DNA of 64,000 nt, from assembly GCF_015350995.1 (NCBI RefSeq), contig NZ_JADKRW010000006.1, positions 62,001 through 126,000 of the forward strand. The letters are read 5' to 3'. The notes beneath the pieces are model-generated. The model did not search any database. It saw only the letters and a list, made by a program, of their open reading frames with translations, and was not told the DNA's origin. The stretch is from Curtobacterium sp. VKM Ac-1393. GTDB taxonomy: Bacteria > Actinomycetota > Actinomycetes > Actinomycetales > Microbacteriaceae. Position numbers and translations under genes: made by a program. Shown here in pieces: positions 1 to 64,000 of the stretch; the stretch's first letter is position 1; every line of letters begins with the position of its first letter.

Positions 1-322
1 CGTTCTCGGCCATCGCACGGAGCAGCGTCGCCATACCGGTCACGTTCTGCTCGTAGGTGTGCAGGGGGCGCTCGACCGAGACGCCGGCGTACTTGAAGCC
101 CGCGACGTGCACCACGCCGGTGACCTCGTGCTCGCGCAGGGTCCGCGCGACGAGGTCGCCGTCCAGGATCGTGCCCTCGACGAACGGCACGTCGTCCGGC
201 ACGAACGCGCGGAAGCCGCTCGAGAGGTCGTCGAACGCGACCGTGTCGATGCCGGCCGAGCGCAGTGCTCGGACGACGTGGGACCCGATGTACCCGGCAG
301 CGCCGGTGACCAGCCAACTCAT
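1..322 (-). CDS. galE: NAD-dependent UDP-glucose 4-epimerase-like protein, N-terminal part (cut by window edge)
   Basis: Short-chain dehydrogenase/reductase of the extended type; the family interconverts UDP-glucose and UDP-galactose in the cytoplasm. The 107 visible residues start MSWLVTGAAGYIGSHVV, with the Rossmann glycine motif GAAGYIG at about residues 7-13, a FDDLSSG ribose-binding segment near 30, and HVAGFKYAGVSVERP near 73, which is typical of GalE. The catalytic YxxxK lies beyond the window start, so the exact substrate cannot be read. The ATG at 322 sits 7 bases after a TAGCGT box with no ribosome-binding site. It leads into the sugar-nucleotide and glycan genes to the right. Confidence 0.85.
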   Translation of the reverse strand, partial: MSWLVTGAAGYIGSHVVRALRSAGIDTVAFDDLSSGFRAFVPDDVPFVEGTILDGDLVARTLREHEVTGVVHVAGFKYAGVSVERPLHTYEQNVTGMATLLRAMAEN

Positions 323-329
323 GCTCGCC

Positions 330-335
330 ACGCTA
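330..335 (-). promoter_or_regulatory. -10 box of the galE-like gene (probably leaderless)
   Basis: TAGCGT on the minus strand ends 7 bases before the ATG at 322. There is no ribosome-binding site in between, so transcription would begin at or next to the start codon. No -35 consensus is visible. Confidence 0.5.
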
Positions 336-417
336 GCGGACGATCGAGACGCCCCGGTGGCGGTGTGCGGGTCCGCGCCAGCGCGTGCGGCTCCGCGCCG
401 GTCCGTGCTGCCCGGCC

Positions 418-453
418 GTGCCGCCCGTGCCGCCCGTGCCGCCCGTGCCGCCC
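418..453. repeat. Tandem 9-bp repeat (GTGCCGCCC), four perfect copies
   Basis: Four head-to-tail copies of GTGCCGCCC, followed by a partial fifth, run up to the manA stop codon at 457-459. The repeat lies in the 134-base gap between manA and the epimerase gene. It is a candidate variable-number repeat, and its copy number could move the effective 3' end of manA. Confidence 0.85.
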
Positions 454-456
454 GTG

Positions 457-1665
457 CTACCGGCCGGTGGCGATGAAGACCGTCGACGTGACGCCGTCCG
501 ACGAGTCGGCCTCGACGGTGACGTCGCCCTCGTCGGCGGTGATGAAGCACGACTCGCCCTTCCGCAGCAGCGTCGCCGACGTCGCACCGACGAGCGTGAC
601 GACGCCCTCGGTGCAGATCGCGATCGACGGACCGGAGAGCGGAGCGATCCCGCCGGTGCTCAGCCCGACCGGTCGTCCGTCGCCGGTCACCCGCAGCAAC
701 GCGAAGCCGACGCCGGCCGGGGCGAACCGGTCGACGCCGGGGGCGAGCTGCTCGGGTTCGAGCACCGGCGCCGGGTACGCGGTGAAGTCGAGCACGTGCA
801 GCAGCTCCGGCACGTCGACGTGCTTCGGCGTCAGGCCGCCGCGCAGCACGTTGTCCGACGGTGCCATCAGCTCGATGCCGAGGCCGTCCAGGTAGGCGTG
901 GATGTTGCCGGCGGGCAGGTACATCGCCTGCCCCGCGGTGAGCGTCACACGGTGCATGAGCAGGGAGACCACGATCCCCGGGTCGCCCGGCCAGCTCGTC
1001 GCCAGGTCGCGGACCGTCGCGGTGTTCGGGGTGAGCAGGGCGTCGTCGAGGGCCACGGCGAGGTCGCTCGCGGCCTGCACGATCGCCAGCGCGGACTCGT
1101 CGGCGGTCTCGAGCCAGCGCACGGTGTCCTCGAGCCCGTGCTGCAGGTGCACCTCGAGCGGGCCGAGCCGCCCCGTGCCGGCGTCGAGCACCCGGACCTC
1201 GGCGAGGGTGTCCTCGACCGGTCGGAAGCCGCTCAGCGCCTCGAACCGCTCGCTCAGGGCGACCACGAGCTCGGGCTTCGGGAACGGGTCCTTGTAGTTG
1301 CGGGCCGGGTCGTCGATGGCGATCCCCTCGCGCTCCTCGCGCGCGAAGCCGGCTTCGGCCTGCTCCGGCGTCGGGTGCGCCTGCAGCGAGAGGGGCGCCG
1401 CCGCCGCGAGCACCTTCAGCAGGAACGGCAGGCCGGTGCGGTCGCTGCCCAGGGCGTCCTGCGGCTCCGCCTCGATCCAGTCGCGCAGGGTGTCGGCGCC
1501 GCCGACCATCGCCGGGTTGACGACCACGCTCGGGCTGCCGGGGTGCGCGCCGAGCCAGAGCTCGGCCTGCGGGGCGCCGGTGACGGTGCGCCCGAGGAGC
1601 TCCGGGATCGCGGTGACCGAGCCCCAGGCGTAGTCGCGGGGGGTGTTCGTGATGCCGAGGAACAT
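457..1665 (-). CDS. manA: Mannose-6-phosphate isomerase, class I
   Basis: Interconverts fructose-6-phosphate and mannose-6-phosphate and so feeds GDP-mannose and polyprenyl-phosphomannose. The 402 residues start MFLGITNTPRDYAWGS. The type I zinc-binding residues are visible: Q and H in LSLQAHP (residues 93-98), E in FPKPELV (near 132), and H in MYLPAGNIHAYLDG. The length is normal for the actinobacterial family. The ATG at 1665 lies 7 bases after a TAGGCT box; longer in-frame starts would run into the divergent ligase gene. A polyprenol-phosphomannose synthase-like gene at 6197 is a plausible consumer of its product. Confidence 0.95.
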   Translation of the reverse strand: MFLGITNTPRDYAWGSVTAIPELLGRTVTGAPQAELWLGAHPGSPSVVVNPAMVGGADTLRDWIEAEPQDALGSDRTGLPFLLKVLAAAAPLSLQAHPTPEQAEAGFAREEREGIAIDDPARNYKDPFPKPELVVALSERFEALSGFRPVEDTLAEVRVLDAGTGRLGPLEVHLQHGLEDTVRWLETADESALAIVQAASDLAVALDDALLTPNTATVRDLATSWPGDPGIVVSLLMHRVTLTAGQAMYLPAGNIHAYLDGLGIELMAPSDNVLRGGLTPKHVDVPELLHVLDFTAYPAPVLEPEQLAPGVDRFAPAGVGFALLRVTGDGRPVGLSTGGIAPLSGPSIAICTEGVVTLVGATSATLLRKGESCFITADEGDVTVEADSSDGVTSTVFIATGR

Positions 1666-1672
1666 GGGCCAG

Positions 1673-1678
1673 AGCCTA
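1673..1678 (-). promoter_or_regulatory. -10 box of manA (probably leaderless)
   Basis: TAGGCT on the minus strand, 7 bases from the ATG at 1665, with no ribosome-binding site between. Confidence 0.55.
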
Positions 1679-1719
1679 CCGGCGCGATCCGCCGGGCCCC
1701 TGCGGCCCCGCTCCGCCGG

Positions 1720-1725
1720 TAGCCT
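1720..1725 (+). promoter_or_regulatory. -10 box of the first O-antigen ligase-like gene (probably leaderless)
   Basis: TAGCCT ends 6 bases before the GTG at 1732. Together with the manA box at 1673-1678 it makes a compact divergent promoter region. Confidence 0.5.
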
Positions 1726-1731
1726 GACGTC

Positions 1732-3111
1732 GTGACGAACTCCTGGCCGCTGGCACGCGGGACCGTACCCGAGCGCGAGGCGTTCGCCTTCGGAGCGACG
1801 ACGATCTTCGTGCTGTTCGCCGGGGACGCCGTGCCGAACACCCTCACCTGGGTCGGCGCCGGTGTCCTGTGGGCGCTCGTCGGGGCCTGGGGCATCACGA
1901 TCCTGGTCCGGGCGAAGCCGCCCCTGGTGCGCTCCCCGTGGCCGCTCTGGGCGTTCCTGGCGTGGTGTCTCGTGTCGGTGGTCTGGTCGCACTGGCGGTT
2001 CGCGACGATCTCGAGCCTGACGGTGCAGGTGATCTGTGCCGCGGTGGCCTTCACGATCGCCTCCACCCTGACCTGGCGCCGCATCCTCGACGCGCTCAGC
2101 CTCGCACTCCGCTGGGTGCTGCTGCTCTCGATCGTGTTCGAGGCCGTCGTCGCCGTGTTCGTGCGGCACCCCATCGCCCCGATCTGGACCGACTACGGCG
2201 ATGCGGAGATCCCTGACGCCTTCTACTTCTCACGCGCCGAGCTCTTCACCGGTGGCCGCATCCAGGGGCTGCCGGGCAACGCGAACCTGCTGGCGATGGT
2301 GGCGCTCCTCGTCGCGATCGTCGTCGTGCTGCAGCTCGCCGAGGGTCGGATGCGCCGGCAGCGGGCCACCGGTTGGCTGGTCGTCGCCGCGCTCGGGTTC
2401 GTGCTCACCCGGTCGTCGACGGTCATCGCGGCCGCGCTCGTCGTCGCCGTCGTCGCCCTGGTCGCGGTGTGGATGCGCCGGGTCCCGACCGAGCGACGCA
2501 GTCCGCGGTACCTGCTGCTCGGCGCCGGGGCCGTCGTGGTCGCCGCCGCGGCGTTCCTGCTGCGGGGGCCGGTCTCCGAACTGCTCGGCAAGGGCTCGGA
2601 CGCCACCGGCCGCGGCGAGATCTGGGCGAAGGTGCTCGGCCTGATCGACCAGCACACGATCGTCGGCTGGGGCTGGATCGGCTACTGGTGGCCCGGCATC
2701 CCGACGCTGGCGGACCTGGCGCACCGCAAGGGCGTCACGTACCTGCAGGCGCACGACGCGTACCTCGACGTCTGGATGCAGACGGGCATCATCGGGCTCG
2801 TCCTGTTCCTGCTCTACGTCGTCACCACGCTGTCGCGGTCGTGGGCGTGCGCGACCCGGATCGGCTACGACGCCGCACTGCGTCCGCGCACGTTCGACCC
2901 GGTGTCGCTCCTGCCGCTGCTGATCGTCGTCGCGCTGCTCGTGCAGTCGGTCGCGGAGTCCCGGTTGCTCTACCAGGGCAACTGGGTGCTCTTCGCGCTG
3001 ATCGCCGTCAAGACCCGGATCGTCCTGACCGGCGAGGAACCGACGTCGACCGGCGACGGCCCGCGGACCCCGCCCGCGAAGCGCGAGTTCCGCTGGGCCA
3101 CCACGCGCTGA
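1732..3111 (+). CDS. O-antigen ligase/polymerase family membrane protein
   Basis: Polytopic membrane protein of 459 residues with the Wzy_C/O-antigen ligase layout: many hydrophobic segments and a large extracytoplasmic loop containing GWGWIGYWWPG and then YLQAHDAYLDVWMQTGIIG. The His followed by a ligase-like LxxWxxxGIxG segment matches the family's key loop. Such proteins polymerise glycan repeat units or transfer a polymer from the lipid carrier to an acceptor. The C-terminus is charged and cytoplasmic. The start is GTG, preceded by a TAGCCT box and no ribosome-binding site. Polymerase and ligase roles cannot be separated from sequence. Confidence 0.85.
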   Translation: MTNSWPLARGTVPEREAFAFGATTIFVLFAGDAVPNTLTWVGAGVLWALVGAWGITILVRAKPPLVRSPWPLWAFLAWCLVSVVWSHWRFATISSLTVQVICAAVAFTIASTLTWRRILDALSLALRWVLLLSIVFEAVVAVFVRHPIAPIWTDYGDAEIPDAFYFSRAELFTGGRIQGLPGNANLLAMVALLVAIVVVLQLAEGRMRRQRATGWLVVAALGFVLTRSSTVIAAALVVAVVALVAVWMRRVPTERRSPRYLLLGAGAVVVAAAAFLLRGPVSELLGKGSDATGRGEIWAKVLGLIDQHTIVGWGWIGYWWPGIPTLADLAHRKGVTYLQAHDAYLDVWMQTGIIGLVLFLLYVVTTLSRSWACATRIGYDAALRPRTFDPVSLLPLLIVVALLVQSVAESRLLYQGNWVLFALIAVKTRIVLTGEEPTSTGDGPRTPPAKREFRWATTR

Positions 3112-3135
3112 GCACGGCCGCGCTCCGCAGTCTCG

Positions 3136-4521
3136 TCAGCGGAACAGCCAGTCGCAGGCCACCGGCGAGGACCAGGGGTTCGACCGCACCCGCACGACCT
3201 CGAGGGTCGGGTCCGCGCGACACGCCTCGGCGGCGGCGGGCAGCTGCTCCGCCCACACCGGTCCCCCGCTCCGCCGCGTGTCCGTCGGCGCGACGTGCAG
3301 GACAGCCGACGTGACGACGGCGGCGACCACGCACCAGGCGGCCAGCGCGCCGACGAGGCGACCCGCGCCTCCCGTCCGCTCCGCGACACGTGACCACCTC
3401 GTCGTGTCCGCCAGCGCGGCCGCGGCGACCACGGCGGCACTGACGAGCAGCAGGCCCGCTGCGGCGGCGTAGCGCTGCGGCGGGATCGCTGCCATGGTCG
3501 CGGTCGGGCTCGCCCACGACACCCCGACCCCGTCGTTCGCCAGCAGTGCCGCCCACCACACGCCGCCGGACCCCAGCGTCAACGCGAGGACCGTCCAGCG
3601 CACCCGGGCCGGCCCCACGACGACGCCGGCGACCAGGACGACCAGCAGCACGGCCGCCGGTACCAGCACGCGTGCCCAGCCGTGCGCCACCACCGCGGCG
3701 AGGACCCCGCCGAGGTCCGGGTCCCACGCTCCGGCGACGGGGCGGAGCAGGAACCCGGCGAGCACGTCGCGGAACGCGGGCGCACCGGGGGTGAGGTCAC
3801 GCGGGTGGGTGGCGGTCGTCACGACCTGGGCGACGGCACCGGCGAGCGCCACGACCGTGACGGGCAGCGGGAGCAGCCGCACACCGCGGGTCGACCGAAC
3901 GGGCTGCGTTCCGCGCTGTGTGCCGGGCTGCGTGCCGCGCGGCGTCCAGGCGAGCAGGAGCAGCGGCAGGAACACGATCGTCTGCGGTTCGGTCAGCACC
4001 GCGAGCCCGGTCACCACGGCGAGCGCCACGGCGCCCCACCAGGTGCGGCTGCGGTGCGCGAACACCCACGGCACCAGGACGAGCAGGTACCAGTGCAGGT
4101 TCGCGGCGTTCCCGCTGATCTCGTAGGGGGCGAGCGGCAGCACGACGGGCACGGCGGCGAGCACGAGCCGGAACGGCCACGGTCGGACGACGTCACGGGA
4201 GAGCACGAAGACGAGCGCGCACACCGCGCCGACGACCAGGCAGGACGACAGCGAGACGACCTGGGCGTACCGGGCGATGGGCAGCGCGTACCCGAGGTCG
4301 ACGACCATGCGGGGCAGCAGGTGCAGGTAGCCGGCGTACGGGTGCAGCAGGGTGTCCACCGGGCCGAGGGCGATCCGTTCGCGCAGGAACACCCCGCCGT
4401 CCTCGGCCCAGACGGTGTTCCGCGGCACCGGGCCGAGCCGGTGCCAGGCGAGCGCGGTGGCGGCGAGGCCGATGACGACCGCGACCAGTGGGAGGCCGGC
4501 GACCCTCCGCACGAGGTCCAT
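3136..4521 (-). CDS. Large multi-pass membrane protein, probable GT-C type glycosyltransferase
   Basis: 461 residues, hydrophobic almost throughout, with no soluble catalytic domain. The first extracytoplasmic loop has an acidic motif, NTVWAEDGGVFLRER, followed by HPYAGYLHLLPRM. A WAEDG-type acidic loop after the first helix is the layout of GT-C transferases that use polyprenyl-phosphate sugars, where an Asp/Glu in that loop is catalytic. I do not recognise a characterised homologue. The ATG at 4521 follows a TAATCT box by 7 bases. It is convergent with the first ligase gene (24-base gap) and divergent from the second. Confidence 0.7.
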   Translation of the reverse strand: MDLVRRVAGLPLVAVVIGLAATALAWHRLGPVPRNTVWAEDGGVFLRERIALGPVDTLLHPYAGYLHLLPRMVVDLGYALPIARYAQVVSLSSCLVVGAVCALVFVLSRDVVRPWPFRLVLAAVPVVLPLAPYEISGNAANLHWYLLVLVPWVFAHRSRTWWGAVALAVVTGLAVLTEPQTIVFLPLLLLAWTPRGTQPGTQRGTQPVRSTRGVRLLPLPVTVVALAGAVAQVVTTATHPRDLTPGAPAFRDVLAGFLLRPVAGAWDPDLGGVLAAVVAHGWARVLVPAAVLLVVLVAGVVVGPARVRWTVLALTLGSGGVWWAALLANDGVGVSWASPTATMAAIPPQRYAAAAGLLLVSAAVVAAAALADTTRWSRVAERTGGAGRLVGALAAWCVVAAVVTSAVLHVAPTDTRRSGGPVWAEQLPAAAEACRADPTLEVVRVRSNPWSSPVACDWLFR

Positions 4522-4528
4522 TCGAGTG

Positions 4529-4534
4529 AGATTA
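4529..4534 (-). promoter_or_regulatory. -10 box of the 3136-4521 membrane protein gene (probably leaderless)
   Basis: TAATCT on the minus strand, 7 bases before the ATG at 4521; one of the closest matches to TATAAT in the window. Confidence 0.5.
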
Positions 4535-4537
4535 GGT

Positions 4538-4601
4538 CAGCATCGCGTATCGTCGATGACGCCACACGGCGGATCGTCGATACGACGTTTCCGCGATGCT
4601 G
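4538..4601. repeat. Inverted repeat between divergent genes (CAGCATCGCG / CGCGATGCTG)
   Basis: Perfect 10-base arms at 4538-4547 and 4592-4601 enclose 44 bases. Inside lie two further near-inverted segments around TATCGTCGAT and ATCGTCGATA. The structure fills the divergent promoter region of the two membrane protein genes and could be a regulator site. It also covers the upstream ATG at 4596. Confidence 0.6.
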
Positions 4602-4637
4602 GCCGCCGCGCACACGGTCGTACGACAAGATGGACGC

Positions 4638-5939
4638 GTGACGGACGGCCGGGTGAGCAGACACGTGCTCGGGCGCCGGTACCTCTCCGCCTGGATCGGC
4701 TTCTCGGCCGGTGGACGGTTCAGCCAGGCGCTCGCGACGGTCATCGTGCTGTTCGGGTTCGGGCAGCCCACCGTGCAGGCCATGGTCGGCCGCGCGGGGA
4801 CGTGGGCGGTGCTCGTGACGCTGTTCGTGCTCGCCGGCCTGAGCCTGCTCGGGCAGCGGTACCGGATCGAGTGGCACGGAGTGCTCCCCCTGTCGCTGCT
4901 GGCCTTCGTCGGCTACTGCGCGTTGAGCGTGCTGTGGAGCGAGTACTCGTGGGTCGCGCTGCGCGGGCTCGTGCAGACCGTCTGCTTCATCGGACTCGGG
5001 CTCTACCTGGCGCTCGGGCGGGACCTGGTGCAGGTGATCCGGGCCTCCGGAGACGCGTTCCGCATCCTGCTCGTCGTCGCGCTCGGGCTCGAGGTGCTGT
5101 CCGGCCTCGTCCTCGACGTCCCCCTGCCGGCGTTCGGCATCCGCGGCGACATCGCGTACGGCGGCCCGATCCAGGGCATCGGCGGCACGCGCAACTTCAT
5201 GGGCTTCATCGCCGCGATGGCCCTGGTCACCTTCGTCGTCGAGTTCCTCACCCGCTCCGTCACGATGTGGCGCGCCATCGGGTCCACCACCCTCGCCGTC
5301 ATCGCACTGATGCTCGTGCAGTCCCCCATCACGGGCCTCGCGATGATCGCCCTGGCCGTCACCGCCCTGGCGCTCTGGTCGCTCCGGCACGCGCGACCCG
5401 CCACCAGACCGGTGGTCAACGGCGTCCTCGGCTCCGCGGTCCTGCTCACGCTGGTGGTCGCGGTGTTCGCCCGGCACCGGCTGCTCGCCGAGATCGGGGC
5501 GGCCGGCGGCACCGCGACGCGCATCGACCTGTGGTCGCAGATCCGCGTCCTGACCGAGCGGTTCCCGATCCAGGGATGGGGGTGGGTCGGCACCTGGCCC
5601 GCCGAGCCGGTCGTGCCGTACGTGACCCTCATCGACCCTTCAGGAGCACGGTTCACCTCGGGCCTGAACGCCTTCGTGGACGCCTGGCTGCAGCTCGGGG
5701 TGGCGGGCACGGTCATCCTCGGGATCGCGGCGCTGCTGGCGTTCGCGCGGGCCTGGGTGACGGCGACGACGTTCCCGGGGGTCGCCTACGTGTGGCCGGC
5801 CGCGGTGCTCGTGCTGCTCGGGGTGACGAGTGCGGCGGAGAGCTACCTGCTGCACGGTGCCGGCCTGATGTTCTTCGTGACGGTGCTCGTCATCGCCGCG
5901 CGGCGCCGCTCGTGGCGCCGGCACCTGCCGCGCGTGTAG
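4638..5939 (+). CDS. O-antigen ligase/polymerase family membrane protein (second copy)
   Basis: 433 residues with the same topology as the protein at 1732: a helical bundle, then a loop with FPIQGWGWVGTWP and SGLNAFVDAWLQLGVAG. The loop aligns with AHDAYLDVWMQTG of the first copy, but the His is Leu here. It could therefore be a polymerase or a diverged ligase. I place the start at the GTG at 4638, which follows a CAAGAT box by 6 bases. An in-frame ATG at 4596 would lie inside the inverted repeat and add 14 unconserved residues. It converges on the phosphomannose synthase-like gene across a repeat-rich gap. Confidence 0.8.
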   Translation: MTDGRVSRHVLGRRYLSAWIGFSAGGRFSQALATVIVLFGFGQPTVQAMVGRAGTWAVLVTLFVLAGLSLLGQRYRIEWHGVLPLSLLAFVGYCALSVLWSEYSWVALRGLVQTVCFIGLGLYLALGRDLVQVIRASGDAFRILLVVALGLEVLSGLVLDVPLPAFGIRGDIAYGGPIQGIGGTRNFMGFIAAMALVTFVVEFLTRSVTMWRAIGSTTLAVIALMLVQSPITGLAMIALAVTALALWSLRHARPATRPVVNGVLGSAVLLTLVVAVFARHRLLAEIGAAGGTATRIDLWSQIRVLTERFPIQGWGWVGTWPAEPVVPYVTLIDPSGARFTSGLNAFVDAWLQLGVAGTVILGIAALLAFARAWVTATTFPGVAYVWPAAVLVLLGVTSAAESYLLHGAGLMFFVTVLVIAARRRSWRRHLPRV

Positions 5940-5983
5940 CTGCCGCGCCGGGTGCCGGGCCGGTGGCGCGTGTCTTGTGCCAC

Positions 5984-6039
5984 GTGCCGGGTGCCGGGTG
6001 CCGGGTGCCGGGTGCCGTGTGCCGTGTGCCGTGTGCCGC
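5984..6039. repeat. Tandem 7-bp repeat (GTGCCGK), eight copies
   Basis: Four copies of GTGCCGG are followed by three of GTGCCGT and one GTGCCGC, all perfectly in register. They lie between convergent genes. The switch of the last base half way suggests two rounds of expansion. Confidence 0.85.
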
Positions 6040-6069
6040 CGAGGTTCCACGGAGCCCCCCTCGGAGCGT

Positions 6070-6095
6070 CGAGGTTCCAAGATCTCGGAACCTCG
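6070..6095. terminator. Hairpin between convergent genes
   Basis: CGAGGTTCC (6070-6078) pairs with GGAACCTCG (6087-6095) around an 8-base loop. It is probably a shared terminator for the ligase gene (ends 5939) and the GT gene on the other strand (ends 6197). The bases from 6096 to about 6193 hold degenerate GGGGCGC-rich repeats and no credible gene. Confidence 0.55.
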
Positions 6096-6196
6096 GGGCG
6101 CACGCGGGGAGTTCGGGGCGCGCTTGGGGCGCATGCGGGGCGCTCGGGGTGCATGCAGGGCGCGCGGGGCGCGGGGCGCGGGCGCGGGGGCGAGCG

Positions 6197-6943
6197 CTAC
6201 GGGCGGGTACGGCGGCCGAGGCGACGCTGCAGGCCCCACTGGGTGACGCGGAGCATGGCCTCGAGCACGATGGAGCGGCTCATCTTCGAGACCCCGTGCA
6301 CGCGGTCGCGGAACCGGATCGGCACCTCGACGATGCGACCGCCCAGGGCGTCCACGCGCAGCGTCATGTCGACCTGGAAGCAGTACCCCTTCGAGTCGAT
6401 CGAGCCGAGGTCCATCCGCGCGATCGCGGACGAGCGGTAGACCCGGTACCCGGCGGTGATGTCCCGCACGTCGAGCCCGAGCACGAACCGCGCGTAGGTG
6501 TTCGCCCCGCGGCTCAGGGCCTGGCGACGGAGCGGCCAGTCGACGACCGACCCGCCGGGCACCCACCGGGACCCGATCGCGAGCAGGACGTCGTCCGACG
6601 CGGCGACGGCGTCGATGAGGGCCGGCAGCCGGTCGGCGGGGTGCGAGCCGTCGGCGTCCATCTCGACGAGCAGCGGGTAGCCGCGTTCGAGCCCCCACCG
6701 GAACCCGGCGACGTACGCCGTGCCGAGCCCGAGCTTGCCGGAGCGCTGCAGCAGGTGCACGCGGTCGTCGGTGGCTGCGAGGGACCGCACGATGTCGCCG
6801 GTGCCGTCGGGGCTGCCGTCGTCGACGACGAGCAGGTGCGCACCGGGCGACGCCGTCAGGATCGCGTCGGTGATGGCCCGGATGTTCTCGGCCTCGTCGT
6901 ACGTCGGGACGATGACGAGCGCCGTGGGGTCGGCTGGGCTCAC
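6197..6943 (-). CDS. Polyprenol monophosphomannose/dolichol-phosphate mannosyltransferase-like GT2
   Basis: 248-residue GT2 enzyme of the Dpm1/Ppm1 type, with no C-terminal membrane segments. Visible signatures are IVPTYDEAENI at the N-terminus, VVDDGSPDGT for nucleotide binding, EMDADGSHPADRLP (the DxD metal site), and KGYCFQVDMTLR and FRDRVHGVSKMS near the end. The expected reaction is GDP-mannose plus polyprenyl phosphate giving the lipid-linked mannose used by GT-C enzymes. GTG start at 6943; the GTGA overlap with the upstream GT gene's stop (6940-6943) implies translational coupling. ManA upstream makes its precursor. Confidence 0.88.
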   Translation of the reverse strand: MSPADPTALVIVPTYDEAENIRAITDAILTASPGAHLLVVDDGSPDGTGDIVRSLAATDDRVHLLQRSGKLGLGTAYVAGFRWGLERGYPLLVEMDADGSHPADRLPALIDAVAASDDVLLAIGSRWVPGGSVVDWPLRRQALSRGANTYARFVLGLDVRDITAGYRVYRSSAIARMDLGSIDSKGYCFQVDMTLRVDALGGRIVEVPIRFRDRVHGVSKMSRSIVLEAMLRVTQWGLQRRLGRRTRP

Positions 6944-9429
6944 CGGTTGCCGAGGCGCCGCTTGATCTTCCCCGCGACGCTGCGCGGGCCCTCGGTGCGG
7001 AAGTAGTGCACCGCCCGGCCGACGTCGTAGCGGACGCCGGACAGCTTCTTGCGGTCCGGCACGCGCACGCGCATCGTGTGGGGCGCGATCGTGGCGGTGG
7101 TGTCGCGCACCGACTTGTCCGCCGCACGGATCGGGTTCCGGCAGAACTCGACGAGCGGGGCCAGCACGTTCTCCCACGTGAACTGCTCGCGCACGCGGTC
7201 GACGTTGCCGATGAACTCGGCACGGGCCTTCTTGTCGAACAGCGCCGTCTCGAGTGCCGTGGCGAGGCCGTCGACGTCCTGCTCGTGCACGGCGACGCCG
7301 AGCTTCTGCTCCGCCACCAGGTCGCCGAACGAGTCACCGGCCGTCGTGACGATGGGCAGGCGAGCCCACAGGTAGTCGAGGATGCGGGTGCGGAACGAGA
7401 ACGTGGTCTCGAGGTGCTCGTAGTGCGTCGAGACGCCGGCGTCGGCCTCGAGCAGGTACGCGCCACGCTCCTCGTACGGGATCCACGAGTCGTTGAAGAA
7501 CACGTGCTTGCCGGTGAGCCCCAGGGCGTCGGCCTCGGCACGGACCTTCGCGACGATGTCCATCTCGGGCACGTCGGGGTTCGGGTGCTGCACGCCCATG
7601 AAGAAGAGCTTCACCGACGGGCGGCGGACGGCGAGCTGCGCGATCGAGCGGACGAGCGTGATCGGGTCGAACCAGTCGTAGATGCCACCGCCCCAGACCA
7701 CGAGCTTGTCGTTCTTGCCGATGCCCGGCACGACGCCCTTGACGCGCGGCTGGTCGTGCACCGGCGGGGTCGAGGACAGCCCGAACGGGACGACGCCGAT
7801 GAGCGATCGGAGGTCGGCGTCGCGCGAGTACGTGCGGGCGTTCACCCGACCGGAGCCGGCGAGCTGCCCGAGCCAGAACATGCGCTGCCGTTCGGACGCG
7901 CAGATGAAGTAGTCACCGAGCTCGAGCTGGTGGTTGAGCGTGTCCGAGGCGTCGAGGATCTGACGGTTCCACTGGTCGACGTCGTCGCTGCGGCCCTGTT
8001 CGAGCTGCTCGAGGTGCAGCGGGTCGTACACGTCGACGACCAGGATCTTGCTCGTCGACTCGAGCACCGGGAACAGCCGGAGCGCGTGACCCTGGACGAT
8101 GATGACGTCGGCCCAGCCCTCGTGCTCGACCATCTGCCGCGGGTGGCGGTGCGGGACGGTGACGACGTCGTACGACGGGTCGATCTGCGACGAGCGGGTC
8201 AGGCTGACGACCCGGACGTCGTGCTCGGACGCGAGCTGCTTCGCCATCTGGGTGGCGCGGATCGCCGGACCGGCCATCTTCGCGCCGATCGAGTCGCCCG
8301 TGATGATGAGGATGCGGCGACGGGTGCCGACCTCGAGCACGCCGAGCGAGTGCACGATCTTGTCGTAGCCGGCCAGGTAGTTCTCGATCGGGTAGGCGGG
8401 TTCGTCGCGGTTGCCGAACAGGCGGAGGAGCTCGCGGTCGCTGCGGACGCGCGTGGCCTGGATCGCGCGGCGGGACTCGGTCATCGACGGCAGCTGCTCG
8501 ACGAACTGGTCGACGCCGTAGATGCCGGCCATGCTCGTCTTCGGCACCGGGATCGTCGGGACGCTGTCGTCGCCGGGGTTCCGCAGGTCGAGCTCGGTGG
8601 AGTCGAGTTCGCCGCGGCCCACGGCACGGCGGACGGCGAGCGCGAGCGACCCGGGCAGCGCGGCGGCGAGCTGCTCGTCGCCGAGGTTCTTGTAGAGCGT
8701 GAAGAGGGCGTTCCGCTCGAGCAGGTAGGTCTCGCGGAAGTCGCCGAACTTGTTCATCGACGCGTGGTGCTTGTGGAACGCGACCGACTTCGGCTGGTAC
8801 CGGAAGCGCCAGCCGAGCAGGTTGAGGCGCCAGCCGAGGTCGACGTCCTCGTAGAACATGAAGTAGCGGTCGTCGAAGCCGTCGAGCTGCTCGAAGAGCT
8901 CTGCACGGATGAACATCGCCGCACCGGTGCCGAACAGGACGTCCGTCTCGCTCTCCCAGCGGCCGGTGTCCGGAGAACCGGCGAAGGGCTTGTAGCCCAT
9001 GCCGTACCAGGTCATCGCGGCCTCGGTGAAGTCGATGTTGACGCCCTCCCAGTCGAGGACCTTCGACGCCACGGCACCGATGTCGGCACCGGACGCGAAC
9101 GTGGCCATCGCCTCGCGCACCCAGCCGGTGTCGGGGCGGGCGTCGTTGTTCAGGAACGCGACGACCTCGCCGGAGGACTTCTCGACGCCGAGGTTGCAGC
9201 CGCCGGTGAACCCGAGGTTGGCGGCGGCGTCGATCAGGGTGAAGTCGAGGTCCGAGGCCTGCAGGCGTCCGAGGTGCTCCGGGCCGGAGCCGTTCTCGAC
9301 GACGATGACCTCGAGCTTGTCCTGCGGCCAGTCCTGCTTGCGGAGCTCCGCGATGCTCGTCAGGGTGTCGTCCGTGCCCTTGTAGTTGACGAGGATGACG
9401 GAGACGACTCCCGGCTTGCGCTGTGTCAC
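6940..9429 (-). CDS. Two-domain glycosyltransferase (GT2 - GT4 fusion)
   Basis: 829 residues. The N-terminal half is a WbbL/rhamnosyltransferase-like GT2: VILVNYKGTDDT, IVVENGSG, the metal site FLNNDARPD, then YFMFYEDVDLGWRLNLLGW. The C-terminal half is a GT-B fold GT4-type domain with KLVVWGGGIYDWFDP and a late donor-binding region SFRTRILDYLWARLPIV. The C-terminus is basic and amphipathic. Two transferases in one chain would add consecutive sugars to a growing cell-wall glycan. GTG at 9429 is preceded by GGAGGAAC, a good ribosome-binding site. It is coupled to the downstream GT by a GTGA overlap. Confidence 0.88.
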   Translation of the reverse strand: MTQRKPGVVSVILVNYKGTDDTLTSIAELRKQDWPQDKLEVIVVENGSGPEHLGRLQASDLDFTLIDAAANLGFTGGCNLGVEKSSGEVVAFLNNDARPDTGWVREAMATFASGADIGAVASKVLDWEGVNIDFTEAAMTWYGMGYKPFAGSPDTGRWESETDVLFGTGAAMFIRAELFEQLDGFDDRYFMFYEDVDLGWRLNLLGWRFRYQPKSVAFHKHHASMNKFGDFRETYLLERNALFTLYKNLGDEQLAAALPGSLALAVRRAVGRGELDSTELDLRNPGDDSVPTIPVPKTSMAGIYGVDQFVEQLPSMTESRRAIQATRVRSDRELLRLFGNRDEPAYPIENYLAGYDKIVHSLGVLEVGTRRRILIITGDSIGAKMAGPAIRATQMAKQLASEHDVRVVSLTRSSQIDPSYDVVTVPHRHPRQMVEHEGWADVIIVQGHALRLFPVLESTSKILVVDVYDPLHLEQLEQGRSDDVDQWNRQILDASDTLNHQLELGDYFICASERQRMFWLGQLAGSGRVNARTYSRDADLRSLIGVVPFGLSSTPPVHDQPRVKGVVPGIGKNDKLVVWGGGIYDWFDPITLVRSIAQLAVRRPSVKLFFMGVQHPNPDVPEMDIVAKVRAEADALGLTGKHVFFNDSWIPYEERGAYLLEADAGVSTHYEHLETTFSFRTRILDYLWARLPIVTTAGDSFGDLVAEQKLGVAVHEQDVDGLATALETALFDKKARAEFIGNVDRVREQFTWENVLAPLVEFCRNPIRAADKSVRDTTATIAPHTMRVRVPDRKKLSGVRYDVGRAVHYFRTEGPRSVAGKIKRRLGNR

Positions 9430-9568
9430 GCGTGTTCCTCCAGCAGCTGGCGCGCAGACGTGCGCGGGTCGATGGCTCGGCCGCGGGGTGCCGCGGACCG
9501 ATGACACCCTACAAGGCGCGCCCCGCCGCTCCCCTGAGGCGGGCGCCGATTCGTGCAGAATGGGCCGG

Positions 9569-10858
9569 GTGACCGCCGCAGTGATCCCGAACACGCCCCT
9601 GTCCGCTCCCCTCCGCGCCGAGTACGAGGCCATCGCGGCCGGCGAGCACGTCGAGGGACCCCGTGGCACCGTCCGGTTCGCCGTGTCGACGGCCGACCCC
9701 ACCGAGGGCAAGGGTGACCTGTTCGTCGCCCTCGGGCTCGCGCGGGCGCTCCGGGCCGAGGGCTGGGGCGTCGCGATGTGGCCGCTCGAGCGCTGGGGCG
9801 AGGAGGTCCCCGCCGACACCGCCGTGGTCGTCAGCATGATCGAGTCGTTCGTGCCCGGGTACGTCCCCGCCGGTACCGCGCTGGTGGCGTGGGTGCGGAA
9901 CTGGACCGCGAAGTGGGCGGCGCTGCCCTACCTGGACGAGTTCGACGCGGTGTGGACGTCGTCGTCTCCCGCACGCGACGCCGTCGCCGCGCAGTACGAC
10001 GGCCCGGTCGAGGTGGTCCCGATCGGTGTCGACACCGAGCTCTTCACGACGGACACGCCCGCACCGCGCGAGCGCACCGACCGCGCCGTCACGACCGTCA
10101 ACTTCTGGGGTGTCCGCCGCCGCGTGCAGGACGTCCTCGCCGAGGTCGCGCCGGCCGAGCCGATCGTCTGGTTCGCCGCGAACGTCGACCACGTCGAGGC
10201 CACCGCCGGCGTGGAGCTGCGCCCGGCGGTGTCGTACTTCGCACTGCCCGAGGTCTACCGCGCCGCCGGGTTCGTCGTCGACGACGTCATCGCACCGGCC
10301 GCCGAGTACGGCACGCTGAACTCCCGACTGTTCGAGTCGCTCGCCGCCGGCGCGCTGCCCGTCACGGACTGCACGCTCGGTCTCGACGAACTCGGCCTGT
10401 CCGACGTGCCGGTCTTCGACGACGCCGCCTCGCTCGAGCGAGCGCTCGCGATGCCCCGCGACGAGCGCACGGCCCTGACCGCCCGGCTCCGTGCCGTGGT
10501 CGTCGAGCGGCACTCGTTCCGCACCCGCGCCGAGCAGGTCGGCCCGGTCCTCGACGCGGCCGTCGCGATCGCGTCCGGTCGGTCCGGTCAGCGCGGCGCG
10601 TTCCTGCGCTGGGCGACCGCGCAGCGCGAGGTCCTGCGGCAGGCCGAGCACGACCGCGACGTGCACCTGTCCGGGGTGCAGGACATCAACCAGCGGCTCG
10701 TCGCGTCCGAGCAGCAGGTCGGTGCGTACGACACCGCGCGCCGACAGGCCGAGGCGGAGCGCGACCAGATCGCGGCGCGGTTCGCGGGCCTCACCCGCTC
10801 GCCCGAGTACCGGCTGCTGCACGGTGTGGGCCTGGTGGCCCGGCGCGTGCGCCGCTGA
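9569..10858 (+). CDS. Glycosyltransferase-like protein (GT-B fold) with C-terminal coiled coil
   Basis: 429 residues. Residues about 30-330 look like a GT-B transferase: VSTADPTEGKGDLFVALGLARAL, a VPIGVDTELF linker, and a donor-side region EYGTLNSRLFESLAAGALPVTD of the Glyco_trans_1_2 type. After about residue 340 comes a charged coiled coil rich in Arg, Gln and Glu, ending SPEYRLLHGVGLVARRVRR, a basic tail that often tethers such enzymes to the membrane. I prefer the GTG at 9569, 7 bases after a CAGAAT box; an ATG at 9560 overlaps that box. Acceptor and sugar are unknown. It ends before a perfect palindrome. Confidence 0.75.
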   Translation: MTAAVIPNTPLSAPLRAEYEAIAAGEHVEGPRGTVRFAVSTADPTEGKGDLFVALGLARALRAEGWGVAMWPLERWGEEVPADTAVVVSMIESFVPGYVPAGTALVAWVRNWTAKWAALPYLDEFDAVWTSSSPARDAVAAQYDGPVEVVPIGVDTELFTTDTPAPRERTDRAVTTVNFWGVRRRVQDVLAEVAPAEPIVWFAANVDHVEATAGVELRPAVSYFALPEVYRAAGFVVDDVIAPAAEYGTLNSRLFESLAAGALPVTDCTLGLDELGLSDVPVFDDAASLERALAMPRDERTALTARLRAVVVERHSFRTRAEQVGPVLDAAVAIASGRSGQRGAFLRWATAQREVLRQAEHDRDVHLSGVQDINQRLVASEQQVGAYDTARRQAEAERDQIAARFAGLTRSPEYRLLHGVGLVARRVRR

Positions 10859-10888
10859 CGGGCGAGCGCGCCCTGGGCGCGACCACGA

Positions 10889-10934
10889 ACGGACGGGAGG
10901 CCCGTGGCGGATCCGCCACGGGCCTCCCGTCCGT
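10889..10934. terminator. 46-bp perfect palindrome (family A), bidirectional terminator
   Basis: The 23-base arms are exact reverse complements about 10911/10912 and contain GGACGGGAGGCCCGTGGCGG. It lies between convergent genes ending at 10858 and 10947. The same GGGAGGCCCG core recurs in palindromes at 28939, 35597, 44624, 53835 and 58980. Confidence 0.85.
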
Positions 10935-10946
10935 CTCGGTGACCGT

Positions 10947-13508
10947 CTACCGCACGGTGACGGTCTTCGTGCCGAAGCTCTTGTAGGTGCCGCTCGGCAG
11001 GTCCTGGAAGTAGACGCGCACGGTGTGCTTGCCCGCCTTCAGGCCGGTGAACTTCCGCGAGAGCCCGACGTCCGAACCCCAGTCCGGGTGCACGGCCTGC
11101 ACGTCGGTGCGGGCGGCGTTCGCCGTGCCCGGGGCGACCGCGACGCCGTCCAGGTGGATCTTGTACTGCACCGGGTCCCAGACGTCCGGGTCGATCGCCC
11201 AGCCGGCGACCGTGATGGTCCCCGTACCGCCGGTGGCCGACTCGTACAGGCCCTTGACCGAGCCGGTCTTGCCGGTCTTGCCCGTGGTTGGCGGATCGGT
11301 GACCGTGACGTTCTTCGTGCCGAAGCTCTTGTAGGTCCCGCTCGGCAGCTCCTGGAAGTACACGCGGACGGTGTGCGTGCCGGCGCTCAGCTCGCCGATC
11401 TTCAGCGCGAGCCCCACGTCGGAGCCCCAGGCGGGGTGGACCGCCTCGACGTCCGTGCGCTTCGCGCTCGCGGCACCCGGTGCGATGGCCACGCCGTCGA
11501 CGTGGATCTTGTACTGCACGGGGTCCCACACGTCGGGGTCGATCGCCCAGCCCCGCACGGTGGCGCTGTTCACGCCGCCGGTGACGGACTCGAACGCGCC
11601 CTTGACCGAACCGGTCTTCCCGGTCTTGCCGGTGGTGCCCGACGGGTCGGTGGGCTCTCCCGACGCGGCCGCGGTGACGGTCACGGTCTTCGTCCCGAAG
11701 CTGACGTACTTGCCGCTCGGCAGGTCCTGGAAGTACACGCGGACCGTGTGCTTGCCGGCCGTGAGCCCGGTGAGGCGGAGCGTCAGGCCGACGTCCGAGC
11801 CCCAGGTCGGGTGCGAGGCCTCGACGTCGGTGCGGGTGGCGTCGGCGCTCCCGCTGTCCGTGCTGACGCCGTCGACGTGGATCTTGTACTTGACGGGGTC
11901 CCAGACGTCCGGGTCGATCGCCCACCCGCGCACGGTGGCCGTGCCGACGCCGCCGGTGACCGAGTCGTAGGACCCGCGCACCGCTCCGGTCTTGCCGGTT
12001 TTGCCGGTCGAGGGGGCGTCGACGGTCACGGTCTTCGACGCGACCTTGACGTAGCCCGTGCCGGGCTTGTCCTGGGTGTAGAGCGCCACGGTCCGCTTGC
12101 CGGGCGTCATGCCGCCGATGGTCTTCGAGAAGCCGACGGTGCTGCCGACGCCCGGGTAGACGTTCGCGACGTCGGTGCGCTTGAGGTTCGCGGTGCCGGT
12201 CGCGCGGCTCGTGCCGTCGACCAGGATCTTCCACGGGCCCGGCTTCGCCGAGTCGGGGTCGAGCACCCAGCCGGTCGCCGTGATCGTGCCGACGCCGCCG
12301 GTGACGGTGTCGAGCGCACCCTTCGGCGCCTCGCTGGTGACGGTGCGGGTGTAGCAGCCGAGCAGGGTGTTCGACCCCTTGCCCTGGTTGATGGCGTAGC
12401 TGCAGACCGAGTGCTTGCCGAGGCTCAGACCGGTCAGTTCCGTGTCGAAGCCGTGCTTGAGGTTGTTCGCACCGAGGGTGGCCGACAGGTCGGGACGGTT
12501 CACGTTCGCCGTGACCGTCTTCGCGCCCTCGCCATCGACGTACAGCGCGACGCGGAGCGCGTTCGACGTGTCCGGGTCGGCTGCCCAGCCGGTGACCGTG
12601 ATCGACGAGGTCGAGCTGGCCGTGACGGCGTCGACGTTGCCGTACGGGTTGCCACCACCGGTCGCCGAGCCGAACCAGTCGGTGTACATGCGCCAGAAGT
12701 TGCGGTTGCCGTACGCCGAGCAGCTGTCACCGGTGCCGTAGAGGTTCGACATCGCGGCGGTGTTCGGGGTGTACGGCGTGTAGATGTACAGCCCGGCGGT
12801 CGCCTGGTTCTGGATGTAGACGGACTTCCGACCACACGCGGCGTTCGGGTTGAGCAGGATCGAGTTGGTCCGGCCCGCCTGGTACGCCCACGAGGTCGGC
12901 GATGCCTGGTACCGCTTGAACTGCAGGGCCGCGGCGTAGACCTGCTGGCCGAAGCCGAAGTACGCCGGGTCGCATGGGGCGGTGTCCGGGCAGGCGAAGC
13001 CGGTGGCGTGCAGGTACATGTACGACGTCGGCGAGGACGTCGTGACGATCCCCTGCTCCTTCTGCAGGAGCACGAGGAGCACCTTCTGGCTGATCCCGCA
13101 CGCGGCACCGACCTGGGCGATCATCGTCGCGGCGGACTTCGTGCCACCGGCGATGGCGCTGCACCGGCCGGAGACGGCGCCGATCCCGCTCATCTTCTGC
13201 GAGAAGTCCTTCAGGCAGGCGGGCCCGCTCGACGACTTCCGGCAGTTCGGGGCGACGCTCGACAGGAACGACTGCACGGCGGCGGCGTTCATCGCCGAGC
13301 CGTTGTAGAAGTTCGCGTCGCTGATGATGTTGCCCGGGTCGAAGTCGCCCGCGACCGCGGCCGAGGCGGACTCGGTCGTGGTCTGCTCGGACAGCATCGT
13401 GCCGAACGTCAGGCCGCTGACGGCGACGGCGAGTGCGGCGACGAGGGCGAGGGACGTCCGGAGGGGCCGGCGACGCCGCCGGTCCGGTTCGGTCTGGATG
13501 GACTGCAT
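10947..13508 (-). CDS. Secreted repeat protein: hemagglutinin/lysozyme-like domain plus five GWAxDPD repeats
   Basis: 853 residues. Residues 1-50 are a Sec-type signal (RRRR, hydrophobic stretch, ASA sites). Residues about 55-280 form a Cys-rich domain containing VLLVLLQKEQGIVT, resembling actinobacterial proteins called hemagglutinin and possibly lysozyme-like. From about residue 290 five repeats of roughly 105 residues follow. Each has a GWAIDPD motif, an IHVDG motif, RTDVEA, HPAWGSDVGL, and KHTVRVYFQDLPSG. The last three are nearly identical and are joined by TGKTGKTG linkers. The ATG at 13508 overlaps the upstream lipoprotein stop (TGATG) and has GGAGG in front. The same repeat occurs in the GH6 protein at 33786. 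Function unknown; a wall- or glycan-binding surface protein is an inference. Confidence 0.8.
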   Translation of the reverse strand: MQSIQTEPDRRRRRPLRTSLALVAALAVAVSGLTFGTMLSEQTTTESASAAVAGDFDPGNIISDANFYNGSAMNAAAVQSFLSSVAPNCRKSSSGPACLKDFSQKMSGIGAVSGRCSAIAGGTKSAATMIAQVGAACGISQKVLLVLLQKEQGIVTTSSPTSYMYLHATGFACPDTAPCDPAYFGFGQQVYAAALQFKRYQASPTSWAYQAGRTNSILLNPNAACGRKSVYIQNQATAGLYIYTPYTPNTAAMSNLYGTGDSCSAYGNRNFWRMYTDWFGSATGGGNPYGNVDAVTASSTSSITVTGWAADPDTSNALRVALYVDGEGAKTVTANVNRPDLSATLGANNLKHGFDTELTGLSLGKHSVCSYAINQGKGSNTLLGCYTRTVTSEAPKGALDTVTGGVGTITATGWVLDPDSAKPGPWKILVDGTSRATGTANLKRTDVANVYPGVGSTVGFSKTIGGMTPGKRTVALYTQDKPGTGYVKVASKTVTVDAPSTGKTGKTGAVRGSYDSVTGGVGTATVRGWAIDPDVWDPVKYKIHVDGVSTDSGSADATRTDVEASHPTWGSDVGLTLRLTGLTAGKHTVRVYFQDLPSGKYVSFGTKTVTVTAAASGEPTDPSGTTGKTGKTGSVKGAFESVTGGVNSATVRGWAIDPDVWDPVQYKIHVDGVAIAPGAASAKRTDVEAVHPAWGSDVGLALKIGELSAGTHTVRVYFQELPSGTYKSFGTKNVTVTDPPTTGKTGKTGSVKGLYESATGGTGTITVAGWAIDPDVWDPVQYKIHLDGVAVAPGTANAARTDVQAVHPDWGSDVGLSRKFTGLKAGKHTVRVYFQDLPSGTYKSFGTKTVTVR

Positions 13509-14092
13509 CACGGCACCTCCGCCGGCATCGGGTCGGACGTCGTCGAGGCGGACCCGACGGCGTACGTGAGGGTGACGGACCATGTGCCACTGGGGACCTG
13601 GGCCGCGGGGAACGCGACCTGCGCGCAGTTGACCGACGAGGCGCTCGCCTGGGCGGTGCTCGTCGCGGTGCGCGTCACGCCGCCCTGCTTCGCGGTGAAG
13701 GTGCACTTCCCGCTGGTGTCGGTGGTGCCGGAGACGAGTCCGCCGGCCTGCAGCGTCTTCGAGCCGGTGTCCCAGCCCGCGTAGGTGACGACCGCGGTGG
13801 CCGGGAAGTCGGACGGGTCGGTGTCCGGCTGGTTCGTCGCGCCGCTGCCGGGGAAGGCACCGGGGGTGTCGTCGTCAGCGGCGGACGTGTCGTCGTCGCC
13901 GGGTGTCGACGCGGTGTCCGTGGGCTCGGCGGCCTGGGAGTCGTCGGCGGTCGGGGTGGGGCTCGCGGTGCGCGAGGCCGACGAGGACGGCGACGGGGCG
14001 GCGTCGTCGCCACCACCGGAACAACCGGCCACGAGGAGACTGAGTGCACCGACCACCGCGAACGCAGCGATCGGCCTGGATGCGAGGAGCAT
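13508..14092 (-). CDS. Putative lipoprotein with Ser/Thr/Asp-rich linker and C-terminal beta domain
   Basis: 194 residues. A type II signal is clear: SRPIAAFAVVGALSLLVAGC, with the lipobox Cys at about residue 24, followed by GGGDD. Residues about 30-100 are a low-complexity Ser, Thr, Asp and Pro spacer. The last 90 residues contain ATAVVTYAGWDTGSKTLQAGG, KCTFTAKQGG and PSGTWSVTLTYA, which reads like a small Ig-like or beta-sandwich domain. I recognise no named family. The stop codon overlaps the start of the repeat-protein gene (TGATG), so the two are very probably made together at the cell surface. Confidence 0.75.
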   Translation of the reverse strand: MLLASRPIAAFAVVGALSLLVAGCSGGGDDAAPSPSSSASRTASPTPTADDSQAAEPTDTASTPGDDDTSAADDDTPGAFPGSGATNQPDTDPSDFPATAVVTYAGWDTGSKTLQAGGLVSGTTDTSGKCTFTAKQGGVTRTATSTAQASASSVNCAQVAFPAAQVPSGTWSVTLTYAVGSASTTSDPMPAEVP

Positions 14093-14242
14093 GCTGACGG
14101 GCCGTCCTGAGGATGTTGACAAGGGTCCGGGTTGCAACAACGGTAACCCGAAAGTGAAGGTTGAGGGTTGGATCGTCCGGAATCACCCCCACTCGGGGTG
14201 CACGACGTCCGTCGCCCATCCCTGCCGCGCGGGCCCGGTGAG

Positions 14243-14248
14243 TATGCT
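14243..14248 (+). promoter_or_regulatory. Possible -10 box for the Wzm/Wzt operon
   Basis: TATGCT lies 33 bases before the wzm ATG at 14282. It is the only good -10 match in the 189-base gap upstream of the operon; no clear -35 is seen. Confidence 0.4.
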
Positions 14249-14281
14249 GTTCCGGTCCTGCCCCCACGAACGAAGAGACGT

Positions 14282-15184
14282 ATGGTCGATCAAGCCCGCA
14301 TGGCGGCGCTCGCGAAGGAACCCCTCGTCGTGATCGGCGCTCCGACGAGTGCCTTCCGCGGAACCTGGCGTGAACTGCGTGACGTCTTCCGACAGCGCGA
14401 GATGCTCGGGATGCTCGTCCGCCGCGACCTGAAGGCGCGGTACAAGGACTCGGCGCTCGGGTTCGTGTGGACGCTGGTGCGCCCGCTGACCCAGCTGCTC
14501 ATCTACTACTTCGTCATCGGCAAGGTCCTCGGGGCCGCCAACGGCATCGACAACTTCGCGATCTACGTCTTCACCGGCCTGACCGCCTACACGCTCTTCA
14601 GCGAGATCGTCGCGGGGTCGACCGGCTCGATCGTCGGCAACTCCGGGCTGATCAAGAAGGTCTACGTCCCGCGTGAGGTCTTCCCGCTCGCCAGCGTGGG
14701 CGCGGCCCTGGTGAACTTCACCATCCAGTTCGCGATCCTGCTCGCCGCGACCGTGGTCATCGGCGTCTTCCCGTTCCACGAGGGGCTCGTCTACCTGATC
14801 CCGTCGCTCGCGGTGATCCTGGTCTACGGCGCCGCCATCGGCCTGGTGCTCTCGGCCCTCAACGTCTACCTGCGCGACGTGCAGTTCGTCATCGACGTCG
14901 GCCTGATGGTCCTGCTCTGGGCCTCGCCGATCGTGTACTCGTACTCGCGGGTGGTCGCCACCGTGAACACCGACTGGCTCATCACGGCCTACACGAACAA
15001 CCCGCTGACGCTGGCCGTGCTCGGCCTGCAGAACGCGATCTGGCTGCACGACCCGGCCGACGTCACGTACCCGGACCACCTGATGCTGCGCCTCGGCATC
15101 GCGTTCGTCATCGGTGTCCTCTGCCTCCTCGGCGCGCAGCGGGTGTTCTCCCGTCTGCAGGGCAACTTCGCGCAGGAGCTGTAG
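14282..15184 (+). CDS. wzm: Polysaccharide ABC transporter permease
   Basis: 300 residues, ABC2-type membrane subunit for export of lipid-linked polysaccharide across the cytoplasmic membrane. The N-terminal cytoplasmic helix reads REMLGMLVRRDLKARYKDS, then FVWTLVRPLTQLLIYYFVIG, the hallmark of Wzm/TagG proteins. About six membrane helices follow, with a short NVYLRDVQFV loop and a SPIVYSYS segment. The ATG at 14282 is favoured because residues before it are not family-like. It is followed after 3 bases by the ATPase gene. The pair implies that at least one polymer here is finished in the cytoplasm before export. Confidence 0.95.
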   Translation: MVDQARMAALAKEPLVVIGAPTSAFRGTWRELRDVFRQREMLGMLVRRDLKARYKDSALGFVWTLVRPLTQLLIYYFVIGKVLGAANGIDNFAIYVFTGLTAYTLFSEIVAGSTGSIVGNSGLIKKVYVPREVFPLASVGAALVNFTIQFAILLAATVVIGVFPFHEGLVYLIPSLAVILVYGAAIGLVLSALNVYLRDVQFVIDVGLMVLLWASPIVYSYSRVVATVNTDWLITAYTNNPLTLAVLGLQNAIWLHDPADVTYPDHLMLRLGIAFVIGVLCLLGAQRVFSRLQGNFAQEL

Positions 15185-15187
15185 ACC

Positions 15188-16417
15188 ATGGCCATCAGCA
15201 CCCCCGTCGCCCCGACGACCACCGAGGGCACCAGCGACCGTCCGGACGTCATCGTCATCGACCACGTCCGCAAGCGCTTCACGGTCCGCAAGGACAACAC
15301 CCTGCGCGAACGCATCGTCACGCTCGGCCGCGCCGGCCGGAAGCACCGGCAGGACTTCTGGGCGCTCGACGACGTCACGGTGTCGATCCAGGCCGGGTCG
15401 ACCGTCGGCCTCATCGGGCAGAACGGCTCCGGCAAGTCGACGCTGCTCAAGGCGATCGGCGGCATCATCCAGCCGACCTCCGGCACAGTGTCCCGCCGCG
15501 GCCGTCTCGCCGCACTGCTCGAGCTCGGCGCCGGGTTCCACCCCGATCTGTCCGGCCGCGAGAACGTCTACCTCAACGCTGCGCTGCTCGGCCTGAGCCG
15601 CAAGCAGACCGACGCGAAGTTCGACGACATCCTGGCGTTCTCGGGGATCGGCGACTTCATCGACACCCAGGTGAAGTTCTACTCATCGGGCATGTACGTG
15701 CGACTCGCCTTCGCCGTCGCCGTGCACACCGACCCCGACGTGCTGCTCGTCGACGAGGTGCTCGCCGTCGGTGACGAGGCGTTCCAGCGCAAGTGCCTCG
15801 ACCGCATCCGCACCTTCCAAGAGGCCGGCAAGACGATCATCATCGTCACGCACTCGCTCAGCCAGGTGCAGGAGATGTGCGACCGCGTCGTCCTGCTCAA
15901 CAAGGGCAAGGTGCTGCACGACGGCGATCCCGTCCAGGCGGTGAGCATGTTCCGCGAGGTCCTCGAGGAACGCCGCCAGGGCGAGCTCAGCACCGACGTC
16001 GCCGTCGGCCGCGGCAAGGTCATCGGCGCGAGCGTGCACGTCGACGGCAAGGAGCGCCGGGCCGAGGTCATGCCCGGCGACGACCTGGTCGTCGACATGG
16101 AGTTCGAGCACCTGGACGGCATCGCCGACTGGGAGGCCGCGGTGCAGATCAACAACGCCGGCGGCCAGGTCGTCTACGGCACCACCACCGGCATCATGGG
16201 GCTCGAGCTGCAGCCCCTGCACGGTCGCCGGAAGCTCCGCCTGCGGATCGCCGACACCGCGTTCGGCACCGGCAAGTACTTCATCAACGTGTCGATGATG
16301 GACTCCGCCGGCCGCCACCTGCACGACATGCCGGAGTGCGACTCGTTCGAGGTCCCCGGGTTCGAGAACGCCGTGGGCACGGTCTACGCGCAGCCCTCGA
16401 TCGAGGAGCTCGACTGA
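15188..16417 (+). CDS. wzt: Polysaccharide ABC transporter ATP-binding protein with C-terminal Wzt_C domain
   Basis: 409 residues. The ATPase has Walker A GQNGSGKST (77-85), signature YSSGMYVRLAF, Walker B VLLVDEVLAVGD, and the switch His in IIIVTHSLSQ. After about residue 250 comes a beta-sandwich extension (VHVDGKERRAEVMPGDDL, YGTTTGIMGLEL, GKYFINVSMMDSAG) matching Wzt_C, which in O-antigen exporters reads the polymer's terminal modification. That suggests polymer-end recognition here too. The start ATG is 3 bases after the wzm stop. The last codons overlap the next GT gene. Confidence 0.95.
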   Translation: MAISTPVAPTTTEGTSDRPDVIVIDHVRKRFTVRKDNTLRERIVTLGRAGRKHRQDFWALDDVTVSIQAGSTVGLIGQNGSGKSTLLKAIGGIIQPTSGTVSRRGRLAALLELGAGFHPDLSGRENVYLNAALLGLSRKQTDAKFDDILAFSGIGDFIDTQVKFYSSGMYVRLAFAVAVHTDPDVLLVDEVLAVGDEAFQRKCLDRIRTFQEAGKTIIIVTHSLSQVQEMCDRVVLLNKGKVLHDGDPVQAVSMFREVLEERRQGELSTDVAVGRGKVIGASVHVDGKERRAEVMPGDDLVVDMEFEHLDGIADWEAAVQINNAGGQVVYGTTTGIMGLELQPLHGRRKLRLRIADTAFGTGKYFINVSMMDSAGRHLHDMPECDSFEVPGFENAVGTVYAQPSIEELD

Positions 16418-17475
16418 GCCCGACCGACGACGGCACCGGCGCCCGGACCCCTGGCGTCCCGCGCACCGCGGTCGTCGTCGTCAACTGGGAACGCGCCGAC
16501 CTGACGATCGCGGCCGTCCGCGCCGTGCTCGACGAGGGCACCGCCGACCACGTCGTCGTCGTCGACAACGGGTCGTCCGACGACTCCGTCCCGGTGCTCC
16601 GCCGCGACCTGCCGGGCACCACCGTCATCGCGCGGGCGCACAACGGCGGGTTCGCGGCCGGCGCGAACACCGGCATCCGGCACGCCGACGCCGACGTCGT
16701 CGTCCTGCTCAACAACGACGCGGTGCCCGCTCCGGGCTTCGTCCGGGCGCTCCGCGACCACCTGACGCAGGCGGGGCCCGAGGTCGCGGCCGTGACGGGC
16801 CGCATCGTGCTCGCCGGACGCTGGACGGGCCTCCCGGTCGACGCGACGCCCGCACCCGACCAACGCGTGCTGCGGGACCACGACGGCCGCCTGTGGACGC
16901 CGTCGGCGGACGGCGAGGTCCGCCTCAACTCCACCGGCGTGCGCGTCGACCGCGACGGCAACGGCATGGACCGCGACTGGTTCGCGCCCGTCGACCGGGT
17001 CGCCGACGTCGACGTCTTCGGGTTCTCCGGGGGTGCGTCCGCGCTGCGCCGCAGCGCCCTCGACGACGTCGGCCTGCTCGACGAGTCGCTGTTCATGTAC
17101 TACGAGGACACCGAGCTCGCCTGGCGACTGCGCCGACGCGGCTGGCGCGTCGAACACGCCGCCGACGCAGTCGTGGAACACGACCACTCGGCGTCGTCCG
17201 GCGTGCAGAGCGACCTGTTCCTGTTCCGGAACGCGCGCAACCGCCTGGTCGTCGCGCTCTGGCACGCGCCCTGGTCGACCGTCCTGCGGGCCGGCGCCCG
17301 CACCCTCTTCCGCGGCCTGCGCGGGCTGCTGTCCGGTGCGACCCGACGGGAGGCCCGGCTCGTCCTGGCAGCGTTCGTCGACGTCGTCGGGACCCTGCCC
17401 GCCCACCTCGCCCGGCGGCTCCGCGAGACGCGTCGCGCGTCCGTCCCACGCCGCAGCGTGGACCCGGGCGCATGA
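16414..17475 (+). CDS. GT2 family glycosyltransferase (rhamnosyltransferase-like)
   Basis: 353 residues. The GT2 motifs are VVVVNWERADLT, VVVDNGSSDDS, the metal site LLNNDAVP, and FMYYEDTELAWRLRRRGW, typical of WbbL/GlfT1-like rhamnosyl- and galactofuranosyltransferases. No ATG or GTG lies close upstream in frame. The best start is a CTG at 16414, with GAGGAG at 16403-16408 five bases before it and a 4-base CTGA overlap with the wzt stop. A GTG at 16336 is the alternative but would add 26 residues overlapping wzt. Probably translated together with Wzt. Confidence 0.85.
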   Translation: MSPTDDGTGARTPGVPRTAVVVVNWERADLTIAAVRAVLDEGTADHVVVVDNGSSDDSVPVLRRDLPGTTVIARAHNGGFAAGANTGIRHADADVVVLLNNDAVPAPGFVRALRDHLTQAGPEVAAVTGRIVLAGRWTGLPVDATPAPDQRVLRDHDGRLWTPSADGEVRLNSTGVRVDRDGNGMDRDWFAPVDRVADVDVFGFSGGASALRRSALDDVGLLDESLFMYYEDTELAWRLRRRGWRVEHAADAVVEHDHSASSGVQSDLFLFRNARNRLVVALWHAPWSTVLRAGARTLFRGLRGLLSGATRREARLVLAAFVDVVGTLPAHLARRLRETRRASVPRRSVDPGA

Positions 17476-17534
17476 GCGCGGAGGGCTATCCTGGTCACTC
17501 CCCAGCTCGCTCCCCCGCTCGGAAGGACCCACGC

Positions 17535-18716
17535 GTGCCGCAGCTCACCGTCCTCGTCGACGGCACCGCGGTACCGCGCGAACTCGGCGGGGTCGGCCGC
17601 TACGTCGAGGGGGTCGTGTCGCACCTGACCGACCCGGCGCTCGACGTCCACCTGGTCGTCCGCCCCGTGCACGCCGCGCACTTCCGCGCCGTGGCACCGC
17701 ACGCGACCGTGCACACCGCACCGGCGTGGACCGACCGGGTGCCGCTGCGGTTCCTGTGGGAGCAGACCGGGCTGCCCGCGCTCGGCCGGCGGCTCGGGGC
17801 GAAGGTGCTGCACTCCCCGCACTACACGTTCCCGTTCGGCTGGCGCGGCGGGTCCGTCGTCACGCTGCACGACGCCACGTTCTTCTCCAACCCGGAGTGG
17901 CACTCCCGGGTGAAGCGCACGTTCTTCACCTGGTGGAGCCGCCGGTCCCTGCGCACCCGACCGGTCGTCATCGTGCCGAGTGCGGCCACCGCGACCGAGG
18001 CCGCGCGGGTCGTCAGCGGGATCCGCGCCGACGTCCGGGTGGCGCCGCTCGGCGTCGACCGTGCCGTGTTCCACGAGCCGTCCACCGCCGAGGTCGAGGA
18101 CGCCCGGATCGCCGCGACCCTGCCCGAGGGAGCGCCCTGGATCGCGTTCCTCGGCACGATCGAACCGCGGAAGAACGTCACCGCGCTGCTCGACGCCTAC
18201 GCCACGGTGCGGGCGTCGCGTGCGGCCGCCGGTGCGGACACGCCGTGGCTGGTCCTGTCGGGGGCACGGGGGTGGGACGAGTCCGCGGTCGCCCGGCTCG
18301 ACGCCCTGCAGCCGGACGACCACGTGATCGAGGCCGGGTACCTGCCGCTCGAGGACCTCTCCGGGTACCTCGGCGGTGCGGAGTTCGTCGTCTACCCGTC
18401 CCTCGGCGAGGGCTTCGGCCTGCCGGTGGTCGAGGCGATGGCCTCCGGTGCGTGCGTGTTGACGACCCGGCGGTTGTCGCTCCCAGAGGTCGGCGGCGAC
18501 GCAGCCGTCTACACCGAGCCGTCCGCCACCGCGCTGGCATCCGCGATGACGGGGCTCCTCGACGATCCGTCGCTCGTGGCGTCGCACCGGGCGGCCGCGC
18601 TGGCCCGGGCTGCGGACTTCACGTGGGAGGCCACGGCAGCCGTGCACGTCGAGGCGTACTCGGCCGTGGCCGGCGCTGCTGCGGCAGGCGTCGCTCCGGT
18701 CGGGGGTACCCGGTGA
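17535..18716 (+). CDS. GT4 family glycosyltransferase
   Basis: 393 residues, GT-B fold. Visible motifs: GGVGRYVEGVV near the N-terminus, VVTLHDATFF in the linker, VVIVPSAATATEAARV, FLGTIEPRKNVTALLDAY for donor binding, and the EX7E region SLGEGFGLPVVEAMASG. GT4 enzymes of this kind transfer mannose or related hexoses with retention. I prefer the GTG at 17535 because GGAAGGA precedes it at good spacing. An ATG at 17472 overlapping the upstream stop (ATGA) is nearly as plausible and would add 21 residues. Third gene behind the exporter. Confidence 0.88.
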   Translation: MPQLTVLVDGTAVPRELGGVGRYVEGVVSHLTDPALDVHLVVRPVHAAHFRAVAPHATVHTAPAWTDRVPLRFLWEQTGLPALGRRLGAKVLHSPHYTFPFGWRGGSVVTLHDATFFSNPEWHSRVKRTFFTWWSRRSLRTRPVVIVPSAATATEAARVVSGIRADVRVAPLGVDRAVFHEPSTAEVEDARIAATLPEGAPWIAFLGTIEPRKNVTALLDAYATVRASRAAAGADTPWLVLSGARGWDESAVARLDALQPDDHVIEAGYLPLEDLSGYLGGAEFVVYPSLGEGFGLPVVEAMASGACVLTTRRLSLPEVGGDAAVYTEPSATALASAMTGLLDDPSLVASHRAAALARAADFTWEATAAVHVEAYSAVAGAAAAGVAPVGGTR

Positions 18717-19567
18717 TCCGCGTCGCGGTGCTGACGGTCACCTACAACACCGGCGAGACGATCCGGCCGTTCCTGGCGAGCGTGGCGGGTGCGTCGCAGG
18801 AACCCGTCGCCGTCGTGATCGCGGACAACGGTTCGGCCGACATCGACGCGCTCCGGGCGATCGGTGAGTCCTACGGCGCCGTCGTGGTGTCCTCCGGCGG
18901 CAACCGCGGGTACGGCGGCGGCATCGACGCCGCGCTGAGCGCCCTCGACGACGTCCTGCCCGACGTCCGCCCCGAGTTCCTGCTCGTCACCAACCCCGAC
19001 GTCGTGCTCGGCGAGGGGTCGATCGACGCGCTCGTCGCCGCCGCCGACCGACTGCCGTCCGGCGGCTCGTTCGGGCCGCGGATCCTCGACGACCAGGGCG
19101 AGACCTACCCATCCGCCCGCCAGCTCCCCTCGCTCCGGACCGGCCTCGGCCACGCGGCGTTCTCACGGTTCTGGCCGGCGAACCCGTGGAGCCAGCGGTA
19201 CTGGTCCACCACGCAGGTCGTCGAACGCGAGGCCGGCTGGTTGTCCGGCGCGTGCTTCCTCATCCGGACGTCGCTGTTCCGCGAACTCGGGGGGTTCGAC
19301 GAGTCGTACTTCATGTACTTCGAGGACGTCGACCTCGGGCAGCGCGTCGGACGGTCCGGCCGGGCGAACGTCTACGTGCCGACGGCCGTGGTCACCCACA
19401 CCGGCGCGCACTCGACGTCGTCGAACCGGCGCCGCATGGAGATCGAGCACCACCGCAGCGCGTACCGGTTCCTGTCGCGGAAGTACGGCGCGTGGTGGCT
19501 CTGGCCCCTGCGCGCGGTCCTGCGCGCCGGCTTGTCGCTCCGCGCCCGCTGGGTCACGCGCAAGTAG
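18713..19567 (+). CDS. GT2 family glycosyltransferase
   Basis: 284 residues: VAVLTVTYNTGETI, VVIADNGSAD, the metal-site region VTNPDVVLG, and SYFMYFEDVDLGQRVGR. It is closely related in layout to the GT2 at 16414 and to the N-terminal half of the fusion at 6940. The GTG at 18713 overlaps the preceding stop by GTGA (18713-18716). Last gene of the exporter-linked run and convergent with the gene ending at 19605. A rhamnosyltransferase role is an inference from the family and from the rml genes nearby. Confidence 0.87.
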   Translation: MIRVAVLTVTYNTGETIRPFLASVAGASQEPVAVVIADNGSADIDALRAIGESYGAVVVSSGGNRGYGGGIDAALSALDDVLPDVRPEFLLVTNPDVVLGEGSIDALVAAADRLPSGGSFGPRILDDQGETYPSARQLPSLRTGLGHAAFSRFWPANPWSQRYWSTTQVVEREAGWLSGACFLIRTSLFRELGGFDESYFMYFEDVDLGQRVGRSGRANVYVPTAVVTHTGAHSTSSNRRRMEIEHHRSAYRFLSRKYGAWWLWPLRAVLRAGLSLRARWVTRK

Positions 19568-19580
19568 CCCCGCCCGCCGC

Positions 19581-19595
19581 CGGAACCTGGTTCCG
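19581..19595. repeat. Palindrome CGGAACCTGGTTCCG (family B core), possible terminator
   Basis: A 15-base palindrome (7-base arms, one central base) in the 37-base gap between convergent genes. The same 15-mer, with A or T in the centre, occurs inside both 55-bp elements at 61239 and 62360. Confidence 0.6.
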
Positions 19596-19604
19596 TGGAA
19601 CGGG

Positions 19605-21407
19605 TCAGGGGCGGAGGCAGGCGCGGGCGGTGCGGGCCGCCGTCAGCAGCACGGCGGCACGGGCGTCGAAGGAGTGCTCGGCCGCGATGCGCGACGCGAT
19701 CTCCGCCCGCTCGGCAGCGGACGGCCACACTCGTGCCGGGTCCAGCAGCGCGGCGAGGGCGTCACGGGAGCGGGCGACCGCCAGCGTCGGGACGTCGAGC
19801 ACCTCGGCCAATCCGGCGACCTCGTCGGTCACGACGACTCCCCCGGAGGCCAGCACGTCGAACACCCGGTTCGACACGAACCCGCCCGCGGCCATGTCCG
19901 GCCAGTGGTCGTTGAGCACCACGCGCGCCGAGGCGTAGGCCGTCGCGACCTCGGCCCGGCTCAGCGACGGCTCGCCGAGCGACTCTGCGGGGACGAGTGC
20001 TCCCCAACCGGGCCCGTGCACCCGGAGGTCCGCCCCGAGCGCCACCGCATCGGACACCACCGGACGTGCGGCGCCGCGGGTCGATCCGACGAACACCACC
20101 CGGTCGGCATCGGCACTGCTCGTCGAGCGAACACCCGGGTGGAACACCGCCGGGTCGGTCGCCTGCAGCAGCGGCTCGACGTCGACGCCCGACCGCGCGG
20201 ATGCCGCGGCGGCCCAGGTCGGTCCGGCCGCGAAGGCCCGATCGAACGACCGCAGCTCGGTGTCGGACACGTCGTCGGGGTGGCTGATCACCCAGAGCAG
20301 GTTCACCGACGCAGGGTTCGGCGGCACCCGGTCGAGTCCGCGGATCACGAGCGTCACGTCGTCGGCGGCGTCGTCGTCCCGCACGTGGGCGTCACGTCGG
20401 TCGATCCGGACGCGCTGCCCGAGCCGCTCGAGGGCCCCGGCCAGCTCGGCCGCGAAGTGCACGTCGCCCCAGCCGTCACCCTCGGGCCCTGCGGGAGCGG
20501 CGATCTTCAGCGACCAGGTCAGGTGATCAGCGTCGCTGTCGGGCGCGTGCGAGGCCGGGGACACCGGCCGGGCTCCCCACGGGGGCAACGGCGGACCTGC
20601 GACGACTGCGCCGCCCCCGGGTTCACGGTGGCGCCAAGCAGCGACCGCGTCGACGGTCGCAGCGTCGACCGTGCGGCCGGGCTCGACCGAGCGGGTCGCC
20701 TGACCGACGACGCGCACCGGCCCGCCGTGGGTCTCGGCGACGGCGCGGCTCCAGGCCGTCAGGGTCGTGCGTTCGTCCGGGAGGCACGGTGCCGGCACCA
20801 GCGCCGCTCCCGGCACCGAGAGCACCGGCTGGTCGGCCGCGAAGACGACGTCGACGTCGGCCCGGTCGTCCGACCACGGCAGGGCGCCAGGGCGCAGCAG
20901 CCGGGCACCCGAGCGGAGCGTTCCGTCCGGCAGCCGGACCTGTGCCTGGGCGACCGACCCCGCCGCCGCGAGGTCGCGCAGTGCCGACACCTCGACCGAC
21001 ACCGAGGTGTCGATCAGCAAGAGGACCCGCCCGACCCCGGCGGCGAGCCCGGCGTTGATCGCGGACCCCAGGCCGTCGACCGGCACGGTCCGCACCCACG
21101 GTAGCCGACGGCTGAACGCATCGCGCGGTGAGGCGTCGGCGACGTAGCTCACGGCACGGACGTCGGCGCCGCGGCCGAAGGCCGCTCGGGCGACGGCGAC
21201 CAGGCGGTCGACCTCGGCATGCCGGTCGGACCGGGTCGTGACGAGGACCGTGACGTCGCGGTCCAGGTGCGGCAGGGGACGGTTGAAGCCGGCCACGCGG
21301 ACGACGTCAGCCGTCGTTGCGGGGGCGGGACGGGCCTCCCGGTCGGGGTGGTCGGCAGCCGTCGTGTCGCGACGACGGCGACCGAACCAACCAGAACCGG
21401 GGGTCAC
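19605..21407 (-). CDS. Glycosyltransferase with degenerate N-terminal GT2-like and C-terminal GT4-like domain
   Basis: 600 residues. Residues about 45-280 look like a worn GT2 fold (VTVLVTTRSDRHAEVDRL, GSAINAGLAAGVGRVLLLIDTS) with no DxD-type metal site that I can identify. From about 310 a GT-B domain begins: LTWSLKIAAPAGP, INWVISHPDD-like VNLLWVISHPDDVSD, VVFVGSTRG, then FVSNRVFDVLASGGVVVTDE (Glyco_trans_1_2). The N-terminal half may be structural. I choose the GTG at 21407, five bases after the rmlA stop, which gives the rmlC-rmlA-GT operon. Linkage to rml suggests, but does not prove, a rhamnosyl donor. Confidence 0.78.
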   Translation of the reverse strand: MTPGSGWFGRRRRDTTAADHPDREARPAPATTADVVRVAGFNRPLPHLDRDVTVLVTTRSDRHAEVDRLVAVARAAFGRGADVRAVSYVADASPRDAFSRRLPWVRTVPVDGLGSAINAGLAAGVGRVLLLIDTSVSVEVSALRDLAAAGSVAQAQVRLPDGTLRSGARLLRPGALPWSDDRADVDVVFAADQPVLSVPGAALVPAPCLPDERTTLTAWSRAVAETHGGPVRVVGQATRSVEPGRTVDAATVDAVAAWRHREPGGGAVVAGPPLPPWGARPVSPASHAPDSDADHLTWSLKIAAPAGPEGDGWGDVHFAAELAGALERLGQRVRIDRRDAHVRDDDAADDVTLVIRGLDRVPPNPASVNLLWVISHPDDVSDTELRSFDRAFAAGPTWAAAASARSGVDVEPLLQATDPAVFHPGVRSTSSADADRVVFVGSTRGAARPVVSDAVALGADLRVHGPGWGALVPAESLGEPSLSRAEVATAYASARVVLNDHWPDMAAGGFVSNRVFDVLASGGVVVTDEVAGLAEVLDVPTLAVARSRDALAALLDPARVWPSAAERAEIASRIAAEHSFDARAAVLLTAARTARACLRP

Positions 21408-21412
21408 GTGGG

Positions 21413-22279
21413 TTACTGCACGCCGAGGAGCCGCTGCAGGTAGACGCCGTAGCCGCCCTTGACCAGCGGCGCGGCCAGCTCGGCGAGCTGCGCGTCGTCG
21501 ATCCAGCCGTTGCGCCAGGCGATCTCCTCGATGCAGCCGATCTTGAAGCCCTGGCGGTCCTCGATGACCTTGACGTACTCGGACGCCTGCATCATCGACT
21601 CGAACGTGCCGGTGTCGAGCCACGCGGTGCCCCGGTCGAGGACCTGGACGCCGAGCTCGCCGGCCTCGAGATAGCGCTCGTTGACCGTCGAGATCTCGAG
21701 TTCGCCACGGGCGCTCGGCTCGATCGTCTTCGCGATCTCGATGACCTTGTTGTCGTAGAAGTACAGGCCGGGGACGGCGTAGTTCGACTTCGGCTCGGCC
21801 GGCTTCTCCTCGATGGAGACGGCGGTGAAGTCGTCGTCGAACTCGACGACGCCGTACGCCTTCGGGTCGGCCACGTGGTACGCGAAGATCGTCGCGCCGT
21901 CGACCTCGGTGTTCTTGCGCAGGTTCGTGCCGAGGCCGGTGCCGTGGAAGATGTTGTCGCCGAGGACGAGCGCGACGCTGTCGTCGCCGATGAAGTCCTC
22001 GCCGATGACGAACGCCTGCGCGAGACCGTCGGGTGACGGCTGCACGGCGTACTGGATCTCCATGCCGAAGGCGGAGCCGTCGCCGAGCAGGGCCTTGAAC
22101 TGCTCGTTGTACTCCGGCGTCGTGATGACGAGCACCTCTCGGATGCCGGCCATCATCAGGGTCGACAGGGGGTAGTAGACCATCGGCTTGTCGTAGATCG
22201 GCATGAGCTGCTTGCTGATGCCCTTGGTGATCGGCCAGAGGCGCGTGCCGGATCCACCGGCGAGGATGATGCCCTTCAT
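21413..22279 (-). CDS. rmlA: Glucose-1-phosphate thymidylyltransferase
   Basis: 288 residues; makes dTDP-glucose from dTTP and glucose-1-phosphate, the first step to dTDP-L-rhamnose. The N-terminus [20 protein letters not shown] and [16 protein letters not shown] are the signature of the family, and LGDNIFHG carries the metal-binding Asp. Length is normal. ATG at 22279 with AAGGA eight bases upstream; 10 bases from the rmlC stop, so cotranscribed. rmlB and rmlD are on the opposite strand from 27090. Confidence 0.97.
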
Positions 22280-22289
22280 CGGTGCGTCC

Positions 22290-22898
22290 TTACTTCTTCG
22301 TTCGGAGGGACTCGGTGTAGGCGACGCACTCCTCGTACGTCGGCAGCAGACCGGCGGCGGCGGCTTCCTCGAGCGTGGGGGCGCTCGTGTCCTTCTCGGA
22401 AAGCACCGGCTCGCCGATGCCGTCCGGCAGTTCGAGGCCGACGGTCGGGTCGAGGATGGTGATCCCCTTCTCGCGCTCCGGGTCGTAGTGGGCGCTGACG
22501 AGGTAGTTCACGGTCGACTGGTCCTCGAGCGCGACGATCGCGTGGCCGAGGCCCTCGGACAGGTAGACGGCCTTGCGGTCGACGTCGTCGATGCGGACCG
22601 AGTCCCACTGCCCGAAGGTCGGGGAGCCGACGCGGATGTCGACGATGTAGTCGATGAACGCGCCGCGGACGGCCGTGACGTACTTCGCCTGGCTGGGCGC
22701 GACGAGGGCGTAGTGGATGCCCCGCGCGACGCCGGCCGACGAAATCGACATGTTCACCTGACGGAGGTCCAGCGGGTGCCCGACGGTCGCTTCGACGACG
22801 TCGGCCCGGTACGCCTCGAGGAATGCACCCCGTGCGTCGCCGTGCTGGACGGGCGTGAACTCCCACGCGCCAGGGATCTTCAGTTCGCGGATCTGCAC
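22290..22898 (-). CDS. rmlC: dTDP-4-dehydrorhamnose 3,5-epimerase
   Basis: 202-residue cupin enzyme; epimerises dTDP-4-keto-6-deoxyglucose at C3 and C5. Visible signatures: [14 protein letters not shown] near the N-terminus, the catalytic His in [37 protein letters not shown], and [14 protein letters not shown]. The GTG at 22898 sits 6 bases after a TAGGCT box and has no ribosome-binding site, so the operon rmlC-rmlA-GT probably starts as a leaderless message. Confidence 0.95.
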
Positions 22899-22904
22899 CG
22901 TGGA

Positions 22905-22910
22905 AGCCTA
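22905..22910 (-). promoter_or_regulatory. -10 box of the rmlC-rmlA-GT operon (probably leaderless)
   Basis: TAGGCT on the minus strand, 6 bases before the rmlC GTG. A second TAGGCT reads the other way at 22928-22933, about 50 bases before the divergent GT2 gene. Confidence 0.55.
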
Positions 22911-22983
22911 GCAAGGCCCGAGTTCGCATAGGCTGTCATGGTTCTGCGCCCTGCCGACTCCTGAAACGAGACCAAGCGAGCCC

Positions 22984-23925
22984 GTGAAGCTATTCGTCCA
23001 GATCCCCTGCCTCAACGAGGAGAACACCCTCGCCAGCGTCATCGACTCCATCCCACGGGAGATCGACGGCATCGACGAGATCGAGATCCTGGTGATCAAC
23101 GACGGCAGCACCGACCGCACCGTCGAGGTCGCCAAGGAGCACGGTGTGAAGCACTTCGTGCACCACACCACCAACATGGGTCTCGCCCGCTCGTTCCGCG
23201 ACGGCGTCGACTACGCCCTGCTGCACGGTGCCGACATCGTCGTCAACACCGACGGTGACAACCAGTACCCGCAGGCGCAGATCGCCGAGCTCGTCCAGCC
23301 GATCCTCCGGAAACAGGCCGAGATCGTCATCGGCGACCGGCAGACGCGCACCATCGAGCACTTCTCCGGCTTCAAGAAGATCATGCAGCGCTTCGGCTCG
23401 TGGGTCGCCAGCCGTGCGGCCGGGCTCGACCTGCCCGACGCCGCGAGCGGGTTCCGCGCGTACTCGAAGTACTCGCTCATCCGGCTGAACATCGTCACGC
23501 GGTTCAGCTACTGCATGGAGACCATCGTGCAGGCCGGCTACAAGCGCCTGGCGATCGCCTCGGTGCCGATCACCACGAACCCGAAGACGCGCGAGTCCCG
23601 GCTCTTCAGCAACATCTTCCAGCACATGTTCGAGTCCGGGTCGGCGATCGCCCGTGTCTACCTGATGTACCGGCCGATGGCACTGTTCGCCTGGGTCAGC
23701 GTGGTCCTCGGCGGTCTCGGGCTCTGGCCGCTCATCCGCTACCTGGTGCTGCTCGCGATGCACACCCCCGGCAACCACCTGCAGTCGATCATCCTCGGCG
23801 TGGTGCTGCTCATCACGGCGCTGCTCTCCATCGTCATCGGCGTCGTCGCCGACCTCACCCGCCTCAACCGCACGCTGGCCGAGGAGCAGCTCGACCTGCA
23901 GAAACTGCAGCGGTATGGCGACTGA
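22984..23925 (+). CDS. GtrB-like GT2 with two C-terminal membrane segments
   Basis: 313 residues. Soluble GT2 domain: VQIPCLNEENTLASVI, ILVINDGSTDRT, the metal site VNTDGDNQYPQAQI, and DAASGFRAYSKYS. Two hydrophobic helices follow (about 235-265 and 270-297), then a charged tail LNRTLAEEQLDLQKLQ. That is the plan of polyprenyl-phosphate glucosyl- or mannosyltransferases such as GtrB, which charge the lipid carrier for side-chain addition by GT-C enzymes. GTG at 22984. Its end overlaps the next gene by 11 bases. The GtrA-like flippase partner could be the protein at 36973. Confidence 0.88.
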   Translation: MKLFVQIPCLNEENTLASVIDSIPREIDGIDEIEILVINDGSTDRTVEVAKEHGVKHFVHHTTNMGLARSFRDGVDYALLHGADIVVNTDGDNQYPQAQIAELVQPILRKQAEIVIGDRQTRTIEHFSGFKKIMQRFGSWVASRAAGLDLPDAASGFRAYSKYSLIRLNIVTRFSYCMETIVQAGYKRLAIASVPITTNPKTRESRLFSNIFQHMFESGSAIARVYLMYRPMALFAWVSVVLGGLGLWPLIRYLVLLAMHTPGNHLQSIILGVVLLITALLSIVIGVVADLTRLNRTLAEEQLDLQKLQRYGD

Positions 23926-25471
23926 CACGGCTCCGACCGTGTCGGGCGCCGTCCGACCGAGCGTGGGCCGCGCCGAACGCACCGTCGTCATCGCACTGAC
24001 GATCGCGTTCGCCGCGGTCCTGGCGGTCTGGGCGGTCGTCACCACCACTTACAAGGCTCCGGACGAGCCGACGCACGTCGATGCCGCGCTGCACCTGGCG
24101 ATCGGCGACACCTGGGCCGAGCCCGGTGCGATGCACTACCTGAACGCCATGCACAGCACGCAGGTCAGCAACCTGCACCAGGCGGCCAGCGAGAACGCGA
24201 CCTGGGGCGAGCTGCTCCGCGAGTTCCCGGGCGTGCACCCGACCAGCATCGACCAGATGTCACAGCACCCGCCGACCTACTACGCGCTCGCCGCCGGGGT
24301 GCTCCACCTGGTGCACTTCGAGGACCTCCGGTGGGACCACGCCGTGATGGCCCTGCGACTGTTCGACGCCCTGCTGGTCCTGCCGCTGCCGTTCCTGGCG
24401 TGGGCCACCGTCCGCCGACTGACCGGTTCGCCCCGCGCGGCCGTGATCGGCGGCGCCGCGGTGCTGGCGGTGCCCGAGGTCGCGTCGATCGGGGCATCGG
24501 TCACCAACGACGCCCTGATGCTGCCGCTCGCCGGAGCCCTCGTCTTCTTCGTCGTCCGCATGCTCACCGGTGACCTGCGGGTGCGCACCACGGTGTGGAT
24601 CGGCCTGCTGCTCGGGGCGATGCTGCTCACCAAGGGCACCGCGCTGCCCGCCGTCCCCTTCGTCGGCATCGCCGTGATGGCCGCCGGGTACACCCGTGCC
24701 GCCGTGTGGCGGAACGTGCTCCGGACGCTCTGGACCCTCGGGATCGCCGGGGTCGTCGGTGGCTGGTGGTGGCTCCGGAACATCCTCGTGTACCACGGGA
24801 TCCAGCCCGACGGCATGGCCGCCGAACGCCCGCCGATGCCGTTCCCGGACGGCACGTCGGCCAGCCCCGAGGTCTTCCTGCGCGACTACTGGAACGGTGT
24901 GACCCGCACGTTCTGGGGCAGCGTCGGCGGCCTGGCCCAGTTCCAGTTCGCGCAGTTCCTGGTCGACGCGCTCACGATCGTGTCGATCGCCGGCATCGTG
25001 ATCTGGGCGTTCCGTCGTGGCCCGTCGCTCCGCCCCGCGATCGTGCTCGCGTCCTTCCCCGTCATCCTGATCGCCCTGCACATGCAGAGCGGGTGGGGCG
25101 GCTACGTCAAGAACACGATCGTCGCGGGCACCCAGGGCCGGTACTACTACCCCACGCTCATCGCGCTCATCGCCCTGAGCGCCCTCGCCTGGCGCCGGGT
25201 GACGATCAGCGCGGCCGGCACCACGCGCCTGGCGATCGGCATGTCCGTGGCGGCGACGACCATCGCGCTGTACGGGGTCGTCTACGCGCTCCGGGCGTTC
25301 GGGCGCGACGCCGCGTTCTGGATCGACGGCCGGTCCATCGTCACGTTCGACCGGTACGGCATGCTCGCGGCCGGCGGCAACGTCACGCTCGCGGTGATCG
25401 CCGCCGTCGCGCTGCTCGGCACCGGGGTGCTGCTCGTGCGCTTCGTCCGCCGTCCGGGGGTCCCCGCGTGA
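23915..25471 (+). CDS. DUF2142-type GT-C membrane protein (paralogue 1)
   Basis: 518 residues, about a dozen membrane helices. The first outer loop contains TYKAPDEPTHVDAALHLAIGD, with acidic residues placed as in GT-C transferases, and then SQHPPTYYALAAGVLHLVHF. A cytoplasmic RRLTGSPRAAVIG link, GGWWWLRNILVYHG, TQGRYYYPTLIAL and a C-terminal helix follow. Family members are predicted to transfer sugars from polyprenyl phosphates to outer glycans; the exact reaction is unknown. Overlaps the GtrB-like gene by 11 bases, which fits donor maker plus user. Three paralogues occur at 25468, 37467 and 47138. Confidence 0.83.
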   Translation: MATDTAPTVSGAVRPSVGRAERTVVIALTIAFAAVLAVWAVVTTTYKAPDEPTHVDAALHLAIGDTWAEPGAMHYLNAMHSTQVSNLHQAASENATWGELLREFPGVHPTSIDQMSQHPPTYYALAAGVLHLVHFEDLRWDHAVMALRLFDALLVLPLPFLAWATVRRLTGSPRAAVIGGAAVLAVPEVASIGASVTNDALMLPLAGALVFFVVRMLTGDLRVRTTVWIGLLLGAMLLTKGTALPAVPFVGIAVMAAGYTRAAVWRNVLRTLWTLGIAGVVGGWWWLRNILVYHGIQPDGMAAERPPMPFPDGTSASPEVFLRDYWNGVTRTFWGSVGGLAQFQFAQFLVDALTIVSIAGIVIWAFRRGPSLRPAIVLASFPVILIALHMQSGWGGYVKNTIVAGTQGRYYYPTLIALIALSALAWRRVTISAAGTTRLAIGMSVAATTIALYGVVYALRAFGRDAAFWIDGRSIVTFDRYGMLAAGGNVTLAVIAAVALLGTGVLLVRFVRRPGVPA

Positions 25472-27093
25472 CCCGCCGCCGCGAACTGGTCGCACTCGGC
25501 AGCGTCACCGTCGCCTGGCTGGCGTTCCTGCTCACCTTCGCCCTGCTCACGCCGGCGTTCGGCGCTCCCGACGAGGCGGCGCACGTCGACGCGGCGTTCC
25601 GGCTCGCGCTCGGCCTCGGCTGGCCGAACGGCGGCGAGATGCACTACCTCGCCGCGATCCGGCAGATCGTCGAGCACCCGGTGCCCGCCGTCGACCGCCC
25701 CACGGTCGACGGCCTGCTCGCCGCCGTGCCCGGTGACTCCGCCGCGATCGACCCGATGTCGCAGAACCCGCCGACGTACTGGCTCGTCGCCGCCGGCATC
25801 CTGCGCCTCATCCGGTTCGGAGCGCACGACTGGGCGACCTCGGTGCTCGTGCTGCGCCTGTTCGACGTCGCGCTCGTGACCGCGCTGCCCGTGCTCGTGT
25901 GGGCCACGGTCCGCCGGGTGACCCGGTCGCCGCGCACCGCACTCGTCGCTCCGCTGCTGCTCTTCGCGGTGCCGCAGCTCGCCCAGGTCGGGGCCGGGGT
26001 GACGTCGTGGGCGCCGATGGTCCTGCTCGGTGCCGTCCTCGTCTGGTTGAGCGTGCGCGTCCTGACCGGCGACCGCTCGTGGTGGACCACCGCCGGGCTC
26101 GCCGTCGCGGTGACGGGCCTGGCCGCGATCAGCGCGCTGGGGCTGCTGGCGGTGCCGTTCGTCGTGGTGGTGTTCGTGCTCGCACACCGGGGCGCGGGCG
26201 GCGACACCGATTCACGCGGCACACACGGCGACGGCGACGCCGGCGGCGCACGCGGCCGCACCGCCGCGCGCACCGTCCTGCACGCCGCCGTCGTCGTCGT
26301 GGCCGCCGCCGCGGTGTCGGGCTGGTGGTGGATCCGCACGCTGCGCACCACCGGGACGCTGCTGCCGGACGCCCTGCGCGCCTCGACCACCGTGCAGCCG
26401 TACCCCGCCGGCGGTGCGAACCCCGGCGCCTTCGCCGGTCGGCAGTGGGACGGACTGACCGCGTCGTTCTTCGGGGACTTCGGCGCGAACCAGTGGCCGC
26501 TGCCGCCCGTGGTCATCGACGCCCTCGCGATCGTCGGGCTCGTGGCCCTGGCGTGGTCGTACGCTCGCCGCAGTCCCGACCGCCGGGTGATGACGATCGC
26601 GCTGGTCTGGCCGGCCCTGGTCGTCGTCGCGACCCTCGCCTACAACTGGCGCAACTACCTCGGCACGCACCACGGCAACGGGCTGCAGGGCCGGTTCCTC
26701 TTCGTCGCCGTCGTCGCGCTCGTCCTGGCCCAGGCCGTGGCGTGGCGGGCACTCGTCGTGCGCCCCGAACTGCGCCGCCGGCTCGCCGTGGTCGCTGCCG
26801 TCGGCTCGTTCGCGATCGGCCTGTACGGCATCGGGATCGCCTACCGCGGCGCGTGGGAGGACGTCCAGTTCCGGGTGACCCCCGACGGCCTCTCCGCGAT
26901 GGCCAGCGGATCGCTCGCAGGAGCGGTCCCGGTCGGCGTGGCCGGTGCCCTGTTCCTCGTCGCCGCCGTCGCGAGCACCGTGCTCGTCCGGCGCGCTGCC
27001 GACCTGCCGACCACCACGACCACCCCCGTCACCGGCCTCCCGCTAGAATCGCCGCCGACCCACGAACCGACCGTCAGGAAAGAGAACTCGTGA
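25468..27093 (+). CDS. DUF2142-type GT-C membrane protein (paralogue 2)
   Basis: 541 residues, same plan as the preceding protein: FGAPDEAAHVDAAFRLALGLGW, SQNPPTYWLVAAGILRLIRF, SGWWWIRTLRTTG, LQGRFLFVAVVALV. It carries a hydrophilic Gly/Asp/Arg-rich insert at about residues 238-268 that the sister proteins lack. The GTG at 25468 overlaps the upstream stop by GTGA. The stop at 27091-27093 in turn overlaps the rmlB GTG (GTGA). The run 22984 to 28924 is therefore one tightly coupled operon. Confidence 0.82.
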   Translation: MTRRRELVALGSVTVAWLAFLLTFALLTPAFGAPDEAAHVDAAFRLALGLGWPNGGEMHYLAAIRQIVEHPVPAVDRPTVDGLLAAVPGDSAAIDPMSQNPPTYWLVAAGILRLIRFGAHDWATSVLVLRLFDVALVTALPVLVWATVRRVTRSPRTALVAPLLLFAVPQLAQVGAGVTSWAPMVLLGAVLVWLSVRVLTGDRSWWTTAGLAVAVTGLAAISALGLLAVPFVVVVFVLAHRGAGGDTDSRGTHGDGDAGGARGRTAARTVLHAAVVVVAAAAVSGWWWIRTLRTTGTLLPDALRASTTVQPYPAGGANPGAFAGRQWDGLTASFFGDFGANQWPLPPVVIDALAIVGLVALAWSYARRSPDRRVMTIALVWPALVVVATLAYNWRNYLGTHHGNGLQGRFLFVAVVALVLAQAVAWRALVVRPELRRRLAVVAAVGSFAIGLYGIGIAYRGAWEDVQFRVTPDGLSAMASGSLAGAVPVGVAGALFLVAAVASTVLVRRAADLPTTTTTPVTGLPLESPPTHEPTVRKENS

Positions 27094-28076
27094 AGATCCT
27101 CGTCACCGGAGGAGCCGGCTTCATCGGCTCGAACTTCGTCCGCCGCACGCTGGAGGACGCGTACCCCGGCCTCGAGGGCGCCGAGGTCGTCGTCTACGAC
27201 GCACTGACCTACTCCGGCAACGAAGCGAACCTCGCCCCGGTCGCCGACTCCCCCCGCTACACCTTCGTGCACGGCGACATCCGTGACGCCGCGAAGCTCG
27301 ACGAGGTCGTCCCGTCGGTCGACGCGATCGTGCACTTCGCCGCCGAGTCCCACGTCGACCGCTCGGTCCGCGACTCCGGCATCTTCGTCGAGACGAACGT
27401 CGTCGGCACCCAGCGCCTGCTCGACGCCGCGCTCCGCCACGGCACCGAGCGCTTCGTGCACGTCTCCACCGACGAGGTCTACGGCTCCATCAGCGAGGGC
27501 TCGTGGGACGAGGAACGCCCGCTCGAGCCGAACTCGCCGTACTCGGCGTCGAAGGCCGGCAGCGACCTGCTCGCCCGCAGCTACCACCGCACGCACGGCC
27601 TGAACCTGTCGATCACGCGCTGCTCGAACAACTACGGTCCGTTCCACTTCCCCGAGAAGGTCATCCCGCTCTTCGTCACGAACCTGATCGACGACGTGCA
27701 CGTCCCCCTGTACGGCGAGGGCAACAACATCCGCGACTGGCTGCACGTCGACGACCACACCCGCGGCATCGCGATGGTCCTGACCCGTGGCCGCGCCGGC
27801 GAGATCTACAACATCGGCGGTGGCACCGAGCTCACCAACAAGGAGCTCACGCAGCTGCTCCTCGACGCCACCGGCAAGGACTGGTCGTACGTCGACCGCG
27901 TCGCCGACCGCCTCGGCCACGACCTGCGCTACTCGGTCGACATCTCGAAGATCCAGGCCGAGCTCGGCTACGAGCCGCTCGTGCCGTTCGAGCAGGGCCT
28001 GGCCGACGTCGTGCAGTGGTACCGCGACAACCGTTCGTGGTGGGAGCCGCTCAAGGAGCGCGCAGCGATCGCATGA
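27090..28076 (+). CDS. rmlB: dTDP-glucose 4,6-dehydratase
   Basis: 328 residues, extended SDR; converts dTDP-glucose to dTDP-4-keto-6-deoxyglucose. N-terminal GGAGFIGSNFVRR, HFAAESHVDRSV, the catalytic region VSTDEVYGSI, and the YSASK pair (YxxxK) in NSPYSASKAGSD, then GEGNNIRDWLHVDDH. GTG at 27090 with AGGAAAGAG upstream and a 4-base overlap with the GT-C gene; the next gene overlaps by ATGA. Confidence 0.97.
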   Translation: MKILVTGGAGFIGSNFVRRTLEDAYPGLEGAEVVVYDALTYSGNEANLAPVADSPRYTFVHGDIRDAAKLDEVVPSVDAIVHFAAESHVDRSVRDSGIFVETNVVGTQRLLDAALRHGTERFVHVSTDEVYGSISEGSWDEERPLEPNSPYSASKAGSDLLARSYHRTHGLNLSITRCSNNYGPFHFPEKVIPLFVTNLIDDVHVPLYGEGNNIRDWLHVDDHTRGIAMVLTRGRAGEIYNIGGGTELTNKELTQLLLDATGKDWSYVDRVADRLGHDLRYSVDISKIQAELGYEPLVPFEQGLADVVQWYRDNRSWWEPLKERAAIA

Positions 28077-28924
28077 CCAGGTACCTCATCACCGGCGCCG
28101 CCGGCATGCTCGGCCGTGACCTCCAGGCCGCGCTCGCCGGACGCGACGTCACCGCGCTGTCCCGCGCGGAGCTCGACATCACCGACCCGGACGCGGTGGA
28201 CGCCGCCGTCGCCGGGCACGACGTCGTGATCAACTCCGCTGCGTACACCAAGGTCGACGACGCGGAAGGCCACGAGGACGCCGCCTTCGCCGTCAACGCG
28301 ACCGGCCCGAAGCTCCTCGCCGAGGCAGCGGTGCGTCACGGTGCGAAGCTCGTCACAGTGTCGACGGACTACGTGTTCGACGGCAACGGCACCGCGCCCT
28401 ACGCCGAGGACGCCCCGACCGACCCGATCAACGCCTACGGCCGCACCAAGGCCGCCGGCGAGGCGTTCGTCCGCGAGATCGCCCCGGACACGTCGTACGT
28501 CGTCCGCACGGCGTGGATCTACGGGGCGCACGGTCCGAACTTCGCCGCGACGATGCTCCGCCTGGCCGGCTCGCACGACACCGTGAGCGTCGTCACCGAC
28601 CAGGTCGGCCAGCCGACGTGGACCGGTGACCTCGCCGCCCGCATCGTCGAGCTCGTCGACGGGGACGCCCCAGCAGGCGTCTACCACGGTACGAACGCCG
28701 GACAGGGCTCGTGGTTCGACTTCACCCGCGCGATCTACCGCGAGCTCGGCCTCGACCCCGAGCGTGTGCTGCCGACGGACAGCGCCGCGTTCGTCCGGCC
28801 CGCACCGCGTCCGGCCTACAGCGTGCTCGGGCACGACGGCTGGTCGCGTGCCGGGCTCGCGCCGATGCGCGACTGGCGCGAAGCGCTGCGCGCCGCGGTG
28901 GCCGCAGGTGCGCTGAGCACGTAG
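28073..28924 (+). CDS. rmlD: dTDP-4-dehydrorhamnose reductase
   Basis: 283 residues; the NAD(P)H-dependent last step to dTDP-L-rhamnose. TGAAGMLGRDLQAAL near the N-terminus, INSAAYTKVDDAE, VSTDYVFDGNG, and the catalytic YGRTKAAGE. ATG at 28073 overlaps the rmlB stop (ATGA). It is followed by a 52-bp perfect palindrome that should end the operon. Confidence 0.97.
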   Translation: MTRYLITGAAGMLGRDLQAALAGRDVTALSRAELDITDPDAVDAAVAGHDVVINSAAYTKVDDAEGHEDAAFAVNATGPKLLAEAAVRHGAKLVTVSTDYVFDGNGTAPYAEDAPTDPINAYGRTKAAGEAFVREIAPDTSYVVRTAWIYGAHGPNFAATMLRLAGSHDTVSVVTDQVGQPTWTGDLAARIVELVDGDAPAGVYHGTNAGQGSWFDFTRAIYRELGLDPERVLPTDSAAFVRPAPRPAYSVLGHDGWSRAGLAPMRDWREALRAAVAAGALST

Positions 28925-28938
28925 GCAGGGCAGTCGAC

Positions 28939-28990
28939 CGGGAGGCCCGGGGTGCGTTCCCGACGTCGGGAACGCACCCCGGGCCTCCCG
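28939..28990. terminator. 52-bp perfect palindrome (family A variant), terminator after rmlD
   Basis: 26-base arms meeting at GAC|GTC, with outer ends CGGGAGGCCCGGGG and its complement. Outer sequence matches the other family A palindromes, but the inner half is different. It lies 15 bases past the rmlD stop and before an independent GT4 gene. Confidence 0.85.
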
Positions 28991-29114
28991 TCTCGGTCCC
29001 CTGCCGCACCCCGCCGGCCGCGCTCAGGGGGCCACCCGTCTGCCCTGGTAGTGTCGGGCAGCCGGGCGCCGGGCCGGTCCTCGGCCCCATCACCACGACG
29101 AGGAGACCAGCACC

Positions 29115-30257
29115 ATGACCACCCTCCACGTCCTCGTCGACCAGGTCGTCGCCCCCGTCCCCGGCGGCATCGGGCGGTACGCCGAAGAGCTCGCCCGACA
29201 CCTCGTCGCGAACGCGCCGAGCGGGTGCGACGTCGCCGGGGTGGTGTCCGCGGTCAGCTCCGACGAGATGGCCCACCTGCGCACGCTGCTGCCGGGGCTG
29301 TCCGAGCTGCAGCGGCTGCCGCTCGCACGCCGCGAGCTCTCACTGGCCTGGCAGGGCGGCTTCGTCGGCGGGATCGCCAAGGGCATGGTGCACGCGCCGA
29401 GCGTGCTCGCTCCCCTGGTCAAGCACGACCGTTTCCAGGACCCGGGGCGGCAGACCGTCGTCACCGTGCACGACACCGTGCCGTGGACCAACCCCGAGAC
29501 CCTGACGCCGCGCGGCGTCCACTTCCACAAGGCGATGGTGAAGCGTGCGTGGAAGCACGCCGACGCCGTCGTGGTGCCCACCCACGCGGTGGCGAGTGCC
29601 CTGAACGAGATCCACCGGTTCGACGACCGGCTGCGCGTCATCGGCGGCGCGCCGAGCGGACGGCTCCGGCTGCCGGTCGACGCCGACCTGCGTGCCGAGC
29701 GGCTCGGACTGCCGGACCGGTACGTGCTGGCGGTCGGCACCCTCGAGCCCCGCAAGGCGCTGTCGTCCCTGATCGAGGCGCTCGCGCACCCCGACGCACC
29801 AGCCGACATCCCGCTCGTCATCTCCGGCCCGGACGGCTGGGGTGACGTCGACGTCTACGGCACCGCGGAGCGCGCCGGCCTGTCCCGCGACCGGGTGAAG
29901 GTGCTCGGCAGGATCGACGACGCCGACCTCGCCGTGGTGTACGACCGGGCCACTGTTTTCGTGTTCCCGAGCCTCGCCGAGGGCTTCGGCCTGCCCGCGA
30001 TCGAGGCGATGAGCTTCGGCACCCCCGTCATCCACTCCGACGACCCCGCGGTGGCCGAGGTCGCCTCGGACGCCGGCGTGACCGTCGCACGCGGGCCGAA
30101 GGAGTCGTACCCGGAGCGGATCGCCCAGGCGGTCTACCAGGTCGTGAACGACCCGCACCTCGCCAGTCGCCTGGCGGTGGCGGGTCCGGACCGTGCCCGG
30201 ATGTACGACTGGAGCGACTCCGCCGCCGAGACCTGGCAGCTGCACGCCGACCTGTGA
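29115..30257 (+). CDS. GT4 family glycosyltransferase
   Basis: 380 residues, GT-B fold. PVPGGIGRYAEELARHL at the N-terminus, VVTVHDTVPWTNPETL, VVVPTHAVASAL, VLAVGTLEPRKALSSLIEAL, and the donor-side EX7E motif SLAEGFGLPAIEAMSFGTPV. It resembles mannosyltransferases of the same subgroup as the protein at 17535. ATG at 29115 with GAGGAGACC upstream. Single-gene unit between the rmlD palindrome and the convergent GH16 gene (7-base gap). Confidence 0.9.
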   Translation: MTTLHVLVDQVVAPVPGGIGRYAEELARHLVANAPSGCDVAGVVSAVSSDEMAHLRTLLPGLSELQRLPLARRELSLAWQGGFVGGIAKGMVHAPSVLAPLVKHDRFQDPGRQTVVTVHDTVPWTNPETLTPRGVHFHKAMVKRAWKHADAVVVPTHAVASALNEIHRFDDRLRVIGGAPSGRLRLPVDADLRAERLGLPDRYVLAVGTLEPRKALSSLIEALAHPDAPADIPLVISGPDGWGDVDVYGTAERAGLSRDRVKVLGRIDDADLAVVYDRATVFVFPSLAEGFGLPAIEAMSFGTPVIHSDDPAVAEVASDAGVTVARGPKESYPERIAQAVYQVVNDPHLASRLAVAGPDRARMYDWSDSAAETWQLHADL

Positions 30258-30264
30258 CCCGGCG

Positions 30265-31020
30265 TCACTTCCCGTACGTGTAGGTGCTGACCCAGTCGAT
30301 GTAGAGGTGGCCGGTGTCGCCCCAGTTGCCGACCTGGAACATGTAGCGGTGCGCGGTCTTCGGCACGTGCTTCGTGATCGTCTTGATCACCTTGCCGTCG
30401 AGGCGGTACCGCACGGACTTGCCCGGGATCCACTCGATCGAGTACGTGTGCCACGAGCGCCAGGACACCCCGGTGCTCAGGCTCGTCGCGTTGACCTCCT
30501 GCCCGGGCGTCATCGAGTGGTGGTGCAGCATCGGCTGCTGGTCGAAGTTGGCCTCGGGGTAGTCGATCTCGCCGTCCGACCACTTGTCCGACGAGGGCCA
30601 CAGCATGAACGCCGCACCGTTCCCGTCGCCACCGGTCGCCTTGGCACGGACGATGAACTTGCCGCCCTTGTGGCCCCACGCACCCGACGGCGTCCCGAAC
30701 GTGCCCGCGGCGCCGTGCTTGCCGTCGAGCTTGACGTCCATGTACCCGTTGTGCGCGCTGACGAGGGCCCCCGAGTAGTACATGCCACCCGTGCCGTCCG
30801 GGTACGGCTGCCACGAGTTCGTGTAGGTCTTGGCGAACGCCCCCTTGGCGGACGCAGCGGTGCTGAAGTTCTCGCGGAAGGTCTGCTTGAAGTTCCCGAC
30901 GTTGCCGATCGGTGCCGAGCTGGCCGACGCTGCGGTCACCGGGCCGAGCGGACCCGCGACGAGCGCCGCGCTGAGGAGCACGACGGCGATGGCTGCCCGC
31001 TTGGTTGCGCGTTTCTGCAT
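30265..31020 (-). CDS. Secreted glycoside hydrolase family 16 protein
   Basis: 251 residues. Signal peptide RATKRAAIAVVLLSAALVAG ending near ASA (about residue 33). The GH16 catalytic signature ExDxxE is DGEIDYPEANFD, Glu151, Asp153 and Glu156. Members cleave beta-1,3/1,4-glucans, xyloglucan, agar or related glycans; the substrate cannot be told here. No carbohydrate-binding module. ATG at 31020 with GGGAGTG upstream. A role in trimming the organism's own wall glycan or degrading plant beta-glucan is an inference. Confidence 0.9.
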   Translation of the reverse strand: MQKRATKRAAIAVVLLSAALVAGPLGPVTAASASSAPIGNVGNFKQTFRENFSTAASAKGAFAKTYTNSWQPYPDGTGGMYYSGALVSAHNGYMDVKLDGKHGAAGTFGTPSGAWGHKGGKFIVRAKATGGDGNGAAFMLWPSSDKWSDGEIDYPEANFDQQPMLHHHSMTPGQEVNATSLSTGVSWRSWHTYSIEWIPGKSVRYRLDGKVIKTITKHVPKTAHRYMFQVGNWGDTGHLYIDWVSTYTYGK

Positions 31021-31466
31021 GAGCTGTCACTCCCTGACGTGACGGTTCGCACCCGTTCCCGTGGGTGCCGGGAGGCCGCCTGCCGACCTCCTGCGGATCA
31101 CGGTAGTTGCGAAGTGCAGCCAGCGCGCGGGGTTGACAAATCAGCCCTATCCCCAGTCCGCGGGGGTTGCAGACCGTTCCGTCTACGTGGAGGAAGTGCT
31201 GGTCAGCGCCGTGTAGCGCCCCCGTTCTGGGGCTGACGGCACGTGTTCTCCGTGCCTCGGTGCTGTCGGTCACGGTGCTGTCGGTGTTGCTCGCGGCGCT
31301 GTCGGTGCGCTCTTGCTCGCAAGACGCCGTCGTCTCGTCCGGACGCCGCGGTCCCGTCGAGACGCCGTCGAATTCGGAGGCGTCTCGGCTCCGGAGCGGC
31401 GTCGAGCGATGACGACGGCGTGTCAGCGGCGCGACCGGAGCGGCGTCGAGCGATGACGACGGCGTG
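31021..31466. other. 446-base intergenic stretch without a credible gene
   Basis: It holds the GH16 leader on the minus strand (possible -10 TACCGT about 75 bases upstream). A low-complexity run follows in which GCTGTCGGT occurs three times (about 31255-31310), then a hairpin at 31358-31387 and the first copy of a 44-bp tandem repeat. A hydrophobic 81-codon plus-strand reading frame from 31167 follows the repeats and is not credible. Confidence 0.6.
31358..31387. terminator. Hairpin downstream of the small membrane protein gene
   Basis: CGAGACGCC (31358-31366) pairs with GGCGTCTCG (31379-31387); the 12-base loop contains CGAATTCG. Likely ends the minus-strand gene whose stop is at 31467. Confidence 0.45.
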
Positions 31467-31478
31467 TCAGCGGCGCGA
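31391..31478. repeat. Perfect 44-bp tandem duplication
   Basis: Two identical 44-base units, 31391-31434 and 31435-31478, beginning CCGGAGCGGCGTCGAGCGAT. The second unit contains the stop codon and last codons of the small membrane protein gene; the first is an extra copy just beyond it. Exact identity points to a recent duplication. Confidence 0.9.
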
Positions 31479-31739
31479 CCTCACGACGGCGGAGACGACG
31501 GCGGCCAGTACGGCGACGATCACGACCACCGCGGCGACCTCGGCGACGTGCAGGGCCAGCGTCCACGACTCGAACTGCGACTTGGTGGCGACGACGTCTC
31601 CGTCCGTCGCCCCGAGCCACTGCGACACCGGGTTGATCGGGCCGGCACCCCGCACGGCGATCGCGCAGACCAGGGCTGCGACGACCGCGGCGCCGGCCAG
31701 GACGAACGTGACGGTGTGACGACGGAGACGAGCGCGCAT
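31467..31739 (-). CDS. Small membrane protein with two transmembrane segments
   Basis: 90 residues: a basic start MRARLRRH, a first helix TVTFVLAGAAVVAALVCAIAV, an outer loop GAGPINPVSQWLGATDGDVV, and a second helix AEVAAVVVIVAVLAAVVSAVV ending in RSRR. I know no function. ATG at 31739, 6 bases after a TACGGT box. Its promoter overlaps that of the divergent gene at 31758. The stop lies inside the 44-bp tandem repeat. Confidence 0.7.
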   Translation of the reverse strand: MRARLRRHTVTFVLAGAAVVAALVCAIAVRGAGPINPVSQWLGATDGDVVATKSQFESWTLALHVAEVAAVVVIVAVLAAVVSAVVRSRR

Positions 31740-31757
31740 GGCGCTACCGTAGCGCGC
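31740..31757. promoter_or_regulatory. Divergent leaderless promoter pair with overlapping -10 boxes
   Basis: Only 18 bases separate the ATG at 31739 (minus) from the ATG at 31758 (plus). TACCGT (31745-31750, plus) ends 7 bases before one start. TACGGT (31751-31746, minus) ends 6 bases before the other. The two boxes share five base pairs inside GCGCTACCGTAGCGC, a 6-base inverted repeat with a 3-base centre. Confidence 0.55.
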
Positions 31758-31925
31758 ATGACGCGATGCGAGGAATGCGGCCGACCCATCACCGGCGAGG
31801 TCGTCCGAACCGCGACCCGGACGCTCGACCGCGTCTGCGCGGACCGGACGACCGCGATCGCCTACGGCCTGCTGAACGGCGGCAGTCCGTTCGACGGCCC
31901 AGGGGCCCCGCGCGCGGAACGCTAG
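31758..31925 (+). CDS. Small CxxC (zinc-ribbon-like) protein
   Basis: 55 residues, [16 protein letters not shown], then [18 protein letters not shown]. The CxxCG pair is followed by only one further Cys, so a full four-Cys zinc site would need another ligand or a dimer. The ATG is 7 bases after a TACCGT box. Its TAG at 31923-31925 interlocks with the minus-strand purE stop inside CTAG. Function unknown. Confidence 0.65.
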
Positions 31926-32434
31926 AGGGAGTCGCGAAGGCGCGCGGCCTTCTCCTCGACCAGCTTCTCGAGCCCGTCGGCGTACTCCGTCAGACGAGCG
32001 GCGACGGCCGGCTCCGACGACCCGATGATCCGTGCTGCGAGCAGACCGGCGTTCGCCGCACCGTTGATCGCCATCGTCGCGACCGGGATGCCGGCGGGCA
32101 TCTGCACGATCGACAGCAGCGAGTCGAGACCGTCGAGTCGCGCCAGCTGCACGGGCACACCGATGACGGGCAGGGTCGTCATCGACGCCACCATGCCCGG
32201 CAGGTGGGCGGCACCACCGGCACCGGCGATCACCACGCGGATGCCGCGCGCGGCGGCACCACGGGCGAACCGGGTCATCTTGTCGGGCGTGCGGTGCGCC
32301 GAGACGACGTCGGCCTCGAACGGGATGCCGAGCTCGGTGAGGATGTCCGCCGCGGCGCGCATCGTCGGCCAGTCGGAGTCCGAGCCCATGATGATCGAGA
32401 CGAGCGGCTGTGCGGGTGCGGCGGTGTCGGTCAC
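31922..32434 (-). CDS. purE: 5-(carboxyamino)imidazole ribonucleotide mutase
   Basis: 170 residues, class I PurE; moves CO2 from N5-CAIR to give CAIR in purine synthesis. Conserved [37 protein letters not shown] and [16 protein letters not shown] are all present. GTG at 32434 lies 6 bases after a TAGGCT box that itself overlaps the stop codon of the upstream GT gene. Its partner purK is about 3.3 kb upstream, with GT and GH6 genes lying between them. Confidence 0.96.
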
Positions 32435-32440
32435 GCGACG

Positions 32441-32446
32441 AGCCTA
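32441..32446 (-). promoter_or_regulatory. -10 box of purE, overlapping the upstream stop codon
   Basis: TAGGCT on the minus strand, 6 bases before the purE GTG. Its TAG is also the stop codon (32444-32446) of the GT gene at 32444-33541. Confidence 0.45.
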
Positions 32447-33541
32447 GCCGAGCAGCACGCGGCGCCAGGCGTCGTCGTCACGGCCGATCGTCCGCTCCCC
32501 CGTCACCCACCGGACCGCGCGTTCGTCGGCCGTCCCGACCTCGACGGCGGCCCGCACGGCAGCGCGCCACGCCTCGGTGCCGTCGGGCACCGCAACGGCT
32601 CCGTGCGCGCGCGCCAGGGCGTACGACGGCCGATCGGACACCACCGCGGGCAGCCCGAGCGCGGTGTACTCCAGGAACTTCAGGTCGCTCTTCGCCCGGT
32701 TGAACTCCTCGTCGCGCAGCGGGGCGACCCCGGCTCGCCAGCGCTCCCGGTGCGCGACGAGCCACCGCGAGAACGCCGGGTAGTGGCCGTCCGGCACCTC
32801 GATCCGGCGGAACCAGTCGGCACCCCCCTCGTCGGTCACACCGATGACCTCGAGGCGGATCGGTGCGCCGTCGGTGGCCGTCAGGTCGGTGAAGACGTCG
32901 CGCAGCAGTTCGAGGTCGGCGGCGTGGGTCAGGGTGCCCATGTAGAGCACGCGGTGTTCGCCGTCGGGTCGGTCGTCGTCGTCCTCGGTGTCGCCGGGCG
33001 TCCAGAGCCCGGGGTCGAGGGCGTTCGGCACGACGACCACCTCGCGGGCGACCGGACGCACGACGTCCGCGAGCTCTGGTGTGCTCACGACGACGGTGTC
33101 GGCACCGCGGACCAGGGCGTCGATCGACGCGAGGCGGTCCGGGTCGTACTCGGCCCGTGCCAGGCGCGCGCGGCCGGACGCGGTGAAGAAGTCGTCGTCG
33201 ACCTCGCCGACCACGCGGACCCCACGGGCGGCAGCGGCGTCGAGGAAGCGCTGCACGGCGTCGCGCGGCAGGTTGTCGCGCTGCACCAGCACCGCGGCGT
33301 ACTCCGTGGTGTCGGTCCCGTCGATGAACGCGCCGGGGTCGACCTGGCGGACCGCAGCCGTGCCACTGGCCGCGAGGTGTTCGGTGCGCCGGACCACCCG
33401 CACGTGGGCGGACGCCGGGTGCGCCCCGTCGCCGCCCGCGACGACGTAGCCGAGGACGGGCAACGGCGCTGGAGTGGGCGGCGTGCCGACGACGGCTCGG
33501 CGGAGGCGGCGGGCGGCCCGGCGGACGAGATCACGCGGCAT
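32444..33541 (-). CDS. Glycosyltransferase family 1/4-like protein
   Basis: 365 residues, GT-B type. LGYVVAGGDGAHPASAHVRV at the N-terminus, VVGEVDDDFFTASGRARLA, VVSTPELADVV, VVVVPNALDPGLW, VLYMGTLTHAADLELL, and near the end NRAKSDLKFLEYTALGLPAVVS, the donor-side helix. Highly acidic stretch DTEDDDD at about 195. ATG at 33541; a GTG six codons upstream is possible. It separates purE from the rest of the purine pair, and I cannot assign an acceptor. Confidence 0.78.
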   Translation of the reverse strand: MPRDLVRRAARRLRRAVVGTPPTPAPLPVLGYVVAGGDGAHPASAHVRVVRRTEHLAASGTAAVRQVDPGAFIDGTDTTEYAAVLVQRDNLPRDAVQRFLDAAAARGVRVVGEVDDDFFTASGRARLARAEYDPDRLASIDALVRGADTVVVSTPELADVVRPVAREVVVVPNALDPGLWTPGDTEDDDDRPDGEHRVLYMGTLTHAADLELLRDVFTDLTATDGAPIRLEVIGVTDEGGADWFRRIEVPDGHYPAFSRWLVAHRERWRAGVAPLRDEEFNRAKSDLKFLEYTALGLPAVVSDRPSYALARAHGAVAVPDGTEAWRAAVRAAVEVGTADERAVRWVTGERTIGRDDDAWRRVLLG

Positions 33542-33785
33542 GCGCCCATCCTCTCGCACGGATCGAGCAGACTCGCACCCGCCGGTCGGCAGCGCACCGT
33601 GCCGCGATCGTCACGGATGGAGCACGGCGCCTCGTTCGTCAGTGGTGCGCGTGTTGCCCGCTCCGTGCGAGCGTGCAGGACCGCACCCAGCGAGCAACCC
33701 CGCACCGGGAGACCAGGGCCGCACCGTGCGCACGCAGCACCCACTCCTCGCACGGTGCGGGGTCGCCGGCCATCCGACCGCGCCC

Positions 33786-35447
33786 TCAGCGCACGGTCAC
33801 GGACCGGCACGGACTGGCCGTGCGGTCCGTCCCGGCGCCGGTGTTCCGCGCGACCGCGCAGACCCGGTGCTTCCCGGCCCGCACCGCGACGGTGCCGGCG
33901 AACCCGTGCTTCGCTCCCGAACCCCACGTCCGGTCGACGTCGGTGCGCTTGCGGCCGGCCGACAGCGACGCCACACGCTTGCCGTCGACGGTGATCGCGA
34001 CGGTGCTGGCGGCCGACACGGCGTCGCCGTCGAACGCCCAACCGCGCACGCTGACGCGGCCGCCCGTCGCCGTCGCCGTCGCCGATTCGAGCGCGGCGTA
34101 GGGATCGTGTCGGAAGGCCCGGACCGTCGCGCACCCGAGCGTCGTGTCCGACCCGGCACCGATGTTGACCGCGGTGACGCAGACACGGCGAGCGCCGGCG
34201 GCAGCGGGTACGACGCCGTCGAAGCCGTGTGCCGCACCGACGCCGGCAGCGCGGTCCACATCGGGTCGGTCGAGCGCGGCGGCGGTGGCGCCCGCGACGA
34301 CGCCGTCGACGGTGGCGCGGACCCGGACGGGCTGCGTGGGGTCGTCCTCGTCGAACGCCCACCCCGTCACCCGCACGCCACCCCCGGTGCCGGCGACGAC
34401 CTCGAGCGCACCGCGGGGAGCGAGGTCGGGTGCGGGCATGCCGAGCCGGGCGTTCGCCACGAGGGCCTGCGCGTACGTCGACCACCACGTGCCCGCGGCC
34501 GGGGCGCCGTTGCAGGTGCCGTCGCTCGCGCCGGGGGTCTTCACCCACAGCAGGGCGTCGAGCGCGGTGCCGTCGGCGACGACCCGGGGCGAGGTGCCGA
34601 GCCCGGCGCCGGGACCGTTGCACCAGGTGCCCCGCCAGCCCTGCCCGTTCCGCGAGGTGTCGATCACGTAGTGCGACCCTCCGGTGGCCGCGGACACCTT
34701 CTGCGCGTAGGCCTGCTCCTGGGCGGTCGGGTAGTAGTTCGCGACGTTGGTGAAGAACCCGCGAGCCTGCTGCACGCCAGCGCTGTTCAGCCGTGCCGCC
34801 ATGGTGGCCGGCGGCACCCAGTTCGAGTTGCCGGCGTCGAGGTAGGCCGGCACGCCCGCAGCGGTGAGCCCGGCGACGGTGCGGGAGAGGATCCGGTAGC
34901 GCTGTTCGTCGAGCGTGGCGCTGCACTTCGCGTTGCTGAGCATCGCGAGCGAGTCCGGCTCGACGACGACGGCGGCGCGGTGCCCGGCGAGCGCGGCGGT
35001 GACCTGGTCGACCCAGGCGTCGTAGGAGTCCTCCGAGAACCCGCCCGCCGAGTACCCGCCGCAGTCGCGGTCGGGGATCGCGTAGAGGACGAACACCGGG
35101 GTCGTGCCGGAGTCGTCGGCGCCGGTGACCGCAGCGCTGATCGTCTTCGTCAGCTGGGTGCCCTGCGTCCACTCGCCGAGCCAGGTCGCGACGGGGTACC
35201 GCGCGATCGTCGCGGCGGCCTTCGCGCCGGCCGGGTCCGACGAGGCGAGTGCGGCCTGGGCCTTCGCTGCTTCGCTGGTCGGCGAGCGGTACGGCCCTGC
35301 CCCGTAGAGCGACTGTGCCGTCGCGGAGCGGATGGTCGCCGCCGAGGTGACGGCGGACGCGCCACTCACCGGCAGCAGTGCGCCGACGAGGGCGGTGAGT
35401 GCGACGGCGGCGGCGCAGAGGACAGCACGGCGCTGACGGCGACGCAT
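33786..35447 (-). CDS. Secreted GH6 cellulase-like enzyme with two C-terminal GWAFD repeats
   Basis: 553 residues. Signal peptide over the first ~32 residues. GH6 signatures: WLGEW, VLYAIPDRDCGGYSAGG (Asp126/Asp128) and VVVEPDSLAML (Asp165, the expected catalytic acid), NWVPPATMAARL, and LLWVKTPGASDGTCN. GH6 enzymes are inverting endo- or exo-beta-1,4-glucanases. The last ~200 residues are two repeats, GWAFDEDDP and GWAFDGDAVS, of the kind found five times in the protein at 10947. Start ATG with GAGGAG at eight bases. The enzyme fits a plant-associated lifestyle. Confidence 0.9.
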   Translation of the reverse strand: MRRRQRRAVLCAAAVALTALVGALLPVSGASAVTSAATIRSATAQSLYGAGPYRSPTSEAAKAQAALASSDPAGAKAAATIARYPVATWLGEWTQGTQLTKTISAAVTGADDSGTTPVFVLYAIPDRDCGGYSAGGFSEDSYDAWVDQVTAALAGHRAAVVVEPDSLAMLSNAKCSATLDEQRYRILSRTVAGLTAAGVPAYLDAGNSNWVPPATMAARLNSAGVQQARGFFTNVANYYPTAQEQAYAQKVSAATGGSHYVIDTSRNGQGWRGTWCNGPGAGLGTSPRVVADGTALDALLWVKTPGASDGTCNGAPAAGTWWSTYAQALVANARLGMPAPDLAPRGALEVVAGTGGGVRVTGWAFDEDDPTQPVRVRATVDGVVAGATAAALDRPDVDRAAGVGAAHGFDGVVPAAAGARRVCVTAVNIGAGSDTTLGCATVRAFRHDPYAALESATATATGGRVSVRGWAFDGDAVSAASTVAITVDGKRVASLSAGRKRTDVDRTWGSGAKHGFAGTVAVRAGKHRVCAVARNTGAGTDRTASPCRSVTVR

Positions 35448-35596
35448 GGACACACTCCTCGAACGGTCGACTCCGGACCGTTCCATGGGAACACGGGCCG
35501 CCGCGGGCCACCACCCGCCAGTGCGGGTGCCACCCGAGCGGGTGTCGGCAGTCCGGGGGACGCGCCGGTCGCCCTGGACGCGACCCACGGACGGAC

Positions 35597-35630
35597 GGGA
35601 GGCCCGTGGCGGCGTCGCCACGGGCCTCCC
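35597..35630. terminator. Family A palindrome downstream of purK
   Basis: GGGAGGCCCGTGGCG (35597-35611) pairs with its complement (35616-35630) around GCGT. It lies 93 bases past the purK stop and 150 bases before the GH6 start, and should isolate the two units. Confidence 0.75.
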
Positions 35631-35722
35631 CCCACCGACACGGCCGGACCGCCGCTGGCGCGTCGCTCCGGTACCGGCGGCGTGGGCCCAGTCCGCCACC
35701 CGTCGCGTCGACGGACCCGGTG

Positions 35723-36859
35723 TCAGTCGTCGAAGTGCGCCGCGGCCGCGCGCGCCCGGTAGACGACGTCGTCGACGTCGTCGCCGAGCACCGTGACGTG
35801 CCCGATCTTCCGACCCGGTCGGGGTGCCTTGCCGTAGAAGTGGTACTTGGCCTCGGGGAACGCCTCGAGCGCGGCCGGGTACCGAGCGGCGAGGTCGCCG
35901 TCGGCCGGCCCGCCGAGCACGTTGACCATCACGGCGGCCGGGGCGAACGAGCCGGTGGCGCCGAGCGGCAGGTCGAGCACGGCACGCAGGTGCTGCTCGA
36001 ACTGGCTCGTCGTCGCACCGTCGATCGTCCAGTGCCCGGTGTTGTGCGGTCGCATCGCGAGCTCGTTGATCAGGATGCGCTCGTCGTCGGTCTGGAACAG
36101 CTCCACCGCCAGGACGCCCGTGACCCCGAGCTCCTCGGCGATCCGGACCGCGATCGACTCGGTCACGTCGGCGATGCGGCCGGCGCTGTCGGGTGCCGGG
36201 GCGATGACCTCGGCGCAGACGCCGTCGCGCTGCACGGTCTCGACCAGGGGCCAGGCGACGACCTGGCCGGAGGGCCGCCGGGCCACGGACTGCGCGAGCT
36301 CGCGGGTGAAGGGCACGAGTTCCTCGGCGAGCAGCGCCTGGCCGCCACCGGCCTCGGCGACGGCGATGAACCAGTCGTCGACGTCGGAGGCGTCCGACAC
36401 GACCCGCACGCCCTTGCCGTCGTAGCCGCCGCGCGGGGTCTTCACGACCGCACGCCCGCCGTGGTCGTCGAGGAAGGCGCGGAGTTCGTCGGGGTCGTGG
36501 ACCGCTGCCCAGTCCGGCACCGGCAGCCCGAGCTCGGAGAGCCTCCTGCGCATGGTGATCTTGTCCTGGGCGACCGCGAGCGGCCCGGGGCCGGGGCGGA
36601 CGGCGACGCCGGCGTCGACCAGGGCGCGCAGGACCTCCTGTGGCACGTGCTCGTGGTCGAAGGTGACGACGTCGACGTCGCGGGCGAACGCCAGGACCGT
36701 GTCGACGTCGTGGTAGTCGCCCTCGGCCGTGGCGGCGATCGCAGCCGACATGCCCGGGCCCTCGGCGAGCACCCGGATGTCGATGCCCAGCTCGACGGCC
36801 GCCGGCACCATCATCCGTGCCAGCTGTCCCCCACCGATGACCCCGACGCGCAACGCCAT
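35723..36859 (-). CDS. purK: 5-(carboxyamino)imidazole ribonucleotide synthase
   Basis: 378 residues, ATP-grasp; carboxylates AIR to N5-CAIR. N-terminal VGVIGGGQLARMM, DHEHVPQEVL, VKTPRGGYDGKGVRVV for ATP binding, INELAMRPHNTGHWTIDGATTS for metal, and a C-terminal RPGRKIGHVTVLG domain. ATG at 36859 with GGAAGGA upstream; a longer start is unlikely as the motif GVIGGGQ begins a few residues in. The C-terminus has runs of GAC/GTC codons. Confidence 0.97.
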   Translation of the reverse strand: MALRVGVIGGGQLARMMVPAAVELGIDIRVLAEGPGMSAAIAATAEGDYHDVDTVLAFARDVDVVTFDHEHVPQEVLRALVDAGVAVRPGPGPLAVAQDKITMRRRLSELGLPVPDWAAVHDPDELRAFLDDHGGRAVVKTPRGGYDGKGVRVVSDASDVDDWFIAVAEAGGGQALLAEELVPFTRELAQSVARRPSGQVVAWPLVETVQRDGVCAEVIAPAPDSAGRIADVTESIAVRIAEELGVTGVLAVELFQTDDERILINELAMRPHNTGHWTIDGATTSQFEQHLRAVLDLPLGATGSFAPAAVMVNVLGGPADGDLAARYPAALEAFPEAKYHFYGKAPRPGRKIGHVTVLGDDVDDVVYRARAAAAHFDD

Positions 36860-36908
36860 GCTGTGTGATCCTTCCGGCGTTCCCACCGAGTGGTGCGAAC
36901 GCGTTGTC

Positions 36909-36914
36909 TACAAT
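36909..36914 (+). promoter_or_regulatory. -10 box of the GtrA-like gene
   Basis: TACAAT in GTTGTCTACAATCG, about 58 bases before the GTG at 36973. This gene has a leader with GGAGGG, unlike most neighbours. Confidence 0.4.
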
Positions 36915-36972
36915 CGCTGTTCGGGTCGCGCTGTGCGCGACCGGACACAACTCTACGGATCCTGGAGGGCAC

Positions 36973-37431
36973 GTGCGGCGCCTCATTGCTCAACTGGCAC
37001 GCTTCGGCGTGGTCGGTGCCGTCGGCTTCGTCGTGGACACCACGGTGTTCAACGTGCTGCGGCTCACCGTCCTGAACCCCGAGGACGTCCACTCGGGGCC
37101 GTTCTGGGCGAAGGTCGTCTCCACGGTCGTGGCGATCTTCGTGAACTGGATGGGCAACCGGTACTGGACGTTCCGTGAGCAGCGCCGGGCGGTCGCGACC
37201 CGTGAGGGCATCGAGTTCGTCGTCGTGTCGCTCGGCGGCATGGTCATCGCGCTCGCCTGCCTCGGGGTGTCCCACTACGCGATGGGACTGACCTCGGTCC
37301 TCGCCGACAACGTGGCGAACATCGTCGGGCTGGTCCTCGGCACGGTGTTCCGGTTCTGGCTCTACAAGGTGTGGGTGTACCACCCCGAGCGAACCTCGTC
37401 GGAGCCCGTCGCCACCGACGTCGCACGGTAG
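36973..37431 (+). CDS. GtrA family membrane protein
   Basis: 152 residues, four membrane helices: ARFGVVGAVGFVVDTTVFNVL, VVSTVVAIFVNWMGNRYWTF, FVVVSLGGMVIALACLG, and NVANIVGLVLGTVFRFWLYKVWVY. The pattern, including NR(Y/W)TF after helix 2 and FRFWLYKVWVY at the end, is diagnostic for GtrA. Members are thought to help flip polyprenyl-phosphate sugars outward for GT-C enzymes. It probably serves the DUF2142-type protein directly downstream and possibly the GtrB-like enzyme at 22984. GTG start, GGAGGG ribosome-binding site. Confidence 0.92.
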   Translation: MRRLIAQLARFGVVGAVGFVVDTTVFNVLRLTVLNPEDVHSGPFWAKVVSTVVAIFVNWMGNRYWTFREQRRAVATREGIEFVVVSLGGMVIALACLGVSHYAMGLTSVLADNVANIVGLVLGTVFRFWLYKVWVYHPERTSSEPVATDVAR

Positions 37432-37456
37432 GCACGCGCTCTAGGCACTCGCTCTA
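37431..37456. repeat. 13-bp tandem repeat overlapping a stop codon and a promoter
   Basis: GGCACGCGCTCTA (37431-37443) and GGCACTCGCTCTA (37444-37456), one mismatch. The first unit starts in the stop codon of the GtrA gene. The second supplies the first bases of the next gene's -10 box. Confidence 0.7.
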
Positions 37457-37460
37457 GACT
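37455..37460 (+). promoter_or_regulatory. -10 box of the third DUF2142-type gene (probably leaderless)
   Basis: TAGACT ends 6 bases before the GTG at 37467; no ribosome-binding site between. Confidence 0.5.
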
Positions 37461-37466
37461 CGACGG

Positions 37467-39020
37467 GTGACGGCCCACGAGACCACCACCAGCACCACCG
37501 CACCACCCCGCACCGCCCGCTGGGAGCGTGTGGCGATCGCGATCGTCACGGCGACCTTCGGCCTGTGGCTCGTCGCCTGGGCCCTGATCGTGCCGGTGTT
37601 CGAGGCTCCGGACGAGACCGCGCACATCGACGCCGCGGTGCACGTCGCCCTCGGTGATGCCTGGGCCGCCCCCGGCGACCTGTTCGTGACCAACGCCGTG
37701 CAGGCCGCCAAGGTCGAGCAGGCGACGAAGCCGGCGAGCGAGTGGTCGACCGTCAGCGAGCTGCTGCAGAACGCCCCTGGGCAGTCGTCGATGGTCAACC
37801 AGATGACCCAGCACCCGCCGACCGCGTACCTCGCGGGGGCCGCGGTCCTGCGCGCCGTGGACTTCGGGGACCTGCGGTGGGACCGGGCCTTCACCGCGCT
37901 GCGCCTCGCCGACGTCCTCGCCGTCACCGCGCTGCCGCTGCTGGCGTGGGCGTCGGTCCGCCGGGTGACCCGGTCGCCACGGGCTGCCCTGGTCGGCGCG
38001 CTCGCGGTCTTCGCGACGCCCGAGCTCGCCTCCATCGGTTCGTCCTTCTCGAACGACGCGCCCGTGCTGCTCGTCGCCGGAATCGTCGTGTGGCTCGCCA
38101 CCCGGCTGCTGACCGGCGACACCCGGTGGCGCACCACGATCGCCCTGGCGGTGGTGCTCGGCGCGCTGGTCTGGATCAAGGGCACCGGGTTGCCGGCGGT
38201 GCCGTTCGTGGCGGTGGTCGTCCTGTTCGCCGGCGCCAGCGTGCTGTCCCTGCGGCAACGCGCGGTCCGCACCGTCGTGGCGATGGCCGTGTCCGGTGGC
38301 ATCGGGGCGTGGTGGTGGCTCCACAACTGGTTCGCCTACGGCCGGATCCAGCCGAACGGCTACACCGCGATGCGCCCGCCGAAGGACTTCCCCCCGGGCG
38401 AGCACCCGACCCTCGGGCACTTCCTCGACGTCAGCTGGGGCACGCTGTCGCGGACGTTCTGGGGCAGCTTCGGCGGTCGGGCCCAGGTGAGCATGGGCGA
38501 CCTGCTGACCGCGGTCCTGACGCTCGTCGCACTGGTCGTGCTGGTCGGCTGGGCCTTTCGGCGCGGCCCGGACCTGCGTGTGGCGCTCTGCCTGGCGGTG
38601 TTCCCGGCGCTGCTCATCGGCATCCAGAACCGGACGAGCGCGCACTCGTACCTGACCACCACCGAGGTCGCGGCGACCCAGGGCCGCTACTACTTCCCGG
38701 CGATCGTCTGCCTGATCGTGCTGAGCGCGTTGGCCTGGCGTCGCCTGGTGCCCGCCGGCCGTGCACGCGCGTGGGCCGCGGTCGCGCTGGCCGTGTTGCT
38801 GCCCGCCGTGGGCGTGTACGGGTTCGCGGTGGCGTCGGCGTGGTTCTGGAACGCCGCGCTGTTCCCCGTGACGGGCCGCGGACTGCTGCGGTACACGGAG
38901 ATCGGGCCGGTGCCGCCCGCGGTGCTCGTGGTCGTCGTGGGGCTGGTCGCGGTGGGCCTGGTCGCGTCCGTCGTCCAGGTCGCCCGTGCCGACCGTCGGG
39001 TGGCCGCCCCCGCGCCGTGA
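37467..39020 (+). CDS. DUF2142-type GT-C membrane protein (paralogue 3)
   Basis: 517 residues, very close in plan to the protein at 23915: VFEAPDETAHIDAAVHVALGD, TQHPPTAYLAGAAVL, RRVTRSPRAALVG, GAWWWLHNWFAYGRIQPNG, TQGRYYFPAIVCL. The N-terminus is a Thr-rich cytoplasmic tail. Acidic loop residues equivalent to the GT-C catalytic site are kept. Lies 35 bases after gtrA, giving a flippase-plus-transferase pair. Ends in front of a strong bidirectional hairpin. Confidence 0.83.
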   Translation: MTAHETTTSTTAPPRTARWERVAIAIVTATFGLWLVAWALIVPVFEAPDETAHIDAAVHVALGDAWAAPGDLFVTNAVQAAKVEQATKPASEWSTVSELLQNAPGQSSMVNQMTQHPPTAYLAGAAVLRAVDFGDLRWDRAFTALRLADVLAVTALPLLAWASVRRVTRSPRAALVGALAVFATPELASIGSSFSNDAPVLLVAGIVVWLATRLLTGDTRWRTTIALAVVLGALVWIKGTGLPAVPFVAVVVLFAGASVLSLRQRAVRTVVAMAVSGGIGAWWWLHNWFAYGRIQPNGYTAMRPPKDFPPGEHPTLGHFLDVSWGTLSRTFWGSFGGRAQVSMGDLLTAVLTLVALVVLVGWAFRRGPDLRVALCLAVFPALLIGIQNRTSAHSYLTTTEVAATQGRYYFPAIVCLIVLSALAWRRLVPAGRARAWAAVALAVLLPAVGVYGFAVASAWFWNAALFPVTGRGLLRYTEIGPVPPAVLVVVVGLVAVGLVASVVQVARADRRVAAPAP

Positions 39021-39060
39021 CCACTCGTCGGGCGTGCGGCATGCGCATCCCGCACGCCGC

Positions 39061-39117
39061 CGAGTGAGCAGACGACGACGGGTCCCGGCGTGGGACCCGT
39101 CGTCGTCTGCTCACTCG
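39061..39117. terminator. Long bidirectional hairpin terminator
   Basis: Perfect 26-base arms (39061-39086 and 39092-39117) around a 5-base loop, containing GAGCAGACGACGACGGGTCC. It lies between convergent genes ending at 39020 and 39126. This stem is unrelated to the GGGAGGCCCG family. A second, shorter near-palindrome (GCGTGCGG ... CCGCACGC) lies just before it. Confidence 0.85.
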
Positions 39118-39125
39118 ATGCGCTG

Positions 39126-40157
39126 TCAGGCGGCGGGGGCGCTGCCCTCGACGGCCGACGGGTCGTCGGTCGGACGACCACGGCGGAACCAGGTCGGTGC
39201 TGCGGCGCAGAGCAGGAAAAGGCCGTCGACCGCCAGGCTCCAGACGCGCGTGACGACGACCACGACGAGCGCGATCGGCGCCGGCATCACGAGCGCCAGC
39301 AGGAGCGCCTGCACGCCCTCGCGGACACCGAGGCCGCCGGGGGCGAACACGGCCAGCATGCTGATCGCCGAGGCCATGCTCGCGGCACCGATGACGAAGG
39401 CCGCGTCGCTGAGCTTCAGCGACGGGTACACCCCGAGGGTGATGAAGTAGTACGCCGTGCCGGACAGGATCGCACCGGCGACGTACAGGCCGGCCCCACC
39501 GAGGACCGTGCCCAGGTTCGGACGGACGTCGGCCTCGAGCGGCTTGCGTCGCAGGATCTTCAGCGCGATGCCGATCAGGAAGACGAACACCTTCGGGATC
39601 AGGCAGACGACGCAGCCGACGAACGCCGCGATCATCAGGACGATGAGCCACGGGTCGAGTTCGTGCGTGCGGGGGTCGATGAGCAGCAGCACGAGCGCCA
39701 GGGCCAACGTGGCCGCGATCTGCAGGGCGCCCTCGAGCAGGCCGCTCACGCCGAGGCGGGCCTTCGAGACGCCGTGCTTCGAGGCGAAGTAGACCTTGCC
39801 GATGATCCAGGTCGCTGCGCCGGGGATGTAGCGGCCCATCCAGGACTTCGCGTACACGTAGGTCAGGGTGACGCCGCTGCCCTTGAGCCCGGTCGCACCG
39901 AGCCGCCGCAGCAGGTAGAACCAGATGCCGACGCCCCAGTACCGGAAGCCGAGGCTGATCACCGTCGCCAGGATCACCCACGACCACTGCCAGTCCAGCC
40001 CGGCGAGCTGCCCCCAGTCGACGCTCCGCACGTACAGCACGAGGAAGACCGCGAGCAGCACGTAGAAGACGATGGGGATCGCCTTGCCGAGGAACCGTCG
40101 CCAGGACGGCGGACGCTTCCCCTCGGGCGCGGGCGTGTCGCTGGTGGTTCCTGACAA
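39126..40157 (-). CDS. Lysylphosphatidylglycerol synthase transmembrane region-like (YbhN/UPF0104) protein
   Basis: 343 residues, eight or so membrane helices. RYWGVGIWFYLLRRLG, YAKSWMGRYIPGAATWIIGKVYF, and FAPGGLGVREGVQALLL are the conserved motifs of the family, which is often encoded near glycosyltransferases and is thought to act in lipid or lipid-linked substrate flipping. The start is TTG at 40157 with AGGAGA seven bases upstream; no ATG or GTG fits as well. Charged termini. Confidence 0.88.
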   Translation of the reverse strand: MSGTTSDTPAPEGKRPPSWRRFLGKAIPIVFYVLLAVFLVLYVRSVDWGQLAGLDWQWSWVILATVISLGFRYWGVGIWFYLLRRLGATGLKGSGVTLTYVYAKSWMGRYIPGAATWIIGKVYFASKHGVSKARLGVSGLLEGALQIAATLALALVLLLIDPRTHELDPWLIVLMIAAFVGCVVCLIPKVFVFLIGIALKILRRKPLEADVRPNLGTVLGGAGLYVAGAILSGTAYYFITLGVYPSLKLSDAAFVIGAASMASAISMLAVFAPGGLGVREGVQALLLALVMPAPIALVVVVVTRVWSLAVDGLFLLCAAAPTWFRRGRPTDDPSAVEGSAPAA

Positions 40158-40229
40158 ACGTGGTCTCCTGCCGGGCTTCGGGACCAGGTCATCGTAGACG
40201 CTGGCGTGGCACGCTCCCTGGAGCGGCGG

Positions 40230-42104
40230 TCACTTCGCGAACTTGACGATCTGGATGCGGCAGGGGATCTCGGGGTCGGTGGACCGGTCGGCACTGCAGG
40301 AGATCGTCGCGTTGTACGTGCCGACGAGCTTCCCCGCCATCGAGTAGTCGCGTGCCGGCGCGGTCGCGGGGTCGAACTGCACGAAGTACTGCACGCCCTC
40401 GTCGATGAACAGCTTCCGCATCGCGTCGGAGTGGTACGTGTAGCCCTGGCCTGAGCGACCGTACACACGCGTGTCGGTCAGGAAGGCCAGCGACGACAGC
40501 GACCGGTAGTTCGAGCCGATCACGGTGGCGTCCTCGGGCAGGGCACCGCTCGCCCGGATCTGGTCGGCGAGTCGGACGATCTCCGGCACGTCGGTCGGCC
40601 CGGTGACGCGGAGCGCCTCGGTGCGGTTCACCGACGGGTAGAACGGCGCCGGCGAGCCGAACCAGTTCTGTGTGAACGACGCCACGGGCACGACGGCGAT
40701 CGCGACGCAGGCGACGATGGTCCGCACCACCCCGCGACGGCGGACCAGGCGCCAGACGGCCGGCAGCATGAGCGCGCCGATCATCGCCGTCAGGTAGAAG
40801 AGCGGCCAGTAGTACCGCGCGTTCCCGCCGCCGCTCGACGACGACGTGATCATGCCGTAGCCGACGAAGTACACCAGGGTCGTCGCCGCGACGATGCAGG
40901 TGAACGCGTACCGGCGGAACCGGACGACGCCGATGACCAGGGCCGCGGCGAACAGCAGGGCGATCGGTGCGGCGAACGGCGCGAACGTGCTGATCTTCTG
41001 CAAGTAGTACGGCAGCGCGAGCATGCGCTCGTGCAGGTAGTAGCCGGCACGGGCCGCGATGCCCGATTCCTTCGTGACCTTCGGACCGGTGTCGTCGGTG
41101 GTCGACTCGGTGGTCGGCGGCACCGCGGAGGGGTCCGGGTTGTCCATCGGCCCCTGCTTGTAGACCGACGGGGTGAAGTCCTCGTTCGGCGAGAACGCGT
41201 GCGAGTTGGGGGGTACGGGCAGGAAGGGCCAGTCGGTGGCGCGGCCGCCGTCGTCGAACTTCGAGCCGATGTTCACCGACAGCGACGACCCGAGGGTCGG
41301 CGAGCCGTACTTCAGCGTCAGGGCACCGACCCAGGGCGCGACCACGACGGCGAAGAGCACGATCGTGGCGACGGGCGAGGTCCACCAGTGTCGGACCGGT
41401 TCACGGCGTCGACGAGCCGACCAGACACGCAGGACCAGCCACAGGATGACGGCGCCGACCGCCACGGGCAGCAGGAACAGCTTCACGAAGTAGCCGATGG
41501 CCGCCACCACGCCGAGCACCCCGCCGGAGACGAGTCGGGCCCGCGTCGAGCCGTGCAACGCCTGGTCCGCCCACCGGAGCGCCCAGAGGAACCCGACCAC
41601 CCACGCGACGACGAGCAGGTCGGGCGTCTGCACCGACACCGCGCTCATCAGTGCCGGGATCGCGGTGACCATGAACAGGACGGCGGGCACGATGCGGTGG
41701 TTCTGCGACCAGACCAGCCAGCCACCGACCCCGAGCACGACGGCGACCGCGAAGCAGTTGACGACGGCGAAGGCGGTCTGCATACCGAGCCCCGCCGCGA
41801 TGAAGGGCGCCATCATCCAGGACACCATCGGCGACCAGTAGGCGTTGATCGCGTCGGGAAGCCACCCGTTCGCGTACTCGCGCGCGATCCCCATGTACGA
41901 GATGCCGTCGACGTTCGTCACGCCGAGGCGGTTGTGGTAGGCCACGGCGGCACTCAGACCGACGCCGACGACGACGAACACCGCCAGGATCAGGGGCGCA
42001 ACGACGTGCCGGTAGCGACGTGGAACGGCCCCCGAACGCCGTCGAACGGGCTCGTGGGTGATCTGCGGTCCAGCTGCGGTCGTCGAGGTCACGTGCTTCA
42101 TCAT
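40230..42104 (-). CDS. GT-C family glycosyltransferase (ArnT/PMT-like membrane protein)
   Basis: 624 residues. A cytoplasmic basic tail RRRSGAVPRRYRHVV, helix 1, then the outer loop VTNVDGISYMGIAREYANGWLP, with the Asp-containing motif typical of ArnT/PMT-type enzymes. The bundle is followed by an outer domain (about 300-370) with a Pro/Asp/Thr-rich stretch and a C-terminal soluble region (about 500-624) with RVYGRSGQGYTYHSDAMR. Probably transfers a sugar from polyprenyl phosphate to an outer polymer. The two adjacent ATGs at 42104 and 42101 are both possible. Divergent from the acyltransferase. Confidence 0.82.
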   Translation of the reverse strand: MMKHVTSTTAAGPQITHEPVRRRSGAVPRRYRHVVAPLILAVFVVVGVGLSAAVAYHNRLGVTNVDGISYMGIAREYANGWLPDAINAYWSPMVSWMMAPFIAAGLGMQTAFAVVNCFAVAVVLGVGGWLVWSQNHRIVPAVLFMVTAIPALMSAVSVQTPDLLVVAWVVGFLWALRWADQALHGSTRARLVSGGVLGVVAAIGYFVKLFLLPVAVGAVILWLVLRVWSARRRREPVRHWWTSPVATIVLFAVVVAPWVGALTLKYGSPTLGSSLSVNIGSKFDDGGRATDWPFLPVPPNSHAFSPNEDFTPSVYKQGPMDNPDPSAVPPTTESTTDDTGPKVTKESGIAARAGYYLHERMLALPYYLQKISTFAPFAAPIALLFAAALVIGVVRFRRYAFTCIVAATTLVYFVGYGMITSSSSGGGNARYYWPLFYLTAMIGALMLPAVWRLVRRRGVVRTIVACVAIAVVPVASFTQNWFGSPAPFYPSVNRTEALRVTGPTDVPEIVRLADQIRASGALPEDATVIGSNYRSLSSLAFLTDTRVYGRSGQGYTYHSDAMRKLFIDEGVQYFVQFDPATAPARDYSMAGKLVGTYNATISCSADRSTDPEIPCRIQIVKFAK

Positions 42105-42209
42105 GACATCCGATCGGATCTCCGCGGCGCACGCGGCCAGATCGCGAGGCTCCCTCGGCGTGTGGGAGACTGCCTGCGACCCCGCTCCGACCACCCCCGA
42201 GGACGATCG

Positions 42210-43502
42210 TTGGCCACCGAAACCCGCGCCGCAGTACCCGCAGCCGACTCCGCTGCCCCCGCGCCCCGCGCCGGCGGCCGGCTCGAGTTCCCCTACCTGG
42301 ACGGACTCCGGGGGCTCGCTGCCCTCGCCGTGGTCTTCTACCACGCCTACCTCTTCACGGGGACGACCGGCACCGGGCCGACCGAGCTGCCCTGGCTGCG
42401 GCCCATCATCGGCTGGGGCTACCTCGGCGTCCCACTGTTCATCGTGCTGTCCGGCTACGTGCTGATGCTCCCGGTGCTGACGCGGTTCGACCGGTACCGC
42501 CTGCCGGGTGGCTTCTGGAAGTTCATCTGGCGTCGCGCCCGGCGCATCATCCCGCCGTACTGGGCGTCGCTGGTGCTGTTCGCGCTGCTCATCCTGTTCG
42601 TGCCTGTGCTCGGTCAGCCCGGCGGCACGCAGTGGGACACGAAGCTGCCGATGGGCTGGGGCACGTTCCTGACGCACTTCTTCCTGGTGCACGACTTCTT
42701 CCCGCAGTACATCGGCAAGATCAACGGCCCGATGTGGACGGTCGCGGTCGAGTGGCAGATCTACTTCCTGATGCCGCTGCTGATCCTTCCGCTCTGGCGC
42801 GTGTTCGGCGGGTGGGCGACGGCGTCGAGCCTGGTCCTCATCGGCATGTGGATGGGTTCCGAGAGCCGCTACTCGTGGATGCACCCGTGGTTCGTCGGGC
42901 TCTTCGCGGTGGGCATGCTCGCCGCCGAACTGACCGTGAAGGCCCGTGACGAGCACCTGACCGGCACGGTGCGCACGAAGCTCGGCGGCCCGCGGTGGGC
43001 GAGCGGCGCGTTCGTGGCCGCGATGGCCATCGGCACCGTCCTGGTCTTCTTCCGGAACCGCGACTACTGGCAGCACCAGACCTGGCCGTCCGAGGTCGTC
43101 ACCGGCATCCTCGCCGGCATCCTGCTCACATGGATGGGCCGGCAGGCGGTCACCGGTCGGCACACCTGGCTCGCCCGGTTCTTCGCCTGGAAGCCGTTCG
43201 TGCTCGCCGGTCTGGTCTCGTACTCGATCTACCTGTTCCACAGCCCGCTCCTGGGCCTCGGCAACCTGCTGCTGCTGCCCCTCGGGCTGTACCCGAAGTA
43301 CCAGTTCCTGATGATGGTCTTCCTCGTGATCCCCGTCACGATCGCCGTCTGCATCGGCTTCTGGTGGCTCGTCGAGCGGAACTTCATGAACCGTCGGCAG
43401 AAGCACGCGACCGCCGAGGTCTCGCACCGTGGACGCATCCCCGAGGTCGAGACGGACGACGACGCCGTCACCACCGACGAGACCGCTCGCACGCGCCACT
43501 GA
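42210..43502 (+). CDS. Acyltransferase family 3 membrane protein
   Basis: 430 residues, ten or so helices. Diagnostic FPYLDGLRGLAALAVVFYHAYLF with the catalytic His, YLGVPLFIVLSGYVL, RRARRIIPPYWASL, NGPMWTVAVEWQIYFLMPLLIL. Such proteins O-acetylate or succinylate outer polysaccharides. The last 50 residues are hydrophilic and acidic. I read the start as TTG at 42210 with GAGGA six bases before it; no ATG or GTG lies near in frame. It would add an acyl group to the glycan built by the locus. Confidence 0.9.
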   Translation: MATETRAAVPAADSAAPAPRAGGRLEFPYLDGLRGLAALAVVFYHAYLFTGTTGTGPTELPWLRPIIGWGYLGVPLFIVLSGYVLMLPVLTRFDRYRLPGGFWKFIWRRARRIIPPYWASLVLFALLILFVPVLGQPGGTQWDTKLPMGWGTFLTHFFLVHDFFPQYIGKINGPMWTVAVEWQIYFLMPLLILPLWRVFGGWATASSLVLIGMWMGSESRYSWMHPWFVGLFAVGMLAAELTVKARDEHLTGTVRTKLGGPRWASGAFVAAMAIGTVLVFFRNRDYWQHQTWPSEVVTGILAGILLTWMGRQAVTGRHTWLARFFAWKPFVLAGLVSYSIYLFHSPLLGLGNLLLLPLGLYPKYQFLMMVFLVIPVTIAVCIGFWWLVERNFMNRRQKHATAEVSHRGRIPEVETDDDAVTTDETARTRH

Positions 43503-43620
43503 CGTCCACATGACGTCCTGCGCGTGGCGGACAGCACGCGTGGTCGGCAGGTAGCATCGCTCGGACCTCGGCGTGGGTGATCAGGGACCCACGGCATCTC
43601 GACAGGGAAGACGAGACCAC

Positions 43621-44595
43621 ATGCGCGCACCGATCACCAGGATCCTCGGACTCGGCACCGTTGCCGCCGTCGCCGGGGCCATCACCTTCGGCAGCGGACC
43701 GGCGATCGCCGACACCGCCCCCACCGCGGCCGCGCCGACAGCGTCGGTCTCGGCAGCGCCGACGCCGGAGCCGGAGCAGCTCTCCATCGCCGAGATGGAC
43801 CGAACCGGCAACCACACGATGGGCGCCGGAATCGCCGCCCACGCGGGCCAGTCGCACGTCACGGTCACCGACCCGGACGCCGCAGCCGGTGGGGTGAGCG
43901 CCCAGTCGCTGAGCACCTCCACCGCAGCGACCGCCTCCGGCCCGCCCCCGGGGCGCGTCCAGGGCTTCGACATCAGCGCCTGGCAGCCGAGCGTCAACTT
44001 CCGGCAGGCGTACCGCAACGGCGCCCGCTTCGCCTACGTCAAGGCGACGGAGGGCACCTCGTACGTCAGCTCGACGTACAAGCAGCAGTACGCCACCGCG
44101 AAGCAGCGCAACCTCATCCGGGGTGGCTACGTCTACGCGCAGCCGAGCCAGGCGAGCGGCGCGGCGACCGCGAACTACTTCTTCGCGCACGGCGGCCAGT
44201 GGTCGAAAGACGGCAAGACCCTGCCGCCCCTGCTCGACATCGAGTACGGCAGCGCCGCGCAGGGCACCTGCTACGGCCTGTCCTGGGCGCAGATGCGCAG
44301 CTGGATCAAGGCCTTCTCGAGCACCGTCAAGAAGAAGATCGGCCGCTACCCGGCGATCTACACGACCACCGACTGGTGGAAGCGCTGCACGAACAACAGC
44401 AACCAGTTCTCGAAGAACCCGCTCTTCGTCGCGCTCTACCCCGTCAAGGACTTCACGACGCCCGGCACCCTCGGCCGCAGCTGGTCGAAGTGGACCTTCT
44501 GGCAGTGGGCGTCCAGCGGGGTGCTCCCCGGCGACCAGGACGTCTACCGGAACGACATCACCTACCTGAAGCGCTTCGCGGCCAAGACCGAGTGA
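43621..44595 (+). CDS. Secreted GH25 lysozyme-like muramidase
   Basis: 324 residues. Signal peptide of about 30 residues (ILGLGTVAAVAGAITFG, cut after AIA), then an Ala/Thr/Pro-rich spacer to about 110. The GH25 domain begins GFDISAWQPSVNFRQ with Asp117, then KATEGTSY (Glu144), LLDIEYG (Asp206, Glu208) and FWQWASSGVLPG. These are the active-site positions of the family, which cleaves peptidoglycan between N-acetylmuramic acid and N-acetylglucosamine. ATG start; a TAGCAT box lies about 60 bases upstream. It may remodel the wall for polymer attachment. Confidence 0.92.
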   Translation: MRAPITRILGLGTVAAVAGAITFGSGPAIADTAPTAAAPTASVSAAPTPEPEQLSIAEMDRTGNHTMGAGIAAHAGQSHVTVTDPDAAAGGVSAQSLSTSTAATASGPPPGRVQGFDISAWQPSVNFRQAYRNGARFAYVKATEGTSYVSSTYKQQYATAKQRNLIRGGYVYAQPSQASGAATANYFFAHGGQWSKDGKTLPPLLDIEYGSAAQGTCYGLSWAQMRSWIKAFSSTVKKKIGRYPAIYTTTDWWKRCTNNSNQFSKNPLFVALYPVKDFTTPGTLGRSWSKWTFWQWASSGVLPGDQDVYRNDITYLKRFAAKTE

Positions 44596-44623
44596 CGCGC
44601 GTCACGCCCTGAGCGGGTGCGGA

Positions 44624-44673
44624 TGACGGACGGGAGGCCCGTGGCGGTGTCGCCACGGGCCTCCCGTCCGTCA
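44624..44673. terminator. Family A palindrome, 23-base arms, bidirectional terminator
   Basis: TGACGGACGGGAGGCCCGTG and the rest of the arm (44624-44646) pair perfectly with 44651-44673 around GTGT. Between convergent genes ending at 44595 and 44698. Arms are almost identical to those at 10889. Confidence 0.85.
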
Positions 44674-44697
44674 GGGGCGCAGATCACCCCGGCGGTG

Positions 44698-45921
44698 TCA
44701 GCGGACGTCGCGGGTCGCCTCGGCGAAGTCGGCGTCGAGCGCGGTGGCCATCCGGGCCACGCCCTCGGCGAGCTGCGCGCGGACCGCGTCGCGGTCCGCG
44801 TCGAGGCGCTCGAGCTGCGCGGTGACGTCGTCGACGAAGCGCTCCTCGAGCGCGGCCTCGATCGGCTTCGAGAACTCCTGCTGGCCCATCTGCTCGAAGA
44901 ACAGCCGGCCCTTGTCGACGTAGTAGAGCACCGCAGCGGGCACGCCGGCGATCGTCGCGACGATGGCGGAGTGCAGTCGGCTCGCCAGGAACAGTCGGCT
45001 GCGGGACATCAGGCCGGCGTACTCGGACGGCGAGAACTCGTCGGCCTCGACCACGTGGGTGCGGTCACCGTGCTGCATCAGGGCGATGACCTCGCGGGCG
45101 AAGGCGGCGTCGCCCTCGGAGGCCTCCATGTGCATCGGGTAGAAGACGACGTCGGCATCCCAGCGGTCGATCACCCGGTCGGCCAGGTCGGCGACGGCCT
45201 GCCGGTAGGTGACGAGCTTGTCGCTGTCGACCCCGGTCTCGCGGAAACGCTTCGGCAGGAACCGGAACGGGATCCAGCCGCTGCGCTTGTAGTGGAACCA
45301 GCGGCGGACGCCGAAGCCGATCGAGCCCTCGAGTCGCTCGGCGGTCAGGCCGGTGGTGCGTTCGAGCCGCTCGAGCACCTCGGCGTCGGGCGCCGTCACG
45401 GTCCCGACGACGGCCGGGTCGAACGACGACACGATGGGCGTGCGGACACCCCACGCCAGGAGCTTCTCGCGCGACTCGTCGTCACGCACGGCGAACGAGC
45501 GGCACAGGTCGACGGTGGCGCGGATGAGGCGCTTGCTGACCCCGGCGGTCGTCGGACCGATCCCCTGGAACGCGCCGACCAGGTTCTTGTTGACCGCGCG
45601 GACCAACGCCATCTTGCCGAACCAGTACACGAGGCCGAGCTTGTTCGTGTAGTCCTTGAGGATCTCGCCGCCGCCCCACAGCACCACGTCGGCGCTGCGG
45701 GCAGCACGGAGCAGCGCGAACAGGTCGCCGATGCCGGTGCTGTACGGGGAGACCGGCAGGAACCGGATCCCGAACCACTCGCCGTCCCGCTCGGGGTACT
45801 GCGACAGGGAGACGATCTCGGCATCGGGCCACCGCCGCCGGACCAGCTCGACGTTGCCGGCGAGGATCGCCCGGTCCCCGCGGTTGTGGGGCGAATCGCT
45901 ATTGTGGATCAGAACGCGCAC
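44698..45921 (-). CDS. Polysaccharide pyruvyl transferase family protein
   Basis: 407 residues. VLIHNSDSPHNRGDRAILAGNVELV at the N-terminus, VVLWGGGEILKDYTNKLG, FQGIGPTTAG, AVRDDESREKL, FYPMHMEASEGD, and MSRSRLFLASRLHSAIVATIAGVPA are the conserved elements of the family, which adds ketal pyruvate from phosphoenolpyruvate to polymer sugars (CsaB/WcaK-like). The GTG at 45921 follows a TAGGCT box by 8 bases. Pyruvylated wall polymers often anchor surface proteins with SLH or similar domains; no such domain is visible in this window. Confidence 0.9.
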   Translation of the reverse strand: MRVLIHNSDSPHNRGDRAILAGNVELVRRRWPDAEIVSLSQYPERDGEWFGIRFLPVSPYSTGIGDLFALLRAARSADVVLWGGGEILKDYTNKLGLVYWFGKMALVRAVNKNLVGAFQGIGPTTAGVSKRLIRATVDLCRSFAVRDDESREKLLAWGVRTPIVSSFDPAVVGTVTAPDAEVLERLERTTGLTAERLEGSIGFGVRRWFHYKRSGWIPFRFLPKRFRETGVDSDKLVTYRQAVADLADRVIDRWDADVVFYPMHMEASEGDAAFAREVIALMQHGDRTHVVEADEFSPSEYAGLMSRSRLFLASRLHSAIVATIAGVPAAVLYYVDKGRLFFEQMGQQEFSKPIEAALEERFVDDVTAQLERLDADRDAVRAQLAEGVARMATALDADFAEATRDVR

Positions 45922-45929
45922 GGGTGGAG

Positions 45930-45935
45930 AGCCTA
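45930..45935 (-). promoter_or_regulatory. -10 box of the pyruvyl transferase gene (probably leaderless)
   Basis: TAGGCT on the minus strand, 8 bases before the GTG at 45921, within the 47-base gap to the divergent GT4 gene. Confidence 0.5.
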
Positions 45936-45968
45936 CCGGACCGTCCACCGCCACCCCGGAAAGGCACG

Positions 45969-47171
45969 ATGTCCCGCACCACCCGCTCCGCCCGATCCCA
46001 CCAGGACCGCCCCCGTCTGCTCGTCCTGGGCTCCACGTTCCCGGCCCGGCCGGACGACGGGGTCCCGGCGTTCGTGCTCGACCTCGCCCACCAGGAGGCC
46101 ACCGAGTTCGACACCCTCGTGCTGACGCCACGGGTCCCCGGCGGCGCCGCGAAGGAGCGCATCGGCGAGGTCGCGGTGCGCCGCTACCCGTACTTCCCGC
46201 GTCGGTTCGAAGACCTGGCCGACGGCGCGATCCTCGACAACCTGAAGGAGCGCCGCTCCCGCATCGTCCAGGTGCCCGCCCTGGTGCTCGCGCAGTACCT
46301 CGCCGTGCGACGCGTGGTCCGCTCCGCGAAGCCCGACGTCATCCACGCCCACTGGGCGATCCCCCAGGCCCTGGTCGCGACGCTGGCGGCCCCGGGCGTG
46401 CCCGTCGTCGTCACGACGCACGGCGGTGACATCTACGCGCTCCGCGCCGCTCCCCTGGTGCGCCTCAAGCGTTGGATCTTCGGCCGCTCGGCACACGTGA
46501 CGACGGTGAACTCCGAGATGCGCGAGCGGCTGTCCGAGTGGGGCGTGCCCGAGGCGCGCTCGACCGTCATCCCGATGGGCGTCGACCTCGGCCCGGCCCG
46601 CGACACCCGGGCCCGCGTCCCGGCGCAGGAGCACCACGTCGTCGCGGTCGGCCGGCTCGTCGAGAAGAAGGGCTTCGGCAACCTGATCGAGGCACTCCGC
46701 GGGCTCGGAGACGACGTGCCGTGGCGGCTCACCGTGGTCGGCGACGGCCCGTACCGCGCGCAACTCGAAGAGCAGGCCGCCGGCCTGCCGGTCACGTTCC
46801 TCGGGCAGCGGGGGCGCACCGAGGTGCTCGAGACCCTGGCGGCGGCGACCGTCGTCGCGGTGCCGTCGATCCCGGCGGCGAACGGCGACCAGGAAGGCCT
46901 GCCGGTCACGCTGCTCGAGGCCGCTGCCGTCGGCGCCGCCATCGTGGCGAGCGACCTGCCGGGCATCCGCGACGTCGTGCAGGACGACCACTCGGGCATC
47001 CTCGTGCCGCCGGGCGACGTCACCGCGCTCCGAGCAGCACTGCAGCGTGTGCTCTCCGACGGCGCCGCACGAGCACGGTTCCAGGAGCAGGCCGTGGTGT
47101 CGGCAGCGGAGTTCTCGACCGAGCGGATCGGCGAGCGCTACCGCGCGGTCCTGCGCGCCGCGATCGGCTGA
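45969..47171 (+). CDS. GT4 family glycosyltransferase
   Basis: 400 residues, GT-B fold. RLLVLGSTFPARPDDGVPAFV near the start, VIHAHWAIPQALVA, VVVTTHGGDIYALR, TTVNSEMRERLSEWG, VAVGRLVEKKGFGNLIEAL, FLGQRGRTEVLETL, and the EX7E region QEGLPVTLLEAAAVGAAIV. Resembles polysaccharide hexosyltransferases. ATG at 45969 with GGAAAGG four bases upstream; an upstream in-frame start at 45924 lacks a ribosome-binding site. Its 3' end overlaps the convergent membrane gene by 34 bases. Confidence 0.9.
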   Translation: MSRTTRSARSHQDRPRLLVLGSTFPARPDDGVPAFVLDLAHQEATEFDTLVLTPRVPGGAAKERIGEVAVRRYPYFPRRFEDLADGAILDNLKERRSRIVQVPALVLAQYLAVRRVVRSAKPDVIHAHWAIPQALVATLAAPGVPVVVTTHGGDIYALRAAPLVRLKRWIFGRSAHVTTVNSEMRERLSEWGVPEARSTVIPMGVDLGPARDTRARVPAQEHHVVAVGRLVEKKGFGNLIEALRGLGDDVPWRLTVVGDGPYRAQLEEQAAGLPVTFLGQRGRTEVLETLAAATVVAVPSIPAANGDQEGLPVTLLEAAAVGAAIVASDLPGIRDVVQDDHSGILVPPGDVTALRAALQRVLSDGAARARFQEQAVVSAAEFSTERIGERYRAVLRAAIG

Positions 47172-48643
47172 CCGTCGGCGGACCCCTCCGCCGCGCGGGA
47201 CACGCCGCGTCCACGGATGGCGTCGACCTCGCCGAGCACGAACAGCGCGATCGTCACGAGGGCGAGCAGTCCGGCCAGTACCGTCGCCCCGAGGACGACC
47301 GTGGCCGAGTGCGGGACCAGCGACGCGCCCTCCGGGTGCAGCAGACTCGCGATCGGCACGAGGGCGAGGAGCACCCACGCGGGCACGAGCACGACGGCCG
47401 CCCGCTGCCAGAACCGGAGCCCGGCGGCGATCGCGAGCGCGATCGGGCCCCAGATGGCGAGTGGGTACCGGTTGATCGGCGCACCGCCCCCGGCGGCGTA
47501 CCGGACCTGGACGGCGACGAACAACACGGCGACGGTGGCGAGCATCGCGACGACGAGGGCGCGTCGCCAGTGCGCCGCCGCCGCAGCTCGCTCGGTCGGC
47601 TGCGCTCCGGATCGGCGTCGGACGACACCACGGACCACCAGGGCCACTGCAGACCCGACGGCGAGCACCAGCGGCACCGTGAACAGGGTCCACGGCACCG
47701 GGTCCAACAGGTCGAGCGCCCCTCGGTACACGGCGAACAGCTGCTTCCAGAAGAGCGGCATCGCGACGATCTCACCGTCGGTGAAGTGCTCGCGCGGCAC
47801 CCACCCCGGCCAGGCCTTCGGTCGCCCGCTGAAGGAGCCCGCGACCACCACGTTGCGGATCCAGAACCAGCCGGACGCACCCGCCGCAGCCACGACCGGC
47901 ACGAGGGCGACGAGCACCCGCGCCCACGGGCCCCGGAGTCGCGCGACACGCACCTGTCGGCAGAGCAGGAACGCCACGGCGATCGCGACGAGCCACAGTG
48001 CGAACGAGAGGCGTGTGCTGATGCCGGCAGCGGCGACGACCGCACCGCCGACGACGAGCCGCGTGGTGACCCCGGAACGCAGGGCGGCGCCGGCGACGCC
48101 GCACGCCAGGACACCGAAGAAGGCGGCGAGCGAGTCGTTGTAGACGACACCGCCCTGCACGATCACGACCGCGGTGAACCCGGACACCACGGCGACCGTC
48201 GCCGGCAGGCGACGCACCCCCGGGAAGCAGCGTGACGCAGCCCAGGCCGCCGCGGGCACGATGGCGGCGACGATGACCGCGTTCACGAGCCGCGCGGCGA
48301 CCACCGCCTGCACGGTGTGCCCGGAATCGACGAGGGGGCCGACGATCGGCGCGAGCAGGGCGTAGTAGAGCGGCGGGTGCTGGGCCACCCACTGCACCGG
48401 CGGCGTGTGGCCGAACCCGGGCCGGAAGCGGACACCGTCCATCAGCACCGGCAGCTGCCCGTGCCAGACGCGGATGGCGTAGTCCACGTGCGCGGATTCG
48501 TCGGTGCCGCCCAGCGGATCCGTCGAGGCGATCCGTGCCACGGCGGCGACCAGGACGAAGAGCGTCGCGGCGAGGACGACCGGGGTCGCCCACTCCCGCC
48601 CGTGGAACCCGCCGAGGAGCCGTTGCCTGATCCGGGTCCCCAC
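47138..48643 (-). CDS. DUF2142-like GT-C membrane protein (paralogue 4)
   Basis: 501 residues, same plan as the other three: PLGGTDESAHVDYAIRVWHGQ, VQWVAQHPPLYYALLAPI, GASGWFWIRNVVVAGSFSG, GAPINRYPLAIWGPIA. More diverged than the other copies and with a longer first loop. I use the GTG at 48643. A CTG at 48655 would overlap the ugd stop as CTGA and is an alternative. Directly follows ugd, so it may use or modify a glucuronate-containing glycan. Confidence 0.78.
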   Translation of the reverse strand: MGTRIRQRLLGGFHGREWATPVVLAATLFVLVAAVARIASTDPLGGTDESAHVDYAIRVWHGQLPVLMDGVRFRPGFGHTPPVQWVAQHPPLYYALLAPIVGPLVDSGHTVQAVVAARLVNAVIVAAIVPAAAWAASRCFPGVRRLPATVAVVSGFTAVVIVQGGVVYNDSLAAFFGVLACGVAGAALRSGVTTRLVVGGAVVAAAGISTRLSFALWLVAIAVAFLLCRQVRVARLRGPWARVLVALVPVVAAAGASGWFWIRNVVVAGSFSGRPKAWPGWVPREHFTDGEIVAMPLFWKQLFAVYRGALDLLDPVPWTLFTVPLVLAVGSAVALVVRGVVRRRSGAQPTERAAAAAHWRRALVVAMLATVAVLFVAVQVRYAAGGGAPINRYPLAIWGPIALAIAAGLRFWQRAAVVLVPAWVLLALVPIASLLHPEGASLVPHSATVVLGATVLAGLLALVTIALFVLGEVDAIRGRGVSRAAEGSADGQPIAARRTAR

Positions 48644-48651
48644 GCTCGTCG

Positions 48652-49959
48652 TCAGCGGCCCATGCCGCGGTAGGTGAAGCCGGCAGCGGTCCACGCGTCG
48701 CGGTCGAGGCAGTTCCGGCCGTCGATGACGACCGGGGTCGACACCAGGGACGCCGCTGCCGTCGCGTCGAGCTCACGGAACTCGTTCCACTCGGTCAGCA
48801 CGAGGACCAGGTCTGCTCCGACCAGCGCGTCCGCCGCGGTCTCGACGAAGTCGAGCTCCGGGTGCACGCGACGGGCGGTGACGACGGCCTCGGGGTCGTA
48901 CGCCGACACCGTCGCACCGAGCTCGTGCAGACGAGCGGCGATGTCCAGCGCGGGCGAGTCACGGACGTCGTCGGAGTTCGGCTTGAACGCCAGGCCGAGC
49001 ACCGCGACGCGCTTGCCGGTGACGACCCCGCCGAGCAGCTCCTGTGCGAGCTCGACGACGTGCGCGCGACGACGCAGGTTGGTGGCGTCGACGTCGGCCA
49101 GGAACGCCAGGGACTCCCCGACGCCGAGCTCGTTCGCCCGGGCCTGGAACGCGCGGATGTCCTTCGGCAGGCATCCGCCGCCGAAGCCGAGGCCGGCGTT
49201 CAGGAACTTGCGACCGATGCGGGCGTCGTGCCCGATGGCGTCGGCGAGCGCGGTGACGTCGGCACCGGCGACCTCGGCGATCTCGGCCATCGAGTTGATG
49301 AACGAGATCTTCGTGGCGAGGAACGCGTTGGCGCTGATCTTCACGAGCTCGGCCGTGGGCAGGTTGACGACGAGTCGGGGGGTGCCGGTCGCGAGTGCCT
49401 CGGCGTAGACCTCGTCGAGCGCGTCGACGGCCGCCTGTCCGGCGTCACCGTCCGGCACGCCGTAGACGAAGCGGTCCGGGCTGATCGTGTCCTGCACGGC
49501 GAAGCCCTCGCGCAGGAACTCGGGGTTCCAGACGAGCGTCGCGCCGGGGACGGCCTCGGACACCTCGGCGGCCAGGCGCGCAGCGGTGCCGACCGGCACC
49601 GTCGACTTGCCGACGACGAACTCGCCGGCGGACAGGTACGGGGTGAGGGCGGCGACGGCGGCGTTCACGTAGGTCATGTCCGCGGCGCCGGTCGGGCTCT
49701 GCGGGGTGCCGACGGCGAGGAAGTGCACGCGGGCACCGGCGACCTCGGCCATGTCGGTGGTGAACCGGATCCGACCAGAGGCGAGCGCCTCGGTCAGGAT
49801 CTCGGGCAGGCCGGGCTCGAAGAAGGGAGCCTCACCCGCGGCGAGTCGCTCGATCTTCGTCGGGTCGACGTCGACGGCGACGACCTCGTGTCCGAGCTTG
49901 GCCATGGAGGCGGCGTGCACGGCACCGAGGTACCCGCAGCCGATCACAGAGATACGCAC
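48652..49959 (-). CDS. ugd: UDP-glucose 6-dehydrogenase
   Basis: 435 residues; oxidises UDP-glucose twice to UDP-glucuronate with NAD. ISVIGCGYLGAVHAASMAKLGH (Rossmann), VGTPQSPTG, VGKSTVPVGT, WNPEFLREGFAV, VKISANAFLATKISFIN with the catalytic Lys, and GFGGGCLPKDIRAF with the catalytic Cys. AFKPNSDDVRDSPAL marks the C-terminal domain. GTG at 49959, 7 bases after TACCGT; no ribosome-binding site. Confidence 0.96.
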   Translation of the reverse strand: MRISVIGCGYLGAVHAASMAKLGHEVVAVDVDPTKIERLAAGEAPFFEPGLPEILTEALASGRIRFTTDMAEVAGARVHFLAVGTPQSPTGAADMTYVNAAVAALTPYLSAGEFVVGKSTVPVGTAARLAAEVSEAVPGATLVWNPEFLREGFAVQDTISPDRFVYGVPDGDAGQAAVDALDEVYAEALATGTPRLVVNLPTAELVKISANAFLATKISFINSMAEIAEVAGADVTALADAIGHDARIGRKFLNAGLGFGGGCLPKDIRAFQARANELGVGESLAFLADVDATNLRRRAHVVELAQELLGGVVTGKRVAVLGLAFKPNSDDVRDSPALDIAARLHELGATVSAYDPEAVVTARRVHPELDFVETAADALVGADLVLVLTEWNEFRELDATAAASLVSTPVVIDGRNCLDRDAWTAAGFTYRGMGR

Positions 49960-49966
49960 GTCGAAG

Positions 49967-49972
49967 ACGGTA
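49967..49972 (-). promoter_or_regulatory. -10 box of ugd (probably leaderless)
   Basis: TACCGT on the minus strand, 7 bases before the GTG at 49959. Confidence 0.5.
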
Positions 49973-50025
49973 CCGGGTTCTGCGTCGACTTCCACAACGG
50001 CCGGGGCGGGTGTCGTGGCACCGGG

Positions 50026-50574
50026 TCAGGCGCGGACGTCGCCCCACGGCGGTCGGTCGGGGCCGCCGACGATCTCGTCCCAGTCGGGCTCGCGGTGTCG
50101 GCGCCGGGCCTCGTACGCCTCGACCAGGTCGTGCAGGACGGCCACGACCAGGTCGGCGTGCGGCACGTCGGCCAGCACCAGGGCCGGGTCGTCGCCGGGG
50201 AACACCAGGACGTCGCCGGAGCGGAACACCCCCTGCAACCCGCGGCGGCGCACCGTGACGTCGTACCCCCGGGAGTGCAGGAGTTCGCGCCGGGTGCGGG
50301 TGCCGAGACCGTGCACGACCACGAGCCGCCGTGTGGTGACCACGTACCGCTCGGACATCCACCGGAACAGCGGGACGGCGCCGCCGAACACCACGAGCAC
50401 CACGACGACGCCGGCGACCACGACGTTCAGCCACGCGAGCTGCGCCCGGAACACGCCGAACCCGAACCCGCCGGCCACCGTGACGAGCACGACGAACACC
50501 GCCGGGCGCACGAGCCGACGCGCGTGCGGTCGCAGGCGAGCGACGACGCGTTCGGGCGGCGGCTCGGCGGTCAT
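50026..50574 (-). CDS. PH domain-containing (bPH2/DUF304-like) membrane protein
   Basis: 182 residues: two adjacent membrane helices (VRPAVFVVLVTVAGGFGFGVF and LNVVVAGVVVVLVVFGGAV), then a bacterial PH domain with RWMSERYVVTTRRLVVVHG, RRELLHSRGYDVTV and the hydrophobic strand SGDVLVF. The C-terminus has a soluble PDWDEIVGGPD tail. No enzymatic activity is known for the family. ATG at 50574, four bases after the birA stop; a second ATG at 50586 would overlap birA. birA followed by this gene is an arrangement I believe is common in related genera. Confidence 0.85.
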   Translation of the reverse strand: MTAEPPPERVVARLRPHARRLVRPAVFVVLVTVAGGFGFGVFRAQLAWLNVVVAGVVVVLVVFGGAVPLFRWMSERYVVTTRRLVVVHGLGTRTRRELLHSRGYDVTVRRRGLQGVFRSGDVLVFPGDDPALVLADVPHADLVVAVLHDLVEAYEARRRHREPDWDEIVGGPDRPPWGDVRA

Positions 50575-50578
50575 GCCG

Positions 50579-51379
50579 TCATGCATACCGCAGGTGGGTG
50601 ACGTCCCCCACGGCGACGCCCCTGGAGTCACCCGCTCGATCCCGGATCGTGATGCGGCCCTCGTCGTCGATGCCGGTGGCGTCGGCCTCTTCCACGGTGC
50701 CGTCGGGCAGCTCGAGGCGGATGCGGCGACCGATCGTGCCGCACGCGGCGCGGACGTGGGACCGGACCGACTCGGCGGCGGGACCACCCGTCGCCAGGGC
50801 GGCCACGGCCTCCAGGACGGACTGCAGGAAGGCGGACAGGACCGCGTCGGCCACGGCCGGGGCGTCGTCGACCGCGCCGGCCAGCACGAGCGACGTCGAC
50901 GTCGTGGTGGGCAGACGGTCGGCGGGGATCGTGAGGTTGACGCCGGCGCCGACCACGACGCTGCCGTCGGCCGCGACCTGGCAGAGGATGCCGCACACCT
51001 TGTCGCCGGACACCTGGACGTCGTTCGGCCACTTCACCGCGACGTCGGCACCGGCGGGCAGCACCCGTGCGATCGCGTCGCGCATGGCGGCACCGGCGAC
51101 CAGCGGCAGCCAGCCACGGTCGTGGTCGGCGAGGTCCGCGCGGACGAGCAGGCTCGCCGCGAGCGCCTCGCCGGCCGGCGCACTCCACGTGCGGTCGAGG
51201 CGGCCCCGCCCCGAGGTCTGGTGGAGCGTGGCGACGACGCTGCCGTGCTGCTGTTCGGCTGCGACGGCGAGCAGGTCGGCGTTCGTGGAGCCGGTCTCGG
51301 CGGGCGTGCTGAGGGTCGCGCCCGCCGCCCGGACCGCCTCGCTGGTGACGGGGAACGACGACGACGGGGATGTGGACAT
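50579..51379 (-). CDS. birA: Biotin-[acetyl-CoA-carboxylase] ligase
   Basis: 266 residues; biotinylates the lysine of the AccA3 BCCP domain. TSGRGRLDRTWSAP gives the GRGR biotinyl-AMP loop (57-60), VAVKWPNDVQVSGDKVCGIL the KWPND motif (116-120) and VVGAGVNLTIP follows. There is no N-terminal DNA-binding domain, so it is not a biotin repressor. ATG at 51379 lies 7 bases after TACATT. Divergent from accD with a 74-base gap, a sensible grouping of ligase and its carboxylase. Confidence 0.95.
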   Translation of the reverse strand: MSTSPSSSFPVTSEAVRAAGATLSTPAETGSTNADLLAVAAEQQHGSVVATLHQTSGRGRLDRTWSAPAGEALAASLLVRADLADHDRGWLPLVAGAAMRDAIARVLPAGADVAVKWPNDVQVSGDKVCGILCQVAADGSVVVGAGVNLTIPADRLPTTTSTSLVLAGAVDDAPAVADAVLSAFLQSVLEAVAALATGGPAAESVRSHVRAACGTIGRRIRLELPDGTVEEADATGIDDEGRITIRDRAGDSRGVAVGDVTHLRYA

Positions 51380-51386
51380 GCACGCA

Positions 51387-51392
51387 AATGTA
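51387..51392 (-). promoter_or_regulatory. -10 box of birA (probably leaderless)
   Basis: TACATT on the minus strand, 7 bases before the ATG at 51379. Confidence 0.5.
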
Positions 51393-51441
51393 CGGGCAGG
51401 AACCGTGGGGGTCCTCCAACCAGCCCCGTGCCCGCCGCCGG

Positions 51442-51447
51442 TAGGGT
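51442..51447 (+). promoter_or_regulatory. -10 box of accD (probably leaderless)
   Basis: TAGGGT ends 6 bases before the GTG at 51454. Confidence 0.5.
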
Positions 51448-51453
51448 GAGCGG

Positions 51454-53049
51454 GTGACTTCAGGAGACACCCCCGATCTCTCGACGACGGCCGGCCGGCT
51501 GGCCGACCTCCGTGAGCGGTACCACGAGGCCGTGACCGCTGCGGGCGAGTCCGCGATCGCCAAGCAGCACGCCAAGGGCAAGGGCACCGCGCGCGAACGC
51601 ATCGAGCAGCTGCTCGACGAGAACTCCTTCGTGGAGTTCGACGAGTTCGTGCGGCACCGCACCACCTCGTTCGGCATGGACGCCAAGCGCCCCTACGGTG
51701 ACGCCGTCGTCACCGGTGTCGGCACGATCCACGGCCGCAACGTCGCGGTGTACGCGCAGGACTTCACGGTCTTCGGTGGCTCGCTCGGCGAGGTCGCCGG
51801 CGAGAAGATCATCAAGGTGATGCAGCACGCGCTGAAGACCGGCGTGCCGATCATCGGCATCCTCGATTCTGGCGGCGCCCGGATCCAAGAGGGCGTGGTC
51901 GCGCTCGGCAAGTACGGCGAGATCTTCCGCCTCAACACCCAGGCGTCCGGCGTCATCCCGCAGCTGTCGATCATCATGGGCCCGGCGGCCGGCGGTGCGG
52001 TGTACTCCCCCGCCCTCACCGACTTCGTGATCATGGTCGACAAGACCAGCCACATGTTCGTCACCGGCCCCGACGTCATCAAGACGGTCACCGGCGAGGA
52101 CGTCGGCTTCGAGGAGCTCGGCGGCGCCCAGACGCACAACGCCGTCTCCGGTGTCGCCCACTACCTGGCCGAGGACGAGACCGACGCCCTCGACTACGCG
52201 CGGTCGCTGATCGGGTTCCTGCCGGACAACAACCTGTCCGACCCGCCGGCCTACGACGTCGCGCCCGAGCTCGAGACCACCGACGCCGACCACGAGCTCG
52301 ACGTCGTCATCCCCGACTCGACGAACCAGCCGTACGACGTCACGACGATCATCGAGCACGTCGTCGACGACGGCGAGTTCCTCGAGGTGCAGCCGCTCTT
52401 CGCACCGAACATCCTGATCGGCTTCGGCCGGGTCGAGGGCCGCACCGTCGGCATCATCGCGAACCAGCCGCAGGCGATGGCTGGCACGCTGAACATCGAC
52501 GCCGGCGAGAAGGCCGCCCGCTTCGTCCGGTTCTGCGACGCCTTCGGCATCCCGATCCTGACCCTGGTGGACGTGCCCGGCTACCTGCCCGGCACCGACC
52601 AGGAGTGGACCGGCGTCATCCGCCGCGGCGCCAAACTGCTGTACGCCTACGCCGAGGCCACCGTCCCGCTCGTCACCGTCATCACGCGCAAGGCCTACGG
52701 CGGCGCGTACATCGTGATGGGCTCGAAGCAGCTCGGCGCCGACATCAACCTGGCGTGGCCGACCGCCGAGATCGCCGTCATGGGCGGTCAGGGCGCCGTC
52801 AACATCCTGTACCGCGCCGAGATCAAGCGCGCCGAGGAGTCCGGCGAGGACGTCGCCGCGGTCCGCACGAAGCTCGCGAACGAGTACACCTACAACGTCG
52901 CGTCGCCCTACCTGGCGGCCGAGCGCGGTGAGCTCGACGGCATCATCCAGCCGCACGCCACGCGCGTCTCGGTCATCAAGGCGCTGCGCGCCCTGCGCGG
53001 CAAGCGGGCGACGCTGCCGCCCAAGAAGCACGGGAACATCCCGCTCTGA
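51454..53049 (+). CDS. accD: Acyl-CoA carboxylase beta (carboxyltransferase) subunit
   Basis: 531 residues; carboxylates acetyl- or propionyl-CoA using carboxybiotin from AccA3. [19 protein letters not shown] at the N-terminus, [63 protein letters not shown], and in the second half [44 protein letters not shown]. Substrate preference (C2 or C3) is not decided here. GTG at 51454. The epsilon subunit gene follows. Confidence 0.97.
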
Positions 53050-53062
53050 TGGGTGCGCACTG

Positions 53063-53317
53063 ATGGGTCGTCACGCAGCTCCGGTCCCCTCGGACGAGCC
53101 GGCCTCGGTCGCCGACGTCCGGGTGGTCTCCGGCGAGCCCACCCCCGAGGAACTCGCCGCGGTGGTCGCCGTGCTCCAGCGACAGGCCGACGAGGCCGCG
53201 GCGGCCGGACGTGCCGAGATCGTCGACGAGCCCCGCACCGGGTGGCAGGCTTCGTCGCGCGGGCTCCGTCGTCCGCTCGACCACGGCCCGGGTGCCTGGG
53301 GTCGTTCGCTCCGCTGA
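53063..53317 (+). CDS. accE: Acyl-CoA carboxylase epsilon subunit
   Basis: 84 residues: VRVVSGEPTPEELAAVVAVL is the characteristic AccE segment, and the C-terminal GWQASSRGLRRPLDHGPGAW also fits the family (small activating subunits of actinobacterial carboxylases). The ATG at 53063 is 13 bases past the accD stop; a four-codon reading frame MGAH* lies between them, created by a duplicated TGATGGGT. Confidence 0.88.
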   Translation: MGRHAAPVPSDEPASVADVRVVSGEPTPEELAAVVAVLQRQADEAAAAGRAEIVDEPRTGWQASSRGLRRPLDHGPGAWGRSLR

Positions 53318-53450
53318 CCTCGGTGTACCCCTGGTGTCCCCGACTCGGCGGACGTTGCAGGCTGCACTTCCCGGTCGGTATCCCCTCGCACGGGGGGCAT
53401 GAACCCACCCGTTGGACCGGAACTGCCGAATTTGTCCCCCATAATGACGA

Positions 53451-53479
53451 CTGACACGGGGGTTGTCGGTTGGCATAGT
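53451..53479 (+). promoter_or_regulatory. Sigma-70-like promoter with no gene downstream
   Basis: CTGACA (53451-53456), a 17-base spacer and CATAGT (53474-53479). It is the best -35/-10 pair I found in the window. Transcription would start near 53486. Confidence 0.5.
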
Positions 53480-53485
53480 TACTGG

Positions 53486-53635
53486 TGTTCGGTGTCCTTC
53501 AACGAAGAACATCGCAGGTCGGTGGCCGACTAGGGTACGACGCCACCGCCCGCTGCGAGGCAGGGCGACATTCGGGTTGTCGCTCAGCCTCGGGTCGTGA
53601 ACGGGCCGGTCGGATCCCGACCGGCCCGTTCCCCG
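53486..53635 (+). ncRNA. Candidate small RNA, about 150 nt
   Basis: From the predicted start to just past the terminator-like hairpin the sequence can form successive stems: GTCGG/CCGAC (53518-53530), CGCC/GGCG with CTGC/GCAG (53547-53567), GCGACA/TGTCGC (53565-53583, competing with the previous stem), then the strong stem at 53600-53630. It is not recognisably tmRNA, SRP RNA, RNase P RNA, 6S or 6C. Ends are inferred from promoter and hairpin only. Confidence 0.35.
53600..53630. terminator. Terminator-like hairpin
   Basis: AACGGGCCGGTCGG (53600-53613) pairs perfectly with CCGACCGGCCCGTT (53617-53630) around ATC. It ends the candidate sRNA and could also end accD-accE read-through. Confidence 0.75.
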
Positions 53636-53680
53636 TTTCCGGGGGTGTTCGCGGCGGGCGTTCCGGTGGGTCGTCGACTC

Positions 53681-53751
53681 GGAACGACGCCCTCGACGTC
53701 GTACGACGTCGGTCTTGTCGTCCCCACCCGCACGCAACAGTTGCGCACGCG
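53681..53751. repeat. 71-base direct repeat, copy 1
   Basis: Begins GGAACGACGCCCTCGACGTC, then holds the palindrome GACGTCGTACGACGTC and TTGTCGTCCCCAC. About 83 percent identical by eye to 53917-53987. Confidence 0.75.
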
Positions 53752-53756
53752 CCACA

Positions 53757-53794
53757 GCGACACCCTCGACGTCGTACGACGTCCACGGTGTCGC
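53757..53794. repeat. Centred double palindrome (third copy of the core)
   Basis: GCGACACC (53757-53764) and GGTGTCGC (53787-53794) are arms exactly centred on the inner palindrome GACGTCGTACGACGTC (53768-53783). Nested symmetry like this suggests a protein-binding site or a cruciform-forming element. Confidence 0.7.
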
Positions 53795-53834
53795 GTCAGC
53801 CGTCGGCGCTCGCCCGGCGCGACCAGCTGGCGGC

Positions 53835-53870
53835 CGGGAGGCCCGTGCCGGCCCCGCACCGCGCCTCCCG
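53835..53870. repeat. Family A palindrome, loop-containing subtype
   Basis: CGGGAGGC (53835-53842) and GCCTCCCG (53863-53870) around a 20-base loop. About 80 percent identical by eye to the 36-base core of the copy inside maf (58984-59019). Confidence 0.7.
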
Positions 53871-53916
53871 TCCGGCGCGTGTCCCGTCCACCGCCGCGCG
53901 CACTTCCCACGGACCC

Positions 53917-53987
53917 GGAACGACGTCCTCGACGTCGTGCGACATCGACATTGTCGTCCCCACGCGGACACAACAGGTGCGCGCGCG
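53917..53987. repeat. 71-base direct repeat, copy 2
   Basis: Begins GGAACGACGTCCTCGACGTC. The inner palindrome is degraded to GACGTCGTGCGACATC, while TTGTCGTCCCCAC is kept. It ends 10 bases before the stop of the minus-strand gene at 53997. Confidence 0.75.
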
Positions 53988-53996
53988 CAGCGCTGC

Positions 53997-55046
53997 TCAG
54001 GCGGGCTCGTGCCGCGGGATCTCGAGCCAGAGGGCCACGGAGTCGTCCTCGTCGCCGTCGTCGTCGTCCATGCCCGCTCCGAGGGCGGCCGACTCGCTCG
54101 CCGCCGTGTCGAGCTTGAGCCCGACGACGGTCACGGCGGCGTCGGACCCCTCGCTGACCGTGCGGACGATGACGCTGTCGGCCTCACGGGCCTGCCGCAG
54201 CGCCTCGGCGATGCGGGCGTGGATGCGGCGGATGTCGTCGACCTCGAGTTCGTCGAGACCACCGTCGTCGTGCAACTGCACCGTGGCACCCCGGCGGCGC
54301 AGGCGCATGACCTCGTCGCGGACGTCCTCGGACAGCAGGGAGCGGCCCCGGATCTCGTCGCGGATGGCCTGCTCGAGGTGCAGGCACTCAGCGCGGTCGG
54401 CGTCGTCCAGGTCACCGCAGGAGTCGATGATCCGCTGCAGCATCGGCAACGCCATCCGCGTGGTCTGGCTCAGGCGGAACTGCCGCTCGAAGACGTGGGC
54501 GTCCTGCGCGGCCTGCCAGTCGGCGGTCTCCTGTTCGGCTCGGACGAGTTCGCGGGTGTTCCGGATGGCGCGGTTCATGGCCACGGCGAACACCGTGGCG
54601 ATCGCGACCCACGCGACGCTGCCGAGCACGCCGAGTGCTCCGAGGGCATCGGGGCCCGCCCATGCGACGGTGTACACGGCGAGGAACAGCACACCGGCCC
54701 AGGCGAAGGGGCCTCGGCCCCGCACGACCAGGACCACCATCAGGGTGCCCACGGCGGCGATCCACCACGTGGCGTACCCCGGGCCGTTCGCCAGGTCGAC
54801 GACCGGCGCGGCGACGATGGGCATCGCGATCGCCGTCGCGAGGGAGAAGCAGGCCGTCCAGACGGGCAGGACCTTGCCGGGCACGAACAACGCCGTACCG
54901 GTCGCCGCCGCGTAGAGGACCATGCAGGCGATGACGGGCCCGACGTCCTGCACGCGCTGCAACGTCGCGACGGCGAGGACCAGGTGGTAGACGGAGAACA
55001 GCGACGCCAGACCGATCGCGATGCTCGCGGGCAGCGAGACCCTCAT
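53997..55046 (-). CDS. Membrane protein resembling a histidine kinase that lacks catalytic motifs
   Basis: 349 residues. About six membrane helices (residues 5-165), then a coiled linker (NRAIRNTRELVRAEQETADWQAAQDAHVFERQFRL) and a cytoplasmic region whose layout copies the dimerisation and ATPase parts of a NarX/DesK-type kinase. It has no H-box His followed by Asp, no Asn box and no GxG lid. It ends in an acidic DDDDGDEDDS stretch. ATG at 55046 overlaps the kinase stop (ATGA). Third gene of the regulator-kinase operon. A partner or modulator of the kinase is my inference. Confidence 0.65.
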   Translation of the reverse strand: MRVSLPASIAIGLASLFSVYHLVLAVATLQRVQDVGPVIACMVLYAAATGTALFVPGKVLPVWTACFSLATAIAMPIVAAPVVDLANGPGYATWWIAAVGTLMVVLVVRGRGPFAWAGVLFLAVYTVAWAGPDALGALGVLGSVAWVAIATVFAVAMNRAIRNTRELVRAEQETADWQAAQDAHVFERQFRLSQTTRMALPMLQRIIDSCGDLDDADRAECLHLEQAIRDEIRGRSLLSEDVRDEVMRLRRRGATVQLHDDGGLDELEVDDIRRIHARIAEALRQAREADSVIVRTVSEGSDAAVTVVGLKLDTAASESAALGAGMDDDDGDEDDSVALWLEIPRHEPA

Positions 55047-56434
55047 TCGGCCTCCCCGGTCGTCGCGGGGTCGGTCGGCGACGCACCGCTCGGCGACCAC
55101 GACAGCTCGATGCGGGTGCCCTGGCCGGGTGCGCTGTGCACCTCGGCGTGACCGTCGACGGCGGCGACGCGTTCCCTGATCGAGCGTCGGACCCCGAGTC
55201 GTTCGGGTGGGATCGTCGCGAGGTCGAACCCCCGACCCTCGTCGCCGACCTCGACGTGCACCCCGTCACCGAGCTGCTCGACCCGCACCCACCGGGCGAC
55301 CTCGGGCCCACCGGCGTGCTGGACGCTGTTCACCGCCGCTTGGATCGCCGCCGAGGCGAGGGCATCGGCCACCGACGCCGGCAGTCGGACCTGGCCGGCC
55401 GCTGCGGGCAGCCGGACCTGGCCAGCCGAGGTGGGCACGAGGCGGACGGGCACCGCGAGGGCGCCGACCGCCTCACCGATGCGGGTGCGGAGCTCGGCGA
55501 GCGACACCGGGGTGTCGTCGTTCGGCCCGTCGGTCGCCGCGGCCTCGAGGTGGTCGATGGCGTTCCGGGCCATGCGCGCGGAGAGGGTCTTGCCCTCGAG
55601 CGTGTCGGCCCTCGCAGCGGAGAGCAGCGTGGTCAGGACGCTGTCGTGCACGATCGCGTCGACCTGCACCCGCTCGACCTCGACCGCGTGCTCGCGGATG
55701 GCCAGCGAGTACCGGCGGACCGCGGTGGACTGCGCGGAGTCGACCGACGAGGCCGCCCGCCGCAGGACGACGGCGATCACGAGCACCGCGCCGCTGAGCA
55801 GGCCGGTGTAGACACCGTCGAGCAGCGCCCGCACGAGACCGGCGTCGCCACCGACCGGGGTGAGCCGGAGCACGACGTAGATCGCGGGGACGAGGGCCGT
55901 GTAGATGGTCGCCCGCCAGGTGGCGAAGCCCATCGCAGCAGCGGTGGAACCGACGGTGCAGAACCACCACGGCCACGGCTGCTGTGTCGACGGGATCGGC
56001 TCCTGCACGGTGAGCGGCCAGGTCACCAGCGCGACGAGGAACAGCAGCGCACAGATGATCTGCGCGAGCTGCGCCACCCGCTGCACGAAGGCCGAGACGC
56101 CCACGAGGACGAACGACGCACCGAGCGCGAGCGCGACGACCGGTCCCCAGAACGGGTCGAGGTACGGCAACTGGGCGAGCACCGCCGGGGTGTCGACGAT
56201 GCCCAGGCCGACGGCGGTCATCGCCAGGAGGACCGAGAAGGCGCGCTCCACCGACGCCTGGGTGATCGACGCACGGACGCTGCGCGCCGGGTCGGCCCCG
56301 AAGGGCGCCCCGCCGAGACCACCAGCGAGGTCGGCCACCGGCACTGCGGGGCCGGCAACGGCCGGGGCCCGACCGGCACCGACCGGTGCCCGGCCGCTCC
56401 CCCGGCGCGCCGCCGACTCAGCCGCGCTCCCCAT
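55043..56434 (-). CDS. Sensor histidine kinase (HisKA_3/DesK type)
   Basis: 463 residues. A Gly/Ala/Pro-rich N-terminal tail (1-45), six or so membrane helices (60-225), then the phosphoacceptor segment VDAIVHDSVLTTLLSAAR with His263, an Asn box AAVNSVQHAGG (Asn369) and G box VEVGDEGRGFDL. A short duplication, AGQVRLPA repeated at about 338 and 346, sits in the ATPase domain. No sensor domain outside the membrane. Five bases after the response regulator stop and coupled to the following gene by ATGA. Confidence 0.88.
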   Translation of the reverse strand: MGSAAESAARRGSGRAPVGAGRAPAVAGPAVPVADLAGGLGGAPFGADPARSVRASITQASVERAFSVLLAMTAVGLGIVDTPAVLAQLPYLDPFWGPVVALALGASFVLVGVSAFVQRVAQLAQIICALLFLVALVTWPLTVQEPIPSTQQPWPWWFCTVGSTAAAMGFATWRATIYTALVPAIYVVLRLTPVGGDAGLVRALLDGVYTGLLSGAVLVIAVVLRRAASSVDSAQSTAVRRYSLAIREHAVEVERVQVDAIVHDSVLTTLLSAARADTLEGKTLSARMARNAIDHLEAAATDGPNDDTPVSLAELRTRIGEAVGALAVPVRLVPTSAGQVRLPAAAGQVRLPASVADALASAAIQAAVNSVQHAGGPEVARWVRVEQLGDGVHVEVGDEGRGFDLATIPPERLGVRRSIRERVAAVDGHAEVHSAPGQGTRIELSWSPSGASPTDPATTGEAE

Positions 56435-56439
56435 GCTGC

Positions 56440-57156
56440 TCAGCGGCCGTCGCCGTCGGGGTCGATGCCCGAGTCGAGCCCGGGGAGGATCCCGTCCTCG
56501 ACCGCACGACGGAGCAGGTCGACCTTCGTCGGGGCCGGGCGACCGACCTCGACGTACTTCACGCGGATGCGGTCGAGGTACTCACGAGCCGTGGAGTACC
56601 CGATGCCGAGCTGCTGCGCCGCCAGCTTGAGCGGCAGGCCCGAGGCGTAGAGGTGCAGGATCTCGCGCTCGCGCCGACCCAGCTGGGCCTTCGCGAAGTC
56701 GCGGTCGGCGTCGATGGCGCTCGCCCACTCGAGGTTGTTCAGCACGTCGCCGCGTGCGACGGTGGCGACCGCCGCCATCACGGTCTTCGTGGCGGACGAC
56801 TTCGGGATGACACCGGCAGCCCCTGCTGCGAGTGCCTCTCGGACGTTGGCCACCCGGTCCGCGATCGAGTGCACGAGCACTGCGGAACCGGTTCCCTGCA
56901 CACCCTTGACGTTCTCGGTGACGGTCGAGCCGTCACCGAGGGACAGGTCGAGGACGACGACGTCGACCTCGCGCCCGTCGAGGCTCTGGACGTACTCGGG
57001 CACGCTCGCGGCGGTGAGCACCACCTCGAAGCCCTCGTTCTGGCACGCCGCCTGGATCCCGAGCCGCACGGACTCGTGGTCGTCGACGATCGCGACGCGG
57101 ACGGGCCTGGTGGCCGCGCTCGTCGTCTCGGCGGCGGTTGTCGTTCCTGCTCCCAC
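56440..57156 (-). CDS. LuxR/NarL-family response regulator
   Basis: 238 residues. Receiver domain RVAIVDDHESVRLGI with Asp25/Asp26 and phosphoacceptor Asp70 in VDVVVLDLSLGDGS; Lys in GVIPKSS near 119. C-terminal helix-turn-helix: LGRREREILHLYASGLPLKLAAQQLGI and YSTAREYLDRIRVKY (about 159-201). GTG at 57156 with GAGAGG upstream, a TATCCT -10 about 62 bases upstream, making it the first gene of the operon. The stimulus and targets are unknown. Confidence 0.92.
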   Translation of the reverse strand: MGAGTTTAAETTSAATRPVRVAIVDDHESVRLGIQAACQNEGFEVVLTAASVPEYVQSLDGREVDVVVLDLSLGDGSTVTENVKGVQGTGSAVLVHSIADRVANVREALAAGAAGVIPKSSATKTVMAAVATVARGDVLNNLEWASAIDADRDFAKAQLGRREREILHLYASGLPLKLAAQQLGIGYSTAREYLDRIRVKYVEVGRPAPTKVDLLRRAVEDGILPGLDSGIDPDGDGR

Positions 57157-57288
57157 TGTTGCCTCTCGTTCCGATGCACGTGCCCGGCCCCTGAAACCGG
57201 GTCGTCATCAGCACCCAAGGATACCCAGGCTGGACTCAGGTCCGGGGAAACCCAGCGCGCCACGCGGACGAACCGGTGGAGATCCCCG

Positions 57289-58548
57289 TCACCGCGCGGG
57301 TGTCAGGCGCGCCACGGCCTCCAGGTGGTGCGTGTGCGGGAACAGGTCGAACGCCCGCACCGCCTCGAGCTTGTACCCCAGGTCGGCGAAGGTCGCGACG
57401 TCACGGGCCAGGGCGACCGGGTCGCACGCGACGTAGACGACCTGCGCCGGCTGGAGTGCCGCGATCTGCTCGACGACCTGTCGTCCGGCCCCGGCGCGGG
57501 GCGGGTCGAGCACGATCGTGCCGGCGCGGAACCGGTCCTTCTCGGCGGCGGAGGCGTTCGCCACCGTGTTCGCCAGCCAGCGGTCGACACGCCCGGTCTC
57601 GGCGCGGGCGCCGAGCCACTCGGCGAGGTTCTCCTGCGCGTGCTCGGTCGCGCGCGCGGCGCTCTCGACGCTGGTGATGCGCGCCTTCGGGCCGACGAGG
57701 TCGCCGAGCGCGGCGGCGAGCAGGCCGACGCCGCCGTACAGGTCCAGGTGGGTGCCCTCGGGGTCGAGTCGGTCGCGGTCGACCAGGTCCTGCACGGCTT
57801 CGGTCAGCACCGACGCCGCGGCCCGGTGCACCTGCCAGAACCCGTTGTCGTCGACCTCGAACGTGCGCTGCCCCACGACCTCGGTCACGACGGTGGGCTT
57901 CTGCTCGTCGATGACGAGACGCGCCCCCTCGGACCCGCTCGGGGCGAGCACGTCGACCACCGACGAGCCGGGCATCACGCCGCGACCGAGCGGCGCGCTC
58001 TGCTGCACGGCGGCGACGGCGAGCGGCAGGCTGGTGACGGGGATGACGGAGTGCGAGCGGGCCGCGAACGGACCGGCGGTGCCCTGCTCGTCGATGTGCA
58101 GGCGGACGCGGGTCCGCCACCCGAGGCCGTTCGCGGCATCGTCGCCGGGCGCGGCCTCGACCACGACGTCGCCGCCGAGCACCGCGGACAGGTCGAGGTG
58201 CGCGAACCGCGAGAACGAGTCGACGAGCACGTCGTGCTTCAGCGTGCGCTGGTGTGCGAGGGCGATGTGCCCGAACTCGGCGCCGCCCGGACGCGTCTCC
58301 GGGTCACGGTCGAGGGCGGCCTCGGCCCACACGTGGTCGACGCGGTGCTCGCTCGGGGTCACGACGCTGACCGTGTCCGCGCGCCAGAACGACTTCTTCC
58401 GGTCCTCGGTCACCCGGGCGACGACGCGCTCCCCGGGGATCGCGTCGGTGACGAAGACCACCCGACCTTCGTGCCGTGCCACCGAGATGCCGCCGTGGGC
58501 GATCCCGGTGACGTCGAGTTCGAGCAGCGTGCCGACGGATTCACCCAT
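57289..58548 (-). CDS. TRAM-domain SAM-dependent 23S rRNA (uracil-5-)-methyltransferase, RlmD/RumA type
   Basis: 419 residues. TRAM domain over residues 1-65 (LELDVTGIAHGGISVARHEGRVVFV), then an insertion with no Cys cluster, the SAM-binding HLDLYGGVGLLAAALGDL, DPPRAGAGRQVVEQ, and the catalytic Cys in VVYVACDPVALARDV. The Fe-S cysteines of E. coli RlmD are absent, as in other actinobacterial members. ATG at 58548. Only 14 bases separate it from the divergent maf start. The target base (U1939 or another) is not certain. Confidence 0.88.
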   Translation of the reverse strand: MGESVGTLLELDVTGIAHGGISVARHEGRVVFVTDAIPGERVVARVTEDRKKSFWRADTVSVVTPSEHRVDHVWAEAALDRDPETRPGGAEFGHIALAHQRTLKHDVLVDSFSRFAHLDLSAVLGGDVVVEAAPGDDAANGLGWRTRVRLHIDEQGTAGPFAARSHSVIPVTSLPLAVAAVQQSAPLGRGVMPGSSVVDVLAPSGSEGARLVIDEQKPTVVTEVVGQRTFEVDDNGFWQVHRAAASVLTEAVQDLVDRDRLDPEGTHLDLYGGVGLLAAALGDLVGPKARITSVESAARATEHAQENLAEWLGARAETGRVDRWLANTVANASAAEKDRFRAGTIVLDPPRAGAGRQVVEQIAALQPAQVVYVACDPVALARDVATFADLGYKLEAVRAFDLFPHTHHLEAVARLTPAR

Positions 58549-58562
58549 GGTTCGATGGTCCC

Positions 58563-59357
58563 ATGCGTCTGTACCTCGCGAGTACATCCCCCGCCCGCCG
58601 AGCGCTCCTCGCCCAGTCCGGGATCGAGCCCGTGCTCGTGTCGCCCGGGGTCGACGAGGACGCCGCCGCGTCCGCAGCATCGGCATCGCTCGGCCGCGAC
58701 CTGACCGGCCCGGAGCTCGTGGCGCTGCTCGCCGTCGCGAAGGCGTCGGCCGTCGCGGACGCCGACGTCGCCGGCTCGCCGGTCGACGGGTTCGTGTTCG
58801 GCGGCGACTCCGCCTTCGAGGTCGACGGGCGCCTGTACGGCAAGCCCCACGACCCGGCGGTGGCCCGGGAGCGCTGGCGGCAGATGCTCACCGCCGGCGG
58901 CGGGACGCTGTGGAGTGGGCACTGCGTGATCGATCGACGACGCGACGACCGGCGCCGCGACGTGGACCCGGCCACGAGACGGACGGGAGGCCCGGATACG
59001 GCCCGCCCCGCGCCTCCCGTCCGCAGCCTGGTGACGTCCCCTGCCGGCGTGCCGGAGCTGGGGGAGGTCGCGCCCGGCGGGTCGACCCTGGCCGCCCACG
59101 GCGACCGCGTGGTCGCCGTGGACAGCGCGGTGCTGACCTTCGCCGACGACCTGTCCACCGACGAGATCGACGCGTACGTAGCGACGGGCGAGCCGCTCGA
59201 GGTCGCCGGTGCGTTCACCATCGACGGGCGTGCAGCGGCGTACATCACGCGCATCGACGGCGCCCCGTCCGCCGTGGTCGGGTTGTCCCTGCCGGTGCTG
59301 CGGTCGATGCTGCTCCGAGGGTTCGGCGTCCCCTGGCACGAGTTCTGGTCACTGTAG
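58563..59357 (+). CDS. maf: Maf/HAM1-type nucleotide pyrophosphatase with a repeat-derived insert
   Basis: 264 residues against about 200 usual. N-terminal MRLYLASTSPARRALLAQSG with the Maf signature, FGGDSAFEVDGRLYGKPHD carrying the catalytic Asp, and C-terminal ATGEPLEVAGAFTIDGRAAAYI. Between GHCVID (about 119-124) and VAVDSAVLTFADDLS lies roughly 55 residues of Arg/Pro-rich sequence, of which residues 140-154 are encoded by a family A palindrome. Maf proteins hydrolyse non-canonical or uridine/thymidine triphosphates. Start ATG as given. The insertion is in frame, so the enzyme may still work. Confidence 0.9.
   Translation: MRLYLASTSPARRALLAQSGIEPVLVSPGVDEDAAASAASASLGRDLTGPELVALLAVAKASAVADADVAGSPVDGFVFGGDSAFEVDGRLYGKPHDPAVARERWRQMLTAGGGTLWSGHCVIDRRRDDRRRDVDPATRRTGGPDTARPAPPVRSLVTSPAGVPELGEVAPGGSTLAAHGDRVVAVDSAVLTFADDLSTDEIDAYVATGEPLEVAGAFTIDGRAAAYITRIDGAPSAVVGLSLPVLRSMLLRGFGVPWHEFWSL
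58980..59023. repeat. Family A palindrome inside the maf coding sequence
   Basis: CGGACGGGAGGC (58980-58991) and GCCTCCCGTCCG (59012-59023) around a 20-base loop. All other family A copies are intergenic. Length and phase keep the maf frame open. Confidence 0.8.
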
Positions 59358-59400
59358 ACATCCGCACCTCTTCGCGGTGGTTCTTTGTGGGTGCCAGTCA

Positions 59401-59428
59401 ATTCGTGCTTCCGTTGCACGAATACGCT
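59401..59428 (+). promoter_or_regulatory. accA3 promoter with a putative operator
   Basis: ATTCGTGC (59401-59408) and GCACGAAT (59416-59423) form an 8-base inverted repeat with a 7-base centre. Its last base is the first of the -10 box TACGCT (59423-59428), which ends 8 bases before the accA3 ATG. A site lying between the -35 and -10 positions is placed for repression. Confidence 0.5.
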
Positions 59429-59436
59429 GATGTCTC

Positions 59437-61224
59437 ATGCCCCGTATCAGCAAGGTCCTCATCGCGAACCGCGGCGAGATCGCCGTCCGCATCATCCGCG
59501 CGGCCCGCGACGCGGGCAAGGCATCGGTCGCCGTCTACGCCGACCAGGACCGTGACGCCCTGCACGCACGCCTCGCCGACGAGGCCTACGCGCTGAACGG
59601 CACCACGAGCGCCGACACCTACCTCGTCATCGACAAGATCATCTCGGTCGCCCGCAGGTCCGGCGCCGACGCCGTGCACCCGGGCTACGGGTTCCTGGCC
59701 GAGAACGCCGACTTCGCCCGCGCCGTCATCGACGCCGGGCTCACCTGGATCGGCCCGTCGCCCGACTCGATCGAGCGTCTCGGCGACAAGGTCTCCGCGC
59801 GGCACGTCGCCGAGAAGGTCGGCGCGCCGCTCGCCCCCGGCACCATCGAGCCCGTGCAGGACGTGTCCGAGGTCTTCGACTTCGTCGACCAGGTCGGGCT
59901 CCCCGTCGCCATCAAGGCCGCGTTCGGCGGTGGCGGTCGTGGGCTGAAGGTCGTGCGCGACCGCGCTTCGGTCGAGGAGCTGTTCGAATCGGCCACGCGC
60001 GAGGCCATCGCGGCGTTCGGTCGCGGCGAGTGCTTCGTCGAGAAGTACCTCGACAAGCCGCGCCACGTCGAGACCCAGTGCCTCGCGGACGAGCACGGCA
60101 ACGTCGTCGTGGTCTCCACCCGTGACTGCTCGCTGCAGCGTCGCCACCAGAAGCTCGTCGAGGAAGCCCCGGCGCCGTACCTGACCGCGTCGCAGGAAGA
60201 ACGCCTGTACGAGTCGTCGAAGGCGATCCTGCGCGAGGTCGGCTACGTCGGTGCCGGCACGTGCGAGTTCCTCATCGGCGCCGACGGGACGGTGTCGTTC
60301 CTCGAGGTGAACACCCGCCTGCAGGTCGAGCACTGCGTGTCCGAAGAGGTCACCGGCATCGACCTGGTGCGCGAGCAGTTCCGCATCGCCGAGGGCGGCG
60401 TGCTCGACTACGCGGACCCCGTCGCGCGCGGTCACTCGTTCGAGTTCCGCATCAACGGCGAGGACCCTGGTCGCAACTTCTTCCCCGCGCCCGGCCCCGT
60501 GCACGCCTTCAACGCGCCGTCCGGCCCCGGTGTCCGGGTCGACTCCGGCGTCGTGAGCGGCGACGTCGTCTCCGGTTCGTTCGACTCGATGCTCGCCAAG
60601 CTCATCGTCACCGGTGCCACGCGTGCCGAGGCACTGGAACGCTCACGCCGTGCGCTCGCCGAGTTCGAGGTCACCGGCCTGCCGACCGTGCTCCCCTTCC
60701 ACCGTGCGGTCGTGTCGGACCCGGCGTTCGCCACGCCGGACGACGAGCCGTTCAGCATCTACACGCAGTGGATCGAGACCGACTTCGACAACGACATCCC
60801 GGCGTGGAGCGGCTCCCCCGAGGAACTGCCGGCGCCGGCTTCGCGCGACTCCGTCGTCGTCGAGGTGCAGGGCAAGCGCATCGAGGTCACCATGCCGTCG
60901 ATCGTCGGTGGCGGAGCTTCGGGCGCCGGTGTCGCAGGTCGTCGTCCGGCCGGTCCCTCCGCTCCCCCGAAGCGCCGTTCGTCGGCGGTCAAGGGCGGCA
61001 TCGCGAAGTCCGGCGGGTCCGTCGCGTCGCCGATGCAGGCCACCGTCGTGAAGCTCGCCGTCGCCGAGGGTGACACCGTGGTGAAGGGCGACCTGCTCGT
61101 CGTGCTCGAGGCCATGAAGATGGAGCAGCCCGTGCAGGCCCACAAGGACGGCGTCGTCACCGGGTTGAACGCTCCGGTCGGCCAGACGGTCTCGTCCGGC
61201 CACGTGCTGCTCGAGCTGGCGTAG
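59437..61224 (+). CDS. accA3: Acyl-CoA carboxylase alpha subunit (biotin carboxylase plus biotin carboxyl carrier)
   Basis: 595 residues. Biotin carboxylase domain over about 1-450: [48 protein letters not shown] (ATP grasp), [17 protein letters not shown], and [23 protein letters not shown] Gly/Ala/Pro/Arg linker around 490-530, then the biotinyl domain with [15 protein letters not shown] (Lys561). It supplies carboxybiotin to AccD and is modified by BirA, encoded 8 kb away. ATG after a -10 with an operator-like repeat. Ends before the 55-bp element. Confidence 0.97.
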
Positions 61225-61238
61225 CGCGCGGGTTCCCT

Positions 61239-61293
61239 CCCGCGGAACCAGGTTCCGGACACAGCACCGTGCATTCGCGCGGTGCTGTGTCCG
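61239..61293. repeat. 55-bp family B element, left copy (probable accA3 terminator)
   Basis: Reads CCCGCGGAACCAGGTTCCGG, then a hairpin of CGGACACAGCACCG (61256-61269) with CGGTGCTGTGTCCG (61280-61293). The copy at 62360-62414 is its inverse, differing by five bases in the loop. It lies 14 bases past the accA3 stop and 12 bases past the end of the minus-strand gene at 61306. Confidence 0.85.
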
Positions 61294-61305
61294 TTCCACA
61301 GTGCT

Positions 61306-62244
61306 TCACCACGCCGGCGTCCTCTGGGTCGCCGGCGAGACGGGTAGCCCGGACCGCCGGAGCGTGGAAGGAGCGTCCCCGCCGGGAAGGACCTCGCGCC
61401 AGATCAACCGCGCAACGCTCCGAACCCCCGAGACCGCGCGCACCGCGTCTTCTCGGAGCTTCTCCGCGACGACCACGTCTTCTGCGCTCCGCGTCCCTCG
61501 GACGTCGCCGGCCCGGTACTTGACGAGTCCGTCGAACTCCACGGCCACCCCGTGCTCGGGGAACCAGAAGTCGACCCGCGCGATGCATCGGCCGTCGAGG
61601 ACGAACTCGTGTTGGAGTTCTGGCCGCGGCAGTCCGAGGTCGTGCATCACCAACTGCGTGAGGCTCTCACCGACTGACTCGATCCGCCCGTCAGCGAGCT
61701 CGAGAAGCGCACGGACACGCTGCACACCACGACGGGTCGTCCGCGTCTCGAGTTCGCGGAGCAGATCCCAGCGGTGGACTCCTCGCCGCAGCACAGCGTC
61801 GAGGACGACCAGGGCGTGGCCACGGTCTGAGCGGAGTGCGACGTCGATGGCTGTCGTCACCAAGTCCGTCGTCTCGACCCCGTCGATCGTCGTCGTCGCC
61901 ACATCCCGACCGCGGGCGGGCACCTTGTCGCTGAACCGCAGCCGCTGCGCTCGGTCGCGTGTGGGATCCGTGAGCTGGACACGATCCGGCAGCGGCCCGA
62001 ACCACGGCAACCCGTGCAGGACCACGGCGGAGGCGTGCGAGACGATGAGCCCCGGTCGCGAGGCCGCGAGGACGGCGTCGATCCGGGCCCGATGACGGAC
62101 CGTTTCGGACGCATCGCGGAACGCCTGCGCGGGCGTCGACACGCCGTGACCGATCCGGAGGAACTCACCCCGCTCGACGCTTCGGCGCACGCGCCGCGCC
62201 GTTGCGCTGTCCACCGGTGTCGTCGTGAGCGGGAGTCGTTCCAT
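61306..62244 (-). CDS. AbiEi-like/DUF559 endonuclease-fold protein
   Basis: 312 residues. N-terminal winged-helix-like region resembling the antitoxin domain of the AbiEi family (ARRVRRSVERGEFLRIGHGV, LIVSHASAVVLHGLPWFG). The C-terminal DUF559 region has the VSR/PD-(D/E)xK-like pattern ELQHEFVLDGRCIARVDFWF then EFDGLVKYRA. Possible acidic active-site residues are Asp and Glu in those two strands. No AbiEii toxin gene is adjacent. ATG at 62244, weak ribosome-binding site. The gene lies exactly between two inverted 55-bp repeats. Proteins of this type are common in actinobacteria, but I know of no proven function. Confidence 0.75.
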   Translation of the reverse strand: MERLPLTTTPVDSATARRVRRSVERGEFLRIGHGVSTPAQAFRDASETVRHRARIDAVLAASRPGLIVSHASAVVLHGLPWFGPLPDRVQLTDPTRDRAQRLRFSDKVPARGRDVATTTIDGVETTDLVTTAIDVALRSDRGHALVVLDAVLRRGVHRWDLLRELETRTTRRGVQRVRALLELADGRIESVGESLTQLVMHDLGLPRPELQHEFVLDGRCIARVDFWFPEHGVAVEFDGLVKYRAGDVRGTRSAEDVVVAEKLREDAVRAVSGVRSVARLIWREVLPGGDAPSTLRRSGLPVSPATQRTPAW

Positions 62245-62359
62245 CGGGACATCGTGTCGCCTGTGTGACCTCCCGTGGCGTGAGCGTGCAGCCGCTGTGG
62301 AGAACCGACCGGCCGGATGCGGTTGTGCAACAGGAGCGAACGCCGACAACACCGCGGTA

Positions 62360-62414
62360 CGGACACAGCACCACGAAGATGCGCGGTGCTGTGTCCGGAA
62401 CCTGGTTCCGCGGG
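62360..62414. repeat. 55-bp family B element, right copy (probable terminator of the phosphohexomutase gene)
   Basis: Inverse of 61239-61293. Hairpin GGACACAGCACC (62361-62372) with GGTGCTGTGTCC (62385-62396), then the palindrome CGGAACCTGGTTCCG (62396-62410) and CGGG. It starts 13 bases past the minus-strand stop at 62427. Confidence 0.85.
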
Positions 62415-62426
62415 CGGACGGGCGTG

Positions 62427-64000
62427 CTATGAGACCAAGGGGCGGACGGCGTCGGCGAGGGCGTCGACGAGGCGCTGGGCCTCGGCGGGGGTCTCCGCCA
62501 CGGTGTCGATGTAGACCTTGACCTTCGGCTCGGTGCCGCTCGGTCGGACGATCACCCGCGCGTCACCGGTCAGGTCGTAGCGCAGGATGTCGGACGGCGG
62601 GAAGCCCTCGGCGCCGTCGACGTAGTCGGTCACGGTGAGGACGTCCAGCCCGCCGAGCGACGACGGCGGAGCGGACCGGAGCGCGGCCATGATCTGCCCG
62701 ATGCGGGACAGGTCGTCCACGCGCGTAGCGACCTGCCCCGAGGCGAACGCTCCGAACTCGGCGGCGAAGGCCTCGAGCTGCCCGGCGATCGACGATCCGG
62801 CGGCGGCGAGTTCCGTCGCCAACGACAGCAGCGAGAGCGCCGCCGAGATGCCGTCCTTGTCGCGCACGACCTCGGGATCGACGAGGTAACCGAGCGCTTC
62901 TTCGTACCCGAACAGCAGCCCGGGGACCCGCGAGACCCACTTGAAGCCGGTGAGGGTGACGCGGTACTCCAAGCCGTGGCGGGCGGCGACGCGGGCCAGC
63001 GCCGGCGACGAGACGATCGACGCCGCGAGGGTGCCGGTCGCGCCGGTCGCCGACGCGCGGACGGCGGCCTGCCACCCGAGCAGCCAGCCGACCTCGTTGC
63101 CGGACAGGCGGCGGTACGTCGGCGCCCCGGAGTCGGAGACCGCGGGGATCGCCAGCGCGAGCCGGTCGGCGTCGGGGTCGTTCGCGATGACGAGGTCTGC
63201 GCCGACGGCGAGCCCGCGGGCGATCGCCAGGTCCATCGCGCCGGGCTCCTCCGGGTTCGGGAACGACACGGTCGGGAACGCTCCGTCCGGCTCGATCTGC
63301 TCCGGCACCACGGCGGGCGACGCGAACCCGGCCGCGGCGAACACCGCGCGTGCGGTCTCCCACCCGACACCGTGCATCGCCGTGTAGACGACCTTCGGCT
63401 GCTCCTGCGGCGCCAGGACGGGTGCCGGCACGATCGCGGCGGTCGCGGCCACGTAGGCGTCCACCAGCGCGGACGAGGCGACGGTGTAGTCGGCGCCCCG
63501 GGGCAGATCCGTGATCGAACCGGCGGCGACCGCGTCGATGGCGTCCGCGATGAGGCCGTCGACCGGCGGCACGATCTGCGAACCGTCGTCGTCCTGGCCG
63601 AGGTACACCTTGTAGCCGTTGTCCCGCGGCGGGTTGTGGCTGGCGGTGACCATCACCCCGGCACCGACGTCGAGGTGCCGGACGGCGAACGCCACCACCG
63701 GCGTGGGCAGGGCACTCGGCAGCAGGGTGACCTCGAGTCCGAGGCCGCGCATGACCTCGGCCGAGTCACGCGCGAAGACGTCGGAGTTCACGCGGCCGTC
63801 GTAGCCGATGACGACGCTGCGCGACCGGCCGGTGTCGACGAGGAACCGTGCCAGTCCGGCAGCAGCCTGGGTGACGACGACCCGGTTCATGCGGAGCGGT
63901 CCGTACCCGAGCTCGGCGCGGAGTCCGGCGGTCCCGAACTGCAGTCGGCCGCCGAACCGAGCGGCGAGCGCCTGCACCGCCGGACCGGAGCCGTCGGAGG
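62427..64000 (-). CDS. Phospho-sugar mutase (phosphoglucomutase/phosphomannomutase), N-terminus beyond the window
   Basis: At least 524 residues are visible and the frame is open to the window edge. GGRLQFGTAGLRAELG near the visible start, the phosphoserine loop VMVTASHNPPRDNGYKVYLG, the metal loop ANDPDADRLALAI, SGNEVGWLLGWQ for the sugar, and VRPSGTEPKVKVYID near the C-terminus for phosphate binding. Interconverts hexose 1- and 6-phosphates, supplying glucose-1-phosphate for RmlA or mannose-1-phosphate for GDP-mannose. Specificity cannot be fixed. Roughly 40 residues are expected beyond the edge. Confidence 0.93.
   Translation of the reverse strand, partial: SDGSGPAVQALAARFGGRLQFGTAGLRAELGYGPLRMNRVVVTQAAAGLARFLVDTGRSRSVVIGYDGRVNSDVFARDSAEVMRGLGLEVTLLPSALPTPVVAFAVRHLDVGAGVMVTASHNPPRDNGYKVYLGQDDDGSQIVPPVDGLIADAIDAVAAGSITDLPRGADYTVASSALVDAYVAATAAIVPAPVLAPQEQPKVVYTAMHGVGWETARAVFAAAGFASPAVVPEQIEPDGAFPTVSFPNPEEPGAMDLAIARGLAVGADLVIANDPDADRLALAIPAVSDSGAPTYRRLSGNEVGWLLGWQAAVRASATGATGTLAASIVSSPALARVAARHGLEYRVTLTGFKWVSRVPGLLFGYEEALGYLVDPEVVRDKDGISAALSLLSLATELAAAGSSIAGQLEAFAAEFGAFASGQVATRVDDLSRIGQIMAALRSAPPSSLGGLDVLTVTDYVDGAEGFPPSDILRYDLTGDARVIVRPSGTEPKVKVYIDTVAETPAEAQRLVDALADAVRPLVS

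Follow-up and report, generated by a model that had tools for sequence, protein, structure and literature searches.

An in-frame palindromic repeat in the maf gene of Curtobacterium, a likely old insertion and landing site for small palindromic repeats

The maf gene of Curtobacterium sp. VKM Ac-1393 carries in frame a copy of a 38-bp palindromic repeat, here called family A, and this copy is most probably (at roughly 70%) an old insertion whose arms have been kept as a DNA motif, likely as a landing site for small palindromic repeats. It is proposed that family A inserted in frame into a Maf loop ahead of the radiation of the crown of the genus, into a protein that may well tolerate an insert which is predicted to be disordered and contains no invariant residues. 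The two half-sites (C[GT]GGAGGCNCG and the inverse of it) have since been kept at the nucleotide level, whereas stem pairing has fallen to what shuffled partners give. Their most likely use is as a motif at which further small palindromic repeats land: one such repeat (element B) lies in a half-site of maf in two lineages and in one of an AdoHcyase-like gene, another (element C) lies in the remnant of family A in maf of a third species, and a DNA-binding protein or a recombinase presumably recognizes the half-sites. Positions refer to the window, that is, the whole stretch of 64,000 nucleotides that was analysed (Table 1).

Family A in the genome and in the genus

Family A was defined by a core of 38 bp in which ACGGGAGGC and GCCTCCCGT enclose 20 bases, some variants being longer; the arms are fixed over 9 bp and the inner arms are variable. 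The strict pattern was found at 133 sites of this genome and the reversed pattern at none, and matches were present in 66/66 congeners, with 4 in G002, 12 in G043, 13 in G044 and 27-206 in the others, the reversed pattern being found in none of these 66 genomes. A search of 147 other Microbacteriaceae genomes from 84 other genera returned no match, and within the genomes searched family A is specific to Curtobacterium. In 846 kb of this genome, for which genes were called with a simple gene finder of our own, 26 strict copies were counted, whereas ten resamplings from a first-order Markov model gave 0 every time. The idea that GGGAGGC is a generally over-represented 7-mer was rejected, this word ranking 20/42 among 7-mers of the same composition.

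The 46 intergenic copies in the 846 kb comprised 20 in convergent, 24 in tandem and 2 in divergent gaps, whereas among all gaps of at least 60 bp (n=419) there were 69 convergent ones, 248 tandem ones and 102 divergent ones, so that the copies favour gaps between convergent genes and avoid those between divergent genes. Among the tandem copies obtained under a stricter arm rule, 21/25 lay closer to the stop than to the start. The core is flanked on both sides by GACGG / CCGTC, which are symmetric and could pair, and a longer common element, with GACGCGACC further out, is present in individual copies and weak in the position table. When 63 flanks at gene ends were tabulated, no T-run, as looked for in an intrinsic terminator, followed the family A copies. 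Judged from sequence and placement, the intergenic copies are best read as putative gene-end hairpins. Mobilization of the family by a RAYT was rejected, as the Y1_Tnp (PF01797) transposase was absent from 66/66 genomes in a search that was positive in 5/14 control genomes. With the search covering this one class, no transposase could be linked to family A or to the elements B and C described below.

It had been suggested in an earlier note on this DNA that the element can spread into genes, and the maf copy bears this out for family A in one case; however, loose matches within called genes of the 846 kb numbered nine, or five with the stricter arm rule, and by our judgement maf alone combined family A arms with the 38-bp length. 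Entry of family A into genes looks rare, and it is element B that enters them frequently. The copy at 53835, which the same note had singled out as nearest to that in maf, is indeed the best of the four window copies compared (30/38 versus 29, 28 and 26), but a copy identical at 33/38 positions lies elsewhere in the 846 kb.

The intergenic site at 10893 was followed into other species, and a copy was present in 4/5 congeners read; in 3/4 of those with a copy the inner arms were of another type and still self-pairing. The four congeners with a copy are G042, G048, G032 and G016, and where the inner arms differ the interior looks as if swapped as one block. Chimeric, half-and-half copies of family A exist as well.

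Table 1. Positions in the window of the maf features and of family A and family B elements
Feature	Position	Strand	Remarks
Intergenic family A copy, convergent genes	10893..10930	.	
54-bp long-interior variant of family A	28938..28991	.	13 nt past called stop codon
Family A copy, right end running into family B element	35595..35632	.	
Family B element, ~60-66 bp, in family A arm	35625..35695	-	contig 97625-97695
Intergenic family A copy, convergent genes	44630..44667	.	
Family A copy named in the earlier note	53834..53871	.	30/38 identical to maf copy
maf (predicted nucleotide pyrophosphatase family), 264 aa	58563..59357	+	ORF; PF02545; PDB matches
Region coding for the genus-specific insert/loop, ~residues 126-183	58938..59111	+	alignment and predicted loop; edges approximate
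Family A palindrome in frame in maf	58980..59023	+	38-bp core 58983-59020
Left half-site ACGGGAGGC	58983..58991	+	holds conserved rare codon GGA; B-bearing arm in two other species
Right half-site GCCTCCCGT	59012..59020	-	holds conserved rare codon CCT

The maf copy, its protein loop and its age

By similarity, the product of the host gene can be assigned to the Maf nucleotide pyrophosphatase family: the ORF matched PF02545 with a score above the family cut-off (E value 2.5e-36), and seven PDB sequences, every one of them named Maf or Maf-like, although its score against NCBIfam TIGR00172 (111.1) stayed below the cut-off of 117.15. The palindrome, CGGACGGGAGGCCCGGATACGGCCCGCCCCGCGCCTCCCGTCCG, is an imperfect one of 44 nt with outer arms perfect over 12 bp, and it lies in frame 0 of the ORF, where it codes for RTGGPDTARPAPPVR (residues 140-154), in agreement with the earlier note's recognition of an in-frame copy of a palindrome family. 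The size of the surrounding insert, which had been put at about 55 residues, depends on the proteins chosen for comparison; relative to the Maf proteins of three Frigoribacterium loci (225-229 aa, with the start chosen by us, versus 264) it amounts to only ~35-39 residues, and it is longer when set against proteins of Microbacterium and Corynebacterium.

An AlphaFold2 model, built on a protein alignment (A1) of 33 sequences of which 17 were from outside Curtobacterium, had a mean pLDDT of 85 with values <50 at residues 138-149, and it placed the insert in a loop that joins strand 113-124 to strand 174-179. The insert contains no invariant Maf column of this alignment, and since the loop is in addition predicted to be disordered, the enzyme may be expected to tolerate it. 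In other genera that could be aligned (12 of 42 loci read) the loop is shorter or different and holds no palindrome, and it is prone to expansion there too, for example through GGVGGAG repeats at L078.

A maf match was found in 66/66 congeners, and 64 of them, that is, all except G065 and G050, were readable across the insert. In G065 (L073) and G050 (L074), the contigs holding the 3' part of maf start about ten residues past the palindrome, as if this repeat had broken the assembly. A plain palindrome was present in 57/64 readable congeners (55 aligned, plus G008 and G010), one with element B in its left arm in 2/64 (G006, G054), both arms around a longer interior in 2/64 (G043, G044), and a palindrome remnant together with element C in 1/64 (G024), leaving 2/64 (G001, G002) without palindrome. 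The claim that a repeat element has become part of Maf is consistent with this distribution, and the finding that would have spoken against it, namely the same insert in the relatives without any palindrome, is not what the congeners show, 57/64 being plain and two lacking any arm.

In a tree of the locus, obtained by a quick search from maf without the insert (flanks and core) and rooted on three Frigoribacterium loci (G008 and G010 are not on it), palindrome carriers made up 57/58 rows of the crown. G001 is nested inside the crown and has thus lost the palindrome, and the presence of B in G006 and G054 corresponds to 2 changes. The basal rows G002, G024 and G043/G044 are long and of unsure placement, and the insertion was for this reason left unplaced relative to the G002 branch. 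As shown on this one-locus tree, the maf palindrome appears to be older than the 58-row crown. A recent insertion datable between strains is disfavoured by the genus-wide presence, and alleles of close strains, by which the earlier note had hoped to date the event, cannot serve this purpose for an insertion that would predate the crown. No target-site duplication was definable in maf when the flanking loop was compared across congeners, because the loop varies freely on both sides.

Conservation of the half-sites and competing explanations

When a rare-codon column was defined as one in which a codon of <10% background use dominates at >=85%, only 2 of 194 columns in maf qualified, and these are GGA in the left arm (57/60 rows; background 5.5%) and CCT in the right arm (57/58 rows; background 2.0%). 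The three glycine rows without GGA have GGG and belong to the B-filled G006 and G054 and to G024. The valine codon that follows is GTC in 55/55 valine rows, another residue standing there in 6 rows, and for comparison, in 102 four-fold columns the commonest codon has a median share of 0.72.

These half-sites could be kept because the palindrome acts as an RNA hairpin, causing transcription pausing or termination or slowed translation (attenuation), a role that intergenic copies may have at gene ends, a reading that we hold to be unlikely. The maf palindrome is predicted to fold with an MFE of -43.4 kcal/mol over 81 nt (z -2.62 versus dinucleotide shuffles), and a hairpin function is in line with the orientation of the intergenic copies (20/46 convergent, 2/46 divergent, and, under the stricter arm rule, 21/25 of the tandem ones closer to the stop) and with their Watson-Crick pairing, which at 0.886 exceeds the 0.766 found with shuffled partners (n=38). 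However, the same measure gave 0.740 for 55 maf 38-mers, chosen for GGAGG + CCTCC (the remaining 6/61 being those with B, C, an expanded interior or, in G002, no palindrome), versus 0.760 with shuffled partners, and the stability of the maf fold was ordinary when compared with synonymous recodings (mean z -0.47; z < -2 in 6/61 species). These results disfavour an RNA hairpin as what has been kept in the maf copy, and the predicted folds and pair counts give no support to a stem that reduces maf expression, a possibility raised in the earlier note. With the nucleotides kept and stem pairing decayed, the half-sites would behave like a sequence motif rather than an RNA hairpin.

Sequences of the AdoHcyase-like gene, which were fetched from 30 species (L331-L360), bear on the same question. 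Only 2 of its 417 columns are rare-codon columns, with GGA in 26/30 species (the other 4 being B-filled) and CCT in 30/30, and the second half-site is inverted and located ~590 nt downstream of the first. It is mainly this conservation of half-sites between which no local hairpin is possible that makes a DNA motif the preferred reading, ahead of an RNA fold. The main point for retaining the idea of pairing is that the variable base N of the two half-sites was complementary in 14/21 scorable pairs (shuffled mean 6.8; p 0.0004, with relatedness not removed), a covariation that fits pairing and would also fit exchange between half-sites. The two half-sites surround the NAD domain region of this protein.

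Continual rewriting of the maf arms by gene conversion from other copies in the genome is a still less probable alternative. The inner arms of another type in 3/4 congeners at the 10893 site are what conversion or replacement would give, but the inner type CCAGCTGG, found in 10/38 intergenic 38-mers, occurs in 0/55 from maf, and GTGGCGG or CCGCCAC, present in 18/38 intergenic ones, is nearly missing there (GTGGCGG 1/55, CCGCCAC 0/55), the maf interiors looking instead as if altered by point substitution. Selection on the peptide PGG...PPVR, with the codons being incidental, would account for Gly-Gly and Pro-Pro being kept amid a widely varying flanking loop, but we give it slightly less credit again, as the synonymous positions stay fixed on two codons whose background use is 5.5% and 2.0%, against the 0.72 median noted above, G001 and G002 do without the peptide, and disorder is predicted for the loop. 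That the palindrome arose by chance in a high-GC, Arg/Pro/Gly-rich loop, such as the one seen to expand in L078, is scarcely credible in view of the exact 38-bp family length, the 0 strict matches in 10 resamplings, the lack of the reversed pattern in 66 genomes and the fact that B and C insert there as they do in other copies.

Elements B and C, and comparison with known repeats

The reading of the maf arms as a kept DNA motif and likely landing site draws on the elements found within them. The extra piece of the G054 maf gene, of 74 nt, is a dispersed repeat, B, which had matches in 62/66 genomes at E <=0.001 and in 60 at 2e-12 or better, a strict 31-mer of it occurring in 53 copies in 28/66 genomes. 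Element B is ~60 bp long, has GPTPPVPDRRASGGPAVPVGRG as its usual reading frame and mostly codes for PTPPVPDRRASGGPAVPVGR, a near-constant peptide of 20 residues. When 30 loci were fetched (L301-L330), codon use was coding-like on both sides of B in 10/30 by our codon score, namely Maf (2), Mur ligase (4), AdoHcyase-like gene (2), a helicase-domain gene (1) and an opposite-strand gene (1), and further loci lay near the N-termini of OMP decarboxylase (twice), DHFR and an alpha/beta-hydrolase gene; these names rest on Pfam for seven ORFs and on likeness to those seven for the others. Thus occurring in frame in unrelated genes with a constant peptide, as do the Rickettsia-type elements, B is a family that often enters genes in frame.

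The left arm of family A was present at B in 9/30 loci by script and both arms in 8/30, a right arm being recognized by eye in three more, and B continues into AGGC at 21/30 loci; at 18/30 a full family A palindrome around B was not demonstrated, which counts against the proposed reading. In maf of two lineages B stands between CTGG and AGG of the half-site, and opposed half-sites lie next to B in 3 Mur ligase loci. The AdoHcyase-like gene allows filled and empty sites to be compared directly: in four of the 30 species (G000, G042, G015, G053) the left site reads CTGG + 60 nt + AGGC, the B piece amounting to 20 codons, and all 26 empty ones have GGAGG, no target-site duplication being seen by eye between the two states. 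B-like ends were found at the right site in G015, G056, G031 and G033 (4/30). Element C, the interior of the G024 maf insert (L291), is likewise palindromic and ~60 bp long; a search of four genomes returned more copies in G024 at 84-95% identity and relatives at 77% in this genome and in G012, and at L292 and L293, as judged by eye, a family A copy has C within its right arm.

A wider proposal, more tentative than the reading of the maf copy and somewhat short of an even chance, is that of a two-tier system, in which C[GT]GGAGGCNCG half-sites, kept synonymously in housekeeping-type genes as inverted pairs 20-590 nt apart, would dock 60-bp palindromic elements that code for a near-constant 20-residue peptide, in frame, in the loops and domain linkers of enzymes unrelated to one another. 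Of the half-site pairs seen in this analysis, the one in the maf palindrome is the most widespread.

We found no literature on a palindrome family of this kind in Curtobacterium or Microbacteriaceae. Among known systems, family A, being a short palindrome present in many copies, mainly intergenic and near gene 3' ends, corresponds to the REPs, which in excerpts of PMC3733652 are described as GTAG- or CGTC-tagged palindromes of 20-40 bp that are mostly intergenic and in some cases inside ORFs, adjoin 3' ends, mainly convergent or unidirectional, and include CGTC families without associated transposase genes. The list of phyla with tagged REPs in the same excerpts does not name Actinobacteria, although they do mention REP-like families without a tag in M. 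tuberculosis. In size and genomic placement family A is like the REPs; it differs from them by its 38-bp core with fixed 9-bp arms and variable inner arms, by having one coding copy across most of a genus with arms kept without pairing, and by the lack of any Y1_Tnp enzyme in the genomes. The GTAG or CGTC tag of REPs is unpaired and stands at one end; what was seen next to the family A core is GACGG / CCGTC on both sides. REPs are also reported to be targets of insertion sequences (PMC1525189); here too a palindromic repeat would be the target, but the incoming elements are ~60-bp repeats and not insertion sequences.

Rickettsia palindromic elements, according to the portions consulted of PMC10969869 and PMC2229807, measure 105-150 bp in Rickettsia and lie in frame in unrelated protein genes with the encoded peptide conserved. 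Element B is the closest likeness to these, in frame and with a conserved peptide, and differs in its length of ~60 bp and in that, at the loci that allowed comparison with an empty site, it lies within a half-site motif common to a second palindrome family. Measured by the same standard, family A has an intact coding copy, in our judgement, only in maf within the 846 kb, and the AdoHcyase-like gene, too, holds a pair of opposed half-sites. Bacterial MITEs such as ERIC/RU are small non-autonomous repeats, both intergenic and intragenic, that form in-frame fusions (passages of PMC2229807), and the elements described here are alike in these respects, except that target-site duplication was not seen. 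Protein-coding palindromic repeats are known mainly from Rickettsia and Wolbachia and as scattered intragenic REPs (PMC10969869, PMC2229807, PMC3733652).

Because filled, empty and nested sites all occur among the 66 species with sequenced genomes, insertions can be dated, the effects of selection on the peptide, on the RNA fold and on the DNA motif can be told apart, and a mover enzyme can be sought, and the conserved rare codons in enzyme genes are a warning that synonymous sites may be kept for non-protein reasons. Other repeats occur in the window besides those of families A and B. Between positions 53676 and 53988 a 36-nt repeat is present in three close copies, two of which have an internal palindrome around CGTACG, and positions 10954-12321 contain four direct repeats of 300 nt, the other three being 63-79% identical to the first.
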